Source: Gemmatimonas phototrophica (GTDB taxonomy: Bacteria; Gemmatimonadota; Gemmatimonadetes; Gemmatimonadales; Gemmatimonadaceae). From it: a stretch of DNA of 64,000 nucleotides. The position numbers and the translations under genes are program-made. A model generated the notes under the pieces. It made no database searches, was not told the DNA's origin, and worked only from the letters and a program-made list of their open reading frames with translations. The DNA lies in NCBI GenBank assembly GCA_945869195.1, contig CAMBNV010000007.1:62001-126000 (forward strand). The letters run 5' to 3'. The number at the start of each line of letters is the position of its first letter. Position 1 is the stretch's first letter. Of this stretch, positions 1 to 64,000 are shown one piece after another.

Positions 1-246
1 CGACTGCCAGACCACCAACACGGCGAAGATCGTCCAGAGGACCGCGATCGGGAGTTTCCCCCCGAGCCGCCACCCAGCCAACGCGCTCGCCGCCGTCACC
101 GGAGCGAGCAGGAGCAGGGCATCCTCTACTGGGACCACCACCCGAACCGCCGAGAGCGTGGACACCAGCACCAACAACAGCACGCCGAGGATTGGGCCCC
201 ACCATCCCCGCTCCTCTGCGGGGGTCGTGCCCTCGGCCTCAGTCAC
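1..246 (-). CDS. Membrane protein, N-terminal 82 codons (truncated by window edge)
   Basis: The frame starts at a GTG 7 bases after the rpsR stop and stays open to the window edge, so the C-terminus is missing. The visible part begins with a short acidic segment (VTEAEGTTPAEERGWW) and then has three hydrophobic stretches, at about residues 18-33, 39-55 and 64-80, typical of a polytopic inner-membrane protein. In many bacteria the slot after rpsR is held by a DUF2232 (YybS-like) membrane protein before rplI. That identity is suggested only by position and hydrophobicity. It is probably co-transcribed with rpsF and rpsR. Confidence 0.6.
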   Translation of the reverse strand, partial: MTEAEGTTPAEERGWWGPILGVLLLVLVSTLSAVRVVVPVEDALLLLAPVTAASALAGWRLGGKLPIAVLWTIFAVLVVWQS

Positions 247-253
247 GCCGCCT

Positions 254-478
254 CTACTGTCCAGACTGGGTACGAATGTACGGAATGAGCGCCAGGTACC
301 GCGCTTTCTTGATCGCCCGCGCCAGCTGACGCTGGTGACGGGCATCCACTCCGGAGAGACGGCTCGGGAGGATCTTCCCGGTGTCGGTCACGAAGCGGCT
401 CAGGAAGCGCTCGTCCTTGTAATCGATGAAACGGATACCCGCCTCGGTCACGGGGCAGGTCTTCTTGGGTCGGCGCAT
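254..478 (-). CDS. rpsR: 30S ribosomal protein S18
   Basis: This 74-residue protein is a full-length S18, a small-subunit protein that pairs with S6 on the platform of the 30S subunit. The characteristic S18 core is visible: an [19 protein letters not shown] segment followed by the [18 protein letters not shown] helix, which is rich in arginine and lysine for 16S rRNA contact. An N-terminal RRPKKTCPV stretch with one cysteine is present, but not the four-cysteine zinc set. It follows rpsF by 3 bases, so the two binding partners are made from one transcript. No oddities. Confidence 0.97.
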
Positions 479-481
479 GGT

Positions 482-847
482 CTAGTCCTCGTCGTCGTCG
501 TCGTCGCCATCACGCGCGCGGCGCGCCGCGAGCTGCTCTTCGGTCATCGGCGGAGCGCCGAGCTCGTGCTCGTGCACCGAGATGAGATAACGGATCACGC
601 TGTCGTCGAGCTTGAGCGAGCGCTCGAACTCCGGCAGGGCCTTTCCCTCGGCCGAGAACCGCGCGACCACATAGTAGCCGGTGTCCTTTGAGCCGATCTT
701 GTAGGCGAGCTGACGGCGACCCCAGATGTCGAGCGTGATGGGGTCCGTGGTGCCGAGAAGGGCGTGGTGCTTCTCCAGCTTCTCAGCGATGGCGGTGTCT
801 TCGAGTACAGAATCGAAGATGTACACCGCCTCGTATGCACGAGACAA
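482..847 (-). CDS. rpsF: 30S ribosomal protein S6
   Basis: The 121-residue protein matches S6: the opening YEAVYIFDSVLED strand, the central WGRRQLAYKI motif and YYVVARFSAEG, then the RSLKLDDSVIRYLI helix. S6 binds S18 and the central domain of 16S rRNA. The tail from about residue 113 is purely acidic (DGDDDDDED), a common S6 extension. The start codon is TTG. It is favoured because a good Shine-Dalgarno (ggagg, plus strand 857-862) lies about 9 bases upstream and the S6 fold begins immediately after. A structured leader (877-952) precedes it. Confidence 0.96.
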   Translation of the reverse strand: MSRAYEAVYIFDSVLEDTAIAEKLEKHHALLGTTDPITLDIWGRRQLAYKIGSKDTGYYVVARFSAEGKALPEFERSLKLDDSVIRYLISVHEHELGAPPMTEEQLAARRARDGDDDDDED

Positions 848-876
848 TGCGGCAATCCTCCCTTTGGTCGTGATCG

Positions 877-952
877 CCTCCTGCGGGTTGCCTACGCAGG
901 AGGAGAGTGGCGTTCGGAGATGTCGGCCTCGGTGCCGGACACGGGAACGCCA
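877..952 (-). promoter_or_regulatory. Structured rpsF leader with two hairpins (candidate S6:S18 autoregulatory site)
   Basis: On the minus strand the untranslated region of rpsF contains two inverted repeats. The outer one pairs tggcgttc (945-952) with gaacgcca (908-915) and encloses a short cggc/gccg stem with a CCG trinucleotide nearby. The second pairs cctcctgcg with cgcaggagg (877-885 and 895-903) around a 9-base loop. Many bacteria regulate rpsF through an S6:S18-binding leader containing a conserved CCG element. Matching this leader to that motif is inference from position and structure only. Confidence 0.35.
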
Positions 953-983
953 TATGTGGAAAGCCCCGCAACCTACCGCTTTT

Positions 984-1856
984 TCAGGGAGTAGTCAAGC
1001 GGGCCATGGCCTGCTCCGCAGCGACGTACCCGAAACTCGCGCTAGGGCCGGTCGCGAGCACCTGCGCCCACGCAGCGCGCGCCTCAGCGAACCGCCGGTG
1101 CGCCGCATGCCACTGGCCGATCCCATTGCCGATGGTCTGTTGCTCCAGCGTCGAGGCCCCCGAGGGCAGGAGTGCGGATTCTGGCAGGTCACCCTTCATC
1201 CAGAGCAGTAACCGATGGTAGCTGCCGTTCTCGATCACATCCCAGTTCGCCTTCACGGCTGCCAGGGCGGCGGCGACCCCCTCCTCGCGCTTGAGGTGCG
1301 CCAGCGTAAGCACGAGCCAGAAGGCCGATGCGACGTGCGTGTCGACGTTGGCGGCCAGGCGCACATCCTCTTGCCAGATCGGCAGCGCCTGCGCGTACGC
1401 TCCCGTCACGAAGTAGGTCAGCGCCAGGTGGTATCGGATATTGGAATGCAGCGTGCTCGTCGGAATGCCGCGCGCATTGGGTTGGCCGTCCGGCTCGACC
1501 TCGTCGGGTTCGACGAGCACGACGGCGCGTGCCTGTTCGAGGTCGGCTATCGCCCAGGAGAATCGCCGCAGGGAGAGATAGCGATGCCCGCGATGGCGGA
1601 GCAGCCGGGGCTCGTACGGACTGAGGCGCAGTCCGGCCGTGTAGACGTCAATCGCGGCTTGGAAGGCGCCGGTGTAGCCGAGTCGGCGACCATACCAGAT
1701 GATCGAGTCCACGTTCTCGGGGTGGCGCTCCCACGCGGCATGGGCCGCGGAGAAGGCAGCGGTCGGGTCGGTCTGCGCGCCCAGCGGCGCCGCACAGGCG
1801 CAGAGGGTCGCCGCAGTAACAAGCCACCGCCGGGAGGGCAGACGTAGTCCATGCAT
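984..1856 (-). CDS. Secreted tetratricopeptide-repeat protein, unknown role
   Basis: The 290-residue product starts with a positively charged segment and a hydrophobic core ending APLGAQ, a plausible signal peptide of about 28 residues. The body contains helical repeats with TPR-like spacing (AAHAAWERHPENVDSIIWYGRRL, FQAAIDVYTAGLRLSPYEPRL and following), then a looser alpha-helical C-terminal half. TPRs serve as protein-protein scaffolds. The sequence gives no catalytic motif, and I cannot name a partner. It sits between ychF and rpsF on the same strand with its own short gaps, so it may be a separate periplasmic protein. Confidence 0.75.
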   Translation of the reverse strand: MHGLRLPSRRWLVTAATLCACAAPLGAQTDPTAAFSAAHAAWERHPENVDSIIWYGRRLGYTGAFQAAIDVYTAGLRLSPYEPRLLRHRGHRYLSLRRFSWAIADLEQARAVVLVEPDEVEPDGQPNARGIPTSTLHSNIRYHLALTYFVTGAYAQALPIWQEDVRLAANVDTHVASAFWLVLTLAHLKREEGVAAALAAVKANWDVIENGSYHRLLLWMKGDLPESALLPSGASTLEQQTIGNGIGQWHAAHRRFAEARAAWAQVLATGPSASFGYVAAEQAMARLTTP

Positions 1857-1934
1857 AGTCAGGATGAGTGCGAAGGGTTGGTCGGCGAATCTAGACTAGC
1901 CCCCCTCCCGGCCGCCAGCACCCCCAGACGCGCG

Positions 1935-3035
1935 CTAGACGTTGAAGCGAAAGAGCAGCACGTCACCGTCCTGCACGACGTACTCCTTCCCTTCACTTCG
2001 AACGGCCCCCTTCTCTTTGGCCCCCTTCCACCCGCCGAGCGCGATAAACTCGTCGAAGCTCACCGTCTCCGCACGGATGAAGCCGCGCTCGAAGTCGGAG
2101 TGGATGACGCCCGCCGCCTTCGGTCCCGTGTCCCCGCGATGAATCGTCCAGGCGCGGACTTCCTGCTCACCGGCGGTGAAGTACGTCTGCAGTCCGAGCA
2201 GGTGATAGCCGCCGCGGATGAGGCGGTCGAGGCCTGCCGACGCGAGGCCGAGCGACGACAGGAACTCGTTCCGGTCGTCGGGAGCGAGTTCGGCGAGTTC
2301 CATCTCGATCCGCGCCGAGAAGGTGACGACCTCGGCGGGCTCGTGATCGGCGGCGATCGCGGCGCGAAGCGCCTTCACGTGGGGTCCTTCCTCGCCTGTG
2401 AGCTCGGCGTCGGTGACGTTGGCCGCGTAGAGAATCGGCTTGAGCGTCAGGAGCTGCAGCGGCTTCATGAGCGCGCGCTCCTCTGGGGAAAGCACGACGT
2501 GCCAGAGGGCCTTGCCCTGCGAGAGCGGCGCAAAGGCCTTCTCAAGCGCAGCGGCCTCGGTGGCCGCCTCTTTGTCTCCCGTCTTGGCAGCGCGCTTGGC
2601 CTTGTCGAGACGCTTTTCAACGACGGCGAGGTCGGCGAGCGCGAGTTCGAACTCGATCGTCTCGCGATCGCGGGCCGGGTCTACCGAGCCGTCAACGTGG
2701 ATGACGTCGAGATCGTCGAAGCAGCGAACAACATGAACAATCGCGTCCGTGTCGCGGATATTCGACAAAAACGCGTTGCCGCGACCTTCGCCGTTGCTCG
2801 CGCCCTTCACGAGGCCAGCGATGTCGACGAACTGGACGGCGGCAGGCACCGTGCGCTCGGGAATCACGACTTTCGCCAACGCATCAAGGCGGGTGTCGGG
2901 CACCGTGACGACCCCAATGTTGGGGTCGATGGTGCAGAAGGGGTAGTTCGCCGCTTCGGCCTTGGCGGCGGTCAGCGCATTGAACAACGAAGACTTACCG
3001 ACGTTCGGTAGTCCGACGATTCCAAGACTCAACAT
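1935..3035 (-). CDS. ychF: Redox-regulated ATPase/GTPase YchF (Obg-related)
   Basis: YchF is a universally conserved cytosolic P-loop ATPase of the Obg family that associates with ribosomes. The 366-residue product opens with GIVGLPNVGKSSLFNALT (Walker A), carries the usual AANYPFCTIDPN and VDIAGLVKGAS switch segments, a coiled-coil insertion around residues 130-190, and a C-terminal TGS domain beginning near LQTYFTAGEQEVRAW and ending VQDGDVLLFRFNV. The frame is open further upstream, but the ATG at 3035 is chosen because YchF proteins start exactly at the strand before the P-loop. It lies downstream of the membrane pyrophosphatase gene. Confidence 0.97.
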   Translation of the reverse strand: MLSLGIVGLPNVGKSSLFNALTAAKAEAANYPFCTIDPNIGVVTVPDTRLDALAKVVIPERTVPAAVQFVDIAGLVKGASNGEGRGNAFLSNIRDTDAIVHVVRCFDDLDVIHVDGSVDPARDRETIEFELALADLAVVEKRLDKAKRAAKTGDKEAATEAAALEKAFAPLSQGKALWHVVLSPEERALMKPLQLLTLKPILYAANVTDAELTGEEGPHVKALRAAIAADHEPAEVVTFSARIEMELAELAPDDRNEFLSSLGLASAGLDRLIRGGYHLLGLQTYFTAGEQEVRAWTIHRGDTGPKAAGVIHSDFERGFIRAETVSFDEFIALGGWKGAKEKGAVRSEGKEYVVQDGDVLLFRFNV

Positions 3036-3043
3036 CAGATGCA

Positions 3044-3060
3044 GGGTGTGAGGTGTGAGG
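3044..3060 (+). repeat. Intergenic tgtgagg direct repeat, part of a dispersed motif
   Basis: The 109-base gap between ychF and the pyrophosphatase gene contains gggtgtgaggtgtgagg, two copies of a GGTGTGAG unit. Similar strings occur in the gap before purH at 33681-33703 and, inverted, at 33748-33769. All three are outside genes. Function unknown. Nothing else is recognisable in this gap. Confidence 0.4.
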
Positions 3061-3144
3061 AGAAAGATAACCGTAGGCCGGAGGCGGATGACGCCGACGA
3101 GGTGGGCTCGGCACCCGGTATCCCTTCCGATCGCACCAGGGCCG

Positions 3145-5202
3145 CTACGCGAGGAACCAGGGCGCCAACACGAGTGAGACAACGCTCATCAGCTTGATGA
3201 GGATGTTCATGGCTGGTCCCGAAGTATCCTTGAACGGATCGCCGACGGTGTCGCCGACAACCGCCGCCTTGTGCACCTCCGAGCCCTTGCCGCCGAGCAG
3301 GCCGCCCTCGATCATCTTCTTCGCGTTGTCCCAAGCACCCCCGGCGTTGGCCATGAAGAGCGCCAGCATCACGCCGGTCACGGTCGCGCCGGCGAGCAGG
3401 CCGCCGAGCGCCTTGACGCCGAGGAGCTTGCCAACGAGCACCGGTACCAGGACCGCCGCCACACCAGGCAGAATCATCTCCTTGAGCGCGGCGGTGGTCG
3501 AGATGTCAACGCACCGAGCCGAGTCGGGCTTCACGCCCGGCTTCCCTTCGAGCAGGCCGGGGATCTCGCGGAACTGGCGACGGACCTCCTCCACCATGCC
3601 CTGCGCGGCTCGTCCGACCGCGGTCATCGTCTGCGCACCGACAAAAAATGGCATCACGCCGCCGAGGAAGAGGCCGATCACAACCATTGGGTCGATAAGG
3701 TTGAGCCCGACCTTGTCGAGGCCGACCGCAGAGGCATAGGCGGAGAAGAGCGCGAGAGCGGTCAGGGTCGCCGATCCGATAGCGAAGCCCTTGCCGATCG
3801 CCGCGGTGGTGTTGCCCAGTGCATCGAGGCTGTCGGTAATCTTGCGCACCTCTGGTCCGAGGCCGCTCATCTCGGTGATGCCGCCGGCGTTATCCGCGAT
3901 CGGGCCGTAGGCGTCGACCGACATGGTCACACCGACCGTGGCGAGCATCCCGACGGCGGCGATGGCGACGCCGTAGAGGCCGGCGCCCCAGACCGAGACG
4001 TAGATCGCGCCGCAGATGAGCAGCACGGGGATGATCGTGGATTCCATCCCGACGGCGAGGCCGGCGATGATGTTCGTCGCCGCGCCGGTCTTGGAGGCGT
4101 GGGCAATCCGCACCACGGGACCAGCGGCCGTGTAGTACTCGGTCACCAGGCCGATGGCGACGCCGGAAATGGTGCCGGCGAGTACCGCGATCCAGGGTCC
4201 GAGCACGGGGAAGACGCGACCCTGCTCGAGGTCGACCATCCCGAGCGGGAACTGCACGGTGAGCCAGTAAGCGAAGACGAGAAAGAGTCCAGCCGCGATC
4301 AACGTGACCCGGCGCAGTGCGTGCGCCGGGTTGCCCCTGGCGAGCAGGCGCATGAGGACGATGCCGACGAGCGATGCCACCAGCCCGGCGGCCACGTACG
4401 CGACGGGCAGCATGACGCTCGCGAGGCGCGTGGCGTCGGGGATGAGTCGCGAGGTGGACGCGAGGGCAATCGTGGCAATCACCGCCCCGACGTACGACTC
4501 GAAGATGTCGGCGCCGAGGCCGGCGACATCGCCGACGTTGTCGCCGACGTTGTCGGCAATCGTCGCGGGGTTGCGCGGATCATCCTCGGGGATGCCCACC
4601 TCGACCTTGCCAACGAGGTCGGCGCCGACATCGGCGGCCTTGGTATATATGCCACCGCCGACGCGGGCAAAGAGGGCAATCGAACTCGCCCCCATCGCGA
4701 AACCCGAGATGATCTCGCCGAACGACTTGAAGCCAGTCGTGCCGAGCAGTTCCCGCTGCCAGATGAAGATCGAGGCGATGCCGAGAAGGCCGAGGGCGGC
4801 TACTGCCAGGCCCATCACGGCGCCCCCGCTGAACGCGATCCGGAGCGCCGCGGACTGCCCGCTCGTGCGCGCCGCCTCGGACGTCCGCACATTCGCCTTG
4901 GTGGCCGCCGACATACCGATGTAGCCGGCGGCGACTGAACAGAGGCCGCCGACCACGTATGCGATACCGGTGGGCACGTTGGTCGCCCACGCGAGGAGTC
5001 CGGCGACGACGAGCAGGAATGGCAGGAGTACGGAGTATTCGCGCTTGAGAAAGGCCATGGAGCCGAGATGGATCTGCTCGGCAATCTCCTGCATGACAGG
5101 CGATCCTGCGGGCTGACGAATGATGCCGCGATAGGTCAGGTAGCAGGCCACGAGGCCGGCCCCACCGATGACAAGGGAGTAGGTCGTCAGGGTCTCAAGC
5201 AT
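3145..5202 (-). CDS. hppA: Membrane-bound, potassium-dependent-type ion-pumping pyrophosphatase
   Basis: This 685-residue polytopic membrane protein couples hydrolysis of pyrophosphate to pumping of protons (or sodium) across the inner membrane. The active-site loops are intact: [20 protein letters not shown] at about 182-201 and the acidic [20 protein letters not shown] region at 206-225, plus the late loop with KKMIEGG and [14 protein letters not shown]. The [10 protein letters not shown] segment has alanine at residue 467 and glycine at 470. Established work on the family places lysine at the alanine site in potassium-independent enzymes, so this one should need potassium. Ion specificity (H+ or Na+) cannot be decided here. 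Confidence 0.95.
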
Positions 5203-5249
5203 GGGTGGGGAGTCGAGGGTGTTCCGTCAAGGCGACGATGATGCCCGAA

Positions 5250-5822
5250 TCAGCGATTGAACAGGTTCATGACCTTCTCGATCCCGTCGGCGGTCCAGCG
5301 CCGCAGGCCCTCCTCGAAGGTGGGGAGTAGCGTGCGGACGGACGCGCGCTCGCCCTTTCCGAACGCGCTCAGGACGTAGTCGGCGAGATCACCGATGCGC
5401 CGCTCTGGGTCATCGGGGCCGACGCCGACGCGGAGTCGCGCATAGTCCTGGGTCTTGAGCACCTCTTCGACGCTCTTCAGGCCGTTGTGTCCGCCCGCGG
5501 ATCCCTTGGCGCGAAATCGATAAGCTCCCACGGGCAACTGGACCTCGTCCGAGACCACGAGCAGGTCGTTGGCCGCGGCCCAGAATGGACGCCGGATCCA
5601 GGGCTTGAGGACCGCCCCGGAGAGATTCATGAACGTTTGCGGTTTCACCAGCCGCACTTTCACGCCGTCGACGACGCCCGAACTGGTCAGGGCCTCGCCG
5701 TCTCTGCGCCAGCTGTCCGTTCGCCATGAATCGGCCAGGTGATCGAGGACCTGCCAGCCGACGTTGTGGCGTGTATCCGCATACTCCTTGCCCGGATTGC
5801 CGAGACCGACGATGACCTTCAT
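5250..5822 (-). CDS. pth: Peptidyl-tRNA hydrolase
   Basis: Pth frees tRNA from peptidyl-tRNAs that drop off the ribosome. The 190-residue product begins MKVIVGLGNPGKEYADTRHNVGW with the catalytic histidine in TRHN, has the substrate asparagine in FMNLSG, and the GSAGGHNGLKS loop with the second conserved asparagine. The aspartate-bearing segment reads VVSDEVQLP instead of the more common HDDLDLP, but the key Asp is retained. Length is normal. It follows rplY by 33 bases in the prs-rplY-pth order seen in many bacteria. Confidence 0.97.
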   Translation of the reverse strand: MKVIVGLGNPGKEYADTRHNVGWQVLDHLADSWRTDSWRRDGEALTSSGVVDGVKVRLVKPQTFMNLSGAVLKPWIRRPFWAAANDLLVVSDEVQLPVGAYRFRAKGSAGGHNGLKSVEEVLKTQDYARLRVGVGPDDPERRIGDLADYVLSAFGKGERASVRTLLPTFEEGLRRWTADGIEKVMNLFNR

Positions 5823-5855
5823 CGCGAGCCCCGGCGCACCGAGTGAAGGAGCGAC

Positions 5856-6515
5856 TTACTTCTTGGCGGCAGCCGCAGCCTCTGCGTCGGCCTTCGCCTT
5901 GCGGATGAGCTCCGGCTCCGAGGCGCTGGCGACGTCGGCCGCAACGACGGCGACTTCGACCTTCGGCGGGGCGCAGACGCAGATCGTCGCGCCGGCATCC
6001 GTCTCGAGTGTCACGCCCGCGGGGAGGACGACGTCGCCCGCGTGGATCGAGTGGCCGATCGTCAGTGCGGTCACGTCGACGACGAAGTGATGCGGGATGC
6101 CCGACGGATCGCAGGTGACCTGCAGCTCGTGCAGCGTCTGGTCGAGCATGCCGCCGCCGAGGCGCACGCCATCGGGAACGCCGGAGAACAGGAGAGGCAC
6201 CGGGACTGTGATCTTCTCACCGGCCACGAGTTCCTGGAAGTCGACGTGCACGATCTGCTTCTTGAACGGGTGGCGCTGGATCTCACGGATGAGCGTGGCG
6301 ACCGTCTTGCCCTCGATGGTCAGGGCGATGACGGTGCTCTGGTACGAGTGCTTTTCCAGGAGCAACTGGAGCGGGTGATGCTCGAGGACGAGCGACTGCG
6401 CCTCGCGGGCATGCCCGTAAATGACGGCAGGAACCTGACCGGCAGCGCGAAGCTTGCGGGCGACGCCCTTGCCGGTATCGGTGCGAATGGTGGCGGAGAA
6501 TGGAACGGAAGCCAT
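5856..6515 (-). CDS. rplY: 50S ribosomal protein L25, CTC-type
   Basis: The 219-residue protein has the two-domain CTC form of L25. The N-terminal half (about 1-92) is the 5S rRNA-binding beta barrel, with GKGVARKLRAAGQVPAVIYGH and the LIREIQRHPFKKQIVHVDFQEL strand pair. The C-terminal half is the TL5/CTC beta domain (KITVPVPLLFSGVPDGVRLGG, LTIGHSIHAGDVVLPAGV). An alanine/lysine-rich tail of about 30 residues closes it. It binds 5S rRNA in the large subunit. It sits between prs and pth. Confidence 0.95.
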   Translation of the reverse strand: MASVPFSATIRTDTGKGVARKLRAAGQVPAVIYGHAREAQSLVLEHHPLQLLLEKHSYQSTVIALTIEGKTVATLIREIQRHPFKKQIVHVDFQELVAGEKITVPVPLLFSGVPDGVRLGGGMLDQTLHELQVTCDPSGIPHHFVVDVTALTIGHSIHAGDVVLPAGVTLETDAGATICVCAPPKVEVAVVAADVASASEPELIRKAKADAEAAAAAKK

Positions 6516-6723
6516 GAGAACCTCGATCGGATTATCGCGCGCAACGTGGGTTCCCGGTGATTCCGGCCCGGCGGCGCGCTGAAGTAAAACGGAGGAAGGG
6601 GAACGTACGAATGATCAACGCAACATCGGTCATCGTGCCTTCGCCATTTCCGGTCCTGCGTACGGCACCTCCAGACAGCCCATCAATACTCGTTCTCACC
6701 TACACCGTCAGGTTCGACCTGCT
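6516..6723. other. Gap between prs and rplY, no gene recognised
   Basis: These 208 bases separate the prs stop from the rplY start on the minus strand. I see no coding frame with a recognisable protein, no tRNA, and no convincing terminator or promoter hexamer pair. Confidence 0.4.
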
Positions 6724-7677
6724 TCACTCGAAGAGCGAGCTCACGCTCTGATCAGAATGGGTGAATCGAATCGCCTTCGCCAGGAGGTCCCCAACGCTCA
6801 GTACGGTGAGTTGGGGGAACCGGCGCGACTCGGGAATCAGGATGGTGTTTGTGACGGCGACTTCTTTGATTGGCGCATTGGCGAGCCGCTCGACGGCGGG
6901 GCCGCTGAGCAGCGCGTGCGTGGCGCAGACGTAGATGTCGCGGGCGCCGAGATTCTTCAGGGCGCGGGCGGCTTCTGAGATCGTCCCCGCCGTGTCGATC
7001 ATGTCGTCGGCCAGCAGGCAATCCTTGCCCTCCACCTCACCGACCACGTTCAGCACTTCGGCCACATTCGCCGCCGGACGACGCTTGTCGATAATTGCCA
7101 GCGACGCGTTGAGTCGCTTGGCAAAACCCCGGGCCATCTTCGCGGCGCCCACGTCGGGCGCGACGACGACGAGGTCCTGTAGTTTTTTCTTGCGGTAGTG
7201 CGCCGTGAACACCGGCGCGGCGTAGAGGTGATCTACGGGGATGTCAAAGAACCCCTGTAGCTGATGGGCATGAAAGTCGACGCCGAGGACGCGATCGGCC
7301 CCAGCGCGCATGATCATATTCGCGATCAGCTTCGCGCCGATCGCGACACGCGGCTGGTCCTTGCGGTCCTGACGGGCGTAGCCGTAGTACGGGAGGACGC
7401 AGGTGATGCGCGCCGCCGACGCCCGCCGCGCCGCATCAACCAGCAGTAACAGCTCCATCACGTTTTCGGCTGGCGGGTTCGTCGACTCGACAATGAATAC
7501 GTCGGCGCCGCGCACATTTTCGTCGAGCCGAACGAAGACCTCGCCGTCAGCAAATCGCGAGACCGTCGTCTTGCAGAGTTCCGCGCCCAACGACTTGCAG
7601 ATCTCATCAGCGAGCGGCTGGTTGGCCGTGCCAGTGAGCACACGAAAACCGTGGATGGGGACTGCCAATCCGTCCAT
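6724..7677 (-). CDS. prs: Ribose-phosphate pyrophosphokinase (PRPP synthase)
   Basis: This cytosolic enzyme makes 5-phosphoribosyl-1-pyrophosphate from ribose 5-phosphate and ATP, feeding purine, pyrimidine, histidine and NAD synthesis. The 317-residue class I product shows SRFADGEVFVRLDENVRG near the N-terminus, the YGYARQDRKDQPR ATP-binding flexible loop, the VLGVDFHAHQLQGFFDIPVDHLYA segment, the KRRP loop, and the PRPP signature CLLADDMIDTAGTI. The start at 7677 puts ten residues before the first strand, normal for the family. The downstream purH and purN in this window would consume its product. Confidence 0.97.
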   Translation of the reverse strand: MDGLAVPIHGFRVLTGTANQPLADEICKSLGAELCKTTVSRFADGEVFVRLDENVRGADVFIVESTNPPAENVMELLLLVDAARRASAARITCVLPYYGYARQDRKDQPRVAIGAKLIANMIMRAGADRVLGVDFHAHQLQGFFDIPVDHLYAAPVFTAHYRKKKLQDLVVVAPDVGAAKMARGFAKRLNASLAIIDKRRPAANVAEVLNVVGEVEGKDCLLADDMIDTAGTISEAARALKNLGARDIYVCATHALLSGPAVERLANAPIKEVAVTNTILIPESRRFPQLTVLSVGDLLAKAIRFTHSDQSVSSLFE

Positions 7678-7719
7678 GTCGGGGAGTCGTCAGGGTCACG
7701 CGCGCCAGAGGGTAGCAAC

Positions 7720-7738
7720 CCCGGCCAGCGTGGCCGGG
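7720..7738 (-). other. Hairpin in the prs leader
   Basis: Arms cccggcca (7720-7727) and tggccggg (7731-7738) form a perfect 8-bp stem around a 3-base loop, about 43 bases upstream of the prs start. There is no T run after it on the minus strand, so it is a weak terminator candidate. It could end transcription from tRNA-Gln or act in the prs leader. Confidence 0.3.
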
Positions 7739-7826
7739 TCCCCTTCTCACGAGCCTTTCAAGCTAGCCACGAAGGCGCTTCAATGGCAGGGGGCGCGTCA
7801 CCGGATCGTCCGTGGCCCGCCCGGCA

Positions 7827-7897
7827 TTGCCCCTGGTGGATTCGAACCACCATTCGCCGCTCCAAAGGCGGCTGTCCTGCCATTGGACGAAGGGGCA
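7827..7897 (-). tRNA. tRNA-Gln (anticodon TTG)
   Basis: On the minus strand the acceptor arm TGCCCCT pairs with AGGGGCA. A D-arm, an anticodon stem gccgc/gcggc with loop ctttgga (TTG in the centre) and a GGTTCGAATCC T-arm follow in order. The length is 71 bases. CCA is not encoded. The slot between ispE and prs is a common place for tRNA-Gln. Confidence 0.95.
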
Positions 7898-7962
7898 TCA
7901 GGCGCGCCTGCGCGGGCCGACCCTTCGAAACTAGCGGAGCCTCACGACTCTTACAACGTGGA

Positions 7963-8844
7963 TCAGTCGAGTAGTCGGACCGGTGCCACCGTCGTGAGCG
8001 TGCGACTGCCCACCACGCGCGTCCCTTCCGGGAGGCCCTGGAAGGTTGCCGGTGAGCGACGCTCGAAGATCCCGAACACGGTCGACCCCGAACCGCTCAG
8101 GCGGGCCACGCGAGCCCCACCGGCCATGAGTGCCTCGAGGCAGGTCGCGATTTCCGGATGCCGTTGAATGACCGGTGTCTCAAAGTCGTTGTGCGACAAT
8201 CGCGCGACGCCGTCCCAGCGGTCGATGTCGGCGGCGCGGATGAGGGCGGGAGCTCGCAGGGGCTCGTCCGCGCGCGACTCCGCGATCCACCGAAAGGCAT
8301 CCGCCGTCGCGACACCGAACGGCAGGAAGCAGAGCACGACCTCCCGGGCCGGAAGCGAGTTGAGCGCCAGTACACGTTCTCCGCGTCCCCAGGCGAGCGC
8401 CAACGGCGCATTTGTGGCAAGGAATGGCACATCGGCGCCGAGCCGGAAGGCCAGCGTCGCAAGCGTGGCGTCGCTGAGCGGGGTCGGGGCGAGTGCGTTC
8501 AGGATGCGTAGCACCGCGCCCGCGTCGGCGCTGCCACCGCCGAGACCGCTCCTGACCGGGATCCGCTTCTCGATCGAGATCTGGAAGCCGCGTGGCCAGA
8601 GCGCCTCGGCCATGAAGGCCTCGGCGGCACGAAAGGCCAAGTTTTGCTCGGCCGGACCCACCTCGGCCCCGCTGCACTGTAGTTCGCGCAGGTGCGTGTC
8701 GGTGGCGACGCGCACGGTATCGGCGAAGTCGATCCGCGCGAACAGCGTCTCGAGTTGGTGATAGCCGCCCTCCTCCCGCGCGAGAATCCGTAACGCCAAG
8801 TTGATCTTCGCCTGGGCTTCCAGGCTCGCCGCGGAGGCCGTCAT
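7963..8844 (-). CDS. ispE: 4-diphosphocytidyl-2-C-methyl-D-erythritol kinase
   Basis: IspE is the GHMP-family kinase that phosphorylates CDP-methylerythritol in the non-mevalonate isoprenoid pathway. The 293-residue product starts with QAKINLALRILAREEGGYHQLETLFARID, which holds the substrate lysine and histidine, and has the ATP-binding glycine-rich loop PVRSGLGGGSADAGAV. A late MAGGARVARLSGSGSTVFGIF motif completes the GHMP set. The ATG at 8844 overlaps the stop of the upstream flippase-like gene by 4 bases (ATGA), suggesting translational coupling. Confidence 0.96.
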   Translation of the reverse strand: MTASAASLEAQAKINLALRILAREEGGYHQLETLFARIDFADTVRVATDTHLRELQCSGAEVGPAEQNLAFRAAEAFMAEALWPRGFQISIEKRIPVRSGLGGGSADAGAVLRILNALAPTPLSDATLATLAFRLGADVPFLATNAPLALAWGRGERVLALNSLPAREVVLCFLPFGVATADAFRWIAESRADEPLRAPALIRAADIDRWDGVARLSHNDFETPVIQRHPEIATCLEALMAGGARVARLSGSGSTVFGIFERRSPATFQGLPEGTRVVGSRTLTTVAPVRLLD

Positions 8845-9857
8845 ACGGTGGACTCGGTCGGAGCCGGGCGCGCGATGTCGCTCACATGCAGATGGAGTCG
8901 GGTGAAGTACCAGGTGCCGATCACGGTGATGGGAATGAAGGAGAAAATGTGGAATCCGACGCCCCATCCGAGCGCGACTGATGCCGGAACACCGTAGAGT
9001 TTCAGGCCCGCCGCCGCCGTCGCCTCGAACACGCCGAAGAAGCCGGGGGAGGAGGGGACGGCGACCCCAACTGCGACGATCCCCTGGACGAAACAGGCGG
9101 CGGCAAACGGGGCCGAGATGCCGAGTGCTTTGAAGCCGAGCCAGAATGCGGCCGCGTTGGTGAGCCAATGCGCGAGCGTCCAGATAAAGACCTCACCGGC
9201 GAGCTTCGGCGAGCGCAGTACCCCGAGCCCCGAGGCGAAGCCGTCCCCAAGCGCGCGCAGGCGCGCGCCCATCTTCGCCGAGATGAGGTTGCCTGTCCGC
9301 TCGGCGAGTCCGAGGATCGCATCGGGGACCAGGACGAACGCGTAGAGTCCTGCGAGGACGCCAACAAGGAAGAGCGCGAACGACAGGGCGATCGTGCCCG
9401 CCCCGACACCGAGAATCGTCGCGTCGGCGGGGAAGCGGGGGTCGAGCGTGCCGGCGAGCATCAGAAGAATGACGACCACTCCGTCGAAGAGCCGGTCGAC
9501 CGCGAGCGACGCGAACGCCGCGGCAAACGGGACGTCGCGCCGTGCACGAGAGATCGCGAAGGCCCGGGCGATCTCTCCCGCGCGCATCGGGAACACGTTG
9601 TTGACCATCATCCCGATCGCGGTCGCGTGCCAGAGCGGCGTCAGGGGAATCCGTCCGGCGAGTGGAGTGAGGATCGCCTGCCAGCGGCGCGCGCGCAGGG
9701 GGAAGATCGCTGTGGCGACGGCGGCGCTTGCGACCCAGAGCCAGAGGTTCGATGCGCGTAGCACCTGAACGATCTCAGCGACCTGTCCATGCAACAGGTA
9801 CCACAAGAGTCCTGCGCTCAGCGCGATCCCGAGCGCACCGCGCCAGTCGAGTCGCAT
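8841..9857 (-). CDS. Flippase-like integral membrane protein (lysylphosphatidylglycerol synthase TM-region family)
   Basis: The 338-residue product has about eight hydrophobic segments and the conserved pattern of the UPF0104/LPG_synthase_TM family: a TM followed by RARRWQAIL, the MMVNNVFPMRAGEIARAFAISR segment, then FASLAVDRLFDGVVVILLM and a late QGIVAVGVAVPSSPGFFGVFEATAAAGL. Members are inner-membrane proteins, often of unknown substrate. Some are joined to lysyl transferases, but no such domain is present here. It lies between the Hpt-like gene (2-base gap) and ispE (overlap), so it belongs to that operon. The specific substrate is unknown. Confidence 0.85.
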   Translation of the reverse strand: MRLDWRGALGIALSAGLLWYLLHGQVAEIVQVLRASNLWLWVASAAVATAIFPLRARRWQAILTPLAGRIPLTPLWHATAIGMMVNNVFPMRAGEIARAFAISRARRDVPFAAAFASLAVDRLFDGVVVILLMLAGTLDPRFPADATILGVGAGTIALSFALFLVGVLAGLYAFVLVPDAILGLAERTGNLISAKMGARLRALGDGFASGLGVLRSPKLAGEVFIWTLAHWLTNAAAFWLGFKALGISAPFAAACFVQGIVAVGVAVPSSPGFFGVFEATAAAGLKLYGVPASVALGWGVGFHIFSFIPITVIGTWYFTRLHLHVSDIARPAPTESTV

Positions 9858-9859
9858 GG

Positions 9860-10681
9860 TCAGTCGGCCGCGGCGAGCTGTAAGAGATCGTAGAGCTCGG
9901 CGAGCGTCTCGTGGTCGACGGGCGTCTCGGCGTGGCGCAGTCGGTCTCCGAGGTTGAGCGCCTCTTTCAGTGCCTCCCTGCCTCGAAAGAGCAGCTCCTC
10001 CATTGGGATCACATCGTCGTCAGGCTGATACGCTGGATCGGCGAACCGAAGCGTCGCGAGTGGCGCGAGGCCAGCGATGCTCATCGCGAGGAGTGTTTTG
10101 AGCTCAGCGCCTCGCGCCCCACCGTGCGACGGTCCGAGCGCGGCCGGCGTGGCCGGCGTGGCCGGGATCGGTACGGACGGTGTGTGCTGCAAGCGTGTGC
10201 GCAAAGCGGTCAACTGTGGGCTCATCTCTTCGAGTCCACCCTCGGCGTGGCTCAGTTCGGGGCCGGTGGCGAGGGACGCCGCGTGATTCCGCAGCGACTT
10301 CGTTGGTGGCGTTTGTGGGGCGACGTAGTCGAGTTCGGCCACCCGATTTGTGGAGCGCCGGTATTCGGCCTCGCCCCACGTGTGCACGCCGCGCACGAGG
10401 AACTTGAGATCGTCGACCGCGGCGACCGCGGTGCCGCGGACGGAGGCGTCCCACGCGAGGCTGCCCTCGCTCACGAGTCGGGCGAGGCGCTCGAGACCGG
10501 TTGCCACCTGGGCGATGCCCGTGCGCTGGGCCATCGTCGCCAAGTCGCGGAGGGCTCGGGTATCTCGCGTGAACTCCTCGGCATCAGGCGGCGCAGTCGA
10601 CGCCCGCGTCAGGAGGTCGCCGAGCGTGCCGACCAGTTCCGTGGCTTCGAGGGCAAACTTGTCGAGCAGTGCGCCAGTCAT
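9860..10681 (-). CDS. Degenerate Hpt/CheA-P1-like helical protein, unknown function
   Basis: I do not recognise this 273-residue protein by family. The first 110 residues form a helical bundle that reads like a histidine phosphotransfer domain (EEFTRDTRALRDLATMAQRTGIAQVATGLERLARL), but the phospho-accepting histidine of the usual AHxLKG motif is absent. A proline/alanine/threonine linker (IPATPATPAALG) at about 185-200 leads to a second helical region with RGREALKEALNLGDRLR. The ATG at 10681 was chosen because the open frame upstream has unlikely composition and runs through the end of pdxJ. It may be a scaffold or pseudo-phosphotransfer protein. Confidence 0.65.
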   Translation of the reverse strand: MTGALLDKFALEATELVGTLGDLLTRASTAPPDAEEFTRDTRALRDLATMAQRTGIAQVATGLERLARLVSEGSLAWDASVRGTAVAAVDDLKFLVRGVHTWGEAEYRRSTNRVAELDYVAPQTPPTKSLRNHAASLATGPELSHAEGGLEEMSPQLTALRTRLQHTPSVPIPATPATPAALGPSHGGARGAELKTLLAMSIAGLAPLATLRFADPAYQPDDDVIPMEELLFRGREALKEALNLGDRLRHAETPVDHETLAELYDLLQLAAAD

Positions 10682-10751
10682 CGCGGCACCCTGCGTCACG
10701 CGAAAATCGTGAGCATCGTACGGCGAAGAGTGGTCATCCGTCGTGAATGGG

Positions 10752-11477
10752 TCAACGGGCGCGAGCCGAATCCATGGCGGCGCGCATCGCGCGCACGGCG
10801 TCCACGAGGCCAACGAAGACCGCGTCGGCGATAATCGCATGGCCGATATTGAGTTCCTCGCACTCGGGAATGGCGGCGATGGGGCCGACGTTGCTGAGCG
10901 TGAGGCCGTGACCGGCGTGTACCGCGAGACCGAGGGACGCGGCGTAGGTCGACGCATCCTGCAACGCCCGGAGGTGGCGCGACTCCTCTGGGCGATGACA
11001 ATAGGTCCCCGTATGCAGTTCGATCGCCGCGACGCCCAACGCGGCCGCGCGATCGATCTGTGCGCGATCGGGATCGATGAACAGGGCCGTCCGTATCCCA
11101 GTAGTGCTGAGTGCGGCGATGCAGGCGGAAAGGCGGACGGGGTCGCGGCCGAGATCGAGGCCGCCTTCCGTGGTGATCTCTTCGCGCTTCTCAGGGACGA
11201 GCGTCACCTGATAGGGTAAGAGACGGAGCGCAATCCGCGTCATCTCACCGGTGGCCGCCATCTCCAGATTGAACGGCGTGCGGGGCGCGAGGGCGAGCGC
11301 CTCGATGTCGGCGTCCTGCATGTGCCGACGATCCTCGCGCAGATGCGCCGTGATGCCGTCCGCGCCGGCGTCCTCGCAGAGCCGGGCCGCCGCGACCGGA
11401 TCGGGATAGGTGACGCGTCGCGCCTGTCGGAGCGTGGCGACGTGGTCAATGTTGATGTAGAGCCGTTGTTTGTTCAT
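10752..11477 (-). CDS. pdxJ: Pyridoxine 5'-phosphate synthase
   Basis: PdxJ condenses 1-deoxy-D-xylulose 5-phosphate with 3-amino-2-oxopropyl phosphate to form pyridoxine 5'-phosphate, the last ring-forming step of vitamin B6 synthesis in the DXP-dependent route. The 241-residue TIM-barrel shows NIDHVATLRQAR at the start, the GADGITAHLREDRRHM phosphate-loop signature, the catalytic ELHTGTY glutamate strand and HAGHGLTLSNV near the end. It is complete. The start is 30 bases from a divergent lipoprotein gene, so both promoters must be packed into or overlap this small gap. Confidence 0.97.
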   Translation of the reverse strand: MNKQRLYINIDHVATLRQARRVTYPDPVAAARLCEDAGADGITAHLREDRRHMQDADIEALALAPRTPFNLEMAATGEMTRIALRLLPYQVTLVPEKREEITTEGGLDLGRDPVRLSACIAALSTTGIRTALFIDPDRAQIDRAAALGVAAIELHTGTYCHRPEESRHLRALQDASTYAASLGLAVHAGHGLTLSNVGPIAAIPECEELNIGHAIIADAVFVGLVDAVRAMRAAMDSARAR

Positions 11478-11507
11478 CTTTGTCTCATCATCCTTTCGCG
11501 CTGGAGT

Positions 11508-11975
11508 ATGCCGTTGAGACGCACAGTGAGTCTGCTGGTGGTGCTGGTCGCGATCCTAGCGTGTCACCGCGGCGTCGGTGGCCCCGAGGCGGGGGCCACG
11601 TCCTCCGACGGGGCGGTGCAGCAGTTCCTGTTCGCGGCGAAGTCTCAGGATCTTCCTGCCATGTCCGCCGTCTGGGGAACCGCTGAAGGCCCACTTCGGG
11701 AGCGTGAAGAGCGTCGGCAGCTGGAACGGCGGCTGCTCATCCTGATCTGCCATCTGCGCCATGACGAATCTCGCATGGGTGCGGCGCAGGCGGGAGAGGA
11801 AGGGAAAGTGATGTATCGCGTCGAGGTTATGCAGGGCGAGAAAAAGGGATCGCCGGTCTTTACGACGGTGAAGGATAGGCGGACGGGTCGCTGGTTCGTC
11901 GAGAGCTTTGATCTGCCGGCATTGCAGGGGTTCTGCACGGCCGGCGGAGCGCCGCCACTGCCGGCCAAACCTTGA
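11508..11975 (+). CDS. Small lipoprotein, unknown function
   Basis: The 155-residue product begins MPLRRTVSLLVVLVAILACHRG, with a lipobox ending in Cys19, so it should be lipid-anchored after signal peptidase II cleavage. A ggag Shine-Dalgarno lies close upstream. The mature part looks like a small alpha/beta domain resembling the NTF2-like fold (DGAVQQFLFAAKSQDLPAMSAVWG, then MYRVEVMQGEKKGSPVFTTVKDRRTGRWFVESFDLPAL), but I cannot assign a family with certainty. Its 3' end faces mce with a 7-base gap. Confidence 0.75.
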   Translation: MPLRRTVSLLVVLVAILACHRGVGGPEAGATSSDGAVQQFLFAAKSQDLPAMSAVWGTAEGPLREREERRQLERRLLILICHLRHDESRMGAAQAGEEGKVMYRVEVMQGEKKGSPVFTTVKDRRTGRWFVESFDLPALQGFCTAGGAPPLPAKP

Positions 11976-11982
11976 GCGCTCG

Positions 11983-12393
11983 TTAGTATTCAGTGAGTTC
12001 GATGAGCACGCCGGCGGTGGATGCCGGATGGAGGAACGCGATGCGCTTCCCCTCCGCACCGAGACGTGGCACCTGATCGATGAGTCGATGGCCGGCGTCC
12101 AGGCAGCGGGCCAATGTGCCGTCGAGGTCGTCGACTTTGAAGCAGATGTGATGGATGCCCGGCCCGCGTTTTGCGAGAAACTTTCCGATGGGTGAGTCGG
12201 CTCGTTCGGGTTGGAGAAGTTCGACGAGTGCGTCGCCGGCCGCGAGGCCCGTGATCCGCGCCCCATCCGAATCGCCCAGGGGGACCTCGGGCATTCCGAG
12301 GAGGTCGCGGTAGAAGGGGAGGATCGCCTCGAGAGAGTCGACGGCAATCCCGATGTGGGCGATACGGGTCTCGCGGAGCGGGGCAGCAGGCAT
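11983..12393 (-). CDS. mce: Methylmalonyl-CoA epimerase
   Basis: This glyoxalase-fold enzyme interconverts the R and S forms of methylmalonyl-CoA in propionate metabolism and in breakdown of odd-chain fatty acids and branched amino acids. The 136-residue product has the paired beta-alpha-beta modules, with metal ligands expected in RIAHIGIAVDSLE, the GPGIHHICFKVDDLDGTLA segment and the C-terminal LIELTEY glutamate. Length matches the family. It is divergent from trxA. Its product would feed a methylmalonyl-CoA mutase elsewhere in the genome. Confidence 0.94.
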   Translation of the reverse strand: MPAAPLRETRIAHIGIAVDSLEAILPFYRDLLGMPEVPLGDSDGARITGLAAGDALVELLQPERADSPIGKFLAKRGPGIHHICFKVDDLDGTLARCLDAGHRLIDQVPRLGAEGKRIAFLHPASTAGVLIELTEY

Positions 12394-12498
12394 GGACAGT
12401 GGTGGCTTGAGTGGCGAGGGATTCTCGCAAGGGACGACGTAACATTAGCGCGGCCGACCGGTGCCCGGCACCGGCGACGCATGGGGAGAGTACGACCG

Positions 12499-12825
12499 AT
12501 GTCGAAAACAGTTGTGGTCACGGACGACTCGTTTCTGTCCGAGGTGGAACAGCACAGTGGTCTGGCGGTGGTGGACTTCTGGGCGACCTGGTGCGGCCCG
12601 TGCCGCATGATCGCACCCATCCTCGATCAACTGAGCGACGAGTTTGTCGGTCGGCTGAAAGTGACGAAGCTCGACGTGGACGCTAACCAGAAGACCGCGA
12701 TCCGATTTCAGGTGCGGTCGATACCGACGCTCCTCTTCTTCAAGGACGGGAAACTCGTCGACCAGGTGATCGGTGCGGTGCCCAAGGCCGCGCTGGTCGC
12801 GAAGATCGAACAGCACGTCGCGTGA
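12499..12825 (+). CDS. trxA: Thioredoxin
   Basis: A 108-residue classical thioredoxin, the cytosolic dithiol reductant for ribonucleotide reductase and other enzymes. The redox motif WCGPC sits at 31-35 after VVDFWAT, and the cis-proline loop RSIPTLLFFKDGK follows at about 75. A second ATG 18 bases earlier (12481) is in the same frame, but the one at 12499 gives the standard N-terminus. The upstream 105 bases are shared with the divergent mce gene. Confidence 0.97.
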   Translation: MSKTVVVTDDSFLSEVEQHSGLAVVDFWATWCGPCRMIAPILDQLSDEFVGRLKVTKLDVDANQKTAIRFQVRSIPTLLFFKDGKLVDQVIGAVPKAALVAKIEQHVA

Positions 12826-12841
12826 GTCCTGTGCGCCGTTG

Positions 12842-13822
12842 ATGCCGATCACGCGCGAGGCGCTACGATATCCCGCTAAGCGCGTCCTGCTTGCCCGGAC
12901 CCGCTTAGCGTACGTGCACCTGCGCAACCTGCTCACGGACGCGATGCGTGATCGCACGGCACGCGTGTGCGGCTACGTCGTCGTCTGGTTGCCGGACGAG
13001 CTGATTACGCTCTTTCTCGAAGAGGGCGAGGTGGTGAATGCGACCTCGTCGAGCGACGGCGAACGCTTCCAGGAGATCGCCATCAGCGATGCGATCGGTC
13101 GCGTGCCCTCCTCAGCTGAGTACGGGAGCATCTGCTTTCACGAGGCGCTCGCGGAACAGCTCGACACGATGTTCGTGACGCAGACGGGGATGCCGCTACC
13201 GTGGCCACACGAAATCAAGCTCGACGACGGGGATGCGTTGCTCGCGTTCCTTTACGCGACGATGCACGACGGGGTGATCGAGCTTGTCGACGACAGCGTC
13301 GTGCACTACGTGGCGGTATCGTCGGGTTCGCCGATCCGCGGGTATTTCGCCGACACGCAGTCAGGCGACGTCGTAGCCCATCTGAAAATGCTGCTCGCAC
13401 CGCGTGGGGCCGCGCCGCCGCCGGTCGTGCGGCTCTGGCCCCGTGCGGAGGCACTGCCGGCGCAGGCGTCACCGGCGCTTATCCAGGCGTATCGAGACCT
13501 CATCGTCGGGCTCACGACCCACCTCGGCGCGTCTGGAGCGGTGAACGCAGCCGAAATAGTGGAGGACGCCCGGCGTCCGCTGGTGGCGACGCATCCCCTC
13601 CTGGAACGCTTCGCTCCGACGATGCCCACCGTGCGCGATCCCGTGAGCGATACGCTCACGCTGAGCAACGCCATCGCGGACTGGCTCGGCGCGGTGCTGC
13701 GCGAGCGTGCCGCGAGCGGATTCGCGCCGGAGCAGGTGCTCCGTGAGATTGTGGCCGCGAGGCGCCACCTATTCCAAGCGGCGGGCCTTTTTCACGCCCT
13801 CCCGTGGAAGCTGCAGTGGTGA
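12842..13822 (+). CDS. Conserved-looking protein of unknown function
   Basis: I do not recognise this 326-residue soluble protein. No signal peptide or transmembrane segment is evident. The N-terminal third contains a beta-rich stretch (GYVVVWLPDELITLFLEEGEVVNATSSSDGERF) reminiscent of small sensory domains such as DUF4388, followed by DDGDALLAFLYATMHDGVIELVDD and a helical C-terminal half. The start 16 bases after trxA is preferred to an upstream in-frame ATG that lies inside trxA. Its 3' end overlaps the rsmI start in a GTGA arrangement, so it is probably translated together with rsmI. Confidence 0.65.
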   Translation: MPITREALRYPAKRVLLARTRLAYVHLRNLLTDAMRDRTARVCGYVVVWLPDELITLFLEEGEVVNATSSSDGERFQEIAISDAIGRVPSSAEYGSICFHEALAEQLDTMFVTQTGMPLPWPHEIKLDDGDALLAFLYATMHDGVIELVDDSVVHYVAVSSGSPIRGYFADTQSGDVVAHLKMLLAPRGAAPPPVVRLWPRAEALPAQASPALIQAYRDLIVGLTTHLGASGAVNAAEIVEDARRPLVATHPLLERFAPTMPTVRDPVSDTLTLSNAIADWLGAVLRERAASGFAPEQVLREIVAARRHLFQAAGLFHALPWKLQW

Positions 13823-14658
13823 GTGAAACCGGCGAGTTGACCCCCGGCACGCTGCATATCGTCAGCACGCCGATCGGGAACCTCGGCGACCTGAGCCCCC
13901 GGGCGGTCGAGGTGTTGCGGAGCGTGAAGGCCGTGCTGGCCGAGGACACGCGACACACGCGAGTGCTCTGCGACCGCTACGACATTCGCACCGCGATGGT
14001 CGCATACCATGAGCACAACGAGGCGAAGGCGACTCCCGGGCTCGTCGCGCGTCTTCTCGGAGGCGATTCGCTCGCGTTGGTGAGCGATGCTGGGACACCG
14101 CTCCTCTCTGATCCGGGCAGCCGACTGGTGCGCGCGGCAGTCGCCGCCGGCGTGCGGGTCTCCCCGGTGCCGGGAGCGTCGGCCTTGCTCTCCGCGCTGG
14201 CCGGCGCTGGGCTCGCGACGGACCGTTTTACGTTCTACGGCTTTCTGGCCCGCAAAGGGGGCGACCGCACGCGCACGCTCGGCGAGGTCGTCGCGCTGGC
14301 GCACACGGCGGTGGTCTATGAGGCGCCGAACCGCCTGGCAGAGACGCTCACCGACCTCGCGGCGGCCGGCGCTGGGGAGCGCGAGGCGGTCGTGGCGCGC
14401 GAACTCACAAAGCAGTTCGAAGAGTTCCGCCGCGGCACGGTACGGGCATTGGCCCAGTACTATACTGAGCACGAGCCGCGCGGCGAAGTCGTGCTGCTTC
14501 TGGCGGGCGCGTCACCGCTCGCGATCGACGAGCCGAGACTCCGGGAGCGGGCGGCAGCGCTGCGCGCCGAGGGGCTGAGCGCACGCGACGTCACGCGCGT
14601 ATTGATGGACACGGAGCATGCACCGCGCAACCTAGCCTATCGGATCGCGCAAGAGTGA
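13819..14658 (+). CDS. rsmI: 16S rRNA (cytidine(1402)-2'-O)-methyltransferase
   Basis: RsmI methylates the ribose of C1402 in the decoding centre of 16S rRNA, using SAM. The product (279 residues from the GTG at 13819) carries the tetrapyrrole-methylase-fold signatures: GTLHIVSTPIGNLGDLSPRAVEVLRSV, AEDTRHTRVLC, ALVSDAGTPLLSDPGSRLV, VSPVPGASALLSAL and FYGFLARKGGDR. An in-frame GTG at 13804 is also possible. The 13819 GTG is preferred because it overlaps the upstream stop as GTGA, a pattern repeated through this operon. Confidence 0.95.
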   Translation: MSETGELTPGTLHIVSTPIGNLGDLSPRAVEVLRSVKAVLAEDTRHTRVLCDRYDIRTAMVAYHEHNEAKATPGLVARLLGGDSLALVSDAGTPLLSDPGSRLVRAAVAAGVRVSPVPGASALLSALAGAGLATDRFTFYGFLARKGGDRTRTLGEVVALAHTAVVYEAPNRLAETLTDLAAAGAGEREAVVARELTKQFEEFRRGTVRALAQYYTEHEPRGEVVLLLAGASPLAIDEPRLRERAAALRAEGLSARDVTRVLMDTEHAPRNLAYRIAQE

Positions 14659-14668
14659 CCACCAAGTG

Positions 14669-15355
14669 ATGAATCGTCGGACCCTGCTCGCGCTCGTGAT
14701 TCTCGCCGCCGGCACACCCGTGCTGGGCGCGTGGCGCGCGGCGCGCGCTCCGCGGCTCGCGGTCGCCCGCTTGCAGTACGACGGCGACGACTGGTACGCG
14801 AATCCGTCGAGCCTGCCGAACCTGATTCGCGCTATCCGCGAGCGGACCACATTGGTGATCGACCCCCGCGAAGCGCGCACCACGTTGCTCGACGACCGGC
14901 TCTGGGACTATCCGTTTCTGCACCTGACGGGGCATGGGAACCTCAAGTTCAGCGAGACGGAGGTGCAGCGCCTGCGCGATTACCTGCTGCGCGGCGGGTT
15001 TCTCCATGCCGACGACAATTACGGACTCGATGCGCACTTCCGGCGCGAGATCGCGCGCGTCTTCCCCGACCGCAAGCTCGTCGACGTGCCGCTCGACCAC
15101 GCGATCTATCGGATCGTATATCCCTTCCCGGAGGGCGTCCCGAAGATCCATGAACACGACGCCAAGCCGGCCCGCGGGTACGGGATATTTATCGGTGACC
15201 GGCTGGCGGTGTTCTATTCGCATGAAAGCGATCTCGGGAACGGCTGGGAGGACATTGGGACCTATGCGGATGACCCACCGGCCGCACACGAGGCCGCCCT
15301 TCGCATGGGAGTGAATCTCTTCATGTACGCCGTCACCAGCGGGCCCGGGCGATGA
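14669..15355 (+). CDS. Exported DUF4159-domain protein
   Basis: The 228-residue product has an N-terminal hydrophobic helix (LLALVILAAGTPVLGAW) acting as signal peptide or anchor, then a DUF4159 domain: LAVARLQYDGDDWY, PFLHLTGHGNLKFSETEVQRLRDYLLRGGFLHADDNYG, and a late LGNGWEDIGTYADD. DUF4159 has a class I glutamine-amidotransferase-like fold, but its biochemical activity is not established. A GTG at 14666 is an alternative start. It overlaps the DUF4175-like gene (ATGA). In other bacteria these genes occur near MoxR/VWA clusters; none is visible here. Confidence 0.9.
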   Translation: MNRRTLLALVILAAGTPVLGAWRAARAPRLAVARLQYDGDDWYANPSSLPNLIRAIRERTTLVIDPREARTTLLDDRLWDYPFLHLTGHGNLKFSETEVQRLRDYLLRGGFLHADDNYGLDAHFRREIARVFPDRKLVDVPLDHAIYRIVYPFPEGVPKIHEHDAKPARGYGIFIGDRLAVFYSHESDLGNGWEDIGTYADDPPAAHEAALRMGVNLFMYAVTSGPGR

Positions 15356-18300
15356 GCGTCCTCGACCTTGTCCGGCGCGAAACGGCGCGTGCCGGCCGGA
15401 CGGCGCGCGTGGCCGGCGTGTTGGTTCCGCTCGGCGCCACACTAGCGCTGCTCACTGCCGGGGCGATGGGGCTCTCCCGCGGTCGTTGGCTCGAGTTGCC
15501 GCCCGTTGTGCCATTCGCCGTCTGGGCGGCGGCACTCGTCGGTGGCGCGTTCCTCGCCAGAGTCCTCGGGCTCCGCCTGGCCGCGACGACGACAGCGGAG
15601 GCCGTGGCACGCGCGATCGAGGGCGAGCAGCGGCTGCGGCGCGGTGCGCTCACGGGGCTGCTGGAAGTCGCCCATGAGGGCAGCGTTTTTGTCCGGTGGG
15701 CGGCTGAGGCGCTCGGCCAGAAGTTGGTCGGCGTGGAGTCGCAGCCAGCCCCTGCACACCGCCGAACGCTCCTGCGCTCGGCGGCGTTCTCGACGATCGC
15801 GTTCGCGAGCGTCCTCGCGCTCGCGAGTGGTTCATCGTCACGTCGCGCGGACGGCTGGAGCGCACTGCTGCATCCCGTCGCGGCCTGGCGCGGGACGTTG
15901 TTGCCGGGACTCGAGCTGACGAACGCGCCCCCACGCCTCGCGCGCGGCTCCGCGGTCACCTTCGGCGTGACGGCGCTTGGTCGACGCGAAGTCATGTTGC
16001 ACTGGCGCCTCACTGGTGCCGGGTGGCGCGACTCGCTCCTGACCATCGGACGCGACGGGACGGCATCGGTGACGCTCGCCGCCGTCGATGCCGATCTCGC
16101 ACTGGTCGCGAGCGACGGACGCGCGACAAGCGATACCGCGATGGTGCGGGTGGTCGACCGTCCGTTCCTCGGCGACGTGACGATCCGCGCGACCTACCCC
16201 AGCTATCTCGGCCGCGCGAACGAGCGACTCGACGCTGACCTGCCGTTGCGCCTGCCGTCGGGGACGCGGCTCACCTTCGAAGGGCACTCGTCGGAGGGAC
16301 TCGCCGAGGTCGCGCTCGTCTCCGAGGAGGCGCGTGTGCGCTTCGCCGTCGTGGCGACGAGTTTCAGCGGTGGTTGGATACCGACTAGCACCGCGATCTG
16401 GACCTGGAGTGCTCGCGGCGAGCGGACCGAGATCGCCGATCTCCCGGCCCCGCTGTCGGTCGAAGTACTCGACGACTCGCTTCCGCGCGTAGAGATTCTC
16501 GAGCCGATCGGTGAGGCACTGGTGGGCCTTAATGACCGTATCGGCGTGGAGATCCTTGCACAGGACGACCACGCCCTCGCCGGCGTCTGGCTCCGGCGTC
16601 GAATCGTCGATGTACGCGGCGTCGCCCGCGACTCGGCGGAGTATCGACTGAGCGACGCGCGCGAGGCCGAATGGCTCGGCGGTGTGGTGCAGAACATGGG
16701 CGACCTTGAGCTCGGCGCCGGCGACCGTGTGGAGATCGTCGTGGTCGCACGCGATGCCGCACCGGGACGGCGCGAGGGCACGAGCCCGACGCTCACGCTG
16801 CGCGTACCAAGTACCTCCGAGGAGCGCGCGGCGGCGAACGCGGCGAGTGCGGCCGCGGTGGCGGCGGCGAATGCGGCAGCGCAGGCGCAGGCGAAGCTCG
16901 CCGATCGGACCGAGACGGCCGCACGCTCACGCAGTGATCGCGGTGCGGCATCGGAGAATCAGCCCAGCCAGCCGCCCAACGCGCCGCCGAATCCGGCCCA
17001 TCCCCAGGCCGGTGGTGATCGGCCGGCGATGGGGTTTGAGAGCGCGGAGCAGGCGAAAGAGATCGCCGAACAGCAGCGCGCGCTCCAGGAGCGGGTGCAG
17101 GGTCTCGAGGCGGCGGCGCGCGAGATGGAAGATCGTCTGCGCGCTGCCGGCGCGCTCGACACCTCGCTGGCGCGGCAACTCCAGGACGCGCAGCGGTTGT
17201 TGCGCGAGGCAATGACGCCCGAGATGAGCGCCGCTCTGCAGCGGCTTGAAGGCGCCTCGAAGGAACTCAACGCGGACCGCACGCGGCAGTCGCTCGCAGA
17301 TCTCGCGGAGCAGCAGAAGCGGATGCGCGAACAGTTGGAGAAGAGCGCCGAGATGTTGAAGCGCGCCGCGCTCGAAGGGTCGATGCAGACGCTTGGCGAT
17401 CAGGCCAAGGAGCTCGCGCAGGCGCAACAGCAGTTCGCCGACAGCGCGCGCGCTGGCACCCCCGACCCGAAACGTGCTCAGCAGCTCGCGCAGCAGACAC
17501 GGGAAGTCTCTGAGCAGATGGAGGCGCTCCGGGAGCGACTCGAGCGTGAGCGGGCGAGCACCGGCGCGTCGCAGGCGGAACGGGCGGAGGCGGACGCGCG
17601 CCGATCGGAGGCCTCTCTGCAGGAGGCGATGCGGCAGTCGCGCGAGGCGCAGCAGGGCCCCGAGGGCAGCGCGCAGCGCGAGCGGGCGCAACAGGGCGCT
17701 CGTGATGCCGCCGAACAGGCGGCCGACGCGATGCAAAAGGCCGCCGAGTCGATGCAACAAGCGCGCCAGGGGCAGGTTGCCGAATGGAAAGGCGAGCTCA
17801 CCGATGCGATCGATCAGTCGGTGCAGGAAATGATGCAACTCGCGAGCGAGCAGGAACAGCTCGCGGCACAGGCACAGAGCGACCCCAATAACCCCGATCT
17901 GCGCGCCCAGCAGTCGGCGTTGCAGCAGGGGATGCAGATGGCCCAGCAGCGGCTGTCGGAACAGGCGAAGAAGTCGGCGCTCGTCTCGCCGCGTACGCAA
18001 CAGCTGGTCGAGCAGGCGCAGCAGCGCGTGCAGCAGGCGACGCGTGAGGCGGCGCAGTCGCAGCGCGGGCAGTCACCGCAGTCGATGCAGGAGGCGGCCA
18101 ACGCGATGCGTCAGGCGGCCGCCCAACTCACGCGGGATCGCGAGCGCGCGAACTCGGCGCAGTCCGCGTCTGGATTGCCGGAGATGATGCAGCAGATGCA
18201 GGAGCTCGCGCAGCAACAGGGCGCGCTCAACGGCGAAATGCAGAGCCTCTTCCCAGGGGCGCAGCAACGGCCATCGCAGGAGGCGCTCGACGCGACCAAT

Positions 18301-18723
18301 CGCGGACGGGCCCGCGAGCTGGCGCGATCACAACGCGAAGTCGCACGCTCGCTCGACGAGATCGCCGACAATGATCCGACGGGACGGGCGCAGGAGATGG
18401 CTCGCGAGGCGCGGTTTCTCGCCCAGGCGCTCGATCAGGGCGCGGTGGACCCGGCGACGCAGGCACGGCAGGAGCGCCTATTCCGACGGATGCTCGATGC
18501 TGGGCGTGCACTCGAGCAGGACCAGAAGGATGAAAGTCAGCGACGCGAGTCGCGCGCGGCGCGCGGAACCGCACGCTTCACCCCGCCTACTGGGCCTGGA
18601 CGTGGGCAGGCTGCGGCGCGCTATACCGTGCCAACATGGGAAGAGCTGCGCGGACTCAGCGCGGAGGAGCGCACCCTCGTCATCGAATACTTCCGGCGGT
18701 TGAACGCTGAGAAGTCACCGTGA
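15352..18723 (+). CDS. DUF4175-like membrane protein with long glutamine/alanine-rich coiled coil
   Basis: At 1123 residues this is the largest protein in the window. The first 160 residues hold three hydrophobic segments (around 22-40, 48-70 and 140-158), as in DUF4175-family proteins. A periplasmic beta-rich region follows (FGVTALGRREVMLHWRLTGAGWRDSL, with repeated DSLPRVEILEP-type strands). From about residue 490 to 1080 the chain is almost entirely Gln/Ala/Glu/Arg with heptad-like spacing, predicting a very long coiled coil. The final segment ends SAEERTLVIEYFRRLNAEKSP. Start and stop both overlap neighbours by 4 bases. Function unknown, probably an envelope-spanning structural or complex-scaffold protein. 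Confidence 0.8.
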   Translation: MSVLDLVRRETARAGRTARVAGVLVPLGATLALLTAGAMGLSRGRWLELPPVVPFAVWAAALVGGAFLARVLGLRLAATTTAEAVARAIEGEQRLRRGALTGLLEVAHEGSVFVRWAAEALGQKLVGVESQPAPAHRRTLLRSAAFSTIAFASVLALASGSSSRRADGWSALLHPVAAWRGTLLPGLELTNAPPRLARGSAVTFGVTALGRREVMLHWRLTGAGWRDSLLTIGRDGTASVTLAAVDADLALVASDGRATSDTAMVRVVDRPFLGDVTIRATYPSYLGRANERLDADLPLRLPSGTRLTFEGHSSEGLAEVALVSEEARVRFAVVATSFSGGWIPTSTAIWTWSARGERTEIADLPAPLSVEVLDDSLPRVEILEPIGEALVGLNDRIGVEILAQDDHALAGVWLRRRIVDVRGVARDSAEYRLSDAREAEWLGGVVQNMGDLELGAGDRVEIVVVARDAAPGRREGTSPTLTLRVPSTSEERAAANAASAAAVAAANAAAQAQAKLADRTETAARSRSDRGAASENQPSQPPNAPPNPAHPQAGGDRPAMGFESAEQAKEIAEQQRALQERVQGLEAAAREMEDRLRAAGALDTSLARQLQDAQRLLREAMTPEMSAALQRLEGASKELNADRTRQSLADLAEQQKRMREQLEKSAEMLKRAALEGSMQTLGDQAKELAQAQQQFADSARAGTPDPKRAQQLAQQTREVSEQMEALRERLERERASTGASQAERAEADARRSEASLQEAMRQSREAQQGPEGSAQRERAQQGARDAAEQAADAMQKAAESMQQARQGQVAEWKGELTDAIDQSVQEMMQLASEQEQLAAQAQSDPNNPDLRAQQSALQQGMQMAQQRLSEQAKKSALVSPRTQQLVEQAQQRVQQATREAAQSQRGQSPQSMQEAANAMRQAAAQLTRDRERANSAQSASGLPEMMQQMQELAQQQGALNGEMQSLFPGAQQRPSQEALDATNRGRARELARSQREVARSLDEIADNDPTGRAQEMAREARFLAQALDQGAVDPATQARQERLFRRMLDAGRALEQDQKDESQRRESRAARGTARFTPPTGPGRGQAAARYTVPTWEELRGLSAEERTLVIEYFRRLNAEKSP

Positions 18724-20426
18724 TCGTGCGGTGCGCTGGGGTGTTGGCACTCGGCTCGCTGGTACTCGTCGCGTCGCTCGTGCGCCCAGTCACTGCGCAG
18801 GAGTCAGCGGCAACGGCCGCGATACTCGCTCGCGCGCTCGATGCGGAGTCGGCGGGCCGGAACCGTGACGCGATCACCGCCTGGCGTGCGGCACTTGCGG
18901 CGGGTGCGGTCGTGCCCAGCATCCTGGGGCTCGAGCGAGTCTTCTCCGGGCTGGCGCAAGAGGAGTCGCTCCTCGTGGCGCTCGACACGCTGGTGCCGAA
19001 GTACCCGCGAGAGTGGCAGCTCCGGACGGTGCAGTTGCGCGTACTTACGACGATGGGACTCGATGCCCGCGCGGCGATGGCGTTCGCCGAGTGGCGCGAC
19101 CTCACGCCCGCCGAGGTCATGCCGTATCGAGAGTTTGCGCGGGTGTTGCTGTTCGGCAATCGTGCTGCCGCCGCCGATACCGTGCTGCGCGAAGCCTCCG
19201 CCGCCCTTGGCTCGACGAAGGCGTTGGTACTGGAGGTCGCGCAGATGCGCGCCGGGCTCGGACTCTGGCGCGAAGCGGCCGAAGCCTGGCGCGACCTAAT
19301 GGTCGAGGAGCCCTATTATGAGTCGGCCACCGTCTGGTCGCTCATGGCGGCCCCCGCGGCCGCGCGCGACGCGGTGCGTGGCGTGCTCGGTGGCCCCGCG
19401 GTCTCGTTAGGGACGACCCAGGCGCTCGCCTTTCTTGAGGTGGCGTGGAACACGCCCCGCAGCGGCTGGATGGCGCTCGCCGCCCTCCCGACGACCGATA
19501 CGACGATCGTGCTCTGGCGACTCTTTGCCGACGAGGTCGAGCGGGTACGCGCCTGGTCGACCGCGCGCGACGCCTTCGCTGCGATCCACGCGGCCCGTCC
19601 CGACGCCGGCATCGCACTGCGCGGGGCGCAGGCCGCGCTCGCCTCGGGCGATGCGGCGACGGCGCTCATCCTTGCCCGCTCCGCGGCGCCGATGCTCGAC
19701 GAGGTCGATCGCAACGCCAACGCGCTGCCGATTGAACTCGACGCGTTGGCGCGGCTCGGGCGCGCGGCCGAGGCCGAAGCGTTGCTCGCAGGCGCGGCGC
19801 TCGCGATCGGCCCCGATGGAGTGCGTGCGCACGCGCGCCTGATCGCGTGGGCCTGGATCCGCGCCGGTGACGTCGTCCGTGCGAAGCACGCGCTTGTCGA
19901 CGCGCCGCTCTCGGCGGAGGATGCGGTCGCGGGATGGCTCGCGCTCTTTGATGGGGATCTGGTGACGGCGCGCGGCGCGTTGCGTAACACTGAGGTGCCC
20001 GGACAGGACGCCGTCAATGCGCTCGCCCTGTTGAATCGTACGCCGCTGGAACGATCGGAACCCATCGGTGCCGCCTTTCTCGCGCTGGCCCGTGGAGACT
20101 CCACGCAAGCATCGCGGCGGTTCGAAGCGGCGGCGTCCGAGCTTCCCGACGCCGCATCGTTGCTGCTCACGTTGGCGGCCCGCATTGAGACGTCACGCCG
20201 CAACGAGGACCGGTCGACGGCACTCTGGCGGCGGCTGGCGGCGGAGCATCCGCAGTCTGGCGAGGCGCCGGAAGCGCATTTCGAGTTGGCGCGCGGATCA
20301 CGGCGGCGAGGCGATAACCAAGGTGCTCGCGAACACCTCGAAACATTGATTCTCGATTATCCAAGAAGTGCGCTCGTGCCCCAGGCGCGACGTGAGCTTG
20401 ACGCTTTGCGCACAGGAGCAGTCTGA
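18720..20426 (+). CDS. Exported TPR-repeat protein
   Basis: This 568-residue protein starts at a GTG overlapping the DUF4175-like stop. An N-terminal hydrophobic region ending RPVTAQES is a signal peptide of about 25 residues. The rest is helical repeats of about 34-36 residues with TPR-like residues (ALDAESAGRNRDAITAWRAALAAG near the start, APEAHFELARGSRRRGDNQGAREHLETLILDYPRSALVPQA at the end). The last repeat resembles YbgF/BamD-type TPRs found in envelope proteins. It overlaps the next gene by one base, and shares the operon with DUF4159 and DUF4175. Confidence 0.8.
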   Translation: MIVRCAGVLALGSLVLVASLVRPVTAQESAATAAILARALDAESAGRNRDAITAWRAALAAGAVVPSILGLERVFSGLAQEESLLVALDTLVPKYPREWQLRTVQLRVLTTMGLDARAAMAFAEWRDLTPAEVMPYREFARVLLFGNRAAAADTVLREASAALGSTKALVLEVAQMRAGLGLWREAAEAWRDLMVEEPYYESATVWSLMAAPAAARDAVRGVLGGPAVSLGTTQALAFLEVAWNTPRSGWMALAALPTTDTTIVLWRLFADEVERVRAWSTARDAFAAIHAARPDAGIALRGAQAALASGDAATALILARSAAPMLDEVDRNANALPIELDALARLGRAAEAEALLAGAALAIGPDGVRAHARLIAWAWIRAGDVVRAKHALVDAPLSAEDAVAGWLALFDGDLVTARGALRNTEVPGQDAVNALALLNRTPLERSEPIGAAFLALARGDSTQASRRFEAAASELPDAASLLLTLAARIETSRRNEDRSTALWRRLAAEHPQSGEAPEAHFELARGSRRRGDNQGAREHLETLILDYPRSALVPQARRELDALRTGAV

Positions 20427-21691
20427 TGCAGTACCGTAGCGTGGGGCCGCTACTCCTCGCAGTCCTGTTGTCCGCGCTCCCGGCGCGGGCGCAGCATCTG
20501 CTCATGCCGATGGACGACGAGCAGGCCAATCATCTGAAGGCCTATGGGGTCACGTTTAGTGCGCTGACGGATGGCCTCCGCGCCGAGTGGCTGCTCAACT
20601 TTCGTGGCGGAAGCTTTCTCGTGCCCGACCTGCCGAGTCTGCGCCGGGCGGCGGCACTCGCGGGCGTGACATTTGAGGTCGTCGACGCTGATCGTCTGGT
20701 GCAAATCCGGAAGGAGATCGCGGACGGCAACATGGATGCGGTGCCGCTCGAGAAATCCCCTCGAATCGCCGTCTACACGCCACCCGACGCGCCGCCCTGG
20801 GACGACGCCGTGACGATCGCACTCGCGTACGCGGGCATCCCGTATGAGAAAATCTGGGACGACGATGTCCTGAACACTGACCTCGCCCAATACGACTGGA
20901 TCCACCTGCATCACGAAGATTTCACGGGGCAGGCGAACAAACTCTTCCTCGGGTTTCGTGATGCGCCGTGGTTCCTGCAGGCGCGCGACCGCGATCTCGC
21001 GACGGCGCGGCGGCACGGGCTGGGCGACGTCCCGGCGCTCAAAAAGGCGGTAGCCGACCGGCTACGTGCTTTTGTCGAACGCGGGGGCTTCCTCTTTGCG
21101 ATGTGCGGTGCCACCGAGACACTCGAGCTGGCGATGGGCGCGAGGCTCATCGACATCGCCGGTCCGTTCAGCGACGGCACGCCGATGGATCCCGACGCCG
21201 ACGCCAAAATGGACTGGAGCCGCACGTTTGCGGCCCAGGGCGCGCACCTCGAGTTCGCCGCCGGCGTGAATGCGATGAGCGACATTGACGGGCACCAGGT
21301 CAATGTCCCGTCGCGCCGCCAGCCGCTGGGGACATTTACGCTCTTCGGGTTCTCGGCCAAGTTCGATCCGGTCGCGACGATGCTCGTGCAAGACCATCGC
21401 ACCGTGATCAGCGACTACTACGGCGTCACGACATCGTTTCTGCGCAAAGTGCTCAAGCCCGGCGTGACGGTGCTCGCGCATGAGGAGGGCGCGCCCTGGG
21501 CGAAGTACATCCACGGCTCGTATGGTCAGGGCTCGTGGACCTACCTCGGTGGACATGACCCAGAGGATCCGCAGCACAATATTGGCGCCCCGCCGACGGA
21601 CCTCGCGCTCCATCCCAACTCGCCGGGCTACCGGCTGATTCTAAACAACGTCCTCTTTCCGGCTGCAAAAAAGAAGCCGCTCAAGACGTGA
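20426..21691 (+). CDS. Secreted amidotransferase-fold-like protein (often labelled asparagine synthetase B)
   Basis: The 421-residue product has a signal peptide (LLLAVLLSALPARAQ, cleaved near residue 23). The mature part has no asparagine synthetase N-terminal cysteine or ATP-pyrophosphatase domain. It instead contains strands and turns reminiscent of class I amidotransferase or ThuA-like folds: SPRIAVYTPPDAPPWDDAV, YDWIHLHHEDFTGQ, and RAFVERGGFLFAMCGATETLELAM with a nucleophile-elbow-like cysteine. I recall related proteins being annotated as asparagine synthetase B, which this sequence does not support. It is coupled to the TPR gene and to the JAMM-DinG gene by overlaps. Confidence 0.6.
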   Translation: MQYRSVGPLLLAVLLSALPARAQHLLMPMDDEQANHLKAYGVTFSALTDGLRAEWLLNFRGGSFLVPDLPSLRRAAALAGVTFEVVDADRLVQIRKEIADGNMDAVPLEKSPRIAVYTPPDAPPWDDAVTIALAYAGIPYEKIWDDDVLNTDLAQYDWIHLHHEDFTGQANKLFLGFRDAPWFLQARDRDLATARRHGLGDVPALKKAVADRLRAFVERGGFLFAMCGATETLELAMGARLIDIAGPFSDGTPMDPDADAKMDWSRTFAAQGAHLEFAAGVNAMSDIDGHQVNVPSRRQPLGTFTLFGFSAKFDPVATMLVQDHRTVISDYYGVTTSFLRKVLKPGVTVLAHEEGAPWAKYIHGSYGQGSWTYLGGHDPEDPQHNIGAPPTDLALHPNSPGYRLILNNVLFPAAKKKPLKT

Positions 21692-24228
21692 GCGTGCCGG
21701 AGGAGGTCGCCGGCACGCCGTACCATGGCGAGACGGCGCGCCTGACTGCGGGCGCCGCCAATGCGATTCGTTCGGCGATTCGTCTCACCGGCGGACGCGA
21801 GGTCTGCTTCGTCTGCACGATTGACAACGAGGGGGTGGTGCAGAGCGCGCGGGTCGCCGCGCGCGGCGATGTGCGCAGCGTGCTCGCACTCCCTGGATTC
21901 GCGAATCGGGGCGAGCTGCTCGTCCACAACCACCCGAGCGGCTGGCTCGAGCCGAGCGGTGCCGATCTCGAGGTCGCAGCGCGCCTGCATGACGATGGCA
22001 TCGGATTCGCAATCATCGACAACGACGCGGCGCGGCTCTATGTGGTCGTTGAGGTCCCCCCCGCCAAAAAACGCGCGGTACTCGCCCCCGGTGATGTCGC
22101 CGGGCTGCTTGGACCAAACGGGCCAATCGCCGAGCATCTCGGGCGTTACGAGGACCGTCCGAGCCAGCGTGAGATGGCCCGCATCATCGCGCAGCTGTAC
22201 ACGCACGGTGGCGTAGGTCTTATCGAAGCGGGCACGGGTGTCGGTAAGTCACTCGGGTATCTCGTGCCGGCGCTGCGGTGGGCCGCCGAGAGCGGAGAGC
22301 GGACGGTCGTGAGTACCAACACGATCACACTGCAGGAACAGCTGACGGGGAAGGACCTTCCGTTTCTTGAAAAGGTGCTCACCGATCAGAAAGTGCGGTT
22401 CGCGCTGCTGAAGGGGTGGCGCAACTATCTCTGTTTGTTGCGTCTCGAGCAGGCCCGCCTGCAGGGACCGTCTCTCTTTGACGATGGCGCACAGGCCGAG
22501 CTCGCGATGCTCGAGCGGTGGGCGGAGCAGACCACCGACGGCTCGGTGGCCGATCTCCCCACGCAGCCCAAGAGCGAGGTGTGGGACGAGGTCGCCGCCG
22601 AGGGGGACCTCTGCACGCGTCTGCGGTGCCCGCATTTCGATAAGTGCTTCGTCTTCAAGGCGCGCCGCGCGGCGGCACAGGCAGACGTGATCGTCGTGAA
22701 CCATCATCTGCTCATGGCCGACCTCGCCGTGCGGCGCGCGTCGCAGCGGTGGGACGACGCGGCCGTGTTGCCCGCGTACAAGCGACTGATCGTCGACGAA
22801 GGGCACCACCTGGAGGACGCGGCGGCCGACCATCTGGGGCAGTCGGTCTCGCGCAGCGCGCTTGAACGGCTTTTCGCGCGATTGGAGCGGCGCGGAAAGG
22901 GGCTGTTGCCGGCGCTCGAGCGGGCGCTCTCCAAGGGGAATGACCTCCTCAGCATCGCCAGCCTTGACCTGGTGCGGGCGCGCCTCGCGCCGTCGCTCTT
23001 CGCCGCACGCGACAAGAGCGCGCTGCTCTGCGACCTGCTCGGTTCCTGGCTCGGCAGTCAGCGCGAGAAACAGGTGCGGCTCACCGAGAGTTTCGACGAC
23101 GACCCGATCTGGCGCGCCGGTCTCGGCGCGGCTCTCGACGACCTGCTCGCCGAGATCGAGTTGCTCGGCGATGGTCTGCGCATGGTGCGTGACCGCCTGG
23201 AGACCGACGAGAAACGTGCGGAGGAACTCGCCCCACTGCTCAACGAGGTGCGCGGCGTGGCGCGTCGTCTCCAGACCTCAGGTGACGCGCTGCGCGCCGC
23301 GCTCCGGCCCGATCGCGAGGGGCTGCCGCACGTGCGGTGGCTCGAGCTGCGCGGGAGCGACCGCAACGTCGGGGCAACCTCGGTGCCGCTCGATCTGGCA
23401 CCGCTCCTGCGCGAGGATCTGTTCCGGCGGATGGAGACGACGATCATCACGAGCGCGACGCTCTCCGTCAGCGACGGGTTTGACTTCATCACGAAACGGC
23501 TCGGACTCGATGACGACCAACTCGAACCCCTCACGGCGTCGCTCGCCTCGCCATTCGATTATCCACGGCAGGCGATGCTTGCGATCCCGAGCGACTTTCC
23601 CGCGCCCAATACCGACGGCGTGCGGCACCTGCAGCGGACGATCGACGCGGCGGCTGACCTTATCGAGTTTGCGGGCGGCGGTGTATTCGTGCTCTTCACG
23701 AGTCATCGCGACGTGAAGGAGGCGGCACGCGTGCTGCGTGAGCGCGGGGTGGGCAACACCCACCCGATGCTCGTGCATGGCGAGGCGCCGCGCGACGACC
23801 TGCTGCGGCGCTTTCGAGAGCATGGGGACGCGGTGCTTGTTGGCACGGCGAGTTTCTGGGAAGGGGTCGACGTCCCCGGCCGTGCGCTCCGCGGGCTGGT
23901 GCTGGGACGGATCCCGTTTCGCGTGCCGACGGAGCCGATCACGGCCGCGCAGTGCGAAGCACTCGAAGCTGAGGGAAGGGACTCCTTCGCGGAGTACATG
24001 ATCCCGCATGCGGCGCTCAGGCTCAAGCAGGGATTCGGCCGTCTCATCCGCACGGCGACCGACCGCGGGGCAGTCGTGATCTGCGATCCCCGAGTGGTCA
24101 CGAAGGGCTACGGACGGCGTCTGATCGAGGGGCTACCCCCAGCCACGCGGATTCAGGGACCGTGGATGATGCTCCGCGAGGAGCTCGCGGCCTTCTATCG
24201 GCCAGCCGAATCGGTTCGAAAGGGGTAA
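21688..24228 (+). CDS. dinG: DinG-family iron-sulfur DNA helicase with N-terminal JAMM (RadC/JAB-like) domain
   Basis: The 846-residue protein joins two domains. Residues 20-125 form a JAMM metallo-isopeptidase-like domain: an upstream glutamate in GGREVCF, then H80-N-H82-P-S and S90-x-x-D93, the same pattern as RadC. Residues 150-846 are an XPD/DinG-type 5'-3' helicase with Walker A EAGTGVGKS (180-188), DEGH box (370-373), four cysteines suited to a 4Fe-4S cluster (C249, C309, C314, C320), the SATLS motif, and the QGFGRLIR motif VI. DinG helicases unwind DNA/RNA hybrids and forks. The start is a GTG overlapping the previous stop. The JAMM fusion is unusual; see findings. Confidence 0.9.
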   Translation: MSVPEEVAGTPYHGETARLTAGAANAIRSAIRLTGGREVCFVCTIDNEGVVQSARVAARGDVRSVLALPGFANRGELLVHNHPSGWLEPSGADLEVAARLHDDGIGFAIIDNDAARLYVVVEVPPAKKRAVLAPGDVAGLLGPNGPIAEHLGRYEDRPSQREMARIIAQLYTHGGVGLIEAGTGVGKSLGYLVPALRWAAESGERTVVSTNTITLQEQLTGKDLPFLEKVLTDQKVRFALLKGWRNYLCLLRLEQARLQGPSLFDDGAQAELAMLERWAEQTTDGSVADLPTQPKSEVWDEVAAEGDLCTRLRCPHFDKCFVFKARRAAAQADVIVVNHHLLMADLAVRRASQRWDDAAVLPAYKRLIVDEGHHLEDAAADHLGQSVSRSALERLFARLERRGKGLLPALERALSKGNDLLSIASLDLVRARLAPSLFAARDKSALLCDLLGSWLGSQREKQVRLTESFDDDPIWRAGLGAALDDLLAEIELLGDGLRMVRDRLETDEKRAEELAPLLNEVRGVARRLQTSGDALRAALRPDREGLPHVRWLELRGSDRNVGATSVPLDLAPLLREDLFRRMETTIITSATLSVSDGFDFITKRLGLDDDQLEPLTASLASPFDYPRQAMLAIPSDFPAPNTDGVRHLQRTIDAAADLIEFAGGGVFVLFTSHRDVKEAARVLRERGVGNTHPMLVHGEAPRDDLLRRFREHGDAVLVGTASFWEGVDVPGRALRGLVLGRIPFRVPTEPITAAQCEALEAEGRDSFAEYMIPHAALRLKQGFGRLIRTATDRGAVVICDPRVVTKGYGRRLIEGLPPATRIQGPWMMLREELAAFYRPAESVRKG

Positions 24229-24237
24229 TTTAGCGAG

Positions 24238-24852
24238 ATGATAAAACCTGGGAAGATCCTCTGTGTGGGACGCAACTACCGCGAGCACATCAAGGAGATG
24301 GGGAATGACGTCCCGACGACGCCGCTGGTCTTCTATAAGCCGACGAGCTCGGTGATTCCGAGCGGCGGGACGATCGTGCTGCCGGCGGGGATTGGTCGAG
24401 TGGACTTCGAGGGCGAGATCGGCGTGGTGATCGGCTCGAGGCTTCGCCAGGCGACGCCGGCAGAGTGCGTCGCCGCCGTGCGCGGAGTCGTGGCGGTGAA
24501 TGATGTGAGCGCACGTGAGCTACAGAAGAGCGACCCGCAGTGGTGGCGGGCAAAGGGGTATGACACGTTCTGCCCGATTGGACCGGAGAAGGAGGGGACG
24601 CCGGACCTGGGGGCCTTCGAGTTGGTCACGCGGGTCAATGGTACAGAGCGTCAGCGGTGTCAGAGTGGCGAAATGGTCTTCCCCATCGCCGACCTGCTCG
24701 CGTTCATCTCGAGTGCCGTAACGCTCGAGGTAGGAGACGTCGTACTCACGGGTACGCCCGAGGGCGTTGGCCCTCTCTCTGCGGGAGACATCGTGGAGGT
24801 CGAGGTGGTCGGCTGGAGCACAGTGACGAACAGGGTCGTGGCTGCCGCGTGA
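24238..24852 (+). CDS. Fumarylacetoacetate-hydrolase-family protein
   Basis: The 204-residue product is a single-domain FAH-fold protein, a family that includes acylpyruvases, oxaloacetate decarboxylases and isomerases of aromatic catabolism. It starts at the conserved GKILCVGRNYREHIKEMG, carries the metal-binding glutamates in RVDFEGEIGVVIG, then VAVNDVSARELQ and a conserved aspartate/lysine region, and ends with the DVVLTGTPEGVGPLSAGDIVEVEV signature. The size and start match YcgM-type acylpyruvases, but substrate cannot be fixed. A TAATTT sequence overlapping the helicase stop lies 6 bases before its ATG. Confidence 0.9.
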   Translation: MIKPGKILCVGRNYREHIKEMGNDVPTTPLVFYKPTSSVIPSGGTIVLPAGIGRVDFEGEIGVVIGSRLRQATPAECVAAVRGVVAVNDVSARELQKSDPQWWRAKGYDTFCPIGPEKEGTPDLGAFELVTRVNGTERQRCQSGEMVFPIADLLAFISSAVTLEVGDVVLTGTPEGVGPLSAGDIVEVEVVGWSTVTNRVVAAA

Positions 24853-25733
24853 CGAACCGGCGCCGCATCACGCTGCTCCCGACGCGCCGCGGTGATCCGC
24901 GCGTCTCGGTCGCGGCGTTTGTGCTGCAGCTCGCGATTATCGCGATCATCGTGCCGACGTTGCTGGTGCCGGTCGCGTTCGACCTCCTGCGCGACTCGTC
25001 GGGCCGGGTGGTGATGCCGGAACGAATCAGTTTCCTCACGGCGGTGCCGGCCAGCACGGGGCCGAGTATTCGGCCTGCGCAGGACGGCGGGGATGGCCGC
25101 GCGGCGGTCGCCGATCCGCAGCCAGCCGCGACGATCATCGCACCGGCGGCGGTGCCCAGCGGTGTCCCCGTCAACGTGACCGCCGGCCGCGCGCCGGCGG
25201 GGGGCGTCGGTCCGTTGGTCGGCGGCGGTGGACCGACGCTCGGTATCCGACCATCGTTCAATGACCCGCGGCTCTGGCAGCAGCCAGCGGATGTGGTGGA
25301 GGCGCCGATGGTGCCAATGACGCGCGCCGACTCGCTGCAGGCGTTGCTCTGGGCGACCACGACGGAGTTTATCGACTCGATGAACCGCGCGACACCGGGG
25401 GCCGGCCGCGCGCCGGGCGACTGGACGTTTGAGCGCAAGGGGAAGAAGTACGGCATCGATCCAATGATGATCCGCCTTGGAGACTTTTCGATCCCGACCG
25501 CCCTGCTGGCCCTCTTGCCAATGAACAATCTGCAGGGGAATCCGATTGGCATCGAGCGCGCGCGACGGCTGAGCTCGATGCGCAGCGAGATCATGGAGCA
25601 GGCCGAGCGCGCGGCGCGGGACGATGACTTCTATGCCGCCGTGCGCGCATTGCGCGAGCGCAAAGAGCGGGAACGCCGTGAGGCGGCGGCAAAGCAGCAG
25701 GTGCTGCCGCCAGCGCTCCCCGTCTTGCGCTAG
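24849..25733 (+). CDS. Membrane-anchored protein of unknown function
   Basis: I do not recognise this 294-residue protein. It starts at a GTG overlapping the FAH stop (GTGA). After an arginine-rich cytosolic tip there is one transmembrane helix (VAAFVLQLAIIAIIVPTLLVPVAF, about residues 20-45). A low-complexity proline/alanine/glycine stretch (about 65-150) separates it from a C-terminal domain (RADSLQALLWATTTEFIDSMNRATPGAGR onward) that ends in a charged coiled coil. The layout suggests a periplasmic effector on a flexible stalk. Its stop shares the 4-base palindrome CTAG with the convergent lexA-like gene. Confidence 0.65.
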   Translation: MTNRRRITLLPTRRGDPRVSVAAFVLQLAIIAIIVPTLLVPVAFDLLRDSSGRVVMPERISFLTAVPASTGPSIRPAQDGGDGRAAVADPQPAATIIAPAAVPSGVPVNVTAGRAPAGGVGPLVGGGGPTLGIRPSFNDPRLWQQPADVVEAPMVPMTRADSLQALLWATTTEFIDSMNRATPGAGRAPGDWTFERKGKKYGIDPMMIRLGDFSIPTALLALLPMNNLQGNPIGIERARRLSSMRSEIMEQAERAARDDDFYAAVRALRERKERERREAAAKQQVLPPALPVLR

Positions 25734-26374
25734 CGCTTGTCGCCTGACTCAGCGCTGTCGGCGCGGATCACGGGAAGGCGCAGGACGCCGCTCAACGTTC
25801 CCAAAATCTCGTAATCATCGGCGGGGCCGAGCTCAATATCATCTGCGCCATCCCGCGGCGTGCGCAGCACAAGCGTCTGGCCACGCCGTGCGAGCGACCG
25901 CACCAAGACGGCACCTCCCACCCGCGCGACCACTGGCGTCTCGTCTCCCGCCCGCCCACCCGGATGCACGAGCAGTAGATCGCCCGCGCGCACGCTGTGC
26001 GCTGGCGCGTCCTCATGGTCAGCGCGCACGAGGTAGCAGTCGTCGGCCGGCAGATGAATACGGTCGATCGTGACATGGTCCTCAGCGACCATCACCGGCC
26101 CCGGCGCAATACGCACCACCGTCACCGGCATCGTACCGGCGCCACCAGAGAACCCCTCGATCACCAAACCGCGCGACCGGCCCGGTGAGCGGCGGACGTA
26201 TCCCTTGCGCTCGATCGACGCGATGAGGTCCGTGACCGTTTTGGTCGATGGGATCCTGAAGTGGCGCGCGATTTCCCGGACGCTCGGCTGGAACGTGCGT
26301 TCCGCGAGATAGTCGATCAGGAAGTGGTAGACCTTCCGCTCGACCTGCGTGAGAGGGGCGCGCGGCGCGTCCAT
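25730..26374 (-). CDS. lexA: LexA-family repressor with degenerate self-cleavage residues
   Basis: The 214-residue product keeps the LexA layout: a winged-helix DNA-binding domain (LTQVERKVYHFLIDYLAERTFQPSVREIARHF, then TVTDLIASIERKGYVRR) and a C-terminal S24-type fold. Aligned without gaps to my memory of E. coli LexA, the scissile Ala-Gly becomes Ala90-Pro91, the catalytic serine becomes Asp122 (in LVRADHEDAPAHSVRAGD), and the catalytic lysine becomes Arg159 (VLVRSLARRG). It should therefore bind DNA and dimerise but not cleave itself. It follows gltX directly with no gap. See findings. Confidence 0.85.
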   Translation of the reverse strand: MDAPRAPLTQVERKVYHFLIDYLAERTFQPSVREIARHFRIPSTKTVTDLIASIERKGYVRRSPGRSRGLVIEGFSGGAGTMPVTVVRIAPGPVMVAEDHVTIDRIHLPADDCYLVRADHEDAPAHSVRAGDLLLVHPGGRAGDETPVVARVGGAVLVRSLARRGQTLVLRTPRDGADDIELGPADDYEILGTLSGVLRLPVIRADSAESGDKR

Positions 26375-27847
26375 CTAGGCGCTGGCCATCATCTCACGCA
26401 GCCGACGTTCCGCTGCGGCGACGCGCGCGATGGTGCCGTCGCGACCGAGAATCAACATGACGTCGAAGATACCCGGTGAGGCCGAGACGCCCACGAGCGC
26501 AATGCGTAGTGGCTGCAACAGCTTGCCCGCACCGACGCCCTTCGACTCGGCGAGCGTCCGCATCATCTCTTCGAGCAGGAGCGGGTCCCAGCTGGCGTGC
26601 GACTCGAGCGACTCGAGTGACTCTCGCACCCCGGTCATGAGCGCGAGTACCGCGCCGGGATCCTTCCACTGCTTGGCGACGGCGTCGGGGTCGTAGGTCA
26701 CCGCGTCGGCGAAGTAGGGCGCCGCCTGCGTGACGATCTCGTCGACAAGTCGCGATCGCACCCGCAGCTGCTCGAGCAGGTGGTGAAACCAGTCGCGCCT
26801 CGCCGAGAGTTGGGCGACGGTCGCGAGCCCGGCTTTCTCGAACAGCGGTGCGACCAGCGCCTCGACGTCGGCGATTGGCATCTTCGCCAGATGTTGTCCG
26901 TTCATCCACTCGAGCTTCTTCGGATCGAAGACACTCGCCTTTCGGAGTAGGCCATCGCCCTTGAAGGCGTGCACAAGTCGGTCGATCGTCATCACTTCCT
27001 CGAAGTCGCCGCCGGGCGACCAGCCCATGAGCGCGAGGAAGTTCACCATCGCCGGCGCAAGGATCCCGAGGTGCTGGTAGTCACCCACGGCGGTGGCGCC
27101 ATGACGCTTGGAGAGTTTTTTCCCGTCGGTGCCGTGGATCATCGGCAGGTGCGCGAACTGCGGGAGGGGGGCGCCGAGGGCTTCGTAGAGCAGGATCTGC
27201 TTGGGCGTATTAGAGATGTGGTCGTCGCCGCGCATCACGATGGTGATGCCCATCGCGATATCGTCAGAGACGACGGCGTGATTGTAGATCGGCGTCGCGT
27301 CGGAGCGAAGGATGACGAAGTCGTCGATATCCTTGTTCGGGAAGCTGATCCGCTCGTGCACGAGATCGTGCCAGGCGGTCTCGCCGTTCGGGACGCGGAA
27401 GCGGAGGACGAATGGGGTGCCGGCGGCGACGCGGTGGTCGATCTCGGCGGTGTCGAGCCGGTCGCAGCGGCGGTCGTAGGAGAAGGCACCGCCGGCGGCC
27501 TCGGCGGCGGTGCGGCGCTGCGTGAGCTCGTCGGGCGTGCAGAAGCAGCGGTACGCTTTCCCCGAAGTGAGCAGCGTGGCCGCGTCGGCCCGGTGGCGCT
27601 CAAGATTCGCACCCTGAAAAACGACCGTCTCGTCCCAGTCGAGTCCGAGCCACTGGAGACCCTCGAAAATCGCCCGGGTGGACTCGTCGGTCGATCGTGA
27701 CTTGTCGGTGTCCTCAACGCGGAGGAGGAACGTGCCGCCGGTGCGGCGTGCCAACAGCCAGTTAAACAGGGCCGTGCGCGCGCCGCCGACGTGGAGAAAC
27801 CCGGTCGGGGAGGGGGCGAAGCGGAGGCGCGGAGGCGAGGCGGTCAT
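26375..27847 (-). CDS. gltX: Glutamyl-tRNA synthetase
   Basis: GltX charges tRNA-Glu (and, in a non-discriminating form, tRNA-Gln) in the cytosol. The 490-residue product is a class I synthetase with the HIGH-type motif FAPSPTGFLHVGGARTALFNWL at the N-terminus and KKLSKRHGA as the KMSKS motif near residue 250. The C-terminal half is the helical anticodon-binding domain. Whether it also charges tRNA-Gln cannot be read here; no glnS or gatCAB is in the window. It abuts the lexA-like gene, so both probably share a promoter. Its ATG lies downstream of the tRNA-Ser terminator. Confidence 0.97.
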   Translation of the reverse strand: MTASPPRLRFAPSPTGFLHVGGARTALFNWLLARRTGGTFLLRVEDTDKSRSTDESTRAIFEGLQWLGLDWDETVVFQGANLERHRADAATLLTSGKAYRCFCTPDELTQRRTAAEAAGGAFSYDRRCDRLDTAEIDHRVAAGTPFVLRFRVPNGETAWHDLVHERISFPNKDIDDFVILRSDATPIYNHAVVSDDIAMGITIVMRGDDHISNTPKQILLYEALGAPLPQFAHLPMIHGTDGKKLSKRHGATAVGDYQHLGILAPAMVNFLALMGWSPGGDFEEVMTIDRLVHAFKGDGLLRKASVFDPKKLEWMNGQHLAKMPIADVEALVAPLFEKAGLATVAQLSARRDWFHHLLEQLRVRSRLVDEIVTQAAPYFADAVTYDPDAVAKQWKDPGAVLALMTGVRESLESLESHASWDPLLLEEMMRTLAESKGVGAGKLLQPLRIALVGVSASPGIFDVMLILGRDGTIARVAAAERRLREMMASA

Positions 27848-27903
27848 AGACGCGGGGCGGATGAGCCGGGGCGCATGCGGGTGGGGCGCAGGCGGGGGCA
27901 GGG

Positions 27904-27945
27904 AAAAAATACGGGCCCGCGGCGGATCACACCGGCGGGCCCGTA
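27904..27945 (-). terminator. Rho-independent terminator after tRNA-Ser
   Basis: On the minus strand the arms tacgggcccgc and gcgggcccgta form a perfect 11-bp stem around a 13-base region, immediately followed by TTTTTT (complement of 27904-27909). It lies just after the 3' end of tRNA-Ser(GCT), so it ends that transcript before gltX. Confidence 0.9.
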
Positions 27946-27948
27946 CTA

Positions 27949-28039
27949 CGGAGACGGGGGGATTCGAACCCCCGATACAGGTTTAACCCCGTATAACGGT
28001 TTAGCAAACCGCCGCGTTCAGCCTCTCTGCCACGTCTCC
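27949..28039 (-). tRNA. tRNA-Ser (anticodon GCT)
   Basis: The 91-base minus-strand sequence has acceptor GGAGACG/CGTCTCC, anticodon stem cggtt/aaccg with loop ttGCTaa, a long variable arm typical of serine tRNA, and a GGTTCGAATCC T-arm. CCA is not encoded. Confidence 0.95.
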
Positions 28040-28206
28040 CTCTCAACAGGGACGAAATGTCACCAGTGCGAAGGCGCTAGGCAAGGTCGACGATGGAGCG
28101 ATACAGGTGCGTTGAGGCGCGCTCTTCGGCGCTCCGGCGCGAAACGTATTCCTGATCAAGGCCAGCTACTGGTTGGGATTCTGAACCGGTGACGCAGTTG
28201 TCCTAG

Positions 28207-28289
28207 CGGAGGGCACAGGATTCGAACCTGTAAGACCTTGCGGTCGGCGGTTTTCAAGACCGCTGCATTAGCCATTCTGCCAGCCCTCC
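28207..28289 (-). tRNA. tRNA-Ser (anticodon TGA)
   Basis: The minus-strand sequence has acceptor GGAGGGC/GCCCTCC, anticodon stem gcggt/accgc with loop cTTGAaa giving TGA, an extended variable arm and the GGTTCGAATCC T-arm. It is transcribed ahead of tRNA-Ser(GCT), separated by 167 bases in which I see nothing else. The length (83 bases) is slightly short for a serine tRNA. Confidence 0.92.
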
Positions 28290-28398
28290 CGACGCCCAGC
28301 ACGAGGCGCACAGAATGTGGAATATAGCGGGAGTTGGACCGCGCTTTCGAGTGGCGCTCGCCGCTGATTTAGTCGCTGCCGATTAAATACGAGTAAAC

Positions 28399-28453
28399 TT
28401 GACGGGATTACTCCACTCGGCCTAATTTATAGGTGATACCAATTCTCATCTAA
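28399..28453 (+). promoter_or_regulatory. Candidate promoter with overlapping Fur-like box before TonB receptor
   Basis: TTGACG (28399-28404) and TAATTT (28423-28428) are spaced by 18 bases, a good housekeeping-sigma pattern, in a locally AT-richer stretch. Directly after the -10, GATACCAATTCTCATCTAA (28435-28453) matches the 19-base Fur consensus at 11 positions by my count. A receptor of FecA type is a classical Fur target. The rest of the 241-base gap shows nothing recognisable. Confidence 0.45.
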
Positions 28454-28530
28454 CGTTTGCCTAGCATCGACCCCGCAGCAAGACCGGTGTCCGTGCGGAT
28501 GAACCCTGACATTCGCAGAGAGTTACAAGC

Positions 28531-30945
28531 ATGCCTCGCCCGAGCATTTTCCTCCTCGTCGCCTGTTGCGTTGCCGCTCCCTTCAGACTGCTGGCACAGG
28601 GAACTATCGACGGCCGAGTGACCCTGGAGGACGGGACCACACCGGTGACCAGCGCGATCGTCCGAATCGTCGGGACTCGGATCGGCGCGACGGTCGACTC
28701 GCTCGGACAGTTCCGGTTCGCCGCGGTCGCTGCGGGTGTCCACCAGCTCGAGGCGCGCGCAATCGGTCACACGCTCGGCTCGGTGCGCGTGGTCGTGCAG
28801 GACCGAGCCACGAGTGTGGTGTACGTGCGGCTCACTGCCGCGCCTTCGATGTTAGCAGGGGTGACGGTCGTCGGCGGTGGATCCGACGCGCTCGATCGAC
28901 TGCCGGGATCGGCGGCGACGATCAGCAACGACCGGATCGCGGCGCAGCAGCCGCTCTCGGCCAACGACGTGCTGCGCACCATCACCGGCGTGCACGTGCA
29001 GGATGAAGAAGGTGCAGGACTGCGTGCCAACATCGGCATTCGCGGACTCGATCCCGACCGCAGCCGCGCCGTGCTGGTGCTCGAGGACGGTATCCCGGTC
29101 GCACTCGCGCCGTACGGAGAGCCGGAGCTGTACTACTCGCCGCCGATCGACCGGATGTCGCGCATCGAGGTAATCAAGGGCAGCGGGTCGATCGTTTTCG
29201 GTCCGCAGACGATCGGCGGCGTGCTGAACTACGTGACCGCGGAGCCAGTTGCAGGAATGGGCGGACACGTTGCGGCTCGCGGCGGCGGTGGCGGTCAGCA
29301 GTTCACCAAGCTCGAGGTTGGTGGTTCGCGCGGCGCCGTTCGCGGACTCGTCTCGGGCTTTCGCCGCCGCGCCGACGACTTCAATGGACTACGCTACGAT
29401 GTGCGTGACGTGACGATGAAGGCCGGCGTACGCACGATGTTCGGGGATGTCAGCGCGAAAGTGAGCCTGTACGACGAAGGCTCGAATGCGACCTATGTCG
29501 GGCTCACGGACTCGCTCTTCCGTGCGAATCCCTACCGGCACCCGATGCTGAACGACCGGCTCGCGATCGCACGGCAGGCCGCGACGGTCGCACACGAGAT
29601 CGCGCTCGGTCCGGGGACGACCTTGCGCACGGCCGCGTACAGCTACCACACGTCGCGCGACTGGAGCCGACGGGACTACACCTACGGCGCGACTGGCGGA
29701 ACGATCCTGCCGGGGAATGGGTCGGGGTCGCGCGACCGCAGCTTCGACGTGGGCGGGATCGAGCCGCGCCTGCGCACGCTCTGGCACGCCGGCGGGGTCA
29801 CCTCGGCGCTTGATGTCGGCGCGCGGTATCATCGCGAACGTGCCCGGGACCGCTACGTCGTGGGCACGGCGGACGGGACGCCCATGAGCGTGCGCGACGA
29901 TGAGGAGCGCACCGGCGAGGCGGTCTCGGCCTGGGTACAGAACCGATTCGCGTTGCGCTCGACGCTCGACCTCACGCCCGGAGTGCGATTCGAGCGCTTC
30001 AGATTCGATCGTCACATCACGCGCGGACGTGTTCGCCGCAGCGACGGCACCACAGTTGCGCGTACGGTGGAGGATCTGGACATCCGGTCGGGCGACGTCG
30101 TGAGCGAGGTGATTCCGGGACTCGGTCTCGCCTGGACGCCGCGTCCCCTCGCCACGATCTTTGCCGGCGCACATCGCGGCTTCGCGCCACCGCGCACCAA
30201 GGACGCGCTCATCTACGGCGATCCCACGCTCGCACCGAATGCGCAGGTGCCGGATCCGGTCTCGCTGCAGCTCGACGCTGAGCGCAGCTGGAACTATGAG
30301 ATGGGCGCGCGGTTGACGCCGCGCCCCTGGTTCGCGTTCGAGGCGACCTTCTTTCTGCTCGACTTCACCAACCAGATTATCGAGCCCTCCCAGTCGGCGG
30401 GCTCGACCGCGGCGGCCTCGGTCGCGAATCAGGGGGAGACTCGGCACGAGGGCATCGAGGTCGGCGGATCGTTCGACGTCGGCAGGTGGCAAGGGGGCGC
30501 CTTCTCGCTCGCGATCGAGGGCAACTACACCTTTGCCACGGCGCGCTTCTCCGCCGATCGGTTCATCCGGCGCGGGAGCGACACCGTCAATGTGCGCGGC
30601 AATGCGCTGCCCTACGCGCCGCACCATCGGGCGCACGCGGCAATCGCGTTCGACCACCCGGCGGCGGGCCTCCGTCTGCGGCTCGACGGCAACGCAGTCG
30701 GTCGGCAGTTCAGCGACAACTTTGAGACCGTCACGGGCTCGGCGAACGGACGCGTGGGGGCGATCCCCGCGCATCGCGTGCTCGACGTTTCGGGGCAGTT
30801 TGCGATCCCGGGCTTGTCGGGCGTGACGCTGACCGCAGCGGTGCGAAACGTCACCGATCGCGGGTACATGGTCTCACGTCGGCCCGAAGGCATCAAGGCG
30901 GGGCTGCCGCGCTTGGCGACCCTCGGCGTCAGCTGGGGCTTCTGA
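28531..30945 (+). CDS. TonB-dependent receptor, FecA-like
   Basis: The 804-residue outer-membrane receptor imports a metal chelate or similar ligand using TonB energy. The signal peptide covers about residues 1-22 (ends LLAQ). A carboxypeptidase-regulatory-like beta domain (GTIDGRVTLEDGTTPVTSAIVRIVGT) spans about 23-105. The plug follows at about 118-240, with GVHVQDEEGAGLRANIGIRGLDPDRS, LEDGIPVALAPYGEPELYYSPP and IEVIKGSGSIVFGPQTIGGVLNY, which strongly resemble the ferric-citrate receptor FecA. The 22-strand barrel ends in an aromatic residue (VSWGF). No TonB box is clear. Ligand assignment remains uncertain. Confidence 0.93.
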   Translation: MPRPSIFLLVACCVAAPFRLLAQGTIDGRVTLEDGTTPVTSAIVRIVGTRIGATVDSLGQFRFAAVAAGVHQLEARAIGHTLGSVRVVVQDRATSVVYVRLTAAPSMLAGVTVVGGGSDALDRLPGSAATISNDRIAAQQPLSANDVLRTITGVHVQDEEGAGLRANIGIRGLDPDRSRAVLVLEDGIPVALAPYGEPELYYSPPIDRMSRIEVIKGSGSIVFGPQTIGGVLNYVTAEPVAGMGGHVAARGGGGGQQFTKLEVGGSRGAVRGLVSGFRRRADDFNGLRYDVRDVTMKAGVRTMFGDVSAKVSLYDEGSNATYVGLTDSLFRANPYRHPMLNDRLAIARQAATVAHEIALGPGTTLRTAAYSYHTSRDWSRRDYTYGATGGTILPGNGSGSRDRSFDVGGIEPRLRTLWHAGGVTSALDVGARYHRERARDRYVVGTADGTPMSVRDDEERTGEAVSAWVQNRFALRSTLDLTPGVRFERFRFDRHITRGRVRRSDGTTVARTVEDLDIRSGDVVSEVIPGLGLAWTPRPLATIFAGAHRGFAPPRTKDALIYGDPTLAPNAQVPDPVSLQLDAERSWNYEMGARLTPRPWFAFEATFFLLDFTNQIIEPSQSAGSTAAASVANQGETRHEGIEVGGSFDVGRWQGGAFSLAIEGNYTFATARFSADRFIRRGSDTVNVRGNALPYAPHHRAHAAIAFDHPAAGLRLRLDGNAVGRQFSDNFETVTGSANGRVGAIPAHRVLDVSGQFAIPGLSGVTLTAAVRNVTDRGYMVSRRPEGIKAGLPRLATLGVSWGF

Positions 30946-31038
30946 GCGGGACCAGCGCGCGGGGGGGGACCAGAATAGTAGCATCCCGGACAGCGAAACA
31001 ATGGGGCCGACCCCATACTAGAATAGCTAGGACCTCCC

Positions 31039-31395
31039 ATGACCACCGCCGAACTTCCCACCGACGCCCGACCCGCCATCGACGAGATCCGTCTTGTCGG
31101 CGGGGACGAGTTGGTACGCGAGATCATGTCGACCTTCCTCCGGTTCGCGCGCGCGCGCGTTCCGCAGCTGCAGGACGCAGCCGAAACGGGCGATACCGAC
31201 ACCGGAGCGACGATCGCGCACACACTCAAATCGAGTGCCCGTCAGCTTGGCGCGCTCGCCCTCGGTGACGCGTGCGCCTCGGCCGCACTTTCCGCGCGGG
31301 GCGGCGATGCCGCGGGCTTCGTCGCCCGCACAGAGGACGCGGCGCGCGCGTTCGAACGCGCGCGCACCTGGATGGAGCCGCTCGCTAAGGCTTGA
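31039..31395 (+). CDS. Hpt-domain phosphotransfer protein
   Basis: This 118-residue stand-alone histidine phosphotransfer protein relays phosphate between a hybrid sensor kinase and a response regulator. The signature IAHTLKSSARQLGALALGDACASAAL holds the phospho-accepting histidine, within a four-helix bundle that starts DEIRLVGGDELVREIMSTFLRFARARVPQL. No kinase or regulator is adjacent, so the partner is encoded elsewhere. The stop overlaps the convergent DUF2723 gene by 11 bases. Confidence 0.92.
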   Translation: MTTAELPTDARPAIDEIRLVGGDELVREIMSTFLRFARARVPQLQDAAETGDTDTGATIAHTLKSSARQLGALALGDACASAALSARGGDAAGFVARTEDAARAFERARTWMEPLAKA

Positions 31396-33637
31396 CCGGG
31401 ATCGGCGTTTTCGCCGGGGAGTCCGAGGTCGGGAGCGGTAGAGGGGTGAGGCTTCGTGCGATGTCGTCAAACCGCATTGCGACCGCCACCTGCCTGGTGG
31501 TGCTGATAATTGCTTCGGCATCGCGCTGCCGGCCCGCCTGCATGAGCGCCTCGGCGGTAGCGATGCCAGACGTCACGACCAGCCCCGGAATGCCCTTTGA
31601 GGGACCGTCGACCCAGTCACCCTTCCGGATGAGCGACGCCGGCGCCCTGAACTCGTTCCAGAGTCCCAGCGAGCGATCGACATCGACGTAGCCTTCGCCC
31701 GGTACTTGGACGATGTTCGCGGTCGCGACGACCGTGTCCGGCATGACGCGGCGGGAGTGCCCCTGCATTACCACGTACGCGCCGAGTCCGAGCTCCTCGG
31801 CGAGGTTGCCCGAGGTGCGCGAGAAGTGGAGGGCGCGCTCGTTGTTGTCGCGCAGCAGCCGGAGGACGAGAATGTCGGCGCGAGGCAGCATGCGCGGTTC
31901 GATCACGGCGCGGATATTGCCCTTCGTAAAGAGCATCGGGCGCGCGATCTCCTGATAGAGGGGGAGTCGGTCAGCCTCCTCCATCGTCATCTGGAGCACC
32001 GAGCCCGTGGGTTTGGGCCAGACCTTGCCACGCCAGACGGCCGGGCCGGCTCCCTGGTCATAGTCAGCGACTGGACGGCGAATCAGTTGCCGCGTGTACC
32101 AGTCGGTATTGAGCAACGAGGTATTAGCGACCGTGACATCTTGGCGGATGCCGAGCACTTCCTGCGCGTACCAGAGCGGAAAGGTGTCGTTGTCACCAAC
32201 GGTGACCAGAATGCCGTAGGGCTCGACCGAGTTGAGCAGGTCGATCGCGAAATCGGCGGTATCAGTCTCGCCCGCGCGCGAGCTCGCCTGCCAGTTGCCG
32301 ACGAGCGGTATGGTGGCAAGGAGCAGCAGGGGAGACGCGATGAGCCAGCTGCGTCTGGTGGGGAGGGTAATCGTCTCGAGGCCGACCTTTACCTTCTCAC
32401 TGCCCAGCAGCAAGGCCACCGACTCCCAGAGATATACGAGTCCGAGCGCGGCCCAGACGCTCCACGCCGAGAAGCTCCAGAGGAAGAAATAGTCTCGATC
32501 ACGCACCTCCCGCTGGTCCTGCCCCAATTGGAGCTCCTGATTCTGCGAGGCACCATACTTGAAGTTCAGGTAGTAGATGAGCACGAACGTCAGCGTGATC
32601 ATCAGCGGGCCGAAAAAGGCGAAGCTCCGCGGGTCACGTCGGTAATGGACCCAGCCGCCCAGGACGCCGAGGACCAGGAAGAAGGCTGCGAGTGCCCCCT
32701 GCAGCCCTGGCTGTTCGCCATGGGCGTCACGAAGCCATTGCCACTTGAAGTAAAGCCACCACATGCCGACCTGCGCGCCGAGGGGTGCCTGCCGCTCGGC
32801 TACTGGCGGCTTGGCGTACTGGCCGCGGTCGAAGTTGTATTTAAACGCGTCGTAGGTCGCCTTGGAGAAGGTGCAGGAGACCTTCAGGCCATCGCGGCAG
32901 GCGGTGGGCTCACCTTCGTTGATCGCGGGAAAGTGTGCCGCGCGGATCGGCTGGGTGATGAAGGAACTCCCGCCGAGGACGAGGGCACCGACGGCGACGA
33001 CGATGAGCTTCCATCGGAGCAACGTGGCCGGCTTGCGGATGAGGACCGCGAGGCCGATGGCCGGGAGTGCGAGCATGCCGGCCATATGGTTGGCGTATCC
33101 GAGACCGGCCAGGTAGGCGAGCAGGACGAGAATGCGGTCTGCCTTGCGACCCTCGGGCTCGTCGCACCAGCGGACGGTGAGCCAGGCAGAGATGGCGAGG
33201 CCGACGAGCGAGACCGTGTAGACCTTTTCGTTCACGACCGACTGCGACCAGACGGTGAAGGCCGTCGCGCCGATGAGCGCGGCGAGCGCCCCCCCGACAA
33301 TGCGCTGCCACCGGTGGGCAAACCAGCCGACGAGCACGCGCTCGGTGATGAGGAACCACATCCCTGCACTGACGGCACTGGAAACGGCCGCAAGGAGGTT
33401 GATGCGCATCGCCACGGAGGGCGCGATCGGCAGAATTGCGAAGACGCGCCCGATGAGCACGAAGAACGGATTCCCCGGGGGATGCGGCAGGCCCAGCGTG
33501 TACGCCGCCGTGATGTATTCGCTCGTGTCCCACATCGCCGTCTCGGGGGAGAGCGTCACGATGTAGAGGAGCAGGGTCAGCCCGGCCGCAATGGTGGCGG
33601 CGAGGTAAGAGGGGCGGTAGTCGAGGTCGGTAGACAT
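31385..33637 (-). CDS. DUF2723 membrane protein (glycosyltransferase-C-like)
   Basis: The 750-residue product has about a dozen hydrophobic segments in its first 450 residues, beginning LAATIAAGLTLLLYIVTLSPETAMWDTSEYITAAYTLGLPHPPGNPFFVLIGR, the hallmark of DUF2723. The family is related in topology to protein O-mannosyltransferases and to eukaryotic TMEM260. In this family the WDTSE aspartate/glutamate in the first loop is in the catalytic position of GT-C enzymes. The C-terminal third is a soluble periplasmic domain. Bacterial substrates are not established, so activity as a glycosyltransferase is an inference. Confidence 0.9.
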   Translation of the reverse strand: MSTDLDYRPSYLAATIAAGLTLLLYIVTLSPETAMWDTSEYITAAYTLGLPHPPGNPFFVLIGRVFAILPIAPSVAMRINLLAAVSSAVSAGMWFLITERVLVGWFAHRWQRIVGGALAALIGATAFTVWSQSVVNEKVYTVSLVGLAISAWLTVRWCDEPEGRKADRILVLLAYLAGLGYANHMAGMLALPAIGLAVLIRKPATLLRWKLIVVAVGALVLGGSSFITQPIRAAHFPAINEGEPTACRDGLKVSCTFSKATYDAFKYNFDRGQYAKPPVAERQAPLGAQVGMWWLYFKWQWLRDAHGEQPGLQGALAAFFLVLGVLGGWVHYRRDPRSFAFFGPLMITLTFVLIYYLNFKYGASQNQELQLGQDQREVRDRDYFFLWSFSAWSVWAALGLVYLWESVALLLGSEKVKVGLETITLPTRRSWLIASPLLLLATIPLVGNWQASSRAGETDTADFAIDLLNSVEPYGILVTVGDNDTFPLWYAQEVLGIRQDVTVANTSLLNTDWYTRQLIRRPVADYDQGAGPAVWRGKVWPKPTGSVLQMTMEEADRLPLYQEIARPMLFTKGNIRAVIEPRMLPRADILVLRLLRDNNERALHFSRTSGNLAEELGLGAYVVMQGHSRRVMPDTVVATANIVQVPGEGYVDVDRSLGLWNEFRAPASLIRKGDWVDGPSKGIPGLVVTSGIATAEALMQAGRQRDAEAIISTTRQVAVAMRFDDIARSLTPLPLPTSDSPAKTPIPVKP

Positions 33638-33680
33638 CAGGGAGACTGAGATTGGAGAAGCCGGAAAGCTACGAGTGGGG

Positions 33681-33769
33681 GGTGTGAGATGGGAGGTGGG
33701 GACCGGACGGGGTGACGCACTGCTGTACCGATGGCCGCTGCCCCCAGCTCACACCTCCCGCATCCCGCC
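33681..33769. repeat. Inverted-repeat element between purH and DUF2723 genes
   Basis: The 138-base gap carries ggtgtgagatgggaggtgg (33681-33699) and, about 50 bases later, ctcacacctcccgcatcccg (33748-33767). The blocks ggtgtgag/ctcacacc and gggaggtg/cacctccc are complementary, so the DNA can fold into an imperfect hairpin. The same GGTGTGAG block occurs at 3044-3060. Possibly a small dispersed intergenic element or the purH terminator. Confidence 0.4.
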
Positions 33770-33775
33770 TTCTTG

Positions 33776-35308
33776 CTAGTGTCGAAAGGTCCTCTGCCCG
33801 GTGAACACCATAGCGATCCCATATTCGTCAGCGGCCTCGATGACCTCGGCGTCTCGGACCGAGCCGCCGGGTTGCACGATGGTGCGTACCCCGGCCTGCG
33901 CCGCCTGCTCCACGCCGTCGCGAAACGGGAAGAACGCGTCGGAGCCCAGCGCGGCTCCCTCGGTCGCGTGGCCGCTGGACTGGGCCTTGTGGACGGCGAG
34001 GAATGCGGCATCCACCCGCGACATCTGCCCGGCGCCGATCCCGATTGTGGCCCCGTCGCGCGCGAGGACAATCGCGTTGGACTTCACACTTGCCACCGCG
34101 CGCCAGGCAAAGAGCAGGTCCTTCCACTCGGCCGGGCTCGGCTGGCGCTTGGTCACAACGTGCCAGCTGCCATCGCTGAGTGAGGCCGGGGCGCGCTCCT
34201 GGACGAGGATCCCCCCGCGCACGCGCTTGATGTCGAGGGCGCCCTCGCCTTCGCGCACCGTGCCCTCGAGCACGCGCAGGTTTTTCTTCGCGCCGAGCGC
34301 CGCAAGCGCCTGCGGCGAGAAGCTCGGCGCGACGATGCACTCGACGAAGAGCGATGCCACCGCCTGCGCGCAGGCCTCGTCGACCGGCACCGAGAACGCG
34401 ATGACCGATCCGAACGCCGAGACGGGATCACAGGCGAGTGCCTTCTGGTACGCTTCGAGCGCCGAGGTGCCGGTGGCAACGCCGCAGGGCGTGGTGTGCT
34501 TCACGATCGCGCAGGCGATCTCGCCGGCGAACGGATCGATCGCGAGCATGGCCCCTTCGAGATCGAAGAAGTTATTAAACGAGAGCTCCTTGCCGCCATG
34601 CTGCTTGAGTGCGCCCAATCCGGCGCCGGCGCGCTCCACGTAAAAGGCGGCCGCCTGGCCGGGATTCTCTCCGTAGCGCAGCGTCTGCGCCCGCTCGAAG
34701 GCGAGCGTGAGCTTCTCTGGGAAATGGTCACCGCGCTCGGCGGCAAACCAGCCGCTGATTGCTGCGTCGTAGGCGGAGGTGTGTGCATAGACCTTTTCCG
34801 CGAGATCGCGGCGCATCTCGGCGGCGTCGCCGCCGTTCTGCAGCGCCTCCAGGACGCGCGTGTAGTCGGCCGGATCGACCACGACCGTGACCGACGCGAA
34901 GTTCTTCGCTGCACTGCGCAGCATCGATGGGCCGCCGATGTCGATCTGCTCGATCACCTCCGCGGGGGCGAGCCCGGGTTTGGCCGCAGTCTCGCGGAAC
35001 GGATACAGATTCACGCAGACGAGGTCGATCGGCGCAATGTCGTGTTCGGCGATTGCGGCCATGTGCTCGGGCACGTCCCGACGCGCGAGGAGGCCGCCGT
35101 GCACTGCCGGATGCAGCGTCTTCACACGCCCGTCGAGCATCTCGGGGAACTTGGTGACGTCGGCGACGTCGGTCACGGTCAGGCCCGCGACGCGGAGTGC
35201 CTTGGCGGTGCCGCCCGTCGAAAGCAGCTCGAAGCCCAGGGCCTGGAGGCCCTGGGCGAACTCGACCAGGCCCGACTTGTCTGAGACGGAAAGCAGAGCG
35301 GAAGGCAT
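33776..35308 (-). CDS. purH: Bifunctional AICAR transformylase / IMP cyclohydrolase
   Basis: PurH catalyses the last two steps of purine synthesis, formylating AICAR with 10-formyl-tetrahydrofolate and closing the ring to IMP. The 510-residue product starts ALLSVSDKSGLVEFAQGLQALGFELLSTGGTAKAL (MGS-like cyclohydrolase domain, to about 190), then has the transformylase half with LRYGENPGQAA, the catalytic KHTTPCGVA lysine-histidine motif, SAFGSVIAF, and near the end RVDAAFLAVHKAQ and TIVQPGGSVRDAEVIEAADEYGIAMVFTGQRTFRH. The ATG at 35308 fits the family start; upstream frame is read-through. purN lies upstream in the same direction. Confidence 0.97.
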   Translation of the reverse strand: MPSALLSVSDKSGLVEFAQGLQALGFELLSTGGTAKALRVAGLTVTDVADVTKFPEMLDGRVKTLHPAVHGGLLARRDVPEHMAAIAEHDIAPIDLVCVNLYPFRETAAKPGLAPAEVIEQIDIGGPSMLRSAAKNFASVTVVVDPADYTRVLEALQNGGDAAEMRRDLAEKVYAHTSAYDAAISGWFAAERGDHFPEKLTLAFERAQTLRYGENPGQAAAFYVERAGAGLGALKQHGGKELSFNNFFDLEGAMLAIDPFAGEIACAIVKHTTPCGVATGTSALEAYQKALACDPVSAFGSVIAFSVPVDEACAQAVASLFVECIVAPSFSPQALAALGAKKNLRVLEGTVREGEGALDIKRVRGGILVQERAPASLSDGSWHVVTKRQPSPAEWKDLLFAWRAVASVKSNAIVLARDGATIGIGAGQMSRVDAAFLAVHKAQSSGHATEGAALGSDAFFPFRDGVEQAAQAGVRTIVQPGGSVRDAEVIEAADEYGIAMVFTGQRTFRH

Positions 35309-35334
35309 GCGCGGTGCGGAAGAGAGGAGGCAGG

Positions 35335-36012
35335 TCAGGCGAACGAGATCGGGTCGGGCTCGGAGTTGGGATTCACCCGCTCGACGTGGAAGCTCGGAAC
35401 ACCGACGACTGTTCCGTCGGCGGCGAGTTGCGTTCGGCCGGCGCACAGGTCCACGATGCAACGGGGATAGATGAAATGTTCGGCGGCGAGAACGCGCGTC
35501 GCTAGGGTGATCGGCGTATCGTCGGTATCGACGAGTACGCGCCACTGCGCGATGATCGCGCCCTCGTCGTACCGCTCGCTCACGAAATGCACCGTCGGAC
35601 CGCTCATGGTCGCACCGGCGCGGAGCACCGCCGCGTGCACCTGGTGCCCGAACATGCCGGGACCGCCAAAGGCGGGGAGCAGCGCCGGGTGCACGTTGAT
35701 CAACCGTCCGCGGAAGCGCGTCACCACCTCGGCGGGGACGAGGCGCAGATAGCCAGCGAGTGCGATGTGCGTGATCTGGTGCGCGGCCAGCAGCAGCCCG
35801 AGTTCGGCAGTGCGCTCTCGCGGAAGCCAGGCGCACGCAATCCCGTGCCTCCGTGCGCGTTCGAGAGCGCCCGCGGATGCGCGGTCACTCACGACCAACA
35901 CGACGTCGGCAGGGGCCTCGGGCCCGAGCGCATCGAAGTGGTCGATAATCGCTTGAAGGTTGCTGCCGCCACCGGATGCCATGACGGCGAGGCGCGCGCG
36001 GGAATCGGTCAC
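35335..36012 (-). CDS. purN: Phosphoribosylglycinamide formyltransferase (GART, folate-dependent)
   Basis: PurN transfers a formyl group from 10-formyl-tetrahydrofolate to GAR, the third step of purine synthesis. The 225-residue product opens LAVMASGGGSNLQAIID, the phosphate-binding start, and has the active-site segment LINVHPALLPAFGGPGMFGHQVHAAVLRAGATMSGPTVHFVSERYDEGAII with the catalytic Asn-His pair and Asp. Length is slightly above 200-215 because of a short C-terminal tail. It precedes purH by 26 bases, so the two purine genes share an operon. Confidence 0.96.
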   Translation of the reverse strand: MTDSRARLAVMASGGGSNLQAIIDHFDALGPEAPADVVLVVSDRASAGALERARRHGIACAWLPRERTAELGLLLAAHQITHIALAGYLRLVPAEVVTRFRGRLINVHPALLPAFGGPGMFGHQVHAAVLRAGATMSGPTVHFVSERYDEGAIIAQWRVLVDTDDTPITLATRVLAAEHFIYPRCIVDLCAGRTQLAADGTVVGVPSFHVERVNPNSEPDPISFA

Positions 36013-36044
36013 CGGTTCAATCTATCGCCCGTGGCTTTCCGCCG

Positions 36045-36584
36045 TCAGCGCAGGACGAGCGCGGTCACGTCCGCGAGTGTGGGGACGAACTGCGCCTCGC
36101 GAGCGGCACGTTCCTTGTCCGCTTCTGGGGTGTCCGAGCTCGGGATGAGGAAGCCGCGGCCGCCCAACGCGAGCCCAGGTGCGATGTCGCGCCAGCGGTC
36201 GCCGACGCAGACCGAGGCGGGGCAGTCAATCCCCAGTGCGTCGCGGGCTTCCTCGTACAGCAGCGTCCCCGGTTTGCGGCATCGACAGGGGCCCGAGACG
36301 TCGGGGTGGTGCGGGCAGTGCTTCGTGGCGTCGAGCCTGATTCCGTGCGCCGCGAGCAGGGCATCCAGTCGCGCCCGCACCGCGAGGTAGTTCTGCTCGG
36401 TCACGCGACCGAGCGCGATGCCGCTCTGGTTGGTGACGACGACGAGCAACCAGCCGGCGTCGGCGAAGGCGCGAAGAAAGTCGACGGCGCCGGGGAGCAG
36501 CGCGACCTGCGACGCGTCGTGCAGGTAGTGCGCATCGTGAATGAGCGTGCCGTCACGATCGACGAAGAGTGCGGGGCGCGTCAT
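36045..36584 (-). CDS. gmhB: D-glycero-D-manno-heptose 1,7-bisphosphate 7-phosphatase family (HAD-IIIA)
   Basis: This 179-residue HAD phosphatase shows DRDGTLIHD (nucleophile and acid aspartates), NQSGI, the zinc-binding cysteine/histidine cluster CPHHPDVSGPCRCRKP characteristic of GmhB-like enzymes, and CVGDRWRDI for metal binding. The usual role is dephosphorylating heptose bisphosphate for LPS core, or related histidinol-phosphate phosphatase activity. No other heptose gene is in the window. The ATG overlaps the selA stop (ATGA), so it is translated with selA. Confidence 0.9.
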   Translation of the reverse strand: MTRPALFVDRDGTLIHDAHYLHDASQVALLPGAVDFLRAFADAGWLLVVVTNQSGIALGRVTEQNYLAVRARLDALLAAHGIRLDATKHCPHHPDVSGPCRCRKPGTLLYEEARDALGIDCPASVCVGDRWRDIAPGLALGGRGFLIPSSDTPEADKERAAREAQFVPTLADVTALVLR

Positions 36585-37963
36585 GCGAAGACGGGGAGCA
36601 GAAGGGAGAGGAGTGCGGCGTCGTCGGCGGGATCGATGCTGCGCAGGTCGAGGCGCACGCGGCCCGCTTCGATGCGCGCGATGATGGGGACGGCGCCGGT
36701 GCGAAGGCGCGTTTCGATCGCCTTCGCGTCGCCTCCGATGGTGATCGCCCACGACGCGATGCGCGCGGTGGGGAAGGCGCCGCCGCCCACGGTCGCTTCG
36801 CTTGGCTCGACGCGGAGGTCGGCGATGCGGAGGCCCTGTTCGGAGTCGCCCCGCGCTGAACGGACCGCGACGACCAGGGCCTCCGCCCGCCCGCGGATGG
36901 AGTCGGCACTCGCCGTGAGCATCGCGAGCGCGGGGATCGCGCGACGCGCCCGTTCAGGATCGCGGTAGAGGGCGAGCGTCGCCTCGAGCGCCGCGAGTGT
37001 GAGCTTGTCCACTCGCAGTGCGCGGGCCAGCGGATGTTGACGCACGAGCGCGACTGCGTCGCGCGTGCCGACCATGATCCCCGCCTGTGGGCCGCCGAGC
37101 AGCTTGTCGCCGCTCATCATCACCAGGGTTGCGCCCGCGGCGACGGCGTCGCGCGCGGTGGGTTCACCGGTCAGTCCCCAGGGAGAGAGGTCACCTAAGA
37201 GTCCGCTGCCGAAGTCGTGGAGCAACGGCACGCCGGCGTCGGCGGCAATCGGCACCAGCTCGCGCACACTCGCCTCGGCGACAAAGCCCTCGAGCGCGAA
37301 GTTGCTGCGGTGCACCTTCACAATCGCGCCGGTGCGGGGCGAGAGCGCGCGCCGATAGTCGTCGGCGTGGGTGCGATTGGTGGTGCCGACCTCAACGAGC
37401 GTAGTCCCACTGGTGCTCATGATGTCGGGGACGCGGAAGCTTCCGCCGATCTCGACGAGCTCGCCGCGGCTGACGATCGTCTCGCGGCCGGCGGCGAAGG
37501 TGTGCAGGGCGAGCACGAGCGCGGCGGCACAGTTGTTCACGACCAGCGCGTCCTCAGCACCCGTGAGTTCAGCGAGCAGCGCGCTGCAGTGGAGGTGTCG
37601 GCTGCCCCGCGCGCCGCGTGCGACGTCGTATTCGAGCGTTGAGGCACTACGCGCGACCTCGGCCATCGCTTCCAGCGCCGCCGGTGCGAGTGGGGCGCGG
37701 CCGAGGTTGGTGTGCAGCACGACACCGGTCGCGTTGAGGGCGGTGCGCAGCGAGGGCGTGGTGCGAGCGGCCACGTGGGCTTCGACCGCGCGAACCCACG
37801 CCTGGTCGTTATCTGGGAGTGTGGCGCCGCCACGCGCGCCGGCGATCAGCGCGCGGAGCGCTTCGGTGACGAGCGCTCGCGGGACGCGCTCCGCGAGTGC
37901 GCGAAGCCCGGGCTGCTCGACGAGCACGCCGATCGAAGGGAGTGCGCGGCGAGTGTCGGTCAT
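36581..37963 (-). CDS. selA: L-seryl-tRNA(Sec) selenium transferase
   Basis: SelA is the PLP-dependent decameric enzyme that converts seryl-tRNA(Sec) to selenocysteinyl-tRNA with selenophosphate. The 460-residue product is full-length and typical: RALPSIGVLVEQPGL at the start, the NATGVVLHTNLGRAPL motif, VVNNCAAALVLAL, and the PLP lysine in VMMSGDKLLGGPQAGI (Lys287). No selB, selD or tRNA-Sec is visible here. Its gene overlaps gmhB and the Ig-like lipoprotein gene by ATGA junctions, an unusual setting for selA. Confidence 0.96.
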   Translation of the reverse strand: MTDTRRALPSIGVLVEQPGLRALAERVPRALVTEALRALIAGARGGATLPDNDQAWVRAVEAHVAARTTPSLRTALNATGVVLHTNLGRAPLAPAALEAMAEVARSASTLEYDVARGARGSRHLHCSALLAELTGAEDALVVNNCAAALVLALHTFAAGRETIVSRGELVEIGGSFRVPDIMSTSGTTLVEVGTTNRTHADDYRRALSPRTGAIVKVHRSNFALEGFVAEASVRELVPIAADAGVPLLHDFGSGLLGDLSPWGLTGEPTARDAVAAGATLVMMSGDKLLGGPQAGIMVGTRDAVALVRQHPLARALRVDKLTLAALEATLALYRDPERARRAIPALAMLTASADSIRGRAEALVVAVRSARGDSEQGLRIADLRVEPSEATVGGGAFPTARIASWAITIGGDAKAIETRLRTGAVPIIARIEAGRVRLDLRSIDPADDAALLSLLLPVFA

Positions 37964-39285
37964 GCGGGAGGGCGTGACTCGGGTTTCGTAATCGCCGTGG
38001 TGTCCCGGGGGGGAGGCGGAGGGCGCAGCCGGAACTCGCGCTCTGAACCCTTCACTACCCCAGTCAGTCCACGGACCGCCCGCACTTTCACGCGATACTC
38101 ACCCGGGCGGATCGGCGTGTCAAACCGCACGACCCACGATTGGATCGGGACTGGGCGGTCGAGCTTTGGTGGTGGCGGCGTGTCGAGTCCTGGTCTGCCG
38201 GAGCGAAACCCGGTGGGCGGAGCCGGGGTAGGCGGAGCCGCGGTAGGCGGAGCCGAGTCGGGCGGAGCAGAGTCGGCCGCGACCGCTTTGCGCGCGGCTG
38301 CGACGAGTGAATCAAAGCGTACCGCGGGTATCATCACGCCGACCGCGACGGTCGACGAGTCGGGGCGCATGAGCACAAGCGTTGACGAGTCCGGCGACCA
38401 CGCCACGTCGACTCCACGGTCGAACGTCAGGCGCAGGGCGGTGGAATCGATCGGATCGAGGGACTCGATCCGGGGGCCGATCGTGTCGTGCTCGAAGGCG
38501 TAGAGGTCGGTGGTGAGCGTGGTGTCGAGCGTGACCGTCGCGGAGTCGAACGGTTCACGAGGGTCGATCACGCGATTGCTGTTGGCGTCGAGCCAGCCGC
38601 GCAGGTGGTACGTATTGGGTGCGAGGTCGCGCACGACGAAGCGACCCGTGGAGTCCGCACTCGTCGACCAGCGCAACAAGGTGTCCGTGGCAGTGAAGAC
38701 CTCGACGCGTGCGTTCGGCGCGTTCTTGGCTTCGACCCAATCAAAGATTCTCCCGCCAATCGTGCTCACGGAGTTGGCTGCTCCGGTGGAGAAAACGACG
38801 TCGATCCGCTCGTCGAGGACGTTGCCGCGCAGGTCGCCGAGTCCGGGCACGATGGTGACCCGATACGTCGTGTTCGCGCGAAAGCCGTTGCGGGGCTCGA
38901 CCTCGATGGCGTCGCGGCGCCAGATGACTCGCTCACGGCCATCGCCCGGCGAGACGGCGACCAGCGAAGCGAGTGTGGACGAGTTGCCGTTGTTGCCAAT
39001 ACTGCCGCCTGCATTCCCGACACTCTGTCCACCGCCGGCGCGTGCGAGGGGTGACGAGCGCTCGTTGACCACTTCGTCGAAACGAAAGATGACCGATCGC
39101 GCGCGCACGTTGAGGCTGTTGGTGTCGGGGGTCACGGCCACGAGCTGCGGCGCTTCTTTGTCGGGCGGACCACCGGGTGGAGTGCCTGGCGATGCACAGG
39201 CGCTCAGGCTGAGTACAACGACGGCGATCGCGACGGCCGAGACCGTCGCCACCTGAGCGCGCTGCCCGATCCGGCGTCGGCTCAC
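37960..39285 (-). CDS. Lipoprotein with bacterial Ig-like (Big_5) domain
   Basis: The 441-residue product starts at a GTG overlapping the valS stop (GTGA) and has a signal peptide ending in the lipobox LSAC (Cys30), followed by PGTPPGGPPDKEAPQLVAVTPDTNSLNVRARSVIFRFDEVV. That last part is the Big_5 Ig-like signature seen in surface and gliding-associated proteins. A Gly/Asn-rich insertion (about 85-105) and a pentapeptide repeat of proline/alanine (about 340-362) interrupt it. A middle domain resembles carboxypeptidase-regulatory or prealbumin-like beta sandwiches (GRFVVRDLAPNTYHLRGWLDANSNRVIDP). Role unknown, probably surface or periplasmic. Confidence 0.85.
   Translation of the reverse strand: MSRRRIGQRAQVATVSAVAIAVVVLSLSACASPGTPPGGPPDKEAPQLVAVTPDTNSLNVRARSVIFRFDEVVNERSSPLARAGGGQSVGNAGGSIGNNGNSSTLASLVAVSPGDGRERVIWRRDAIEVEPRNGFRANTTYRVTIVPGLGDLRGNVLDERIDVVFSTGAANSVSTIGGRIFDWVEAKNAPNARVEVFTATDTLLRWSTSADSTGRFVVRDLAPNTYHLRGWLDANSNRVIDPREPFDSATVTLDTTLTTDLYAFEHDTIGPRIESLDPIDSTALRLTFDRGVDVAWSPDSSTLVLMRPDSSTVAVGVMIPAVRFDSLVAAARKAVAADSAPPDSAPPTAAPPTPAPPTGFRSGRPGLDTPPPPKLDRPVPIQSWVVRFDTPIRPGEYRVKVRAVRGLTGVVKGSEREFRLRPPPPPRDTTAITKPESRPPA
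38212..38271 (-). repeat. 15-bp coding tandem repeat
   Basis: Four near-identical 15-base units (ggtaggcggagccgc and variants) lie end to end inside the Ig-like lipoprotein gene and encode an Ala-Pro-Pro-containing pentapeptide. Unit boundaries are 38212, 38227, 38242 and 38257. Confidence 0.8.
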
Positions 39286-42056
39286 CCGGCAATCTCCGCG
39301 ATTTTCACGGTCAACTGCCCGGCGCGGGCGCTCCACTCCCGTTCCTTCGTGCGCTCGCCTTCGATCACGGCCGGGGGGGCCTTGGCGGTGAACGTCTCGT
39401 TGGAGAGTCGGCCGCGCAACGCGTGGAGCTGCTTGGTCAGCCCGTCGAGCTCGCCCTGCAACCGCGCGCGCTCCCTCGTGACGTCGACCATGCCGGCGAG
39501 CGGTAGCGCGAGTTCGAGTCCGCTCGCCAGCACCGCCTGTGCCGCCGCGCCCTCAGGTACTGGTCCGATAACAATCTCGCAGCGCGCGAGTCGGTGCATG
39601 AGGCGGCTGTTCGCCATGAGCGTGTCACTCGCAGGGCCGGCGGCGATGAAGGCGCGGATTGGCGCACCCGGCTGCACGGCGTACTCGGAGCGGAGTCCGC
39701 GAATCGCATCGATCGCTTCGCGCACGACTTCGAACGCCTCTCCAGAGTCGGCACCGGCCGTGCGCGCCACCGGCCACGCTGCCGTCGCGAGGAAGTGACC
39801 GGCCTGCGCGCCCGGGAGCCGCTGCCAGAGCGACTCAGTCACGAATGGCATGATCGGATGCAAGAGACGCAGGCCCCGGTCGAAGACATGCACGAGTACT
39901 GCGCGCGCGACCTCACGATCGGCACCCGGCTGCAGGAGGCGCGTCTTGACCGCTTCCACGTACCAGTCGGCGAGCTCGTTCCAGACGAAGCGGCGTGCGG
40001 CCTCCGCGTATGCGTCGAGGCGCAGACCGAGTTGGCGCTCGGCTTCGGGCCACGCGCCCGTGCGCGGACGCGGACGCGGACGCGGGGGCCCGAGTGACGC
40101 GTCGCACAGAGCAACGGCCGCGTCGAGCCGGCCAAGAATCCACTGGTCGGCGAGCGTGAGGTGTGCCGGCGCGACCTCCTCGAGCGGGGTGACCGACTCC
40201 TCTCCCACCTCGAGCAGGATGAAGCGCCCGATGTTCCACAGCTTGGTCGCGAAGTTGCGGCCGGGGGCGAACGACTTGTCGAGGTCGTTGGGGTCGAGCA
40301 TCACATCGACGCCGAGTCCCATCCCCTGAATAAGTGTCCATCGTAGCGCGTCGGCGCCAAACTTGTTGACGACGTCGAGCGGATCGATCCCATTGCCGAG
40401 CGACTTGGACATCTTACGATGTTGCATGTCGCGCACGGTGCCGTGGAGGTAGACCGAGTGGAACGGCGCCTCCCCGAGAAAGGCGTAGCTCGTCATGATC
40501 ATGCGCGCGACCCAGAAGAAAAGGATCTCGGGTGCGGTGACGAGCACGTCGCTCGGAAAAAAAGCCTTGAGGTCGGCACTCTTCTCGTCAGGCCAGCCCA
40601 TCGTGCTGAAGGGCCAGAGGCCGGAAGAGAACCAGGTGTCAAAAACGTCCGGGTCCTGCTCAAGCTGTGTGCTGGCGCACCTGGGGCACTCGGTCGGATC
40701 CACGCGATGCGCCCCGACCTGCCCGCACGCCGTGCAGGTCCAGACCGGAATGCGGTGTCCCCACCAGAGCTGGCGCGAGATGTTCCAGTCGCGGATCCCG
40801 TCGAGCCAATTGATGTAGACCTTCTCCCACTTTTCAGGGAGGAGGCGGATGGTGCCGTCCTTGACGGCGGCGAGTGCCGGCGCGGCGAGCGGCGCCATCT
40901 TCACGAACCACTGGTCCGAGAGTCGCGGCTCGACGACGGTGTCGCAGCGGTAGCAGCGGCGCACACTGTTGGCATGCGACTCGACTTTCACGAGCGCGCC
41001 TTCAGTCTCGAGGAGCGCAACGGCCTCCCGGCGTGCCGCGAAGCGCTCGAGACCATCGAGTGTTTTGGGGATCCGGCCGGCGGCATCGCTCACCGCACCG
41101 ATCATCCCCTCGGCGGTGATCACCACCGGCATCGCGAGTCCGTGCCGTCTACCAACCTCGAAGTCGTTGGCATCGTGCGCCGGCGTGATCTTGAGCGCGC
41201 CGGTGCCGAAGTCTTTCTCGACGTACGCGTCGGCGATGACCGGGATCTCGATGCCGACCAGCGGGAGGAGCAGAAGCTGGCCGACGAAGGCGGCGTAGCG
41301 CTCGTCATCGGGATGCACGGCGACCGCGACATCAGCGAGGAGCGTCTCCGGCCGCGTGGTCGCGATGGTGATACCCTGCGACGGATCGCCAGCGAGCGGA
41401 TACCGGATGTGGTAGAGTTTCCCCTCGCTGTCGTGGAACTCGGCCTCCTCGTCGGAGAGCGAGGTGAGGCAGCGTGGGCACCAGTGGATGACGCGGTGGC
41501 CGCGGTAGACGAGGTCTTTTTCGTAGAGTCGCACGAACGCTTCGCGCACCGCTCGCGAGAGTGCGGGCGAGAAGGTGTACGCCGTGCGCGACCAGTCGGC
41601 GGAGGCGCCGATCCCCTTCAGCTGTTGCAGAATCTGCCCGCCCGTCTCTTCGACAAAGGCCTCGGTACGCTGTACAAAGGCTTCGCGGCCGAGGTCGAAG
41701 CGGGTTTTGCCTTCCTTGGCAAGGAGCTTCTCGACGACGTTCTGCGTCGCGATGCCGGCATGGTCGGTGCCCGGAAGCCAGAGGGCTTCGTCGCCACCCA
41801 TCCGGCGCCAACGGACGAGCAGATCCTGCACGGTATTGTTGAGCCCGTGTCCCACGTGGAGCACGGCCGTGACGTTGGGCGGAGGAATCAGGATCGTGAA
41901 GGGGTCACGGTCGCCGCCAAGGCGCTTCGTGCGCGTGGGGTCGGCGCGGAAGAGCTGGGCGTCCTCCCAGGCCTTGCTCAGCGCGGCCTCAGTGGCGGCG
42001 AAGTCGAAGTGGGTGGGGAAGTCGGTGGCCGGCTTGTGGTCGGTCGGTTCACTCAT
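39282..42056 (-). CDS. valS: Valyl-tRNA synthetase
   Basis: ValS charges tRNA-Val and edits mischarged threonine. The 924-residue class I synthetase shows the HIGH motif PPPNVTAVLHVGHGLNNTVQD, the CP1 editing domain (TTRPETLLADVAVAVHPDDERY), the KMSKS loop MQHRKMSKSLGNGIDPLDVV, and a C-terminal coiled coil (RERARLQGELDGLTKQLHALRGRLSN). A short Pro/Arg insertion (PPRPRPRPR) at about residue 656 comes from a GCGGAC hexamer repeat. Length is otherwise normal. It starts the minus-strand run that leads into the Ig-like gene and selA. Confidence 0.97.
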   Translation of the reverse strand: MSEPTDHKPATDFPTHFDFAATEAALSKAWEDAQLFRADPTRTKRLGGDRDPFTILIPPPNVTAVLHVGHGLNNTVQDLLVRWRRMGGDEALWLPGTDHAGIATQNVVEKLLAKEGKTRFDLGREAFVQRTEAFVEETGGQILQQLKGIGASADWSRTAYTFSPALSRAVREAFVRLYEKDLVYRGHRVIHWCPRCLTSLSDEEAEFHDSEGKLYHIRYPLAGDPSQGITIATTRPETLLADVAVAVHPDDERYAAFVGQLLLLPLVGIEIPVIADAYVEKDFGTGALKITPAHDANDFEVGRRHGLAMPVVITAEGMIGAVSDAAGRIPKTLDGLERFAARREAVALLETEGALVKVESHANSVRRCYRCDTVVEPRLSDQWFVKMAPLAAPALAAVKDGTIRLLPEKWEKVYINWLDGIRDWNISRQLWWGHRIPVWTCTACGQVGAHRVDPTECPRCASTQLEQDPDVFDTWFSSGLWPFSTMGWPDEKSADLKAFFPSDVLVTAPEILFFWVARMIMTSYAFLGEAPFHSVYLHGTVRDMQHRKMSKSLGNGIDPLDVVNKFGADALRWTLIQGMGLGVDVMLDPNDLDKSFAPGRNFATKLWNIGRFILLEVGEESVTPLEEVAPAHLTLADQWILGRLDAAVALCDASLGPPRPRPRPRTGAWPEAERQLGLRLDAYAEAARRFVWNELADWYVEAVKTRLLQPGADREVARAVLVHVFDRGLRLLHPIMPFVTESLWQRLPGAQAGHFLATAAWPVARTAGADSGEAFEVVREAIDAIRGLRSEYAVQPGAPIRAFIAAGPASDTLMANSRLMHRLARCEIVIGPVPEGAAAQAVLASGLELALPLAGMVDVTRERARLQGELDGLTKQLHALRGRLSNETFTAKAPPAVIEGERTKEREWSARAGQLTVKIAEIAG

Positions 42057-42110
42057 CTGTGAAAGCTAGCCGGGCTGTAGGTGGCGGGGCCACAGGCTAG
42101 GGCGTGGCGT

Positions 42111-42707
42111 TCACGCTCGGCGCGGGACCCTGAGCTGCTCGCGCACGCGGGTTACGCCGGGTACGCCACGCGCGATGGTGACGGCGTGCGTCACTTCGCG
42201 CGCGCTCCGGACGCGGCCGTGCAGGACGATGTCCCCCTGGTCGATCGCCTCGATCTCGACGGCGCGCTCGGCCAGGATCGGGTCATGGGCAAAGGCTTCG
42301 AGGACGCGCGCGTCAAGGGCATCACGGTCTGGCGCATCCAAGGTGTCCTCGTCCTCGTCGAGATCCTCGTCGAGATCCTCGTCGAGATCCTCGTCTCGCT
42401 CGTCATCGTCTTCGGCCTCGAGCTCGTCGTCCAGCTCTTCGTCAGCGAGGCTCGCCTCGTCCGCTGTGTTGGGCGCCTCCGCCCAGGCCTCTTTGAGCGC
42501 GTGCGCCGTCTCGAGCAGCGGGCCGATATTCTCGGCGAGGCTCGACGCCAGCCCGCGACCCCGCGCGACGAGCGTGCGGAGCGACACGCGTCGGCCACTG
42601 GTGCGCTCTGCGACGAGCACGCCCACTCCAAGAGCAACGACGGCGCCGGCGACCAGCCAGAGCCAGGTGTGACCGGAGTCCCGTGATTCGACGCGAGTAG
42701 TGCGCAT
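42111..42707 (-). CDS. Membrane-anchored BON-domain protein with acidic linker
   Basis: This 198-residue protein has an N-terminal transmembrane helix (LWLVAGAVVALGVGVLV, about 16-32), a helical stretch, a highly acidic linker at about 83-125 including DEDLDEDLDEDLDEDED, and a C-terminal BON domain (about 130-195) with VEIEAIDQGDIVLHGRV and VTRVREQL. BON domains bind phospholipids and are found in OsmY-like proteins and secretion channels. The ATG at 42707 is used because the frame upstream lacks family similarity. It is divergent from thrS. Confidence 0.85.
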   Translation of the reverse strand: MRTTRVESRDSGHTWLWLVAGAVVALGVGVLVAERTSGRRVSLRTLVARGRGLASSLAENIGPLLETAHALKEAWAEAPNTADEASLADEELDDELEAEDDDERDEDLDEDLDEDLDEDEDTLDAPDRDALDARVLEAFAHDPILAERAVEIEAIDQGDIVLHGRVRSAREVTHAVTIARGVPGVTRVREQLRVPRRA

Positions 42708-42901
42708 GCGTAGGCTAATGGTGGTTGGCGGGGCTCCGATCGCTCCGCTACTTTGAAGGCTGACCCCTGCGCCTCGCTTCGGCAAGCGGGGTGCCCGTCG
42801 CGCCTCGAATCCGGACCGACCTTCTCTATGTCGCCACGCTCACCGTCCGCCGCCGCGTCGTCATCCGCCGACGCGCCGATCCTGCTCGCATCGATCACCC
42901 G
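42708..42901. other. Divergent gap before thrS
   Basis: These 194 bases must hold the promoters of the BON-domain gene and thrS. I see one imperfect hairpin in the thrS leader (cctcgctt/aagcgggg) but no T-box consensus and no clear promoter hexamers. Confidence 0.3.
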
Positions 42902-44890
42902 ATGAGCGCTGCTCCCGCACCCGCCCTCCTGATCCTCACGCTCCCCGATGGAGCGACCAGGGAGGTCGCTCCGGGCACGCTTGCGCGCGACGTCGTGGCG
43001 ACGATCGGTCCACGGCTGCTCCTCGCGGCGATCGCCGTGTCGGTGGAGGGCGAGGTGCAGGATCTGTCGACGCCGATCCGCCGCGGTGGCGCGTTCCAGG
43101 TGATCACCGAGAAGGACCCGCGAGCGCTGGCGGTGCTGCGACACTCGGGCGCGCATATTCTCGCGACGGCAGTGCGTCGGCTGCACCCGGAGGCCGCGAT
43201 CGGTTTCGGTCCGGCAATCGACGACGGTTTCTACTACGACTTCGACGTCGCTAAGCCGTTCACGCCCGAGGACCTCGCGTCAATCGAAGCGGAGATGCGG
43301 AAAGTTGTCGCCGAGAAGTACGCCTTCGTGCGCGCCGAGGTCTCGCAGGCCGAGGCCAAAGCCGTCTTCGCCGACGATCCGCTCAAACTGGAGCGCCTCG
43401 AGGACTTTGAGGGATCGGACGAGATTATCTCGACGTACACCGATGGTCCGTTCACCGACCTCTGCCGCGGCCCGCACCTCCCCGACACCTCCTACCTGAA
43501 GCACTTCACGCTCCTCTCGGCGGCCGGCGCCTATTGGCGGGGCGACGAGCGGCGGCAGATGCTGCAGCGCATTTACGCGACGGCGTTCTTCAAGAAGGAA
43601 GAGCTCGAGGCGCACCTGCACCAGATGGAGGAAGCGAAAAAGCGTGACCATCGCGTACTCGGGAAGCAGCTCGACCTGTTCCAGTTCTTTCCGCACGCGC
43701 CGGGTGCCGCCTTCTGGACGCCGCGGGGCACCCACCTGTGGAATGCCCTCGAAGGGTTTGTGCGCGAGCGTCAGCGCGACGACTTCCTCGAAATCAAGAC
43801 GCCGCTCCTCTACACCAAGAAGCTGTGGGAGCAGTCGGGACACTGGGGTAAGTACAAGGAGAACATGTTCCTCGTATGGGACAAGGAAGCGGCAGAGTCG
43901 GGTGGGACCACCGACGAGGCGTTGCGCATGTCGCTTAAGCCGATGAACTGCCCCTCGCACCACCTGTTGTTCCATTCGCATAAGCACTCCTACCGCGAGC
44001 TCCCGTTGCGGTATGTCACGTTTGATGTGTTGCACCGTAACGAGATCTCGGGCGCGCTCTCCGGGCTTACACGCGTGCGGCAGTTCTCACAGGACGATTG
44101 CCACGTCTATCTGCGCGAGGACCAGATCGCCGCCGAGGTGAAGTTTCTCACGGACTCCATTCTCGGGTACTACGACACGTTCGGGCTCACCGCGCGCCTC
44201 AAGTTCGCGACCCGACCGGAGCAACGGCTCGGCTCGGACGAGCTGTGGGACCGTGCCGAGGGGGCGCTCCGCGACGCGCTCGAGACTACGGGCCGTCCCT
44301 ATGAGTTGAAGGAGGGCGACGGCGCGTTCTATGGCCCCAAAATCGATTTTGATGTGATGGACTCGATCGGACGCTCCTGGCAGCTGGGCACGATTCAGCT
44401 TGACTACAACGCCTCAGAGCGCTTTGATCTCGAGTACACCGGTGAGGACAACGCCGCACACCGGCCCGTGGTGATCCACCGCGCCGTCAGTGGCTCGTTC
44501 GAACGATTCATCGCGATCCTCATTGAGCACTTTGCGGGCGCCTTCCCGGTCTGGCTTGCGCCGGAGCAGGTGCGCGTCCTTCCGATCTCTGACGAGGTGT
44601 CGGGGTATGCTCGCGACGTGACGGCGAAGCTGCGGGCGGCGGGCATCCGCGCCGTCTGTGATGAGCGCAGCGACACGCTCAACTATCGGATCCGAGAGGG
44701 CGAGATCATGAAGGTCCCGTATATGGCGGTGCTGGGAAAACGGGAAGCAGAAACAGGCCAGGTCGCCATCCGCGTGCGCGGGGCGGGGAAGAAACAGGAG
44801 GTCGTGCCGGTTGGCGACTTCGTCGCGCGCCTCGTCGAGGAGATCCGCACCCGTGCGCTGACGCCCTCGTCGGCGGGAGCGGAGGCCTGA
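42902..44890 (+). CDS. thrS: Threonyl-tRNA synthetase
   Basis: ThrS charges tRNA-Thr and edits serine. The 662-residue product has the N-terminal TGS domain (LILTLPDGATREVAPGTLARDVVATIG), the editing domain with HSGAHILATAVRRL and LCRGPHLPDTSYLK, and a class II core with the zinc-binding MNCPSHHLLF, motif 2 region GLTRVRQFSQDDCH, and the anticodon-binding domain (RVLPISDEVSGYARDVTAKLRAAG). The ATG at 42902 places the TGS domain at the N-terminus; an in-frame upstream extension has unlike composition. It overlaps the next gene by one base. Confidence 0.97.
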   Translation: MSAAPAPALLILTLPDGATREVAPGTLARDVVATIGPRLLLAAIAVSVEGEVQDLSTPIRRGGAFQVITEKDPRALAVLRHSGAHILATAVRRLHPEAAIGFGPAIDDGFYYDFDVAKPFTPEDLASIEAEMRKVVAEKYAFVRAEVSQAEAKAVFADDPLKLERLEDFEGSDEIISTYTDGPFTDLCRGPHLPDTSYLKHFTLLSAAGAYWRGDERRQMLQRIYATAFFKKEELEAHLHQMEEAKKRDHRVLGKQLDLFQFFPHAPGAAFWTPRGTHLWNALEGFVRERQRDDFLEIKTPLLYTKKLWEQSGHWGKYKENMFLVWDKEAAESGGTTDEALRMSLKPMNCPSHHLLFHSHKHSYRELPLRYVTFDVLHRNEISGALSGLTRVRQFSQDDCHVYLREDQIAAEVKFLTDSILGYYDTFGLTARLKFATRPEQRLGSDELWDRAEGALRDALETTGRPYELKEGDGAFYGPKIDFDVMDSIGRSWQLGTIQLDYNASERFDLEYTGEDNAAHRPVVIHRAVSGSFERFIAILIEHFAGAFPVWLAPEQVRVLPISDEVSGYARDVTAKLRAAGIRAVCDERSDTLNYRIREGEIMKVPYMAVLGKREAETGQVAIRVRGAGKKQEVVPVGDFVARLVEEIRTRALTPSSAGAEA

Positions 44891-45402
44891 TGCGCACGGC
44901 GCGTCGGCGCGCGACGCTGGTCGCGGTGGCACTGCTCGCCAGCGTGCGCCTCGCCGGGGCGCAACAGCTCGAACCGCCTCGGCTCGAACCCGCGCGCGTC
45001 GTTGGTCAGGTCGTCGTCGGTGGATACTCAGGGCTGGCTGGCTTCTTGGTCGGCCAGTTCATCGCCGAGGGCGTCTCGGAATCGATCGGTATCGACAGTG
45101 ACGCCGGCATCCGTCGGCTGGGGCTGGCGGGCGGCGTGATCGGCGGCGGTCTTGCCACCGCGAGCGTGGTCTACGGCATCGGCAATATCGGGGACCAGAC
45201 CGGCGACTTTGACGCAACGGCGCTGGGTGCCGGGGTGGGCTTCGTGGCGGCGCTTGCGATCACACGGCTAATCCTTGGCCCGGATAGCTGGCCTCGTGAG
45301 GGCACGAGTACGTCGAGACGCTGGGCGGCCGCGAATATCGTCGCGCTGTTGCCGGCGATTGGCGCGAGCATCGGCTTTAACTCCACCCGTCGCTACCACT
45401 AG
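44890..45402 (+). CDS. Small exported glycine-rich protein, unknown function
   Basis: The 170-residue product begins with a signal peptide (RATLVAVALLASVRLAGAQQ, cleavage near residue 24). The remainder has glycine-rich hydrophobic stretches (VVGGYSGLAGFLVGQFIAEGV, LAGGVIGGGLATASVVYGIGNIG, ALGAGVGFVAALAITRLI) that could be transmembrane hairpins or a compact envelope domain. I do not recognise a family. It is translationally linked to thrS by a one-base overlap, with thiolase 14 bases downstream. Confidence 0.65.
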   Translation: MRTARRRATLVAVALLASVRLAGAQQLEPPRLEPARVVGQVVVGGYSGLAGFLVGQFIAEGVSESIGIDSDAGIRRLGLAGGVIGGGLATASVVYGIGNIGDQTGDFDATALGAGVGFVAALAITRLILGPDSWPREGTSTSRRWAAANIVALLPAIGASIGFNSTRRYH

Positions 45403-45416
45403 AGGTCTTGCTCCCG

Positions 45417-46628
45417 ATGTCGGATCGCACCCCAGTCATCGTCTCGGCTGCTCGCACGCCGATCGGCCGTTTCCTGGGCGGGCTCGCCCCGCTCACCGCC
45501 CCAGAACTCGGCGCAGTCGCGATCCGCGCGGCGATGGCGCGCGCGCAGATTGACCCCGCGGCGATCGGCGAGGTGATCATGGGCAACGTGCTGCAGTCGG
45601 GCGTCGGCCAGGCTCCGGCGCGTCAGGCCGCCATCCGTGCGGGACTCCCCGCCACGGTGTCGGCCTACACCGTGAACAAGGTCTGCGGCTCTGGTCTGCA
45701 GGCCGTCATGCTCGCCGCACAGGCGATCCGCGCCGGGGACGAGCAGCTGCTGGTCGCGGGCGGGCAGGAGTCGATGTCGAATGCGCCGCATTATGTGCGC
45801 GGCATGCGCAACGGGATCAAGTTCGGCGCGCAGAGCCTGCTCGACGGGCTGATCACCGACGGGCTCTGGTGCGCGTTCTACGATCGGCACATGGGGGGGC
45901 ACGCCGAGTACACGGCCAAGAAGGCGGGGATCACCCGCGGGCGGCAGGACGAGTTCGCATTTCAGTCGCACCAGAAGGCCGTTGCGGCGATCGGGGCGGG
46001 CCGGTTTAGGGCAGAGATTGCTCCGGTCGAGATCGCCGGCAAGAAAGGCCCGACCATCATCGATACCGACGAGTCGCCGCGTGCCGACACCTCACTCGAG
46101 GCCCTTGCCAAGCTCAGGCCCGCCTTCGCCAAGGACGCACCGAAGGAGATGGAGAGTGAGGAGCTCACCGTGACTGCTGGCAACGCTCCTGGGCTCAACG
46201 ACGGTGGCGCGGCGCTCGTGGTGGCGTCCGAAGCGTACGCGAAGGCGCACGGTCTGCCGATCCTCGCGCGGATCACGGGTTATGCATCGGGCGGCGGCGA
46301 TCCGCAGGACCTGTTCTTCGCGCCGATCGCTGCCGTGCAGAATCTCATGAAGCGCACCGGTGCCAAGATCGGCGACTACGACCTGATCGAGGCGAACGAG
46401 GCGTTCGCCTCCCAGGCGCTGGCCGACGGCGATGGCCTCGGCTGGGATTTCGCGCGCGTCAACGTGAACGGTGGTGCGATCGCGTTGGGCCATCCGATTG
46501 GGGCGAGTGGCGCGCGGGTGCTCGTGACGCTGTTGCATGCGCTCGAACAGCAGGGCAAGCGCACGGGGCTCGCGACGCTCTGCCTGGGTGGTGGGAATGC
46601 GGTCGCGCTGAGCGTGGAACGGGTCTAG
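45417..46628 (+). CDS. Acetyl-CoA acetyltransferase (thiolase)
   Basis: This 403-residue thiolase condenses or cleaves acetoacetyl-CoA. The nucleophilic cysteine is in [14 protein letters not shown], the second active-site motif is [19 protein letters not shown] (histidine), and the third is [16 protein letters not shown] with the proton-shuttling cysteine. A TTG nine bases upstream is in frame, but the ATG is favoured because it gives the canonical start [19 protein letters not shown]. With the following hydroxyacyl-CoA dehydrogenase and acyl-CoA dehydrogenase it forms a beta-oxidation or acetoacetyl-CoA set. Confidence 0.95.
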
Positions 46629-46641
46629 CCGCCCGAGTTCG

Positions 46642-46660
46642 GCCGACGGCGCGCGTCGGC
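46642..46660 (+). other. Hairpin after the thiolase gene
   Basis: Arms gccgacg (46642-46648) and cgtcggc (46654-46660) flank a 5-base loop 13 bases after the thiolase stop. No T run follows, so termination is uncertain. Confidence 0.3.
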
Positions 46661-46761
46661 AGTTCGGCGGCTTCGACGGTCGCTGCCCGCCTCGCGATGA
46701 TTATCTTTCTGGTGTTCCGCTCGCGCCCGGCGACCGATCGTCCGGCGCGCATCTGACCACC

Positions 46762-46782
46762 GGCGGTCCGGACCGGACCGCC
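46762..46782 (+). promoter_or_regulatory. 21-bp palindrome upstream of hydroxyacyl-CoA dehydrogenase
   Basis: Arms ggcggtccg (46762-46770) and cggaccgcc (46774-46782) form a perfect 9-bp dyad with a 3-base centre, ending 18 bases before the ATG. Its position suits an operator for a TetR- or FadR-like repressor, or an RNA hairpin masking the ribosome site. It lies in a 172-base gap with no promoter that I can name. Confidence 0.4.
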
Positions 46783-46800
46783 CTCACGCGACCAGGCTCG

Positions 46801-47655
46801 ATGACAGACCATTTCGCCGTCGTCGGCGCCGGACAGATGGGCAACGGGATTGCCCACGTCTGCGCCACCAGCGGCTTTGCCGTGACCCTGATCGATGTCT
46901 CCGCCGAGGCCCTCGCGAAGGGTCGGGCGACCATCGAGAAGAACCTCGAACGGCAGGTGAAGAAGGGCGCCCTCGAGCCGGCCGCGCGCAACGCGGCGCT
47001 GGCGCGGATCACCACATCGACCGCGCTCGACGCGGTCGCCGGGGCGACCGTGGTGGTCGAGGCCGCGACCGAGAGACGCGAACTCAAGTTTCAGATCTTT
47101 CGTGAGCTTGATCGCCTCGCCGATGCGGGCGCGATCCTCGCAACCAACACCAGCTCGATCTCGATCACCGAGATTGGCGCGGTCACCAAGCGCCCCACGC
47201 AGGTGATTGGGATGCACTTCATGAACCCGGTGCCCGTGATGGCGCTGGTCGAGGTGATCCGCGGCCTGGCGACGTCCGACGAAGTCAATGCGCGGACCGT
47301 CGACCTCTGTAAGGCACTCGGCAAGACCGCGGTGGAGGCGAACGATTTTCCTGGGTTTATCGCCAATCGGATTCTCATGCCGATGATCAACGAGGCCTGT
47401 TACGCCGTGATGGAGGGCGTGGGGACACCCGAGGCGGTAGACCAGGTGATGAAGCTGGGCATGAACCATCCGATGGGCCCGCTGACGCTCGCCGACTTCA
47501 TCGGACTCGACACCTGCGTGGCCATTCTCGAGGTACTGCAGGACGGTCTCGGTGACCCGAAGTACCGCCCTTGCCCGCTGCTCAAAAAGTATGTCGCGGC
47601 GGGCTGGACTGGCCGCAAGTCGGGTCGCGGCTTCTACACCTACCCGGCGTCCTGA
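46801..47655 (+). CDS. 3-hydroxybutyryl-CoA dehydrogenase
   Basis: The 284-residue NAD-dependent enzyme oxidises 3-hydroxyacyl-CoA to 3-oxoacyl-CoA. It has the Rossmann start [20 protein letters not shown], the [11 protein letters not shown] loop, the catalytic histidine in [11 protein letters not shown], and the dimer domain with [26 protein letters not shown]. The GRGFYTY tail is typical of Hbd/PaaH. It sits between the thiolase and acyl-CoA dehydrogenase genes. Confidence 0.95.
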
Positions 47656-47686
47656 TGCGCGGTTGTTCGCACGGAGTGGCAGCACC

Positions 47687-48847
47687 ATGATGACTGATCT
47701 GCACGACCTCACCGAGGAGCAGCGGGCGATCATTGCGACCGCGCGCGCCTTCACCGACTCGCAGGTGCGCCCGTTCGCGGCGCAGTGGGACCGCGACGCG
47801 TACTTCGAGCCATCACTCGTCAGACATCTCGGCGAACTCGGGTTTCTCGGGATGCTTCTGCCGACCGAGTACGACGGACTGGGCCTCGATGCGCGGACCT
47901 ATCTGCTCGCGCTTGAAGAGGTCGCGGCGGTCGACGCCTCGGTGGCGGTGATGATGTCGGTGCACAACTCGCTGCCGACCCAGCTGCTCCATGCGTTCGG
48001 GACCGAGGCGCAGAAGCGCCGATGGCTAGCGCCGATGGCGCGCGGCGAGCTGCTCGGTGCCTTCGCCCTCTCAGAGCCCGACGCCGGCTCCGATGCCTCG
48101 GCCGTCCGCTGCCGCGCGCGGCGCGACGGGGACGGCTGGATTGTAAGCGGCACCAAGGGCTGGGTCACGAGCGGGACGCATGCCGGAGTGATCATTGCGA
48201 TGATCCGCACCGACACCGCAGACGACCCGAAGGGCTCCAAGGGAATCTCGGCCTTCATCCTCACTCCCGACCTGCCGGGCTTCGGTGTGGGGAAAAAAGA
48301 GGACAAGATGGGGATGCGCGCCTCTCCGACGGTGCAGTTGGTGTTTGATGAGATGCGCGTGCCTGCCGACCGGCTGGTCGGCGCCGAGGGGATGGGGTTC
48401 ATCTATGCCATGCAGTCGCTCGAACACGGTCGGCTTGGGATCGCGGCGCAATCGATCGGGATCGCACGGGCGGCGTTCAACGCCGCCCGCGCCTATGCGA
48501 CCGAGCGCAAACAGTTTGGCACGCCGATCGCGGAGTTTCAGGGTGTCCAGTTCCAGCTCGCGGATATGGCGACGCGGATCACCGCTGCGCGCTCGCTCCT
48601 CCATACGGTCGCGGCTGCCAAGGACCGAGGGGTCGCGGTGTCGGGCGAAGTCTCGATGTGCAAGCTGTTCGCCAGCGAGACCGCCATGTGGGTGACGACG
48701 CACGCCATCCAGATCTTTGGTGGCTACGGGTACGTGAAGGACTATCCGGTGGAGCGGTACTTTCGTGATGCGAAAGTCACAGAGATTTATGAAGGGACGT
48801 CCGAAGTGCAACGGATCATCATCGGCAGGGCCGTTTCGAAGGTGTGA
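47687..48847 (+). CDS. Acyl-CoA dehydrogenase (short-chain type)
   Basis: This 386-residue FAD enzyme introduces the alpha-beta double bond into acyl-CoA. Landmarks are the FAD/substrate segment GAFALSEPDAGSDASAV, GWVTSGTHAGVIIAM, RKQFGTPIAEFQGVQFQLADMATRI, and the catalytic base glutamate in VTEIYEGTSEVQRIIIGR. Two consecutive ATG codons are possible starts, the first being used. Sequence resembles butyryl/isobutyryl-CoA dehydrogenases. It ends the fatty-acid cluster, 31 bases after the hydroxyacyl-CoA dehydrogenase. Confidence 0.95.
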   Translation: MMTDLHDLTEEQRAIIATARAFTDSQVRPFAAQWDRDAYFEPSLVRHLGELGFLGMLLPTEYDGLGLDARTYLLALEEVAAVDASVAVMMSVHNSLPTQLLHAFGTEAQKRRWLAPMARGELLGAFALSEPDAGSDASAVRCRARRDGDGWIVSGTKGWVTSGTHAGVIIAMIRTDTADDPKGSKGISAFILTPDLPGFGVGKKEDKMGMRASPTVQLVFDEMRVPADRLVGAEGMGFIYAMQSLEHGRLGIAAQSIGIARAAFNAARAYATERKQFGTPIAEFQGVQFQLADMATRITAARSLLHTVAAAKDRGVAVSGEVSMCKLFASETAMWVTTHAIQIFGGYGYVKDYPVERYFRDAKVTEIYEGTSEVQRIIIGRAVSKV

Positions 48848-48883
48848 GCTGTCGTGACCTTCCCCTGCATTCCTTACCGCTCC

Positions 48884-48897
48884 TATCTTTGCGTCTA
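48884..48897 (+). promoter_or_regulatory. -10-like element close to the start of leucine dehydrogenase
   Basis: TATCTT at 48884-48889 is followed by only 7 bases before the ATG at 48897, and there is no Shine-Dalgarno sequence. If it is the -10, transcription would begin at or next to the start codon, giving a leaderless message. No good -35 is seen. Confidence 0.35.
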
Positions 48898-49973
48898 TGA
48901 ACCTCTTTGACACGATCGCTAAGCTCGGCCACGAGCAGCTCGTCCTCTGCGCCGACGAGAGCGCAGGCTATCGCGGTATCATCGCGATCCACGACACGAC
49001 GCTCGGGCCCGCGCTCGGCGGCACGCGGTTCTGGAACTACAGCTCCGACGAGGAAGCGATCACCGATGCGCTGCGGCTCGCGCGTGGGATGACGTACAAG
49101 AACGCGGTCGCCGGGCTCAACCTCGGCGGCGGCAAGTCGGTCATCATCGGGGACAACCGGACGACCAACCGCGAGATGATCTTCCGCGCGCACGGCCGCT
49201 TCGTCGAGTCACTCGGCGGGCGCTACGTGACCGCCGAAGACGTGGGTACGAGCACGGCCGACATGGACTTCGTGCACATGGAGACCGACTACGTCTCCGG
49301 CCTCGCCAACAAGTCGGGCGACCCGTCACCGGTGACGGCGCACGGGGTGTTTCGGGCGATCGAGGCCTCGGCGATGCACCGGTGGGGGTCGGTATCGCTC
49401 GCGGGTAAGACGGTGACCGTGCAGGGACTGGGGAACGTGGGCACGTATCTGTGCCGGGAACTCGTCGCCGCGGGGGCCACGCTCATCGTGAGCGACATTC
49501 GTGCGGATCGTGTGAAGCTGGCGGTCGAGGAGTTCGGGGCGAAGGCCGTCGACGGCGACGAGATCTACTCTGCGAAGGCCGACATCTTCGCGCCCTGTGC
49601 GCTCGGCGCGATTATCAACGACGACACCCTACCGAAGCTCAAGGTCGAGATCGTCTGCGGCGGGGCGAACAATCAGCTGCTCGTGCCCGAGAAGCATGGC
49701 GAAGCGCTCGAGAAGCGGGGCATCAGCTACGCCCCGGACTTCGTGGCGAACGCCGGCGGCGTGATCAACGTCTACGGTGAGCTCGCGGGTTGGACGCGCG
49801 AGCGCGCCCTGCGCAAGGCGGACGAGATCTTCGACACGATTCTCGGCGTCTACCGGATTGCGAAGGAAGAGGGCGTGTTTACCTACGCCGCCGCCGACCG
49901 ACTCGCGGAGCGGCGCATTGCGGCCGTGCACGGCATGCTCCGCACCTGGCCGCCACACCCACGAAAGAGCTGA
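48897..49973 (+). CDS. Leucine dehydrogenase-type Glu/Leu/Phe/Val dehydrogenase
   Basis: The 358-residue enzyme oxidatively deaminates branched-chain amino acids with NAD+. It has the substrate-binding lysine motif LARGMTYKNAVAGLNLGGGKSVI, YVTAEDVGTSTADMDFV, and the Rossmann segment TVTVQGLGNVGTYLCRELVAAGA. The length and the NLGGGKSVI form fit leucine/valine dehydrogenases rather than hexameric glutamate dehydrogenase. Its product oxo-acids feed branched-chain degradation, consistent with mce and acyl-CoA dehydrogenase nearby. rpiB follows by 2 bases. Confidence 0.93.
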   Translation: MNLFDTIAKLGHEQLVLCADESAGYRGIIAIHDTTLGPALGGTRFWNYSSDEEAITDALRLARGMTYKNAVAGLNLGGGKSVIIGDNRTTNREMIFRAHGRFVESLGGRYVTAEDVGTSTADMDFVHMETDYVSGLANKSGDPSPVTAHGVFRAIEASAMHRWGSVSLAGKTVTVQGLGNVGTYLCRELVAAGATLIVSDIRADRVKLAVEEFGAKAVDGDEIYSAKADIFAPCALGAIINDDTLPKLKVEIVCGGANNQLLVPEKHGEALEKRGISYAPDFVANAGGVINVYGELAGWTRERALRKADEIFDTILGVYRIAKEEGVFTYAAADRLAERRIAAVHGMLRTWPPHPRKS

Positions 49974-49975
49974 TC

Positions 49976-50419
49976 ATGGCCGAGCGTATTCCGATCGCCT
50001 CTGATCATGCCGGCTTCGAAATGAAGGAGCACCTGCGAGTCGCGTTGGAGAAGATGGGCTACGAGGTGGAAGACCTCGGCACACATTCGCCGGCGTCCAC
50101 CGACTATCCCGACTACGCCCATCCCCTCGCCGCCAAGGTGGAGAGCGGGGAAGTGACACGGGGGGTCTTGCTCTGCGGTACCGGGCTTGGCATGTCGTAC
50201 GCCGCCAACCGTCACCCCGGGGTACGGGCTGCGGTGATCTGGAGTCCAGAAATCGCGACATTCGCGCGGAGCCATAATGACGCCAATGTGCTCGTCGTTC
50301 CCGCGCGGTTTGTGACCGAGGAGGACGCGGTGAGTATTCTCAAGAACTTCCTTGATACCCCCTTCGAGGGCGGTCGCCATGCGACCCGCGTGAAGAAGAT
50401 CGAACAGGAGACGGCATGA
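49976..50419 (+). CDS. rpiB: Ribose-5-phosphate isomerase B
   Basis: RpiB interconverts ribose 5-phosphate and ribulose 5-phosphate. The 147-residue product begins [17 protein letters not shown], has the [24 protein letters not shown] catalytic cysteine loop, and [15 protein letters not shown]. These are RpiB/LacAB-family hallmarks. It starts 2 bases after the leucine dehydrogenase stop and overlaps glyA (ATGA). Confidence 0.96.
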
Positions 50420-51693
50420 ACCCGGGGTACCACCGTTGGGACCGTCGCGAACCGGGCGCTGCCCTGCTCGCCACCGATCCGGAGATCGCCGCCCTGATCA
50501 CCGAGGAGACGCGTCGGCAGTCGGATGGGCTCGAGCTGATCGCGAGCGAGAATTTCGTGTCGCCGGCCGTGCTCGAGGCGATGGGGTCGTCGCTCACGAA
50601 TAAGTACGCCGAGGGGCTGCCGGGGAAGCGGTACTATGGCGGCTGCGAGGTGGTGGACCGGGTCGAGCAGATCGCGATCGATCGCGCCAAGCAACTCTTC
50701 GGTGCTGACCATGCGAACGTGCAGCCTCATTCGGGTGCGACAGCGAACGCGGCGGTCTACCTCGCCTTCCTCAAGCCGGGTGAGACCGTGATGGGGCTCG
50801 ACCTCTCACAGGGCGGGCATCTCACCCACGGATCGCCGGTGAACTTCTCGGGACTCAACTACCGAGCCGTGCACTACGGGGTCAATGACGCGGGGGTCAT
50901 CGACTATGCGGCGATGCGGGAGACGGCACGACGCGAGCGACCCAAGCTCATCATTGCGGGCTACAGTGCCTACTCGCGCGTCCTCGATTACCAGCAGTTT
51001 GTGGATGCGGCGACGGAGGTCGGCGCGGTTTTCATGGTCGACATGGCGCACTTCGCGGGACTCGCGGCGACCGGCGTGTATCCGAACCCGATCCCGTTTG
51101 CCGACGTGGTAACGACGACGACGCACAAGACGTTGCGGGGCCCACGCGGCGGCCTGATCCTCTGCAAGGCGCAGCATGCGAAGGCGGTGGATAAGGCGGT
51201 CTTCCCTGGAACGCAGGGTGGTCCCCTCGAACATGTGATCGCCGCCAAGGCCGTGGCGTTCAAGGAGGCGCTCTCGCCGGAGTTCGGTGTGTACTGCCGA
51301 CAGGTCGTGACCAACGCGCGCGTGCTTGCGGACTCGCTGATCGCGCACGGGGTGCACATCGTGTCTGGCGGTACGGATAACCATCTGATGCTCGCCGACC
51401 TGCGACCCAAGAGCGCGACGCTCACGGGAAAGGTGGCCGAACAGGCACTCGATCGGGCCGGGATTACGGTGAACAAGAACACGGTGCCTGGCGAAACGCA
51501 GTCGCCGTTCGTGACGAGCGGCATCCGGCTGGGGACTCCGGCGGTGACCACGCGCGGCATGCACGAGGCGGAGATGCGCCGGATTGCCGGGCTGATCGAC
51601 CGTGTGCTCACCGCGCCGGACGACGCGACGGTGACCAAGGACGTCAACGGGGACGTGCGGGCGCTGGCTGAGGAGTTTCCGCTGTATCTCTAA
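50416..51693 (+). CDS. glyA: Serine hydroxymethyltransferase
   Basis: GlyA transfers the hydroxymethyl carbon of serine to tetrahydrofolate, making glycine and the one-carbon units used by PurN and PurH. The 425-residue PLP enzyme has [29 protein letters not shown], the HSGATAN segment, and the PLP lysine in [15 protein letters not shown]. The N-terminal extension is short. It is coupled to rpiB by a 4-base overlap. Confidence 0.97.
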
Positions 51694-51757
51694 GGGAGCG
51701 ACGATTGGCCTTCACTTTCTACGCGTTTCACTCTCCCTCCCTCTCTCTGAATTTCTG

Positions 51758-52144
51758 ATGCCCGAACTGGCTTTCCGAGATGGCGTGATGGACCGCATCA
51801 GAATACGCGAAGCTCGGTACGACGAGCGCGCGTACCTGTTCGTGCTCGCCGCGCTCGAGTATTGCCAGCAGGCGCTGACCGAACGGCGACACCTCACCGG
51901 GCGTGAACTCGCCGTCGGGTGTCGCGATCTCGCGCTCACGCGGTACGGTGTGTTGGCGCGCACGGTGCTCGATCACTGGGGGGTGCGCGACTCGAAAGAT
52001 CTCGGCGAGATCGTATTCGCGCTGGTCGACGTCGGACTGCTCGCGAGTCAGCCGAATGATTCGAAGGAAGAGTTCGTCGGCGTGTTCGACTTCCAGCAGG
52101 CGTTCGATCGCGACTATCCCTGGAAGGCGGAGCTGGCCGTCTGA
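51758..52144 (+). CDS. Minf_1886-family conserved hypothetical protein
   Basis: The 128-residue product fits the Minf_1886 (TIGR04138) family I recall from Verrucomicrobia, Planctomycetes and relatives: DRIRIREARYDERAYLFVLAALEYCQQAL, HLTGRELAVGCRDLALTRYGVLARTVLDHWGV, DLGEIVFALVDVGLLASQPNDSKEEFVGVFDFQQAF. Function is not known. No Shine-Dalgarno is seen before the ATG. It sits between glyA and thiL, as a separate small soluble protein. Confidence 0.85.
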   Translation: MPELAFRDGVMDRIRIREARYDERAYLFVLAALEYCQQALTERRHLTGRELAVGCRDLALTRYGVLARTVLDHWGVRDSKDLGEIVFALVDVGLLASQPNDSKEEFVGVFDFQQAFDRDYPWKAELAV

Positions 52145-52156
52145 CTCTCATGCCTC

Positions 52157-52300
52157 GTGACTGAATCCATGCGCGTGCGAATCACGTCGGCGACACCGGC
52201 GTTGGCACCTGAGTCCCCGGCCATGGCGGCCGGCACGGAGTCGTTCGTGCTTGAGGGGCTGCGACTGGGTGTGCGGTCCGCCGTGGGAGCGCAGCGGTGA
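52157..52300 (+). CDS. Possible 47-residue ORF overlapping thiL start
   Basis: A GTG-initiated frame starting VTESMRVRITSATPALAPES runs from just after the Minf_1886 gene to a TGA that overlaps the thiL GTG (GTGA). The overlap pattern is like that of real neighbouring genes, but the peptide has no recognisable family and could be chance. Confidence 0.25.
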   Translation: MTESMRVRITSATPALAPESPAMAAGTESFVLEGLRLGVRSAVGAQR

Positions 52301-53253
52301 GCCGTCACCTCACGCTCGGTCCCGGGCGCGAGTTTGACGCCGTGCGCGACCTGCTTGCGCGCTGGGGCACGGCCGCAACTGGCGTGGGCGACGACGCCGC
52401 GGTGCTCGACGTGCCCACGGGCTCGCGGCTCGTGGTGAGCACGGACAGTAGCGTGGAGGAGGTGCACTTCAGGGCCGAATGGCTCACGCCCGAGGAGATC
52501 GGTTGGCGCGCCACGATGGCGGCGCTCTCCGATCTCGCGGCGATGGGGGCCACGCCACTCGGTGTGCTGCTGGCGCTCACGGTGCCGGTGCGGTGGCGAG
52601 GCTCGCTCGGTGCAGTCGCCGAGGGAGTCGGTGCAGCCGTGCGCGCGCAGGGCGCGGCGATCGTGGGGGGTGACGTGACCGATGGTGACCGTCTCGCGCT
52701 CACGATCACGGTGCTCGGACATGCGCCGCAGCCACTGTCGCGCGCCGGCGCGCGCGCGGGAGACACGCTCTATCTGACCGGTGCGCTGGGCGGACCGGGG
52801 GCAGCGCTCGCCGCCTGGATGAGCGGTGGTGTACCGAATGCGGCGGCGCGAGCGCGGTTCGCCCACCCCGAGGCGCGGATCGCGGCGGGGCAGTGGCTCG
52901 CCGGGCACGGGGCGACGGCCGCGATCGACCTGAGCGATGGGTTGAGCGGGGATGTGGCACATCTCGCCCACGCGAGCGGGATGCGCTGCACGATCGCGCT
53001 CGACGCCGTCCCGTGCGTCGCTGGTGTGAGCGCGCTCGAGGCGCTCGTGAGCGGTGAGGAGTACGAGTTATTGGTCGCCGCCCCGTCACTCGACGTGAAC
53101 GCTTTCTCGGCGGCGCATGGCGGTCTGGCCCTCACGGCTATCGGTCAGGTGCAGGCCCCTGCGTTCGGCCGCGGTGCCGAGGTGGTGGGAGAGCAGGGCG
53201 GCGTACGCGTAGAGCTCCCCCGCGCCCATGATCACTTCGCGTCGGTGCGGTGA
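52297..53253 (+). CDS. thiL: Thiamine-monophosphate kinase
   Basis: ThiL phosphorylates thiamine monophosphate to the active cofactor thiamine pyrophosphate. The 318-residue PurM-fold product shows VGDDAAVLDVPTGSRLVVSTDSSVEEVHF, GWRATMAALSDLAAMGATPLGVLLAL, GGDVTDGDRLALTITVLG and the AAIDLSDGLSGDVAHLAHAS motif. The start is a GTG. It is followed by an acyltransferase gene at 1 base. Confidence 0.95.
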   Translation: MSRHLTLGPGREFDAVRDLLARWGTAATGVGDDAAVLDVPTGSRLVVSTDSSVEEVHFRAEWLTPEEIGWRATMAALSDLAAMGATPLGVLLALTVPVRWRGSLGAVAEGVGAAVRAQGAAIVGGDVTDGDRLALTITVLGHAPQPLSRAGARAGDTLYLTGALGGPGAALAAWMSGGVPNAAARARFAHPEARIAAGQWLAGHGATAAIDLSDGLSGDVAHLAHASGMRCTIALDAVPCVAGVSALEALVSGEEYELLVAAPSLDVNAFSAAHGGLALTAIGQVQAPAFGRGAEVVGEQGGVRVELPRAHDHFASVR

Positions 53254-53254
53254 G

Positions 53255-54004
53255 ATGATCGCCACGCTGCGCGCCGTAGTGGTCGGACTCAATGCCGTCG
53301 TCTCGACGACGCTGTTCGGGGGGATCGTGCTGCTCTCGGCACTCTTCCGTCTGAAGGATCACCCGGGGTCGCCGTACGCCTGGTGCCCTAAGTATTGGGG
53401 GCTCACGCACCTCTGGGTCGGCGGCGTACGCGTGATTGAACATGACGCGCATCATAAGGTGGGCCCGCGCCACATCTTCGTCGCCAACCATCTCAGCAAC
53501 TTCGACGTTTTTGCGCTCGCGGCCATGCTGCCGTGGATCAAGTTCGTTGCCAAGGCCGAGCTCTTTCGCGTGCCACTCCTCGGGCCGGCGATGGCGCGCG
53601 CTGGGATGATCCCGGTGGAGCGCGCGAACCGCAAGTCGGCGTTCGCCAGCTACACCGAGGCCACCGAGCGGATCCGCCGTGGGGCGTCGGTCGGCGTCTA
53701 TCCCGAAGGGACGCGCGGCGATGCCTACCCGCTGCGTCCATTCAAAAAAGGACCGTTCGTCCTCGCGATCCAGGCGCAGGCGCCGGTCGTTCCGGTGCTC
53801 GTCTACGGCGCGCTCGAACGACAGCGCAAGGGAGCCTTCAAGGTGTATCCTGGCACGATTCACATGCATTATCTCCCGGCGATCCCGACCGAGGGACTCG
53901 ACTACGAGGCTCGCGACGCGATCGCCCGCCAAGCATACGACGCGATGGCGGCCTGTTTGCAGCGGGAGTACGGCATCGCCTCTCCGCCGTTTCGGGGCGG
54001 CTGA
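53255..54004 (+). CDS. plsC: 1-acyl-sn-glycerol-3-phosphate acyltransferase (PlsC-like)
   Basis: This 249-residue membrane-associated enzyme attaches the second acyl chain of phosphatidic acid. The NHxxxD-type motif is FVANHLSNFDVF, the substrate motif is VGVYPEGTRG, and motif III region reads GPFVLAIQAQAPVVPVLVYG. The hydrophobic N-terminus acts as membrane anchor. An in-frame ATG at 53228 would overlap thiL by 26 bases; the ATG at 53255 is preferred because it starts right after the thiL stop. Confidence 0.92.
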   Translation: MIATLRAVVVGLNAVVSTTLFGGIVLLSALFRLKDHPGSPYAWCPKYWGLTHLWVGGVRVIEHDAHHKVGPRHIFVANHLSNFDVFALAAMLPWIKFVAKAELFRVPLLGPAMARAGMIPVERANRKSAFASYTEATERIRRGASVGVYPEGTRGDAYPLRPFKKGPFVLAIQAQAPVVPVLVYGALERQRKGAFKVYPGTIHMHYLPAIPTEGLDYEARDAIARQAYDAMAACLQREYGIASPPFRGG

Positions 54005-54012
54005 GCCGTTAA

Positions 54013-55383
<1,371 letters not shown>

Positions 55384-55397
55384 GTCGGAGCGCACCC

Positions 55398-55769
55398 GTG
55401 GCCGCGCAGCAGTCGGGTAGAGCTGGGGCGGGGAAACCGAGAGGCCGTCGTAGTCCCGGCGCGCCGCTGACCAATAAGCAGATCGTGGGTCGCGTGGCGA
55501 TGGTGTGCTTTGCGTTCGCGGTCCTGGCGTTCGCCGTGCAGGGCGGGGAGTATGGCACGACCGACCTGCTGCGACAGCGTAGGCAGTTAGCGCGTGAGCA
55601 GACGGTCGTCGACTCGCTGGAAAAATCGGTGCGGTTACTCCAGCAGGTGAAAAAGTCAGTTGAGAGCGATCCCGTGACGCAGGAACGGATCGCCCGGGAG
55701 GAGTTCGGGATGGTGAAGGGGGAAAAAGAGATCCTGTACCGGTTCACCTCGCCGGCGGATTCATTGTAA
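55398..55769 (+). CDS. FtsB/DivIC-like septum formation initiator
   Basis: The 123-residue product starts at a GTG, has a basic cytosolic N-terminus, one transmembrane helix (VAMVCFAFAVLAFAV, about 33-47) and a coiled coil (LRQRRQLAREQTVVDSLEKSVRLLQQVKKSVESD), ending with ERIAREEFGMVKGEKEILYRF, the conserved C-terminal block of the FtsB/DivIC family that bridges FtsQ and FtsL in the division complex. Its place after eno matches the eno-ftsB order seen widely. Confidence 0.93.
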   Translation: MAAQQSGRAGAGKPRGRRSPGAPLTNKQIVGRVAMVCFAFAVLAFAVQGGEYGTTDLLRQRRQLAREQTVVDSLEKSVRLLQQVKKSVESDPVTQERIAREEFGMVKGEKEILYRFTSPADSL

Positions 55770-55806
55770 TAGCCGGAGGGCGCCGGCGGAGACTTGCGGT
55801 CCCCGC

Positions 55807-55834
55807 TTGTGGTTTTCGAGTTTGTGCCTATTAT
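55807..55834 (+). promoter_or_regulatory. Promoter candidate for tRNA-fMet
   Basis: TTGTGG (55807-55812) and TATTAT (55829-55834) are 16 bases apart, and the -10 ends 12 bases before the tRNA start at 55847. Confidence 0.55.
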
Positions 55835-55846
55835 TCGACTCACTGA

Positions 55847-55920
<74 letters not shown>

Positions 55921-55930
55921 CTGGTTCGAA

Positions 55931-55972
55931 CAGCTGGGCACTCCATTCGTGGAGTGCCCAGCTGTCGTTTTG
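55931..55972 (+). terminator. Rho-independent terminator after tRNA-fMet
   Basis: A perfect 15-bp stem (cagctgggcactcca and tggagtgcccagctg) with a TTCG tetraloop is followed by tcgttttg. It begins 10 bases after the tRNA. Confidence 0.92.
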
Positions 55973-55977
55973 TGGGG

Positions 55978-56006
55978 TTGGAAGCTGGCTATCGTGTCTT
56001 TATCTT
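55978..56006 (+). promoter_or_regulatory. Promoter candidate for tRNA-Met
   Basis: TTGGAA (55978-55983), 17 bases, then TATCTT (56001-56006), ending 13 bases before the tRNA at 56020. Confidence 0.6.
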
Positions 56007-56019
56007 ACGAGATTCGCGC

Positions 56020-56093
56020 GGCTGGGTAGCTCAGCTGGTTAGAGCACGGCACTCATAATGCCGGGGTCGCGGGTTCGAGTCCCGCCCCAGCTA
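56020..56093 (+). tRNA. Elongator tRNA-Met (anticodon CAT)
   Basis: The 74-base sequence has a GGCTGGG acceptor, anticodon stem ggcac.../...tgcc with loop CTCATAA, and GGTTCGAGTCC T-arm. It matches elongator tRNA-Met more closely than tRNA-Ile2(CAT) by my recollection of E. coli sequences, but confirmation needs a model. Confidence 0.9.
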
Positions 56094-56099
56094 CTTCCC

Positions 56100-56146
56100 G
56101 AAGTCCCCGTGGCCCAATGGGTTGCGGGGGCTTTGGCGTTTTGAAC
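56100..56146 (+). terminator. Terminator candidate after tRNA-Met
   Basis: The arms agtccccgtggccc and gggttgcgggggct pair with a few G-T wobbles around a 3-base loop, followed by ttggcgtttt. It lies between the tRNA and the convergent TonB receptor gene. Confidence 0.6.
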
Positions 56147-56158
56147 CGTCCGTGCGCG

Positions 56159-58336
56159 TTAGTGCGCTCGCGGCCACCGGAGGCGCACCGCCACGTTCGC
56201 CAGAAAGCCCTCGAGTGGAGCCCAGACATCGGTCGTCCACCGGCCACCCACCGCGGGAGCGGGGCGCACCAACGGCTGATATTTCGTCTGCCGCACGTCG
56301 AGGAAGTTCTCGAAGTTGGCGACGATTTCCACCTGCCCGAACTGTCGCATCGCGAGCGCCATTGTGTAGAAATAGGGCTCGGAACGGCTCAGATACGGGT
56401 TATCGTCCAGCACTTGCGGCCCGTAGTAGATCGCTTCGATGCCGATCCGATACACCCCCGGCTTCTCGAGCATCAGGTCACCACCAATCCGGTGGCGGTT
56501 GAGCAGCGGCATCGGTTCGCGTTGGTCGGTCTCGGCGTCGGTCTTCGAGCCACGCGCGTACCCGTACGTGAGCAAAAACTTGTGGTCGCCAAATCGCCAG
56601 ATCGCTGCGGCTTCGGTGCCACCCACGCGGGTCGTGCCCGCGGCGTTCCGCAACGCACCAGACCGCGACGGACCGCCTAGGTCGACGAGTTGGAGGGCCC
56701 CTTCGATCGACGAGGTGTAGCCAGTCACCAGCAGCTCGGCGCCAAGTACGCGGCCGTTGATGTCGAGCATCGCCCCGACGCTGTGCTCAGCGGTGAGGGT
56801 GCTGGGCTGAATGGCGCGAAGTCCAATTGCTTCGATCTCCTCGGTCATCGACGCGGGGGCGGCGAAGCCGGTGCCGCCGCTGAGCCGCACGGACCAGTCC
56901 GCGGCTGGGCGTACCAGAAGCGCGAGCCGCTCCGTCATCGCCAAGCCGGCAGTTGCGTGTACATCCCCACGGATGCTGGCCGAGACCGTGACGGGGCCGA
57001 TGTCGCGATCACCGGTCATGAAGAGCCCAGGGGTCACCCAGGCGTGGTCGAAGGTCGCGTTCAGCGTGTTGTGGTAGGCGTCCGTCTGAACGGCCGCGCC
57101 CAAGACCAGCGCGCCGCCCTCGGACTTTGTCACCCGCGTGAGCTCGGCGAATCCAGTCGAGATGCGATCCCGCTCGATCGGGCCGGCGCCGAATCGCCGT
57201 TCGCGGCCATTCGTCGAGAGCGCCAGCCGGACGGCGAGATGTGCAGAGTCGCCCCGCGGCAGGCGCAACGTGAGGCCCGCGTCGGCACGTTGACCAGTCA
57301 ATCCCTCGCGAAACGGCAATCCATCAGGAGCGAGGGCGTTGTGCATGGTGCCCCCCTGGCGGTCGTCGAAGCCGTAGCCCGCCGTCACAAAGAGCGTGCG
57401 TCCGCTGGCGTCGCTTCCGGAGTAGCGGGGACGGACGCCCCAGCGCCGGCCGCGCGCCTGATCGCCCCAGCCATCGCCGTCGGGGTCGGCCGCGCTCTGC
57501 ATGGTGCCCGACACGAGCAGCGAGATCCCCGACCGTTCGGAGAGCCGCCGACTCAGCCAGGTGGCGGCGTCGGTGACTCCCATCGTCCGGCGGTTGAGCA
57601 GAAACTCGTTCTGCCCCGTCGGTGCCTTGGAGATCAGGTTGATCACGCCGCCGAGCGCCTGACCACCGTAGAGCGCCGACGCGGCGCCCTTGATCAGTTC
57701 TACGCGTTTGAGGTCGACAGGCGAGATGTCCAGGGGCCCGAGCGCGCTCGCGGCCCCGCCATAGAGCGGAAGGCCATCAGCGAGCATCGCGGTGTACTGC
57801 CCGGGGAGGCCAAGAATCCGGACGCTTCCGGTCCCCAGCGATGGCGACGCGGCTTGGACACGTACGCCGGGCGTCTCGTTCAGCAGCATCGTGATGCCGC
57901 TCGGCGCCATCAGCGTGTTCTCGTCGACCTCCATCTCGTCGATCACCTCCACGCGGAGCGGAGTCTCGCCTGCCAGACGTTCGGTGCGCGCGGCGGTGAT
58001 GATGACCTCCTCCATCGCGATCATCTCCGCCATCGCGACGTCGATGCTCACCGCGATCGTGCTGTCGGCGATCACGGTGATGGTGACGCGCTTGGGGAGG
58101 TAGCCGATGCGGGCCACCACCAGTGTGCGCCGCCCCGCCGGGAGGACGAGGCGCGCCCGGCCGTTGGCCTCGGTGGAGGCGCTGCGCCCGTCGGAGCGGA
58201 CGAGCGCGCCTGCGACAGGCCCCATCGACTCCTGCACCGTCACGGTGACGGTTCCCGAGTCGGGCCGCTGTGCCTTGAGCGGTGAGAGAACGAACAGCAG
58301 GAGCAGCACGAGGGTGAGGCAGCGACAAGTCTTCAT
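56159..58336 (-). CDS. TonB-dependent receptor
   Basis: The 725-residue outer-membrane receptor has a signal peptide of about 22 residues (LTLVLLLLFVLSPLKAQ), an N-terminal carboxypeptidase-regulatory-like domain (VQESMGPVAGALVRSDG), a plug domain (NETPGVRVQAASPSLGTGSVRILGLPGQYTAMLADGLPLYGGAAS and VELIKGAASALYGGQALGGVINLISK), and a barrel that ends FLANVAVRLRWPRAH without the usual terminal aromatic. The plug resembles metal or cobalamin receptors, ligand unknown. The ATG at 58336 starts the signal peptide; the frame upstream is not used. It is divergent from the creatininase-family gene by 120 bases. Confidence 0.9.
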   Translation of the reverse strand: MKTCRCLTLVLLLLFVLSPLKAQRPDSGTVTVTVQESMGPVAGALVRSDGRSASTEANGRARLVLPAGRRTLVVARIGYLPKRVTITVIADSTIAVSIDVAMAEMIAMEEVIITAARTERLAGETPLRVEVIDEMEVDENTLMAPSGITMLLNETPGVRVQAASPSLGTGSVRILGLPGQYTAMLADGLPLYGGAASALGPLDISPVDLKRVELIKGAASALYGGQALGGVINLISKAPTGQNEFLLNRRTMGVTDAATWLSRRLSERSGISLLVSGTMQSAADPDGDGWGDQARGRRWGVRPRYSGSDASGRTLFVTAGYGFDDRQGGTMHNALAPDGLPFREGLTGQRADAGLTLRLPRGDSAHLAVRLALSTNGRERRFGAGPIERDRISTGFAELTRVTKSEGGALVLGAAVQTDAYHNTLNATFDHAWVTPGLFMTGDRDIGPVTVSASIRGDVHATAGLAMTERLALLVRPAADWSVRLSGGTGFAAPASMTEEIEAIGLRAIQPSTLTAEHSVGAMLDINGRVLGAELLVTGYTSSIEGALQLVDLGGPSRSGALRNAAGTTRVGGTEAAAIWRFGDHKFLLTYGYARGSKTDAETDQREPMPLLNRHRIGGDLMLEKPGVYRIGIEAIYYGPQVLDDNPYLSRSEPYFYTMALAMRQFGQVEIVANFENFLDVRQTKYQPLVRPAPAVGGRWTTDVWAPLEGFLANVAVRLRWPRAH

Positions 58337-58456
58337 GACACGAACGGTAACCGCATATGGTGCGCAGTCGAGAGGGGTGGCCACCACACGCCTGTCAGGG
58401 TTTCACGACGGGCACGGAACGCGACGGGCGCGCGCACGCGATAGCTTTCGCCTCTC

Positions 58457-59227
58457 ATGACCTCCCGCCCCTGGATCCTCGCCGAACAGTCGCTCCCCGC
58501 CGTGCGCGCGGCGGCGTATCAGGTGGCCCTGCTCCCGTGGGGCGCGACCGAGGCGCACAACCTGCACCTCCCCTATGGGACCGACACCATCGAGTGCGAG
58601 GCGCTCGCGTCGGAATCGGCACGACGAGCGTGGGACCGCGGTGCGCGTGTCGCCGTGCTCCCCACCGTGCCGTTTGGCGTCAACACCACGCAGCTCGACA
58701 TCCCCTTTACGCTCAACATGAATCCCTCCACCCAGCTCGCGCTCCTCAGCGATCTGGTGTCGGCGCTTGAAGGGCAGGGGATTCGCAAGCTCGTGATCTT
58801 CAATGGGCATGGTGGGAATGACTTCCGGGCGATCATCCGGGAGCTGCAGCCGCGTACGCGCGTCTTTCTTTGCACCCTGAACTGGTGGCAGGTCGTCGAT
58901 GGGCGCACTTTTTTCAGCGAGCCGGGCGATCATGCGGGCGAGCTCGAAACGAGCGTGATGCAGCAGCTCGTGCCGGGGTTGGTGCGGCCGCTCAGTGACG
59001 CCGGCGATGGACGCGCGCGCGCCTGGCGCATCGCGGCCTTGCGCGAGGGGTGGGCGTGGGCGCCACGCCAGTGGACCCGGGTCACGGACGACACGGGGAT
59101 TGGTGATCCGCGCCATGCGACGCCAGAGCGCGGCGCGCGGTTTATCGAGGCCGTCTGCGAGCAGGTCGCGGGCTTTCTCGCGGAGCTTTCCACGGCGGAC
59201 ATCGACGACCTGTACGCGCCACTATGA
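58457..59227 (+). CDS. Creatininase-family amidohydrolase
   Basis: The 256-residue product belongs to the creatininase fold: [21 protein letters not shown] carries the metal-binding Glu/His/Asp set, and [11 protein letters not shown] follows at about residue 114. Members cleave cyclic or formamide bonds (creatinine, FAPy in MftE/ArfB). The exact substrate is undetermined. A TAGCTT sequence lies 9 bases before the ATG with no Shine-Dalgarno. It overlaps the DUF2132 gene by 4 bases. Confidence 0.92.
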
Positions 59228-59472
59228 ACATCCCCCCCGCCCAGCCCCGGAACCCGCTCCAGGGCATCACACTCGAACGGATACTCAACGAACTCGTCGA
59301 GCATCTCGGGTGGACGGAGATGGCGGACGAGGTGCGGATCGCCTGTTTCACGAGCGATCCCAGTGTCTCGTCGAGTCTGAAGTTCCTCCGCAAGACGCCG
59401 TGGGCACGGAAAAAAGTCGAGTCGCTGTACCTGGATTACCGCGCCGACTGGAGTAGCCTGAACGAGCGGTAG
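59224..59472 (+). CDS. VF530/DUF2132-family small protein
   Basis: The 82-residue protein is a clear VF530 (DUF2132) member: [63 protein letters not shown], including the conserved [18 protein letters not shown] block. The fold is a small DNA-binding-like helical domain of unknown role. It is coupled to the creatininase-family gene by an overlap. Confidence 0.93.
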
Positions 59473-59492
59473 GTCTCTTTATCCTCACGCCA

Positions 59493-61250
59493 ATGCGACG
59501 CACGAGCTTCCTCTTCGTTCCGGTGGCGCTGCTGCTGTCCGCGGTGCCGAATCAGGCGCGCATACCGCAACAGGACGTCCCTGACCTGATCCTGCATCAC
59601 GGCCGCATCATCACGGTCGACGCGCAGGACCGCGTCGCCGAGGCGATCGCCATCCGCGGCAATCGGATCATCGCGGTGGGGAGTAATGCCACCGTGCTTT
59701 CGCTGGCCGGTGCGGCCACGCGGCGCATCGATCTCGGCGGCCGTGCGGTCACGCCGGGGCTGCTCGACGCGCATGCGCACTTTAGCGGAGGCGCGACTGA
59801 CCGCTACTTCCTGCTCGACGTGAGTTACCCCGCGGTCACGAGCATCGCCGACATCGTGGAGGCGGTGCGCGCTCGCGCGGCGACGCGACCGCCGGGGTCG
59901 TTCATCGCAGGCGCTGGGTGGGACGAGGGGAAGTTCACTGAAGGGCGACTGATCGTCGCTGCCGATCTCGATCCGGCCTCGCCGTTGCATCCGGTGGTCC
60001 TCACGAACACGACGGGCCACTATGTGGTCGCGAACAGCGTCGCGTTGCGGTTGGCGCATATCACGCGCGAAACGCCTGACCCGCCGAACGGGACGATCGA
60101 TCGGGGGGCGGATGGTACGCCGACCGGTGTGCTCAAGGAGTCGGCGCAGGATCTCGTGCAGCGCCTGATCCCGCCGTTCACCCCGGCGCAGGAAGAGGAG
60201 GCGATGCGCGCACTGGTGCGCGACTTCAACGCGGAGGGGATGACGGGCTTCAAGGAGCCAGGCGTCTCCGGCACGACCTTCGACACCTACCGCCGGCTCG
60301 CCGCCGACGGGGCGCTCCCCCTGCGCGTCTTCGTGCTCTTCTCGGGCGGGCGCACCGAGGCAGAGGCTGCCCAGTTGATCGCCGCGCGCGCGGCGCAGTC
60401 GCGGCCGTACGAGTCGACCGGTGATGACCATGTGATCGCCGGGGGAGTGAAGCTCTTTGCTGACGGCTCTGGCGGGGCGCGAACGGCCTGGCTCTACAAT
60501 GAGTGGAACGCAGGGTTCACGGGCCTTGATACGGGAAACCGTGGCTACCCTGCGCTCGATCCCGACACGCTGCGCCGGCTGATCACCCTGTACCACGCGG
60601 CCGGCATGCATGTGAGTACGCACGCGATCGGTGACCGGACGATCGACTGGGTGGTGGACAGTTACAGCGAGGCGTTGCGGGAGCGTCCCACACCGGGCCT
60701 GCGGCACGGGATCATCCATGCGAATATCCCGACAGATCACGCCCTCAACGCGATGGCACGGCTGCAGCGCGAGTTCGACGCGGGGTATCCGGAGCCGAGT
60801 GCGAGCTTTCATTGGTGGATTGGCGATAACTATGCCGGCAACTTCGGTCCGCTCCGCTCCACGCGCCTCAATCCGTTCGGCACGTTCAAGCGGAAAGGGA
60901 TCATCTGGGCGAATGGCTCGGACTTTCCCGTGACGCCCTTTCCGGCGCGGCATGGGATCTGGGCTTCGGTCGCGCGCACGACGATCCTCGAGCGCTACGC
61001 TGGCGATCCGTTCGGTCGGTCCGAGGCGGTGGATGTACGGACGGCGCTTCGGTCGGCGACGATCTGGGCCGCGCACCAGCTCTTCCTGGAGAAAAAGATC
61101 GGGTCGCTCGAGGTAGGAAAACTCGCCGACCTGGCGGTCTGGGACCGCGATCCCTACACCGTCGAGACCTCGGCGCTGCAGGCGATGCGCTGCCTGCTCA
61201 CGGTCTTTGATGGCACCGTGGTCTACCGGGCGCCGGGCGGGCCGTTCTAA
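59493..61250 (+). CDS. YtcJ-like amidohydrolase
   Basis: This 585-residue metal-dependent hydrolase starts with a short signal-like hydrophobic stretch (FLFVPVALLLSAVPNQARI). The amidohydrolase motifs follow: DLILHHGRIITVDAQDRVAEAIAIRGNRIIAVG, GLLDAHAHFSGG (metal histidines), KLFADGSGGARTAWL, and the C-terminal KIGSLEVGKLADLAVWDRDPY. The sequence matches the YtcJ/exoenzyme-regulatory group of amidohydrolases. It is probably exported. Substrate unknown. Confidence 0.93.
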   Translation: MRRTSFLFVPVALLLSAVPNQARIPQQDVPDLILHHGRIITVDAQDRVAEAIAIRGNRIIAVGSNATVLSLAGAATRRIDLGGRAVTPGLLDAHAHFSGGATDRYFLLDVSYPAVTSIADIVEAVRARAATRPPGSFIAGAGWDEGKFTEGRLIVAADLDPASPLHPVVLTNTTGHYVVANSVALRLAHITRETPDPPNGTIDRGADGTPTGVLKESAQDLVQRLIPPFTPAQEEEAMRALVRDFNAEGMTGFKEPGVSGTTFDTYRRLAADGALPLRVFVLFSGGRTEAEAAQLIAARAAQSRPYESTGDDHVIAGGVKLFADGSGGARTAWLYNEWNAGFTGLDTGNRGYPALDPDTLRRLITLYHAAGMHVSTHAIGDRTIDWVVDSYSEALRERPTPGLRHGIIHANIPTDHALNAMARLQREFDAGYPEPSASFHWWIGDNYAGNFGPLRSTRLNPFGTFKRKGIIWANGSDFPVTPFPARHGIWASVARTTILERYAGDPFGRSEAVDVRTALRSATIWAAHQLFLEKKIGSLEVGKLADLAVWDRDPYTVETSALQAMRCLLTVFDGTVVYRAPGGPF

Positions 61251-61297
61251 CGAGGGGAGACCCGGCGCGATCGCGATGATTCACCACCCCGTTCCCC

Positions 61298-62965
61298 CTA
61301 AGGCACGGCCTTCACGGCACAGCTGCCGTCGGTGCCGCGCAGCTGTGGGTATGCGACGCCGAGCTGGGCGAGGTAGGTGGGGTACTTGGTGGCATCGTAG
61401 TAGAATGGCCGCATCTGCTCGCGAAACGTGCCGAGAATATTCCCGTTGAGATCGATGGCCGGACGGTCCTGTGGCCGCACGAACGACTCGTATTTCACCT
61501 CCTTGGTCTGCACGTCGCGGTAGTACGACCAGGCGTCGGTGACGAGCTGCGGCTGGGTGAGCACGTCGTACATCGTGAGGGCGAGCGCTTTTGCGCCCGC
61601 GGTGGCGCCCTTGTGCGCGACCGGCGTCGCCATCGCGATCGCATCGGCCCAGTTGTGTCCTGGCGTGCCCGGCACATTGCTCGGGTAGAAGAGCTGCACG
61701 GTCGGCACCGCCCAGCTCACATCACCGATGTCGTCTGAGCCTCCTCCCTTGCGCTCCGACTCGCTCGGCGGTGCTTGCAGACCTCGCACCACGGTGGCGA
61801 GTCCGGTCTCCGGTTGATTCATCTCCTTCTGGATCGCTCGGGCAAAGGTGATGTCGTCGTTGCTCCAGGCGGGCATCCCCGCTCGCTGGATGTTCGCCGC
61901 CATCGCCTCGGCGACGGGCCGATTGAAATGCGGGGGCCAGGCTGCGCCCATCACGCGCACACTCGCCAGGCGCGTGCCGCTCATCATCGCCGCACCCTGC
62001 GCGACGGAATCGGCCATCGCCCACATGCCGCGAATGCGCGGCGCATCGAGCTCGCGGAGGAAGTACCAGACCGAGGCGGTCGCGGGAACGACGTTGGGCT
62101 GGTCGCCGCCGTCGCGAATCACGTAATGCGAGCGGGTCTCGGTCCGCAGGTGCTCGCGTCGAAAGTTCCAGCCCACGTTCATGAGCTCTACGGCGTCGAG
62201 CGCACTCCGCCCGCGCCAGGGCGCGCCGGCCGCATGCGCCGTGGTGCCTTCGAACGAATACAGCAACGAGACGAGCCCACTGTACTCGTTTGGCGCGCCC
62301 CACGGCGTGGAGAAGTCATCGCTGACGTGTGTAAAGAAATTCACGTCCACGTCCTTGAAGAGCCCAGCCGCAGTGAAGAAGGCCTTGGTGCCGAGCTGCT
62401 CTTCGGCGACGCCCGGCCAGATCTTGATCGTCCCCGGGAGCTTCTGTGCGATCATGAGCTCTTTGACCGCGAGCGCCGCGGTGACGACGACGGCCTGACC
62501 AGAGTTATGTCCCTCGCCATGCCCCGGTGCGCCGGGAATAAACGGTTCGCGGCACGCAAGTCCGGGCACCTGCGATGCTTGTGGGATTGCGTCAATGTCG
62601 GAGCCGACGGCGATGACCGGCTTGCCCGTCCCCCAGGTGGCGACCCAGGCGGTCGGAATGCCAGCGTAGTTCTCCTCGACCGTGAACCCTTCGCGCCGCA
62701 ACAGCGCGACCAGGTATCGCGACGTCTCGACTTCTTGGAAGCCGAGCTCGCCGTACGAGAAGATCTGGTCGTTGATCTCCTGCGTGAGCTTGGCTCGTGC
62801 ATCCACGTCGGCGATGAGGGCGCGCTTGGCCGCTTCGGTGCGCGGGTTAGGCGCGGCGGGCCGCGGTGCCGGGCTGCGCTGCGCCGCCACCGTGGTTGCG
62901 AGCAGCGGGAGGAGGAGTGCGGCGCGGATGGCGCGGCGAGGAGCGGACGGCAGAAGGAGTCGCAT
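61298..62965 (-). CDS. M20 amidohydrolase, AbgB-like, exported
   Basis: The 555-residue product has a signal peptide (RAALLLPLLATTVAAQ, about 28 residues) and an M20-type dinuclear zinc hydrolase: VIAVGSDIDAIPQASQVPG, GHGEGHNSGQAVVVTAALAVKELM, WPGVAEEQLGTKAFF, and a dimerisation lid domain. It resembles aminobenzoyl-glutamate utilisation protein B and related amidases. The ATG at 62965 begins the signal peptide; the reading frame upstream crosses the intergenic repeat. It is convergent with the amidohydrolase gene. Confidence 0.92.
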   Translation of the reverse strand: MRLLLPSAPRRAIRAALLLPLLATTVAAQRSPAPRPAAPNPRTEAAKRALIADVDARAKLTQEINDQIFSYGELGFQEVETSRYLVALLRREGFTVEENYAGIPTAWVATWGTGKPVIAVGSDIDAIPQASQVPGLACREPFIPGAPGHGEGHNSGQAVVVTAALAVKELMIAQKLPGTIKIWPGVAEEQLGTKAFFTAAGLFKDVDVNFFTHVSDDFSTPWGAPNEYSGLVSLLYSFEGTTAHAAGAPWRGRSALDAVELMNVGWNFRREHLRTETRSHYVIRDGGDQPNVVPATASVWYFLRELDAPRIRGMWAMADSVAQGAAMMSGTRLASVRVMGAAWPPHFNRPVAEAMAANIQRAGMPAWSNDDITFARAIQKEMNQPETGLATVVRGLQAPPSESERKGGGSDDIGDVSWAVPTVQLFYPSNVPGTPGHNWADAIAMATPVAHKGATAGAKALALTMYDVLTQPQLVTDAWSYYRDVQTKEVKYESFVRPQDRPAIDLNGNILGTFREQMRPFYYDATKYPTYLAQLGVAYPQLRGTDGSCAVKAVP

Positions 62966-63029
62966 GGTGCAAACTTGGCCACATACGTCGGGTGAGGGAA
63001 GCGCGGGCGATGCCACCCGACCCGGCGGC

Positions 63030-63065
63030 CTCGCGCGAAGGCCCTCGCGCGAAGGCCCTCGCGGT
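63030..63065 (+). repeat. 14-bp intergenic tandem repeat
   Basis: Two exact copies of ctcgcgcgaaggcc (63030-63043 and 63044-63057) are followed by a half copy, between the divergent M20 and NagX-like genes. The gap of 128 bases should also hold both promoters. Confidence 0.8.
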
Positions 63066-63093
63066 AGGGGACCGAGCGCGCGAACTTGTCGGC

Positions 63094-64000
63094 ATGACTT
63101 CTGCCTCCCGTGAGCGCCTGCTCGCCCTCGATGTCTTTCGCGGTGCAACCGTCGCCGGTATGCTGCTGGTGAACAATCCGGGCAGCTGGGCGGCGATCTA
63201 CCCGCCGCTCGCGCACGCCACCTGGCATGGGTGGACGCCGACGGACCTGATCTTTCCATTTTTTCTCTTCATCGTCGGCGTCACGACCCATCTCTCGGTC
63301 GAGGCGCGACGCGCACGCGGCGACGACGAGGGTGCGATCCTGCGGCAGCTGCTCACGCGTGGCGCCCTGATCATCCTATTCGGCTGGCTGCTGGCGGCGT
63401 TCCCGTTCTGGCCGCTCACGCGCATCACCGAGCTCCGCATTCCCGGCGTCCTACCGCGCATCGGCCTGGCGTATATGGGGGCGGCACTGCTTACGCGACG
63501 CGGCTCGCTGCGGCGTCAGCTCCTTACGCTCGTGGCACTGCTCTACGGGTACTGGTTCGCCATGACACTGCTTCCCGTGCCAGGGGAGGGTGGATTTGGC
63601 GTGAATCTGCTCGATGATCCCACTCGCTCGCTCGCGGCCTGGCTCGACCGACGGCTGCTCGAGGGACACCTGTGGAAGGCAAGCCGCACCTGGGACCCCG
63701 AGGGAGTTCTCTCAACGGTTCCGGCGATCGGCACGGTGATGCTCGGCGTCTTTGCGGGACGCTGGCTCGGCTCAGGACGGTCGCTCGCCGAGCGATTGAA
63801 CGGGCTATTCGCCGCTGGCGCGATCGCGATGATGCTCGGCCTCATGTGGAACTGGTCATTCCCGATCAACAAGGCGCTCTGGACGTCGAGCTACGTGCTC
63901 TTCGCTGCGGGAGTGGCATCGGTGAGCCTCGCGACGATCATGTGGATCACCGAGGTGCAGCGCCTGACGCGGTGGACCGGCTTTTTTGTGACGTACGGAC
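63094..64000 (+). CDS. NagX/HGSNAT-like acyltransferase, N-terminal part (truncated by window edge)
   Basis: The frame opens at an ATG and runs off the window after 302 codons. It begins RLLALDVFRGATVAGMLLVNNPGSW, with a histidine-containing segment PPLAHATWHGWTPTDLIFPFFLFIVGVTTH, followed by a run of transmembrane helices. This pattern is typical of the heparan-alpha-glucosaminide N-acetyltransferase-like NagX/DUF5009 family, inner-membrane proteins thought to acetylate sugars. The C-terminal helices are missing, so membership is inferred from the front half. Confidence 0.85.
   Translation, partial: MTSASRERLLALDVFRGATVAGMLLVNNPGSWAAIYPPLAHATWHGWTPTDLIFPFFLFIVGVTTHLSVEARRARGDDEGAILRQLLTRGALIILFGWLLAAFPFWPLTRITELRIPGVLPRIGLAYMGAALLTRRGSLRRQLLTLVALLYGYWFAMTLLPVPGEGGFGVNLLDDPTRSLAAWLDRRLLEGHLWKASRTWDPEGVLSTVPAIGTVMLGVFAGRWLGSGRSLAERLNGLFAAGAIAMMLGLMWNWSFPINKALWTSSYVLFAAGVASVSLATIMWITEVQRLTRWTGFFVTYG

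Follow-up and report, generated by a model that had tools for sequence, protein, structure and literature searches.

The gene considered here lies at positions 21688–24228 on the plus strand of the window, by which is meant the whole 64,000-nucleotide stretch of Gemmatimonas phototrophica DNA that was analysed. It is an 846-aa open reading frame with a GTG start and a 4-nt overlap with the stop of the upstream gene. Using a combination of Pfam, NCBIfam, AlphaFold2 and Foldseek, its product was identified as a RadC-like DinG, in which a JAMM/RadC domain (residues 17–122; 21736–22053) is joined by an interdomain linker (residues 123–150; 22054–22137) to a YoaA-type iron-sulphur helicase. The latter includes a Walker A motif, AGTGVGKS (residues 181–188; 22228–22251), a span with the four cluster cysteines C249, C309, C314 and C320 (22432–22647) and Helicase_C_2 (helicase C-terminal domain 2; residues 656–818; 23653–24141), all on the plus strand.

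The RadC family PF04002 was detected by Pfam at 25.4 bits on the full protein and at 31.0 bits on residues 1–161, above the gathering cut-off of 22.1 bits. The initial annotation had described an N-terminal JAMM domain with a full metal set, and E38, H80, H82, S90 and D93 are indeed all in place: the predicted catalytic glutamate E38 (21799–21801), the predicted metal-binding motif H80-N81-H82 (21925–21933), followed by P83-S84, and S90-x-x-D93 (21955–21966), predicted to supply the catalytic serine and the third metal ligand, have the spacing of the canonical JAMM E...HxH-x7-SxxD. Residues 16–150 were modelled by AlphaFold2 as a JAMM fold (pLDDT 93.3) that matched BubCD, Rpn11, CSN5, PfJAMM1 and RadC 2qlc with Z scores of 8–10.8. 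Citrobacter BubCD was the best structural match, through its JAMM part (Z 10.8), and Chlorobium RadC 2qlc the top sequence match among solved structures (E 3.5e-8). Domain search and structure prediction both agree with the annotation, and motif and modelled fold together make this a predicted JAMM/MPN+ domain. The full-length RadC models NF000642 and TIGR00608, which include an N-terminal helix-hairpin-helix part, were not reached (23.2 against 180 and 18.8 against 133.85 bits), the HNHPSG region being the sole match to them. Canonical RadC (PF04002; TIGR00608; Chlorobium 2qlc) shares the JAMM domain and its H-N-H-P-S-G...P-S-x-x-D signature, but joins the domain to a DNA-binding helix-hairpin-helix part, in place of which the window protein has a 700-residue helicase. 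The asparagine between the two histidines is a RadC signature, whereas serine or threonine is usual in JAMM peptidases. The JAMM/MPN+ peptidases Rpn11, CSN5, PfJAMM1 and BubCD share with the window protein the fold (Z 8.9–10.8) and the E-HxH-x7-SxxD constellation, but have HSH or HTH for its HNH; the window protein is moreover joined to a helicase and has no known ubiquitin-like partner.

The helicase part was recognised by Pfam through Helicase_C_2 (PF13307, 146.2 bits), and NCBIfam placed it nearer to YoaA (573.6 bits) than to E. coli DinG (419.2 bits), with the equivalog cut-offs reached neither for YoaA (NF053712, 680 bits) nor for DinG (NF008729 and NF005981, 419.2 and 450.5 bits against cut-offs of 598 and 789). 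E. coli YoaA, the top helicase model match, has the same layout of motor, FeS and arch domains, but is without a JAMM domain and is partnered with HolC. The full-length model (pLDDT 91.0, pTM 0.89) had E. coli DinG (6fwr) as its best Foldseek match (E 2.7e-42). A181–G184, G186 and K187 of Walker A are invariant in the homologue alignment. All four cysteines are present (CCCC) in 44 of 61 same-phylum proteins, the window protein among them, and the 112 readable cross-phylum rows divide into CCCC (78), SCCC (21), CTCC (12) and CCCS (1). With Walker A, a DEAH-type box, the four cysteines and a modelled DinG fold, the protein is predicted to be an XPD/DinG superfamily 2 iron-sulphur helicase. Of the complete DinG helicase with four cluster cysteines that had been proposed, the helicase, the cysteines and the DinG fold thus stand, but the family assignment shifts towards YoaA.

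The JAMM–helicase fusion that had been read from the window is intact and conserved in many phyla. Of the 61 homologues from the same phylum, 58 have E38, 59 have H80 and H82, 60 have S90 and 58 have D93; a RadC domain was detected in all 59 of 59 homologous N-termini, and the spacing from H80 to Walker A is 101 residues in 55 of 57 same-phylum proteins. A cross-phylum census by a DNA pattern in which only HNHP and Walker A were fixed returned 116 in-frame fusions, under the names of about a dozen phyla, and E38, S90 and D93, at positions left free by the pattern, are invariant in 116/116. The domain order therefore recurs across many bacterial phyla, and the H-x-H-P...S-x-x-D residues are retained in same-phylum and cross-phylum relatives, as a genuine fusion was expected to show. 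The JAMM domain is under purifying selection equal to that on the helicase (dN 0.112 and 0.125, respectively; dS 1.00 in both), whereas the linker is weakly conserved, with 1 of 27 positions conserved at ≥95% and a dN of 0.34 versus 0.11–0.13 in the two domains. Viral spread of the fusion was considered and dropped: the pattern, tried with both His codon variants, matched no fusion in IMG/VR contigs, and phage records contained no full fusion.

The helicase has been retained through about four inactivations of the JAMM domain and about three or more losses of it. The JAMM domain would thus assist the helicase without being indispensable, given the several lineages in which the site or the whole domain is gone and the helicase remains. 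Dead-site domains persist in at least two Fusobacteriota lineages and in two lineages of the window's phylum, and in most dead copies E38 is gone along with both histidines. In a tree that has no fixed root and two long-branched outgroup rows, and in which the deepest gain and loss of the fusion are not separable, the short homologues of E. coli, Aeromonas and Desulfobacterota group apart with full support. The three same-phylum genomes in which the site is dead all lack ordinary RadC, yet F. vincentii, also with a dead site, has it; a coupled loss of ordinary RadC and JAMM site was dropped, as at least 12 intact-site genomes are also without RadC.

No XPD/DinG helicase (PF13307) other than the fusion was found in its own genome, which also carries a separate ordinary RadC gene, and the JAMM domain is therefore no mere stand-in for RadC. 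HolC (PF04364) was absent from the 18 fusion genomes tested (its own and 17 others), with a positive E. coli control. Conserved gene neighbourhood was rejected as a functional clue, since in 105 loci no neighbour gene was common to several phyla, the largest cluster of neighbours covering 13 loci in mixed positions. Endonuclease IV adjoins the fusion in Halanaerobiales and other Bacillota, and a ligase-associated exonuclease does so in KSB1/Calditrichota; neighbour genes are mostly not repair genes. The proximity of radC to the fusion in Psychrilyobacter, three genes apart in one genome and not seen elsewhere, was likewise dropped.

The architecture was mentioned in 2017 (PMC5512222) and classed in 2025 by Cheng as "RadC-like DinG", with a Desulfuromonas soudanensis protein as type (PMC11981726), so the gene by itself is no discovery; Gemmatimonadota are not named in the main text of the latter paper. 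The window protein is a further member of this subgroup and differs from it in nothing essential, having the N-terminal RadC-like JAMM domain with its glutamate, two histidines and aspartate (E38, H80, H82 and D93), a YoaA-like helicase with FeS and arch domains, and no HolC. New here are the cross-phylum census, the selection on the JAMM domain, its inactivations and losses, and the context of a sole helicase with a separate RadC and no HolC. In ExoDinG and EndoDinG (the DinG proteins of B. subtilis and S. aureus, and others) an enzymatic domain likewise precedes the same helicase, but is a DEDD exonuclease or other nuclease where the window protein has JAMM; the N-terminal exonuclease of other DinG proteins at this position is documented (PMC11981726, PMC12525004). 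Aravind and colleagues raised the possibility, on contextual grounds, that RadC is a nuclease (PMC5512222; PMC3482391); no RadC-type JAMM domain demonstrated as a nuclease appears in the literature found.

Starting from the fusion, its intact and conserved metal site, its fold and the lack of HolC, all observed computationally, we tentatively prefer, at somewhat less than even confidence, an active JAMM metal hydrolase tethered to a YoaA/XPD-type helicase and acting on the strand which that helicase holds or exposes. The helicase would load on ssDNA where replication or repair intermediates are blocked or damaged, and unwind these, and the JAMM/RadC metal site, tethered ahead of motor domain 1 through the short variable linker, would hydrolyse something on that strand, the first-choice substrate being nucleic acid, by end trimming or nicking. 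Two observations put nucleic acid first: the N-terminal place that JAMM occupies here is taken by a nuclease in other DinG-like helicases, and the JAMM domain of ordinary RadC is coupled to a DNA-binding helix-hairpin-helix. Helicase activity and a repair role are presumed from family knowledge, and the hydrolytic activity and its substrate are putative. Counted in favour are the invariant JAMM set, the purifying selection, the folds, the sole PF13307 protein, the missing HolC, the N-terminal exonucleases elsewhere and the repair nucleases among the neighbours. Against a nuclease it counts that the JAMM enzymes characterised so far act as (iso)peptidases and that most fold matches are to peptidases, and, more generally, that some lineages keep the domain with neither histidine left, which points to binding as a further role there, and that the neighbours are mostly not repair genes and none is common to the phyla.

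A serious rival, if a doubtful one, is that the JAMM domain is a metalloprotease which removes proteins bound covalently or tightly to DNA, such as crosslinked proteins or stalled complexes, when the translocating helicase meets them. The RadC-type asparagine, in place of the peptidase-type serine or threonine, speaks against such a protease, as does the absence of any known RadC peptidase activity from the literature found. Moreover, Aravind and colleagues argued that a groove for a ubiquitin tail is missing from RadC (PMC5512222), whereas the full and invariant JAMM set, the closest folds (the (iso)peptidase JAMM domains of BubCD, Rpn11, CSN5 and PfJAMM1) and the reported structural proximity of JAMM peptidases to the subgroup (PMC11981726) are what a protease would lead one to expect.

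It is unlikely that the JAMM domain serves mainly as a binding or regulatory platform (for SSB, a clamp or another repair protein, or as an auto-inhibitory lid on the helicase) with a purely structural metal. All five residues are invariant in the large majority of copies, including E38 and S90, which a structural metal would not need, and the joint loss of E38 and both histidines in most dead copies is as expected if catalysis was lost. The dead-site domains retained in Fusobacteriota and in the window's phylum nevertheless fit a platform, and point to a binding role in those lineages as well; without HolC, the partner of YoaA, another recruiter may also be needed. A role as a deubiquitinase-like enzyme, in a bacterial system dedicated to ubiquitin-like conjugation, as the top structural match to BubCD might suggest, is very improbable: no conserved E1-, E2- or ubiquitin-like neighbour was seen in the 105 neighbourhoods, whose largest clusters were inspected by eye, the domain has the RadC signature, and such systems are not known to be general in the phyla that carry the fusion. 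A coincidental fusion, through a chance motif or two joined genes, is refuted by residue conservation, by the same architecture with constant spacing across the census and by the JAMM fold model, and its probability is negligible.

Few bacterial proteins that lack an accepted function are as widespread as RadC, and the fusion ties the catalytic domain of RadC to an enzyme of known substrate class, single-stranded and forked DNA. There is nearly an even chance that an active hydrolase is coupled here to translocation, which would make the protein either a single-chain helicase–metalloprotease clearing DNA-crosslinked proteins or the first proven JAMM nuclease. If true, such a helicase-coupled hydrolase would have no demonstrated bacterial precedent, and ordinary RadC would gain its missing biochemical function. 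With the substrate class of the helicase known, the metal site strongly selected and matched natural lineages in which the site is intact, dead or deleted, the role of a RadC-type JAMM domain becomes directly testable on one purified protein.

The fusion ORF (21688-24228, + strand) encodes a protein of 846 aa, its GTG start and the stop of the preceding ORF overlapping by 4 bases. Its N-terminus scored above the curated cut-off of the Pfam RadC profile and its C-terminal part matched Helicase_C_2 strongly, in agreement with the initial annotation of a JAMM domain joined to a DinG-type helicase, and translation recovered both the JAMM residues at the places proposed (E38, H80-N-H82-P-S and S90-x-x-D93) and the four cluster cysteines (C249, C309, C314 and C320). 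The top NCBIfam model was the YoaA helicase (573.6 bits vs. a cut-off of 680), with both DinG models scoring below it and full-length RadC models aligning around HNHPSG only. The JAMM fold anticipated at the N-terminus was also borne out by AlphaFold2 (residues 16-150, pLDDT 93.3) and VIA-align, whose top ranks were the JAMM domains of BubCD (Z 10.8), archaeal and yeast Rpn11 (9.9) and CSN5 (9.7), with PfJAMM1 (9.4) and RadC 2qlc (8.1) further down. Chlorobium RadC 2qlc was the nearest solved relative by sequence profile (E 3.5e-8) and also gave the top Foldseek matches of the domain; such likeness does not establish function. The full-length model (pLDDT 91.0, pTM 0.89) first matched E. coli DinG with ssDNA (6fwr, E 2.7e-42). 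Every testable feature of the subgroup named RadC-like DinG by Cheng 2025 is found in the window protein (PMC11981726). That study modelled the Desulfuromonas soudanensis member with a zinc ion, reported JAMM proteases as structural neighbours, and stated that any research on the subgroup was absent (PMC11981726).

The JAMM site is retained across homologues, as expected if the fusion is not coincidental. Among 61 same-phylum homologues, E38 was present in 58, H80 and H82 in 59, S90 in 60 and D93 in 58, and the linker (residues 123-150) was barely conserved; the spacing from H80 to Walker A was 101 residues in 55 of 57 proteins of the phylum. Homologues beyond this phylum were sought by scanning bacterial and archaeal genomes for CAC-AAY-CAY-CC followed, after 270-300 bases, by an AGTGTGK Walker A, a pattern that fixes H80, N81, H82 and P83, whose presence is thus no evidence, and was built so as not to select E38, S90 and D93. 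At least 117 stretches matched; 116 of the 117 listed were in-frame fusions, all 116 of which carry E38, S90 and D93, and Pfam RadC was detected in 59 of 59 domains tested. In the window's genus, dN was 0.112 for the JAMM domain and 0.125 for the helicase at dS 1.00, the linker evolving much faster than either, so that both domains share one level of constraint.

According to record titles, the 116 loci belong to Gemmatimonadota, Desulfuromonadales, Geobacteraceae, Spirochaetota, Fusobacteriota, Halanaerobiales and other Bacillota, Brocadia (Planctomycetota), KSB1, Calditrichota, Sumerlaeota, Myxococcota, Acidobacteriota and one Acidimicrobiia MAG; since most are MAGs, single-phylum assignments may be binning errors. 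Matches occurred in 167 of 200 genomes of the window's phylum and 78 of 80 of Fusobacteriota; the Geobacter phylum had a fusion-type match in 12 of 118 genomes, and most of its other matching genomes encode a short YoaA-like protein of ~650 aa. Identity to the window fusion was 45-49% for Gemmatimonadota-named loci vs. at most 41% for nearly all others, pointing to Gemmatimonadota as the probable phylum of the window. The fusions of a Planctomycetota-named MAG (L140) and a Vicinamibacteraceae-named MAG (L161) look like Gemmatimonadota sequences, sharing their GREV motif and cluster serine, and these contigs may therefore be misbinned. Two plasmid-collection records, NZ_CP084075.1 (Fusobacterium vincentii, 2.1 Mb) and NZ_AP026896.1 (Aeromonas caviae, 4.9 Mb), look like chromosomes.

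Ligands of the iron-sulphur cluster vary between clades. The first cluster cysteine (residue 249) is serine in 17 of 61 same-phylum proteins and in 21 listed Gemmatimonadota-like proteins of the scan (loci L077, L080, L092, L139, L164, L170, L183 and others), and the second is threonine in 12 listed, mostly deltaproteobacterial proteins; one cluster ligand is replaced clade-wide.

The fusion is the sole Helicase_C_2 protein of its genome, and nearly all same-phylum genomes checked have at most one. A separate ordinary RadC is encoded elsewhere in this genome and in most of the phylum, so the fused domain is not simply a RadC replacement. HolC, with which YoaA partners in E. coli, was absent from 18 of 18 fusion genomes tested, the E. 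coli control being positive. Whole families or genera of the phylum lack an XPD/DinG-type helicase, and genomes G042, G054, G097, G120, G125, G150, G047 and G095 have no PF13307 match and keep ordinary RadC.

The genes leading up to the fusion comprise, in order, one with DUF4159, a large one, a TPR-like one and an unknown of 421 aa; the ORFs of 1123 aa (15352-18723), 568 aa (18720-20426) and 421 aa (20426-21691), all on the + strand, have no Pfam match. A fumarylacetoacetate hydrolase family gene follows the fusion. The lexA gene (25730-26374, - strand; LexA DNA-binding domain and S24 peptidase) lies 1.5 kb downstream of the fusion; it is itself downstream of gltX and convergent with the fusion operon. 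This order recurs in part at Gemmatimonadota loci, the 421-aa gene again directly upstream in six. In Halanaerobiales and other Bacillota (L097, L117, L133, L141, L144, L157), the gene directly ahead of the fusion, read from the same strand, encodes endonuclease IV, and a ligase-associated DNA damage response exonuclease lies 1-2 genes upstream in KSB1/Calditrichota genomes (L088, L111, L126, L127, L175). Both of these local neighbours are repair nucleases; comparison of the fusion loci found no neighbour shared across phyla.

The JAMM domain has also been lost or inactivated, the helicase being retained every time. In a helicase-core tree of 87 rows, domain-less helicases of three genera (g2, g4 and g7) are nested, with full support, in a 13-member clade that includes six fusions, the window's among them, and the domain was therefore lost there; another domain-less helicase (L041) sits among fusions of a different family. 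Dead sites occur in the window's phylum (L043/L044 and L056) and in two Fusobacteriota lineages (L074/L303-L305 and L301/L302), in which neither histidine remains and the glutamate is either missing or replaced by aspartate. In one Fusobacteriota clade, dead-site copies are sister to domain-less ones, as if decay preceded loss. Because the tree, of uncertain root, was built by a quick method without a mixture model, inactivations can only be estimated at about four and losses at about three or more. The dead-site lineages indicate that the domain can also be retained for a non-catalytic reason.

The analyses show the fold, conservation and distribution of the JAMM domain; its activity, substrate and pathway are inferred. 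Where the site is intact, the favoured reading is that the domain is a hydrolase. Its putative substrate would foremost be a nucleic acid, because other DinG proteins have nuclease domains at the equivalent place, that of Bacillus subtilis DinG being an N-terminal exonuclease that degrades ssDNA (PMC12525004). A protein on DNA, removed by the JAMM domain, would come a close second. It ranks this close because, to our knowledge, all characterised JAMM enzymes are peptidases; a nucleic acid is put first also because ordinary RadC couples the same JAMM domain to a DNA-binding part. In this reading, the YoaA-like helicase would bear a working metal hydrolase domain, acting on whatever the helicase motor exposes.
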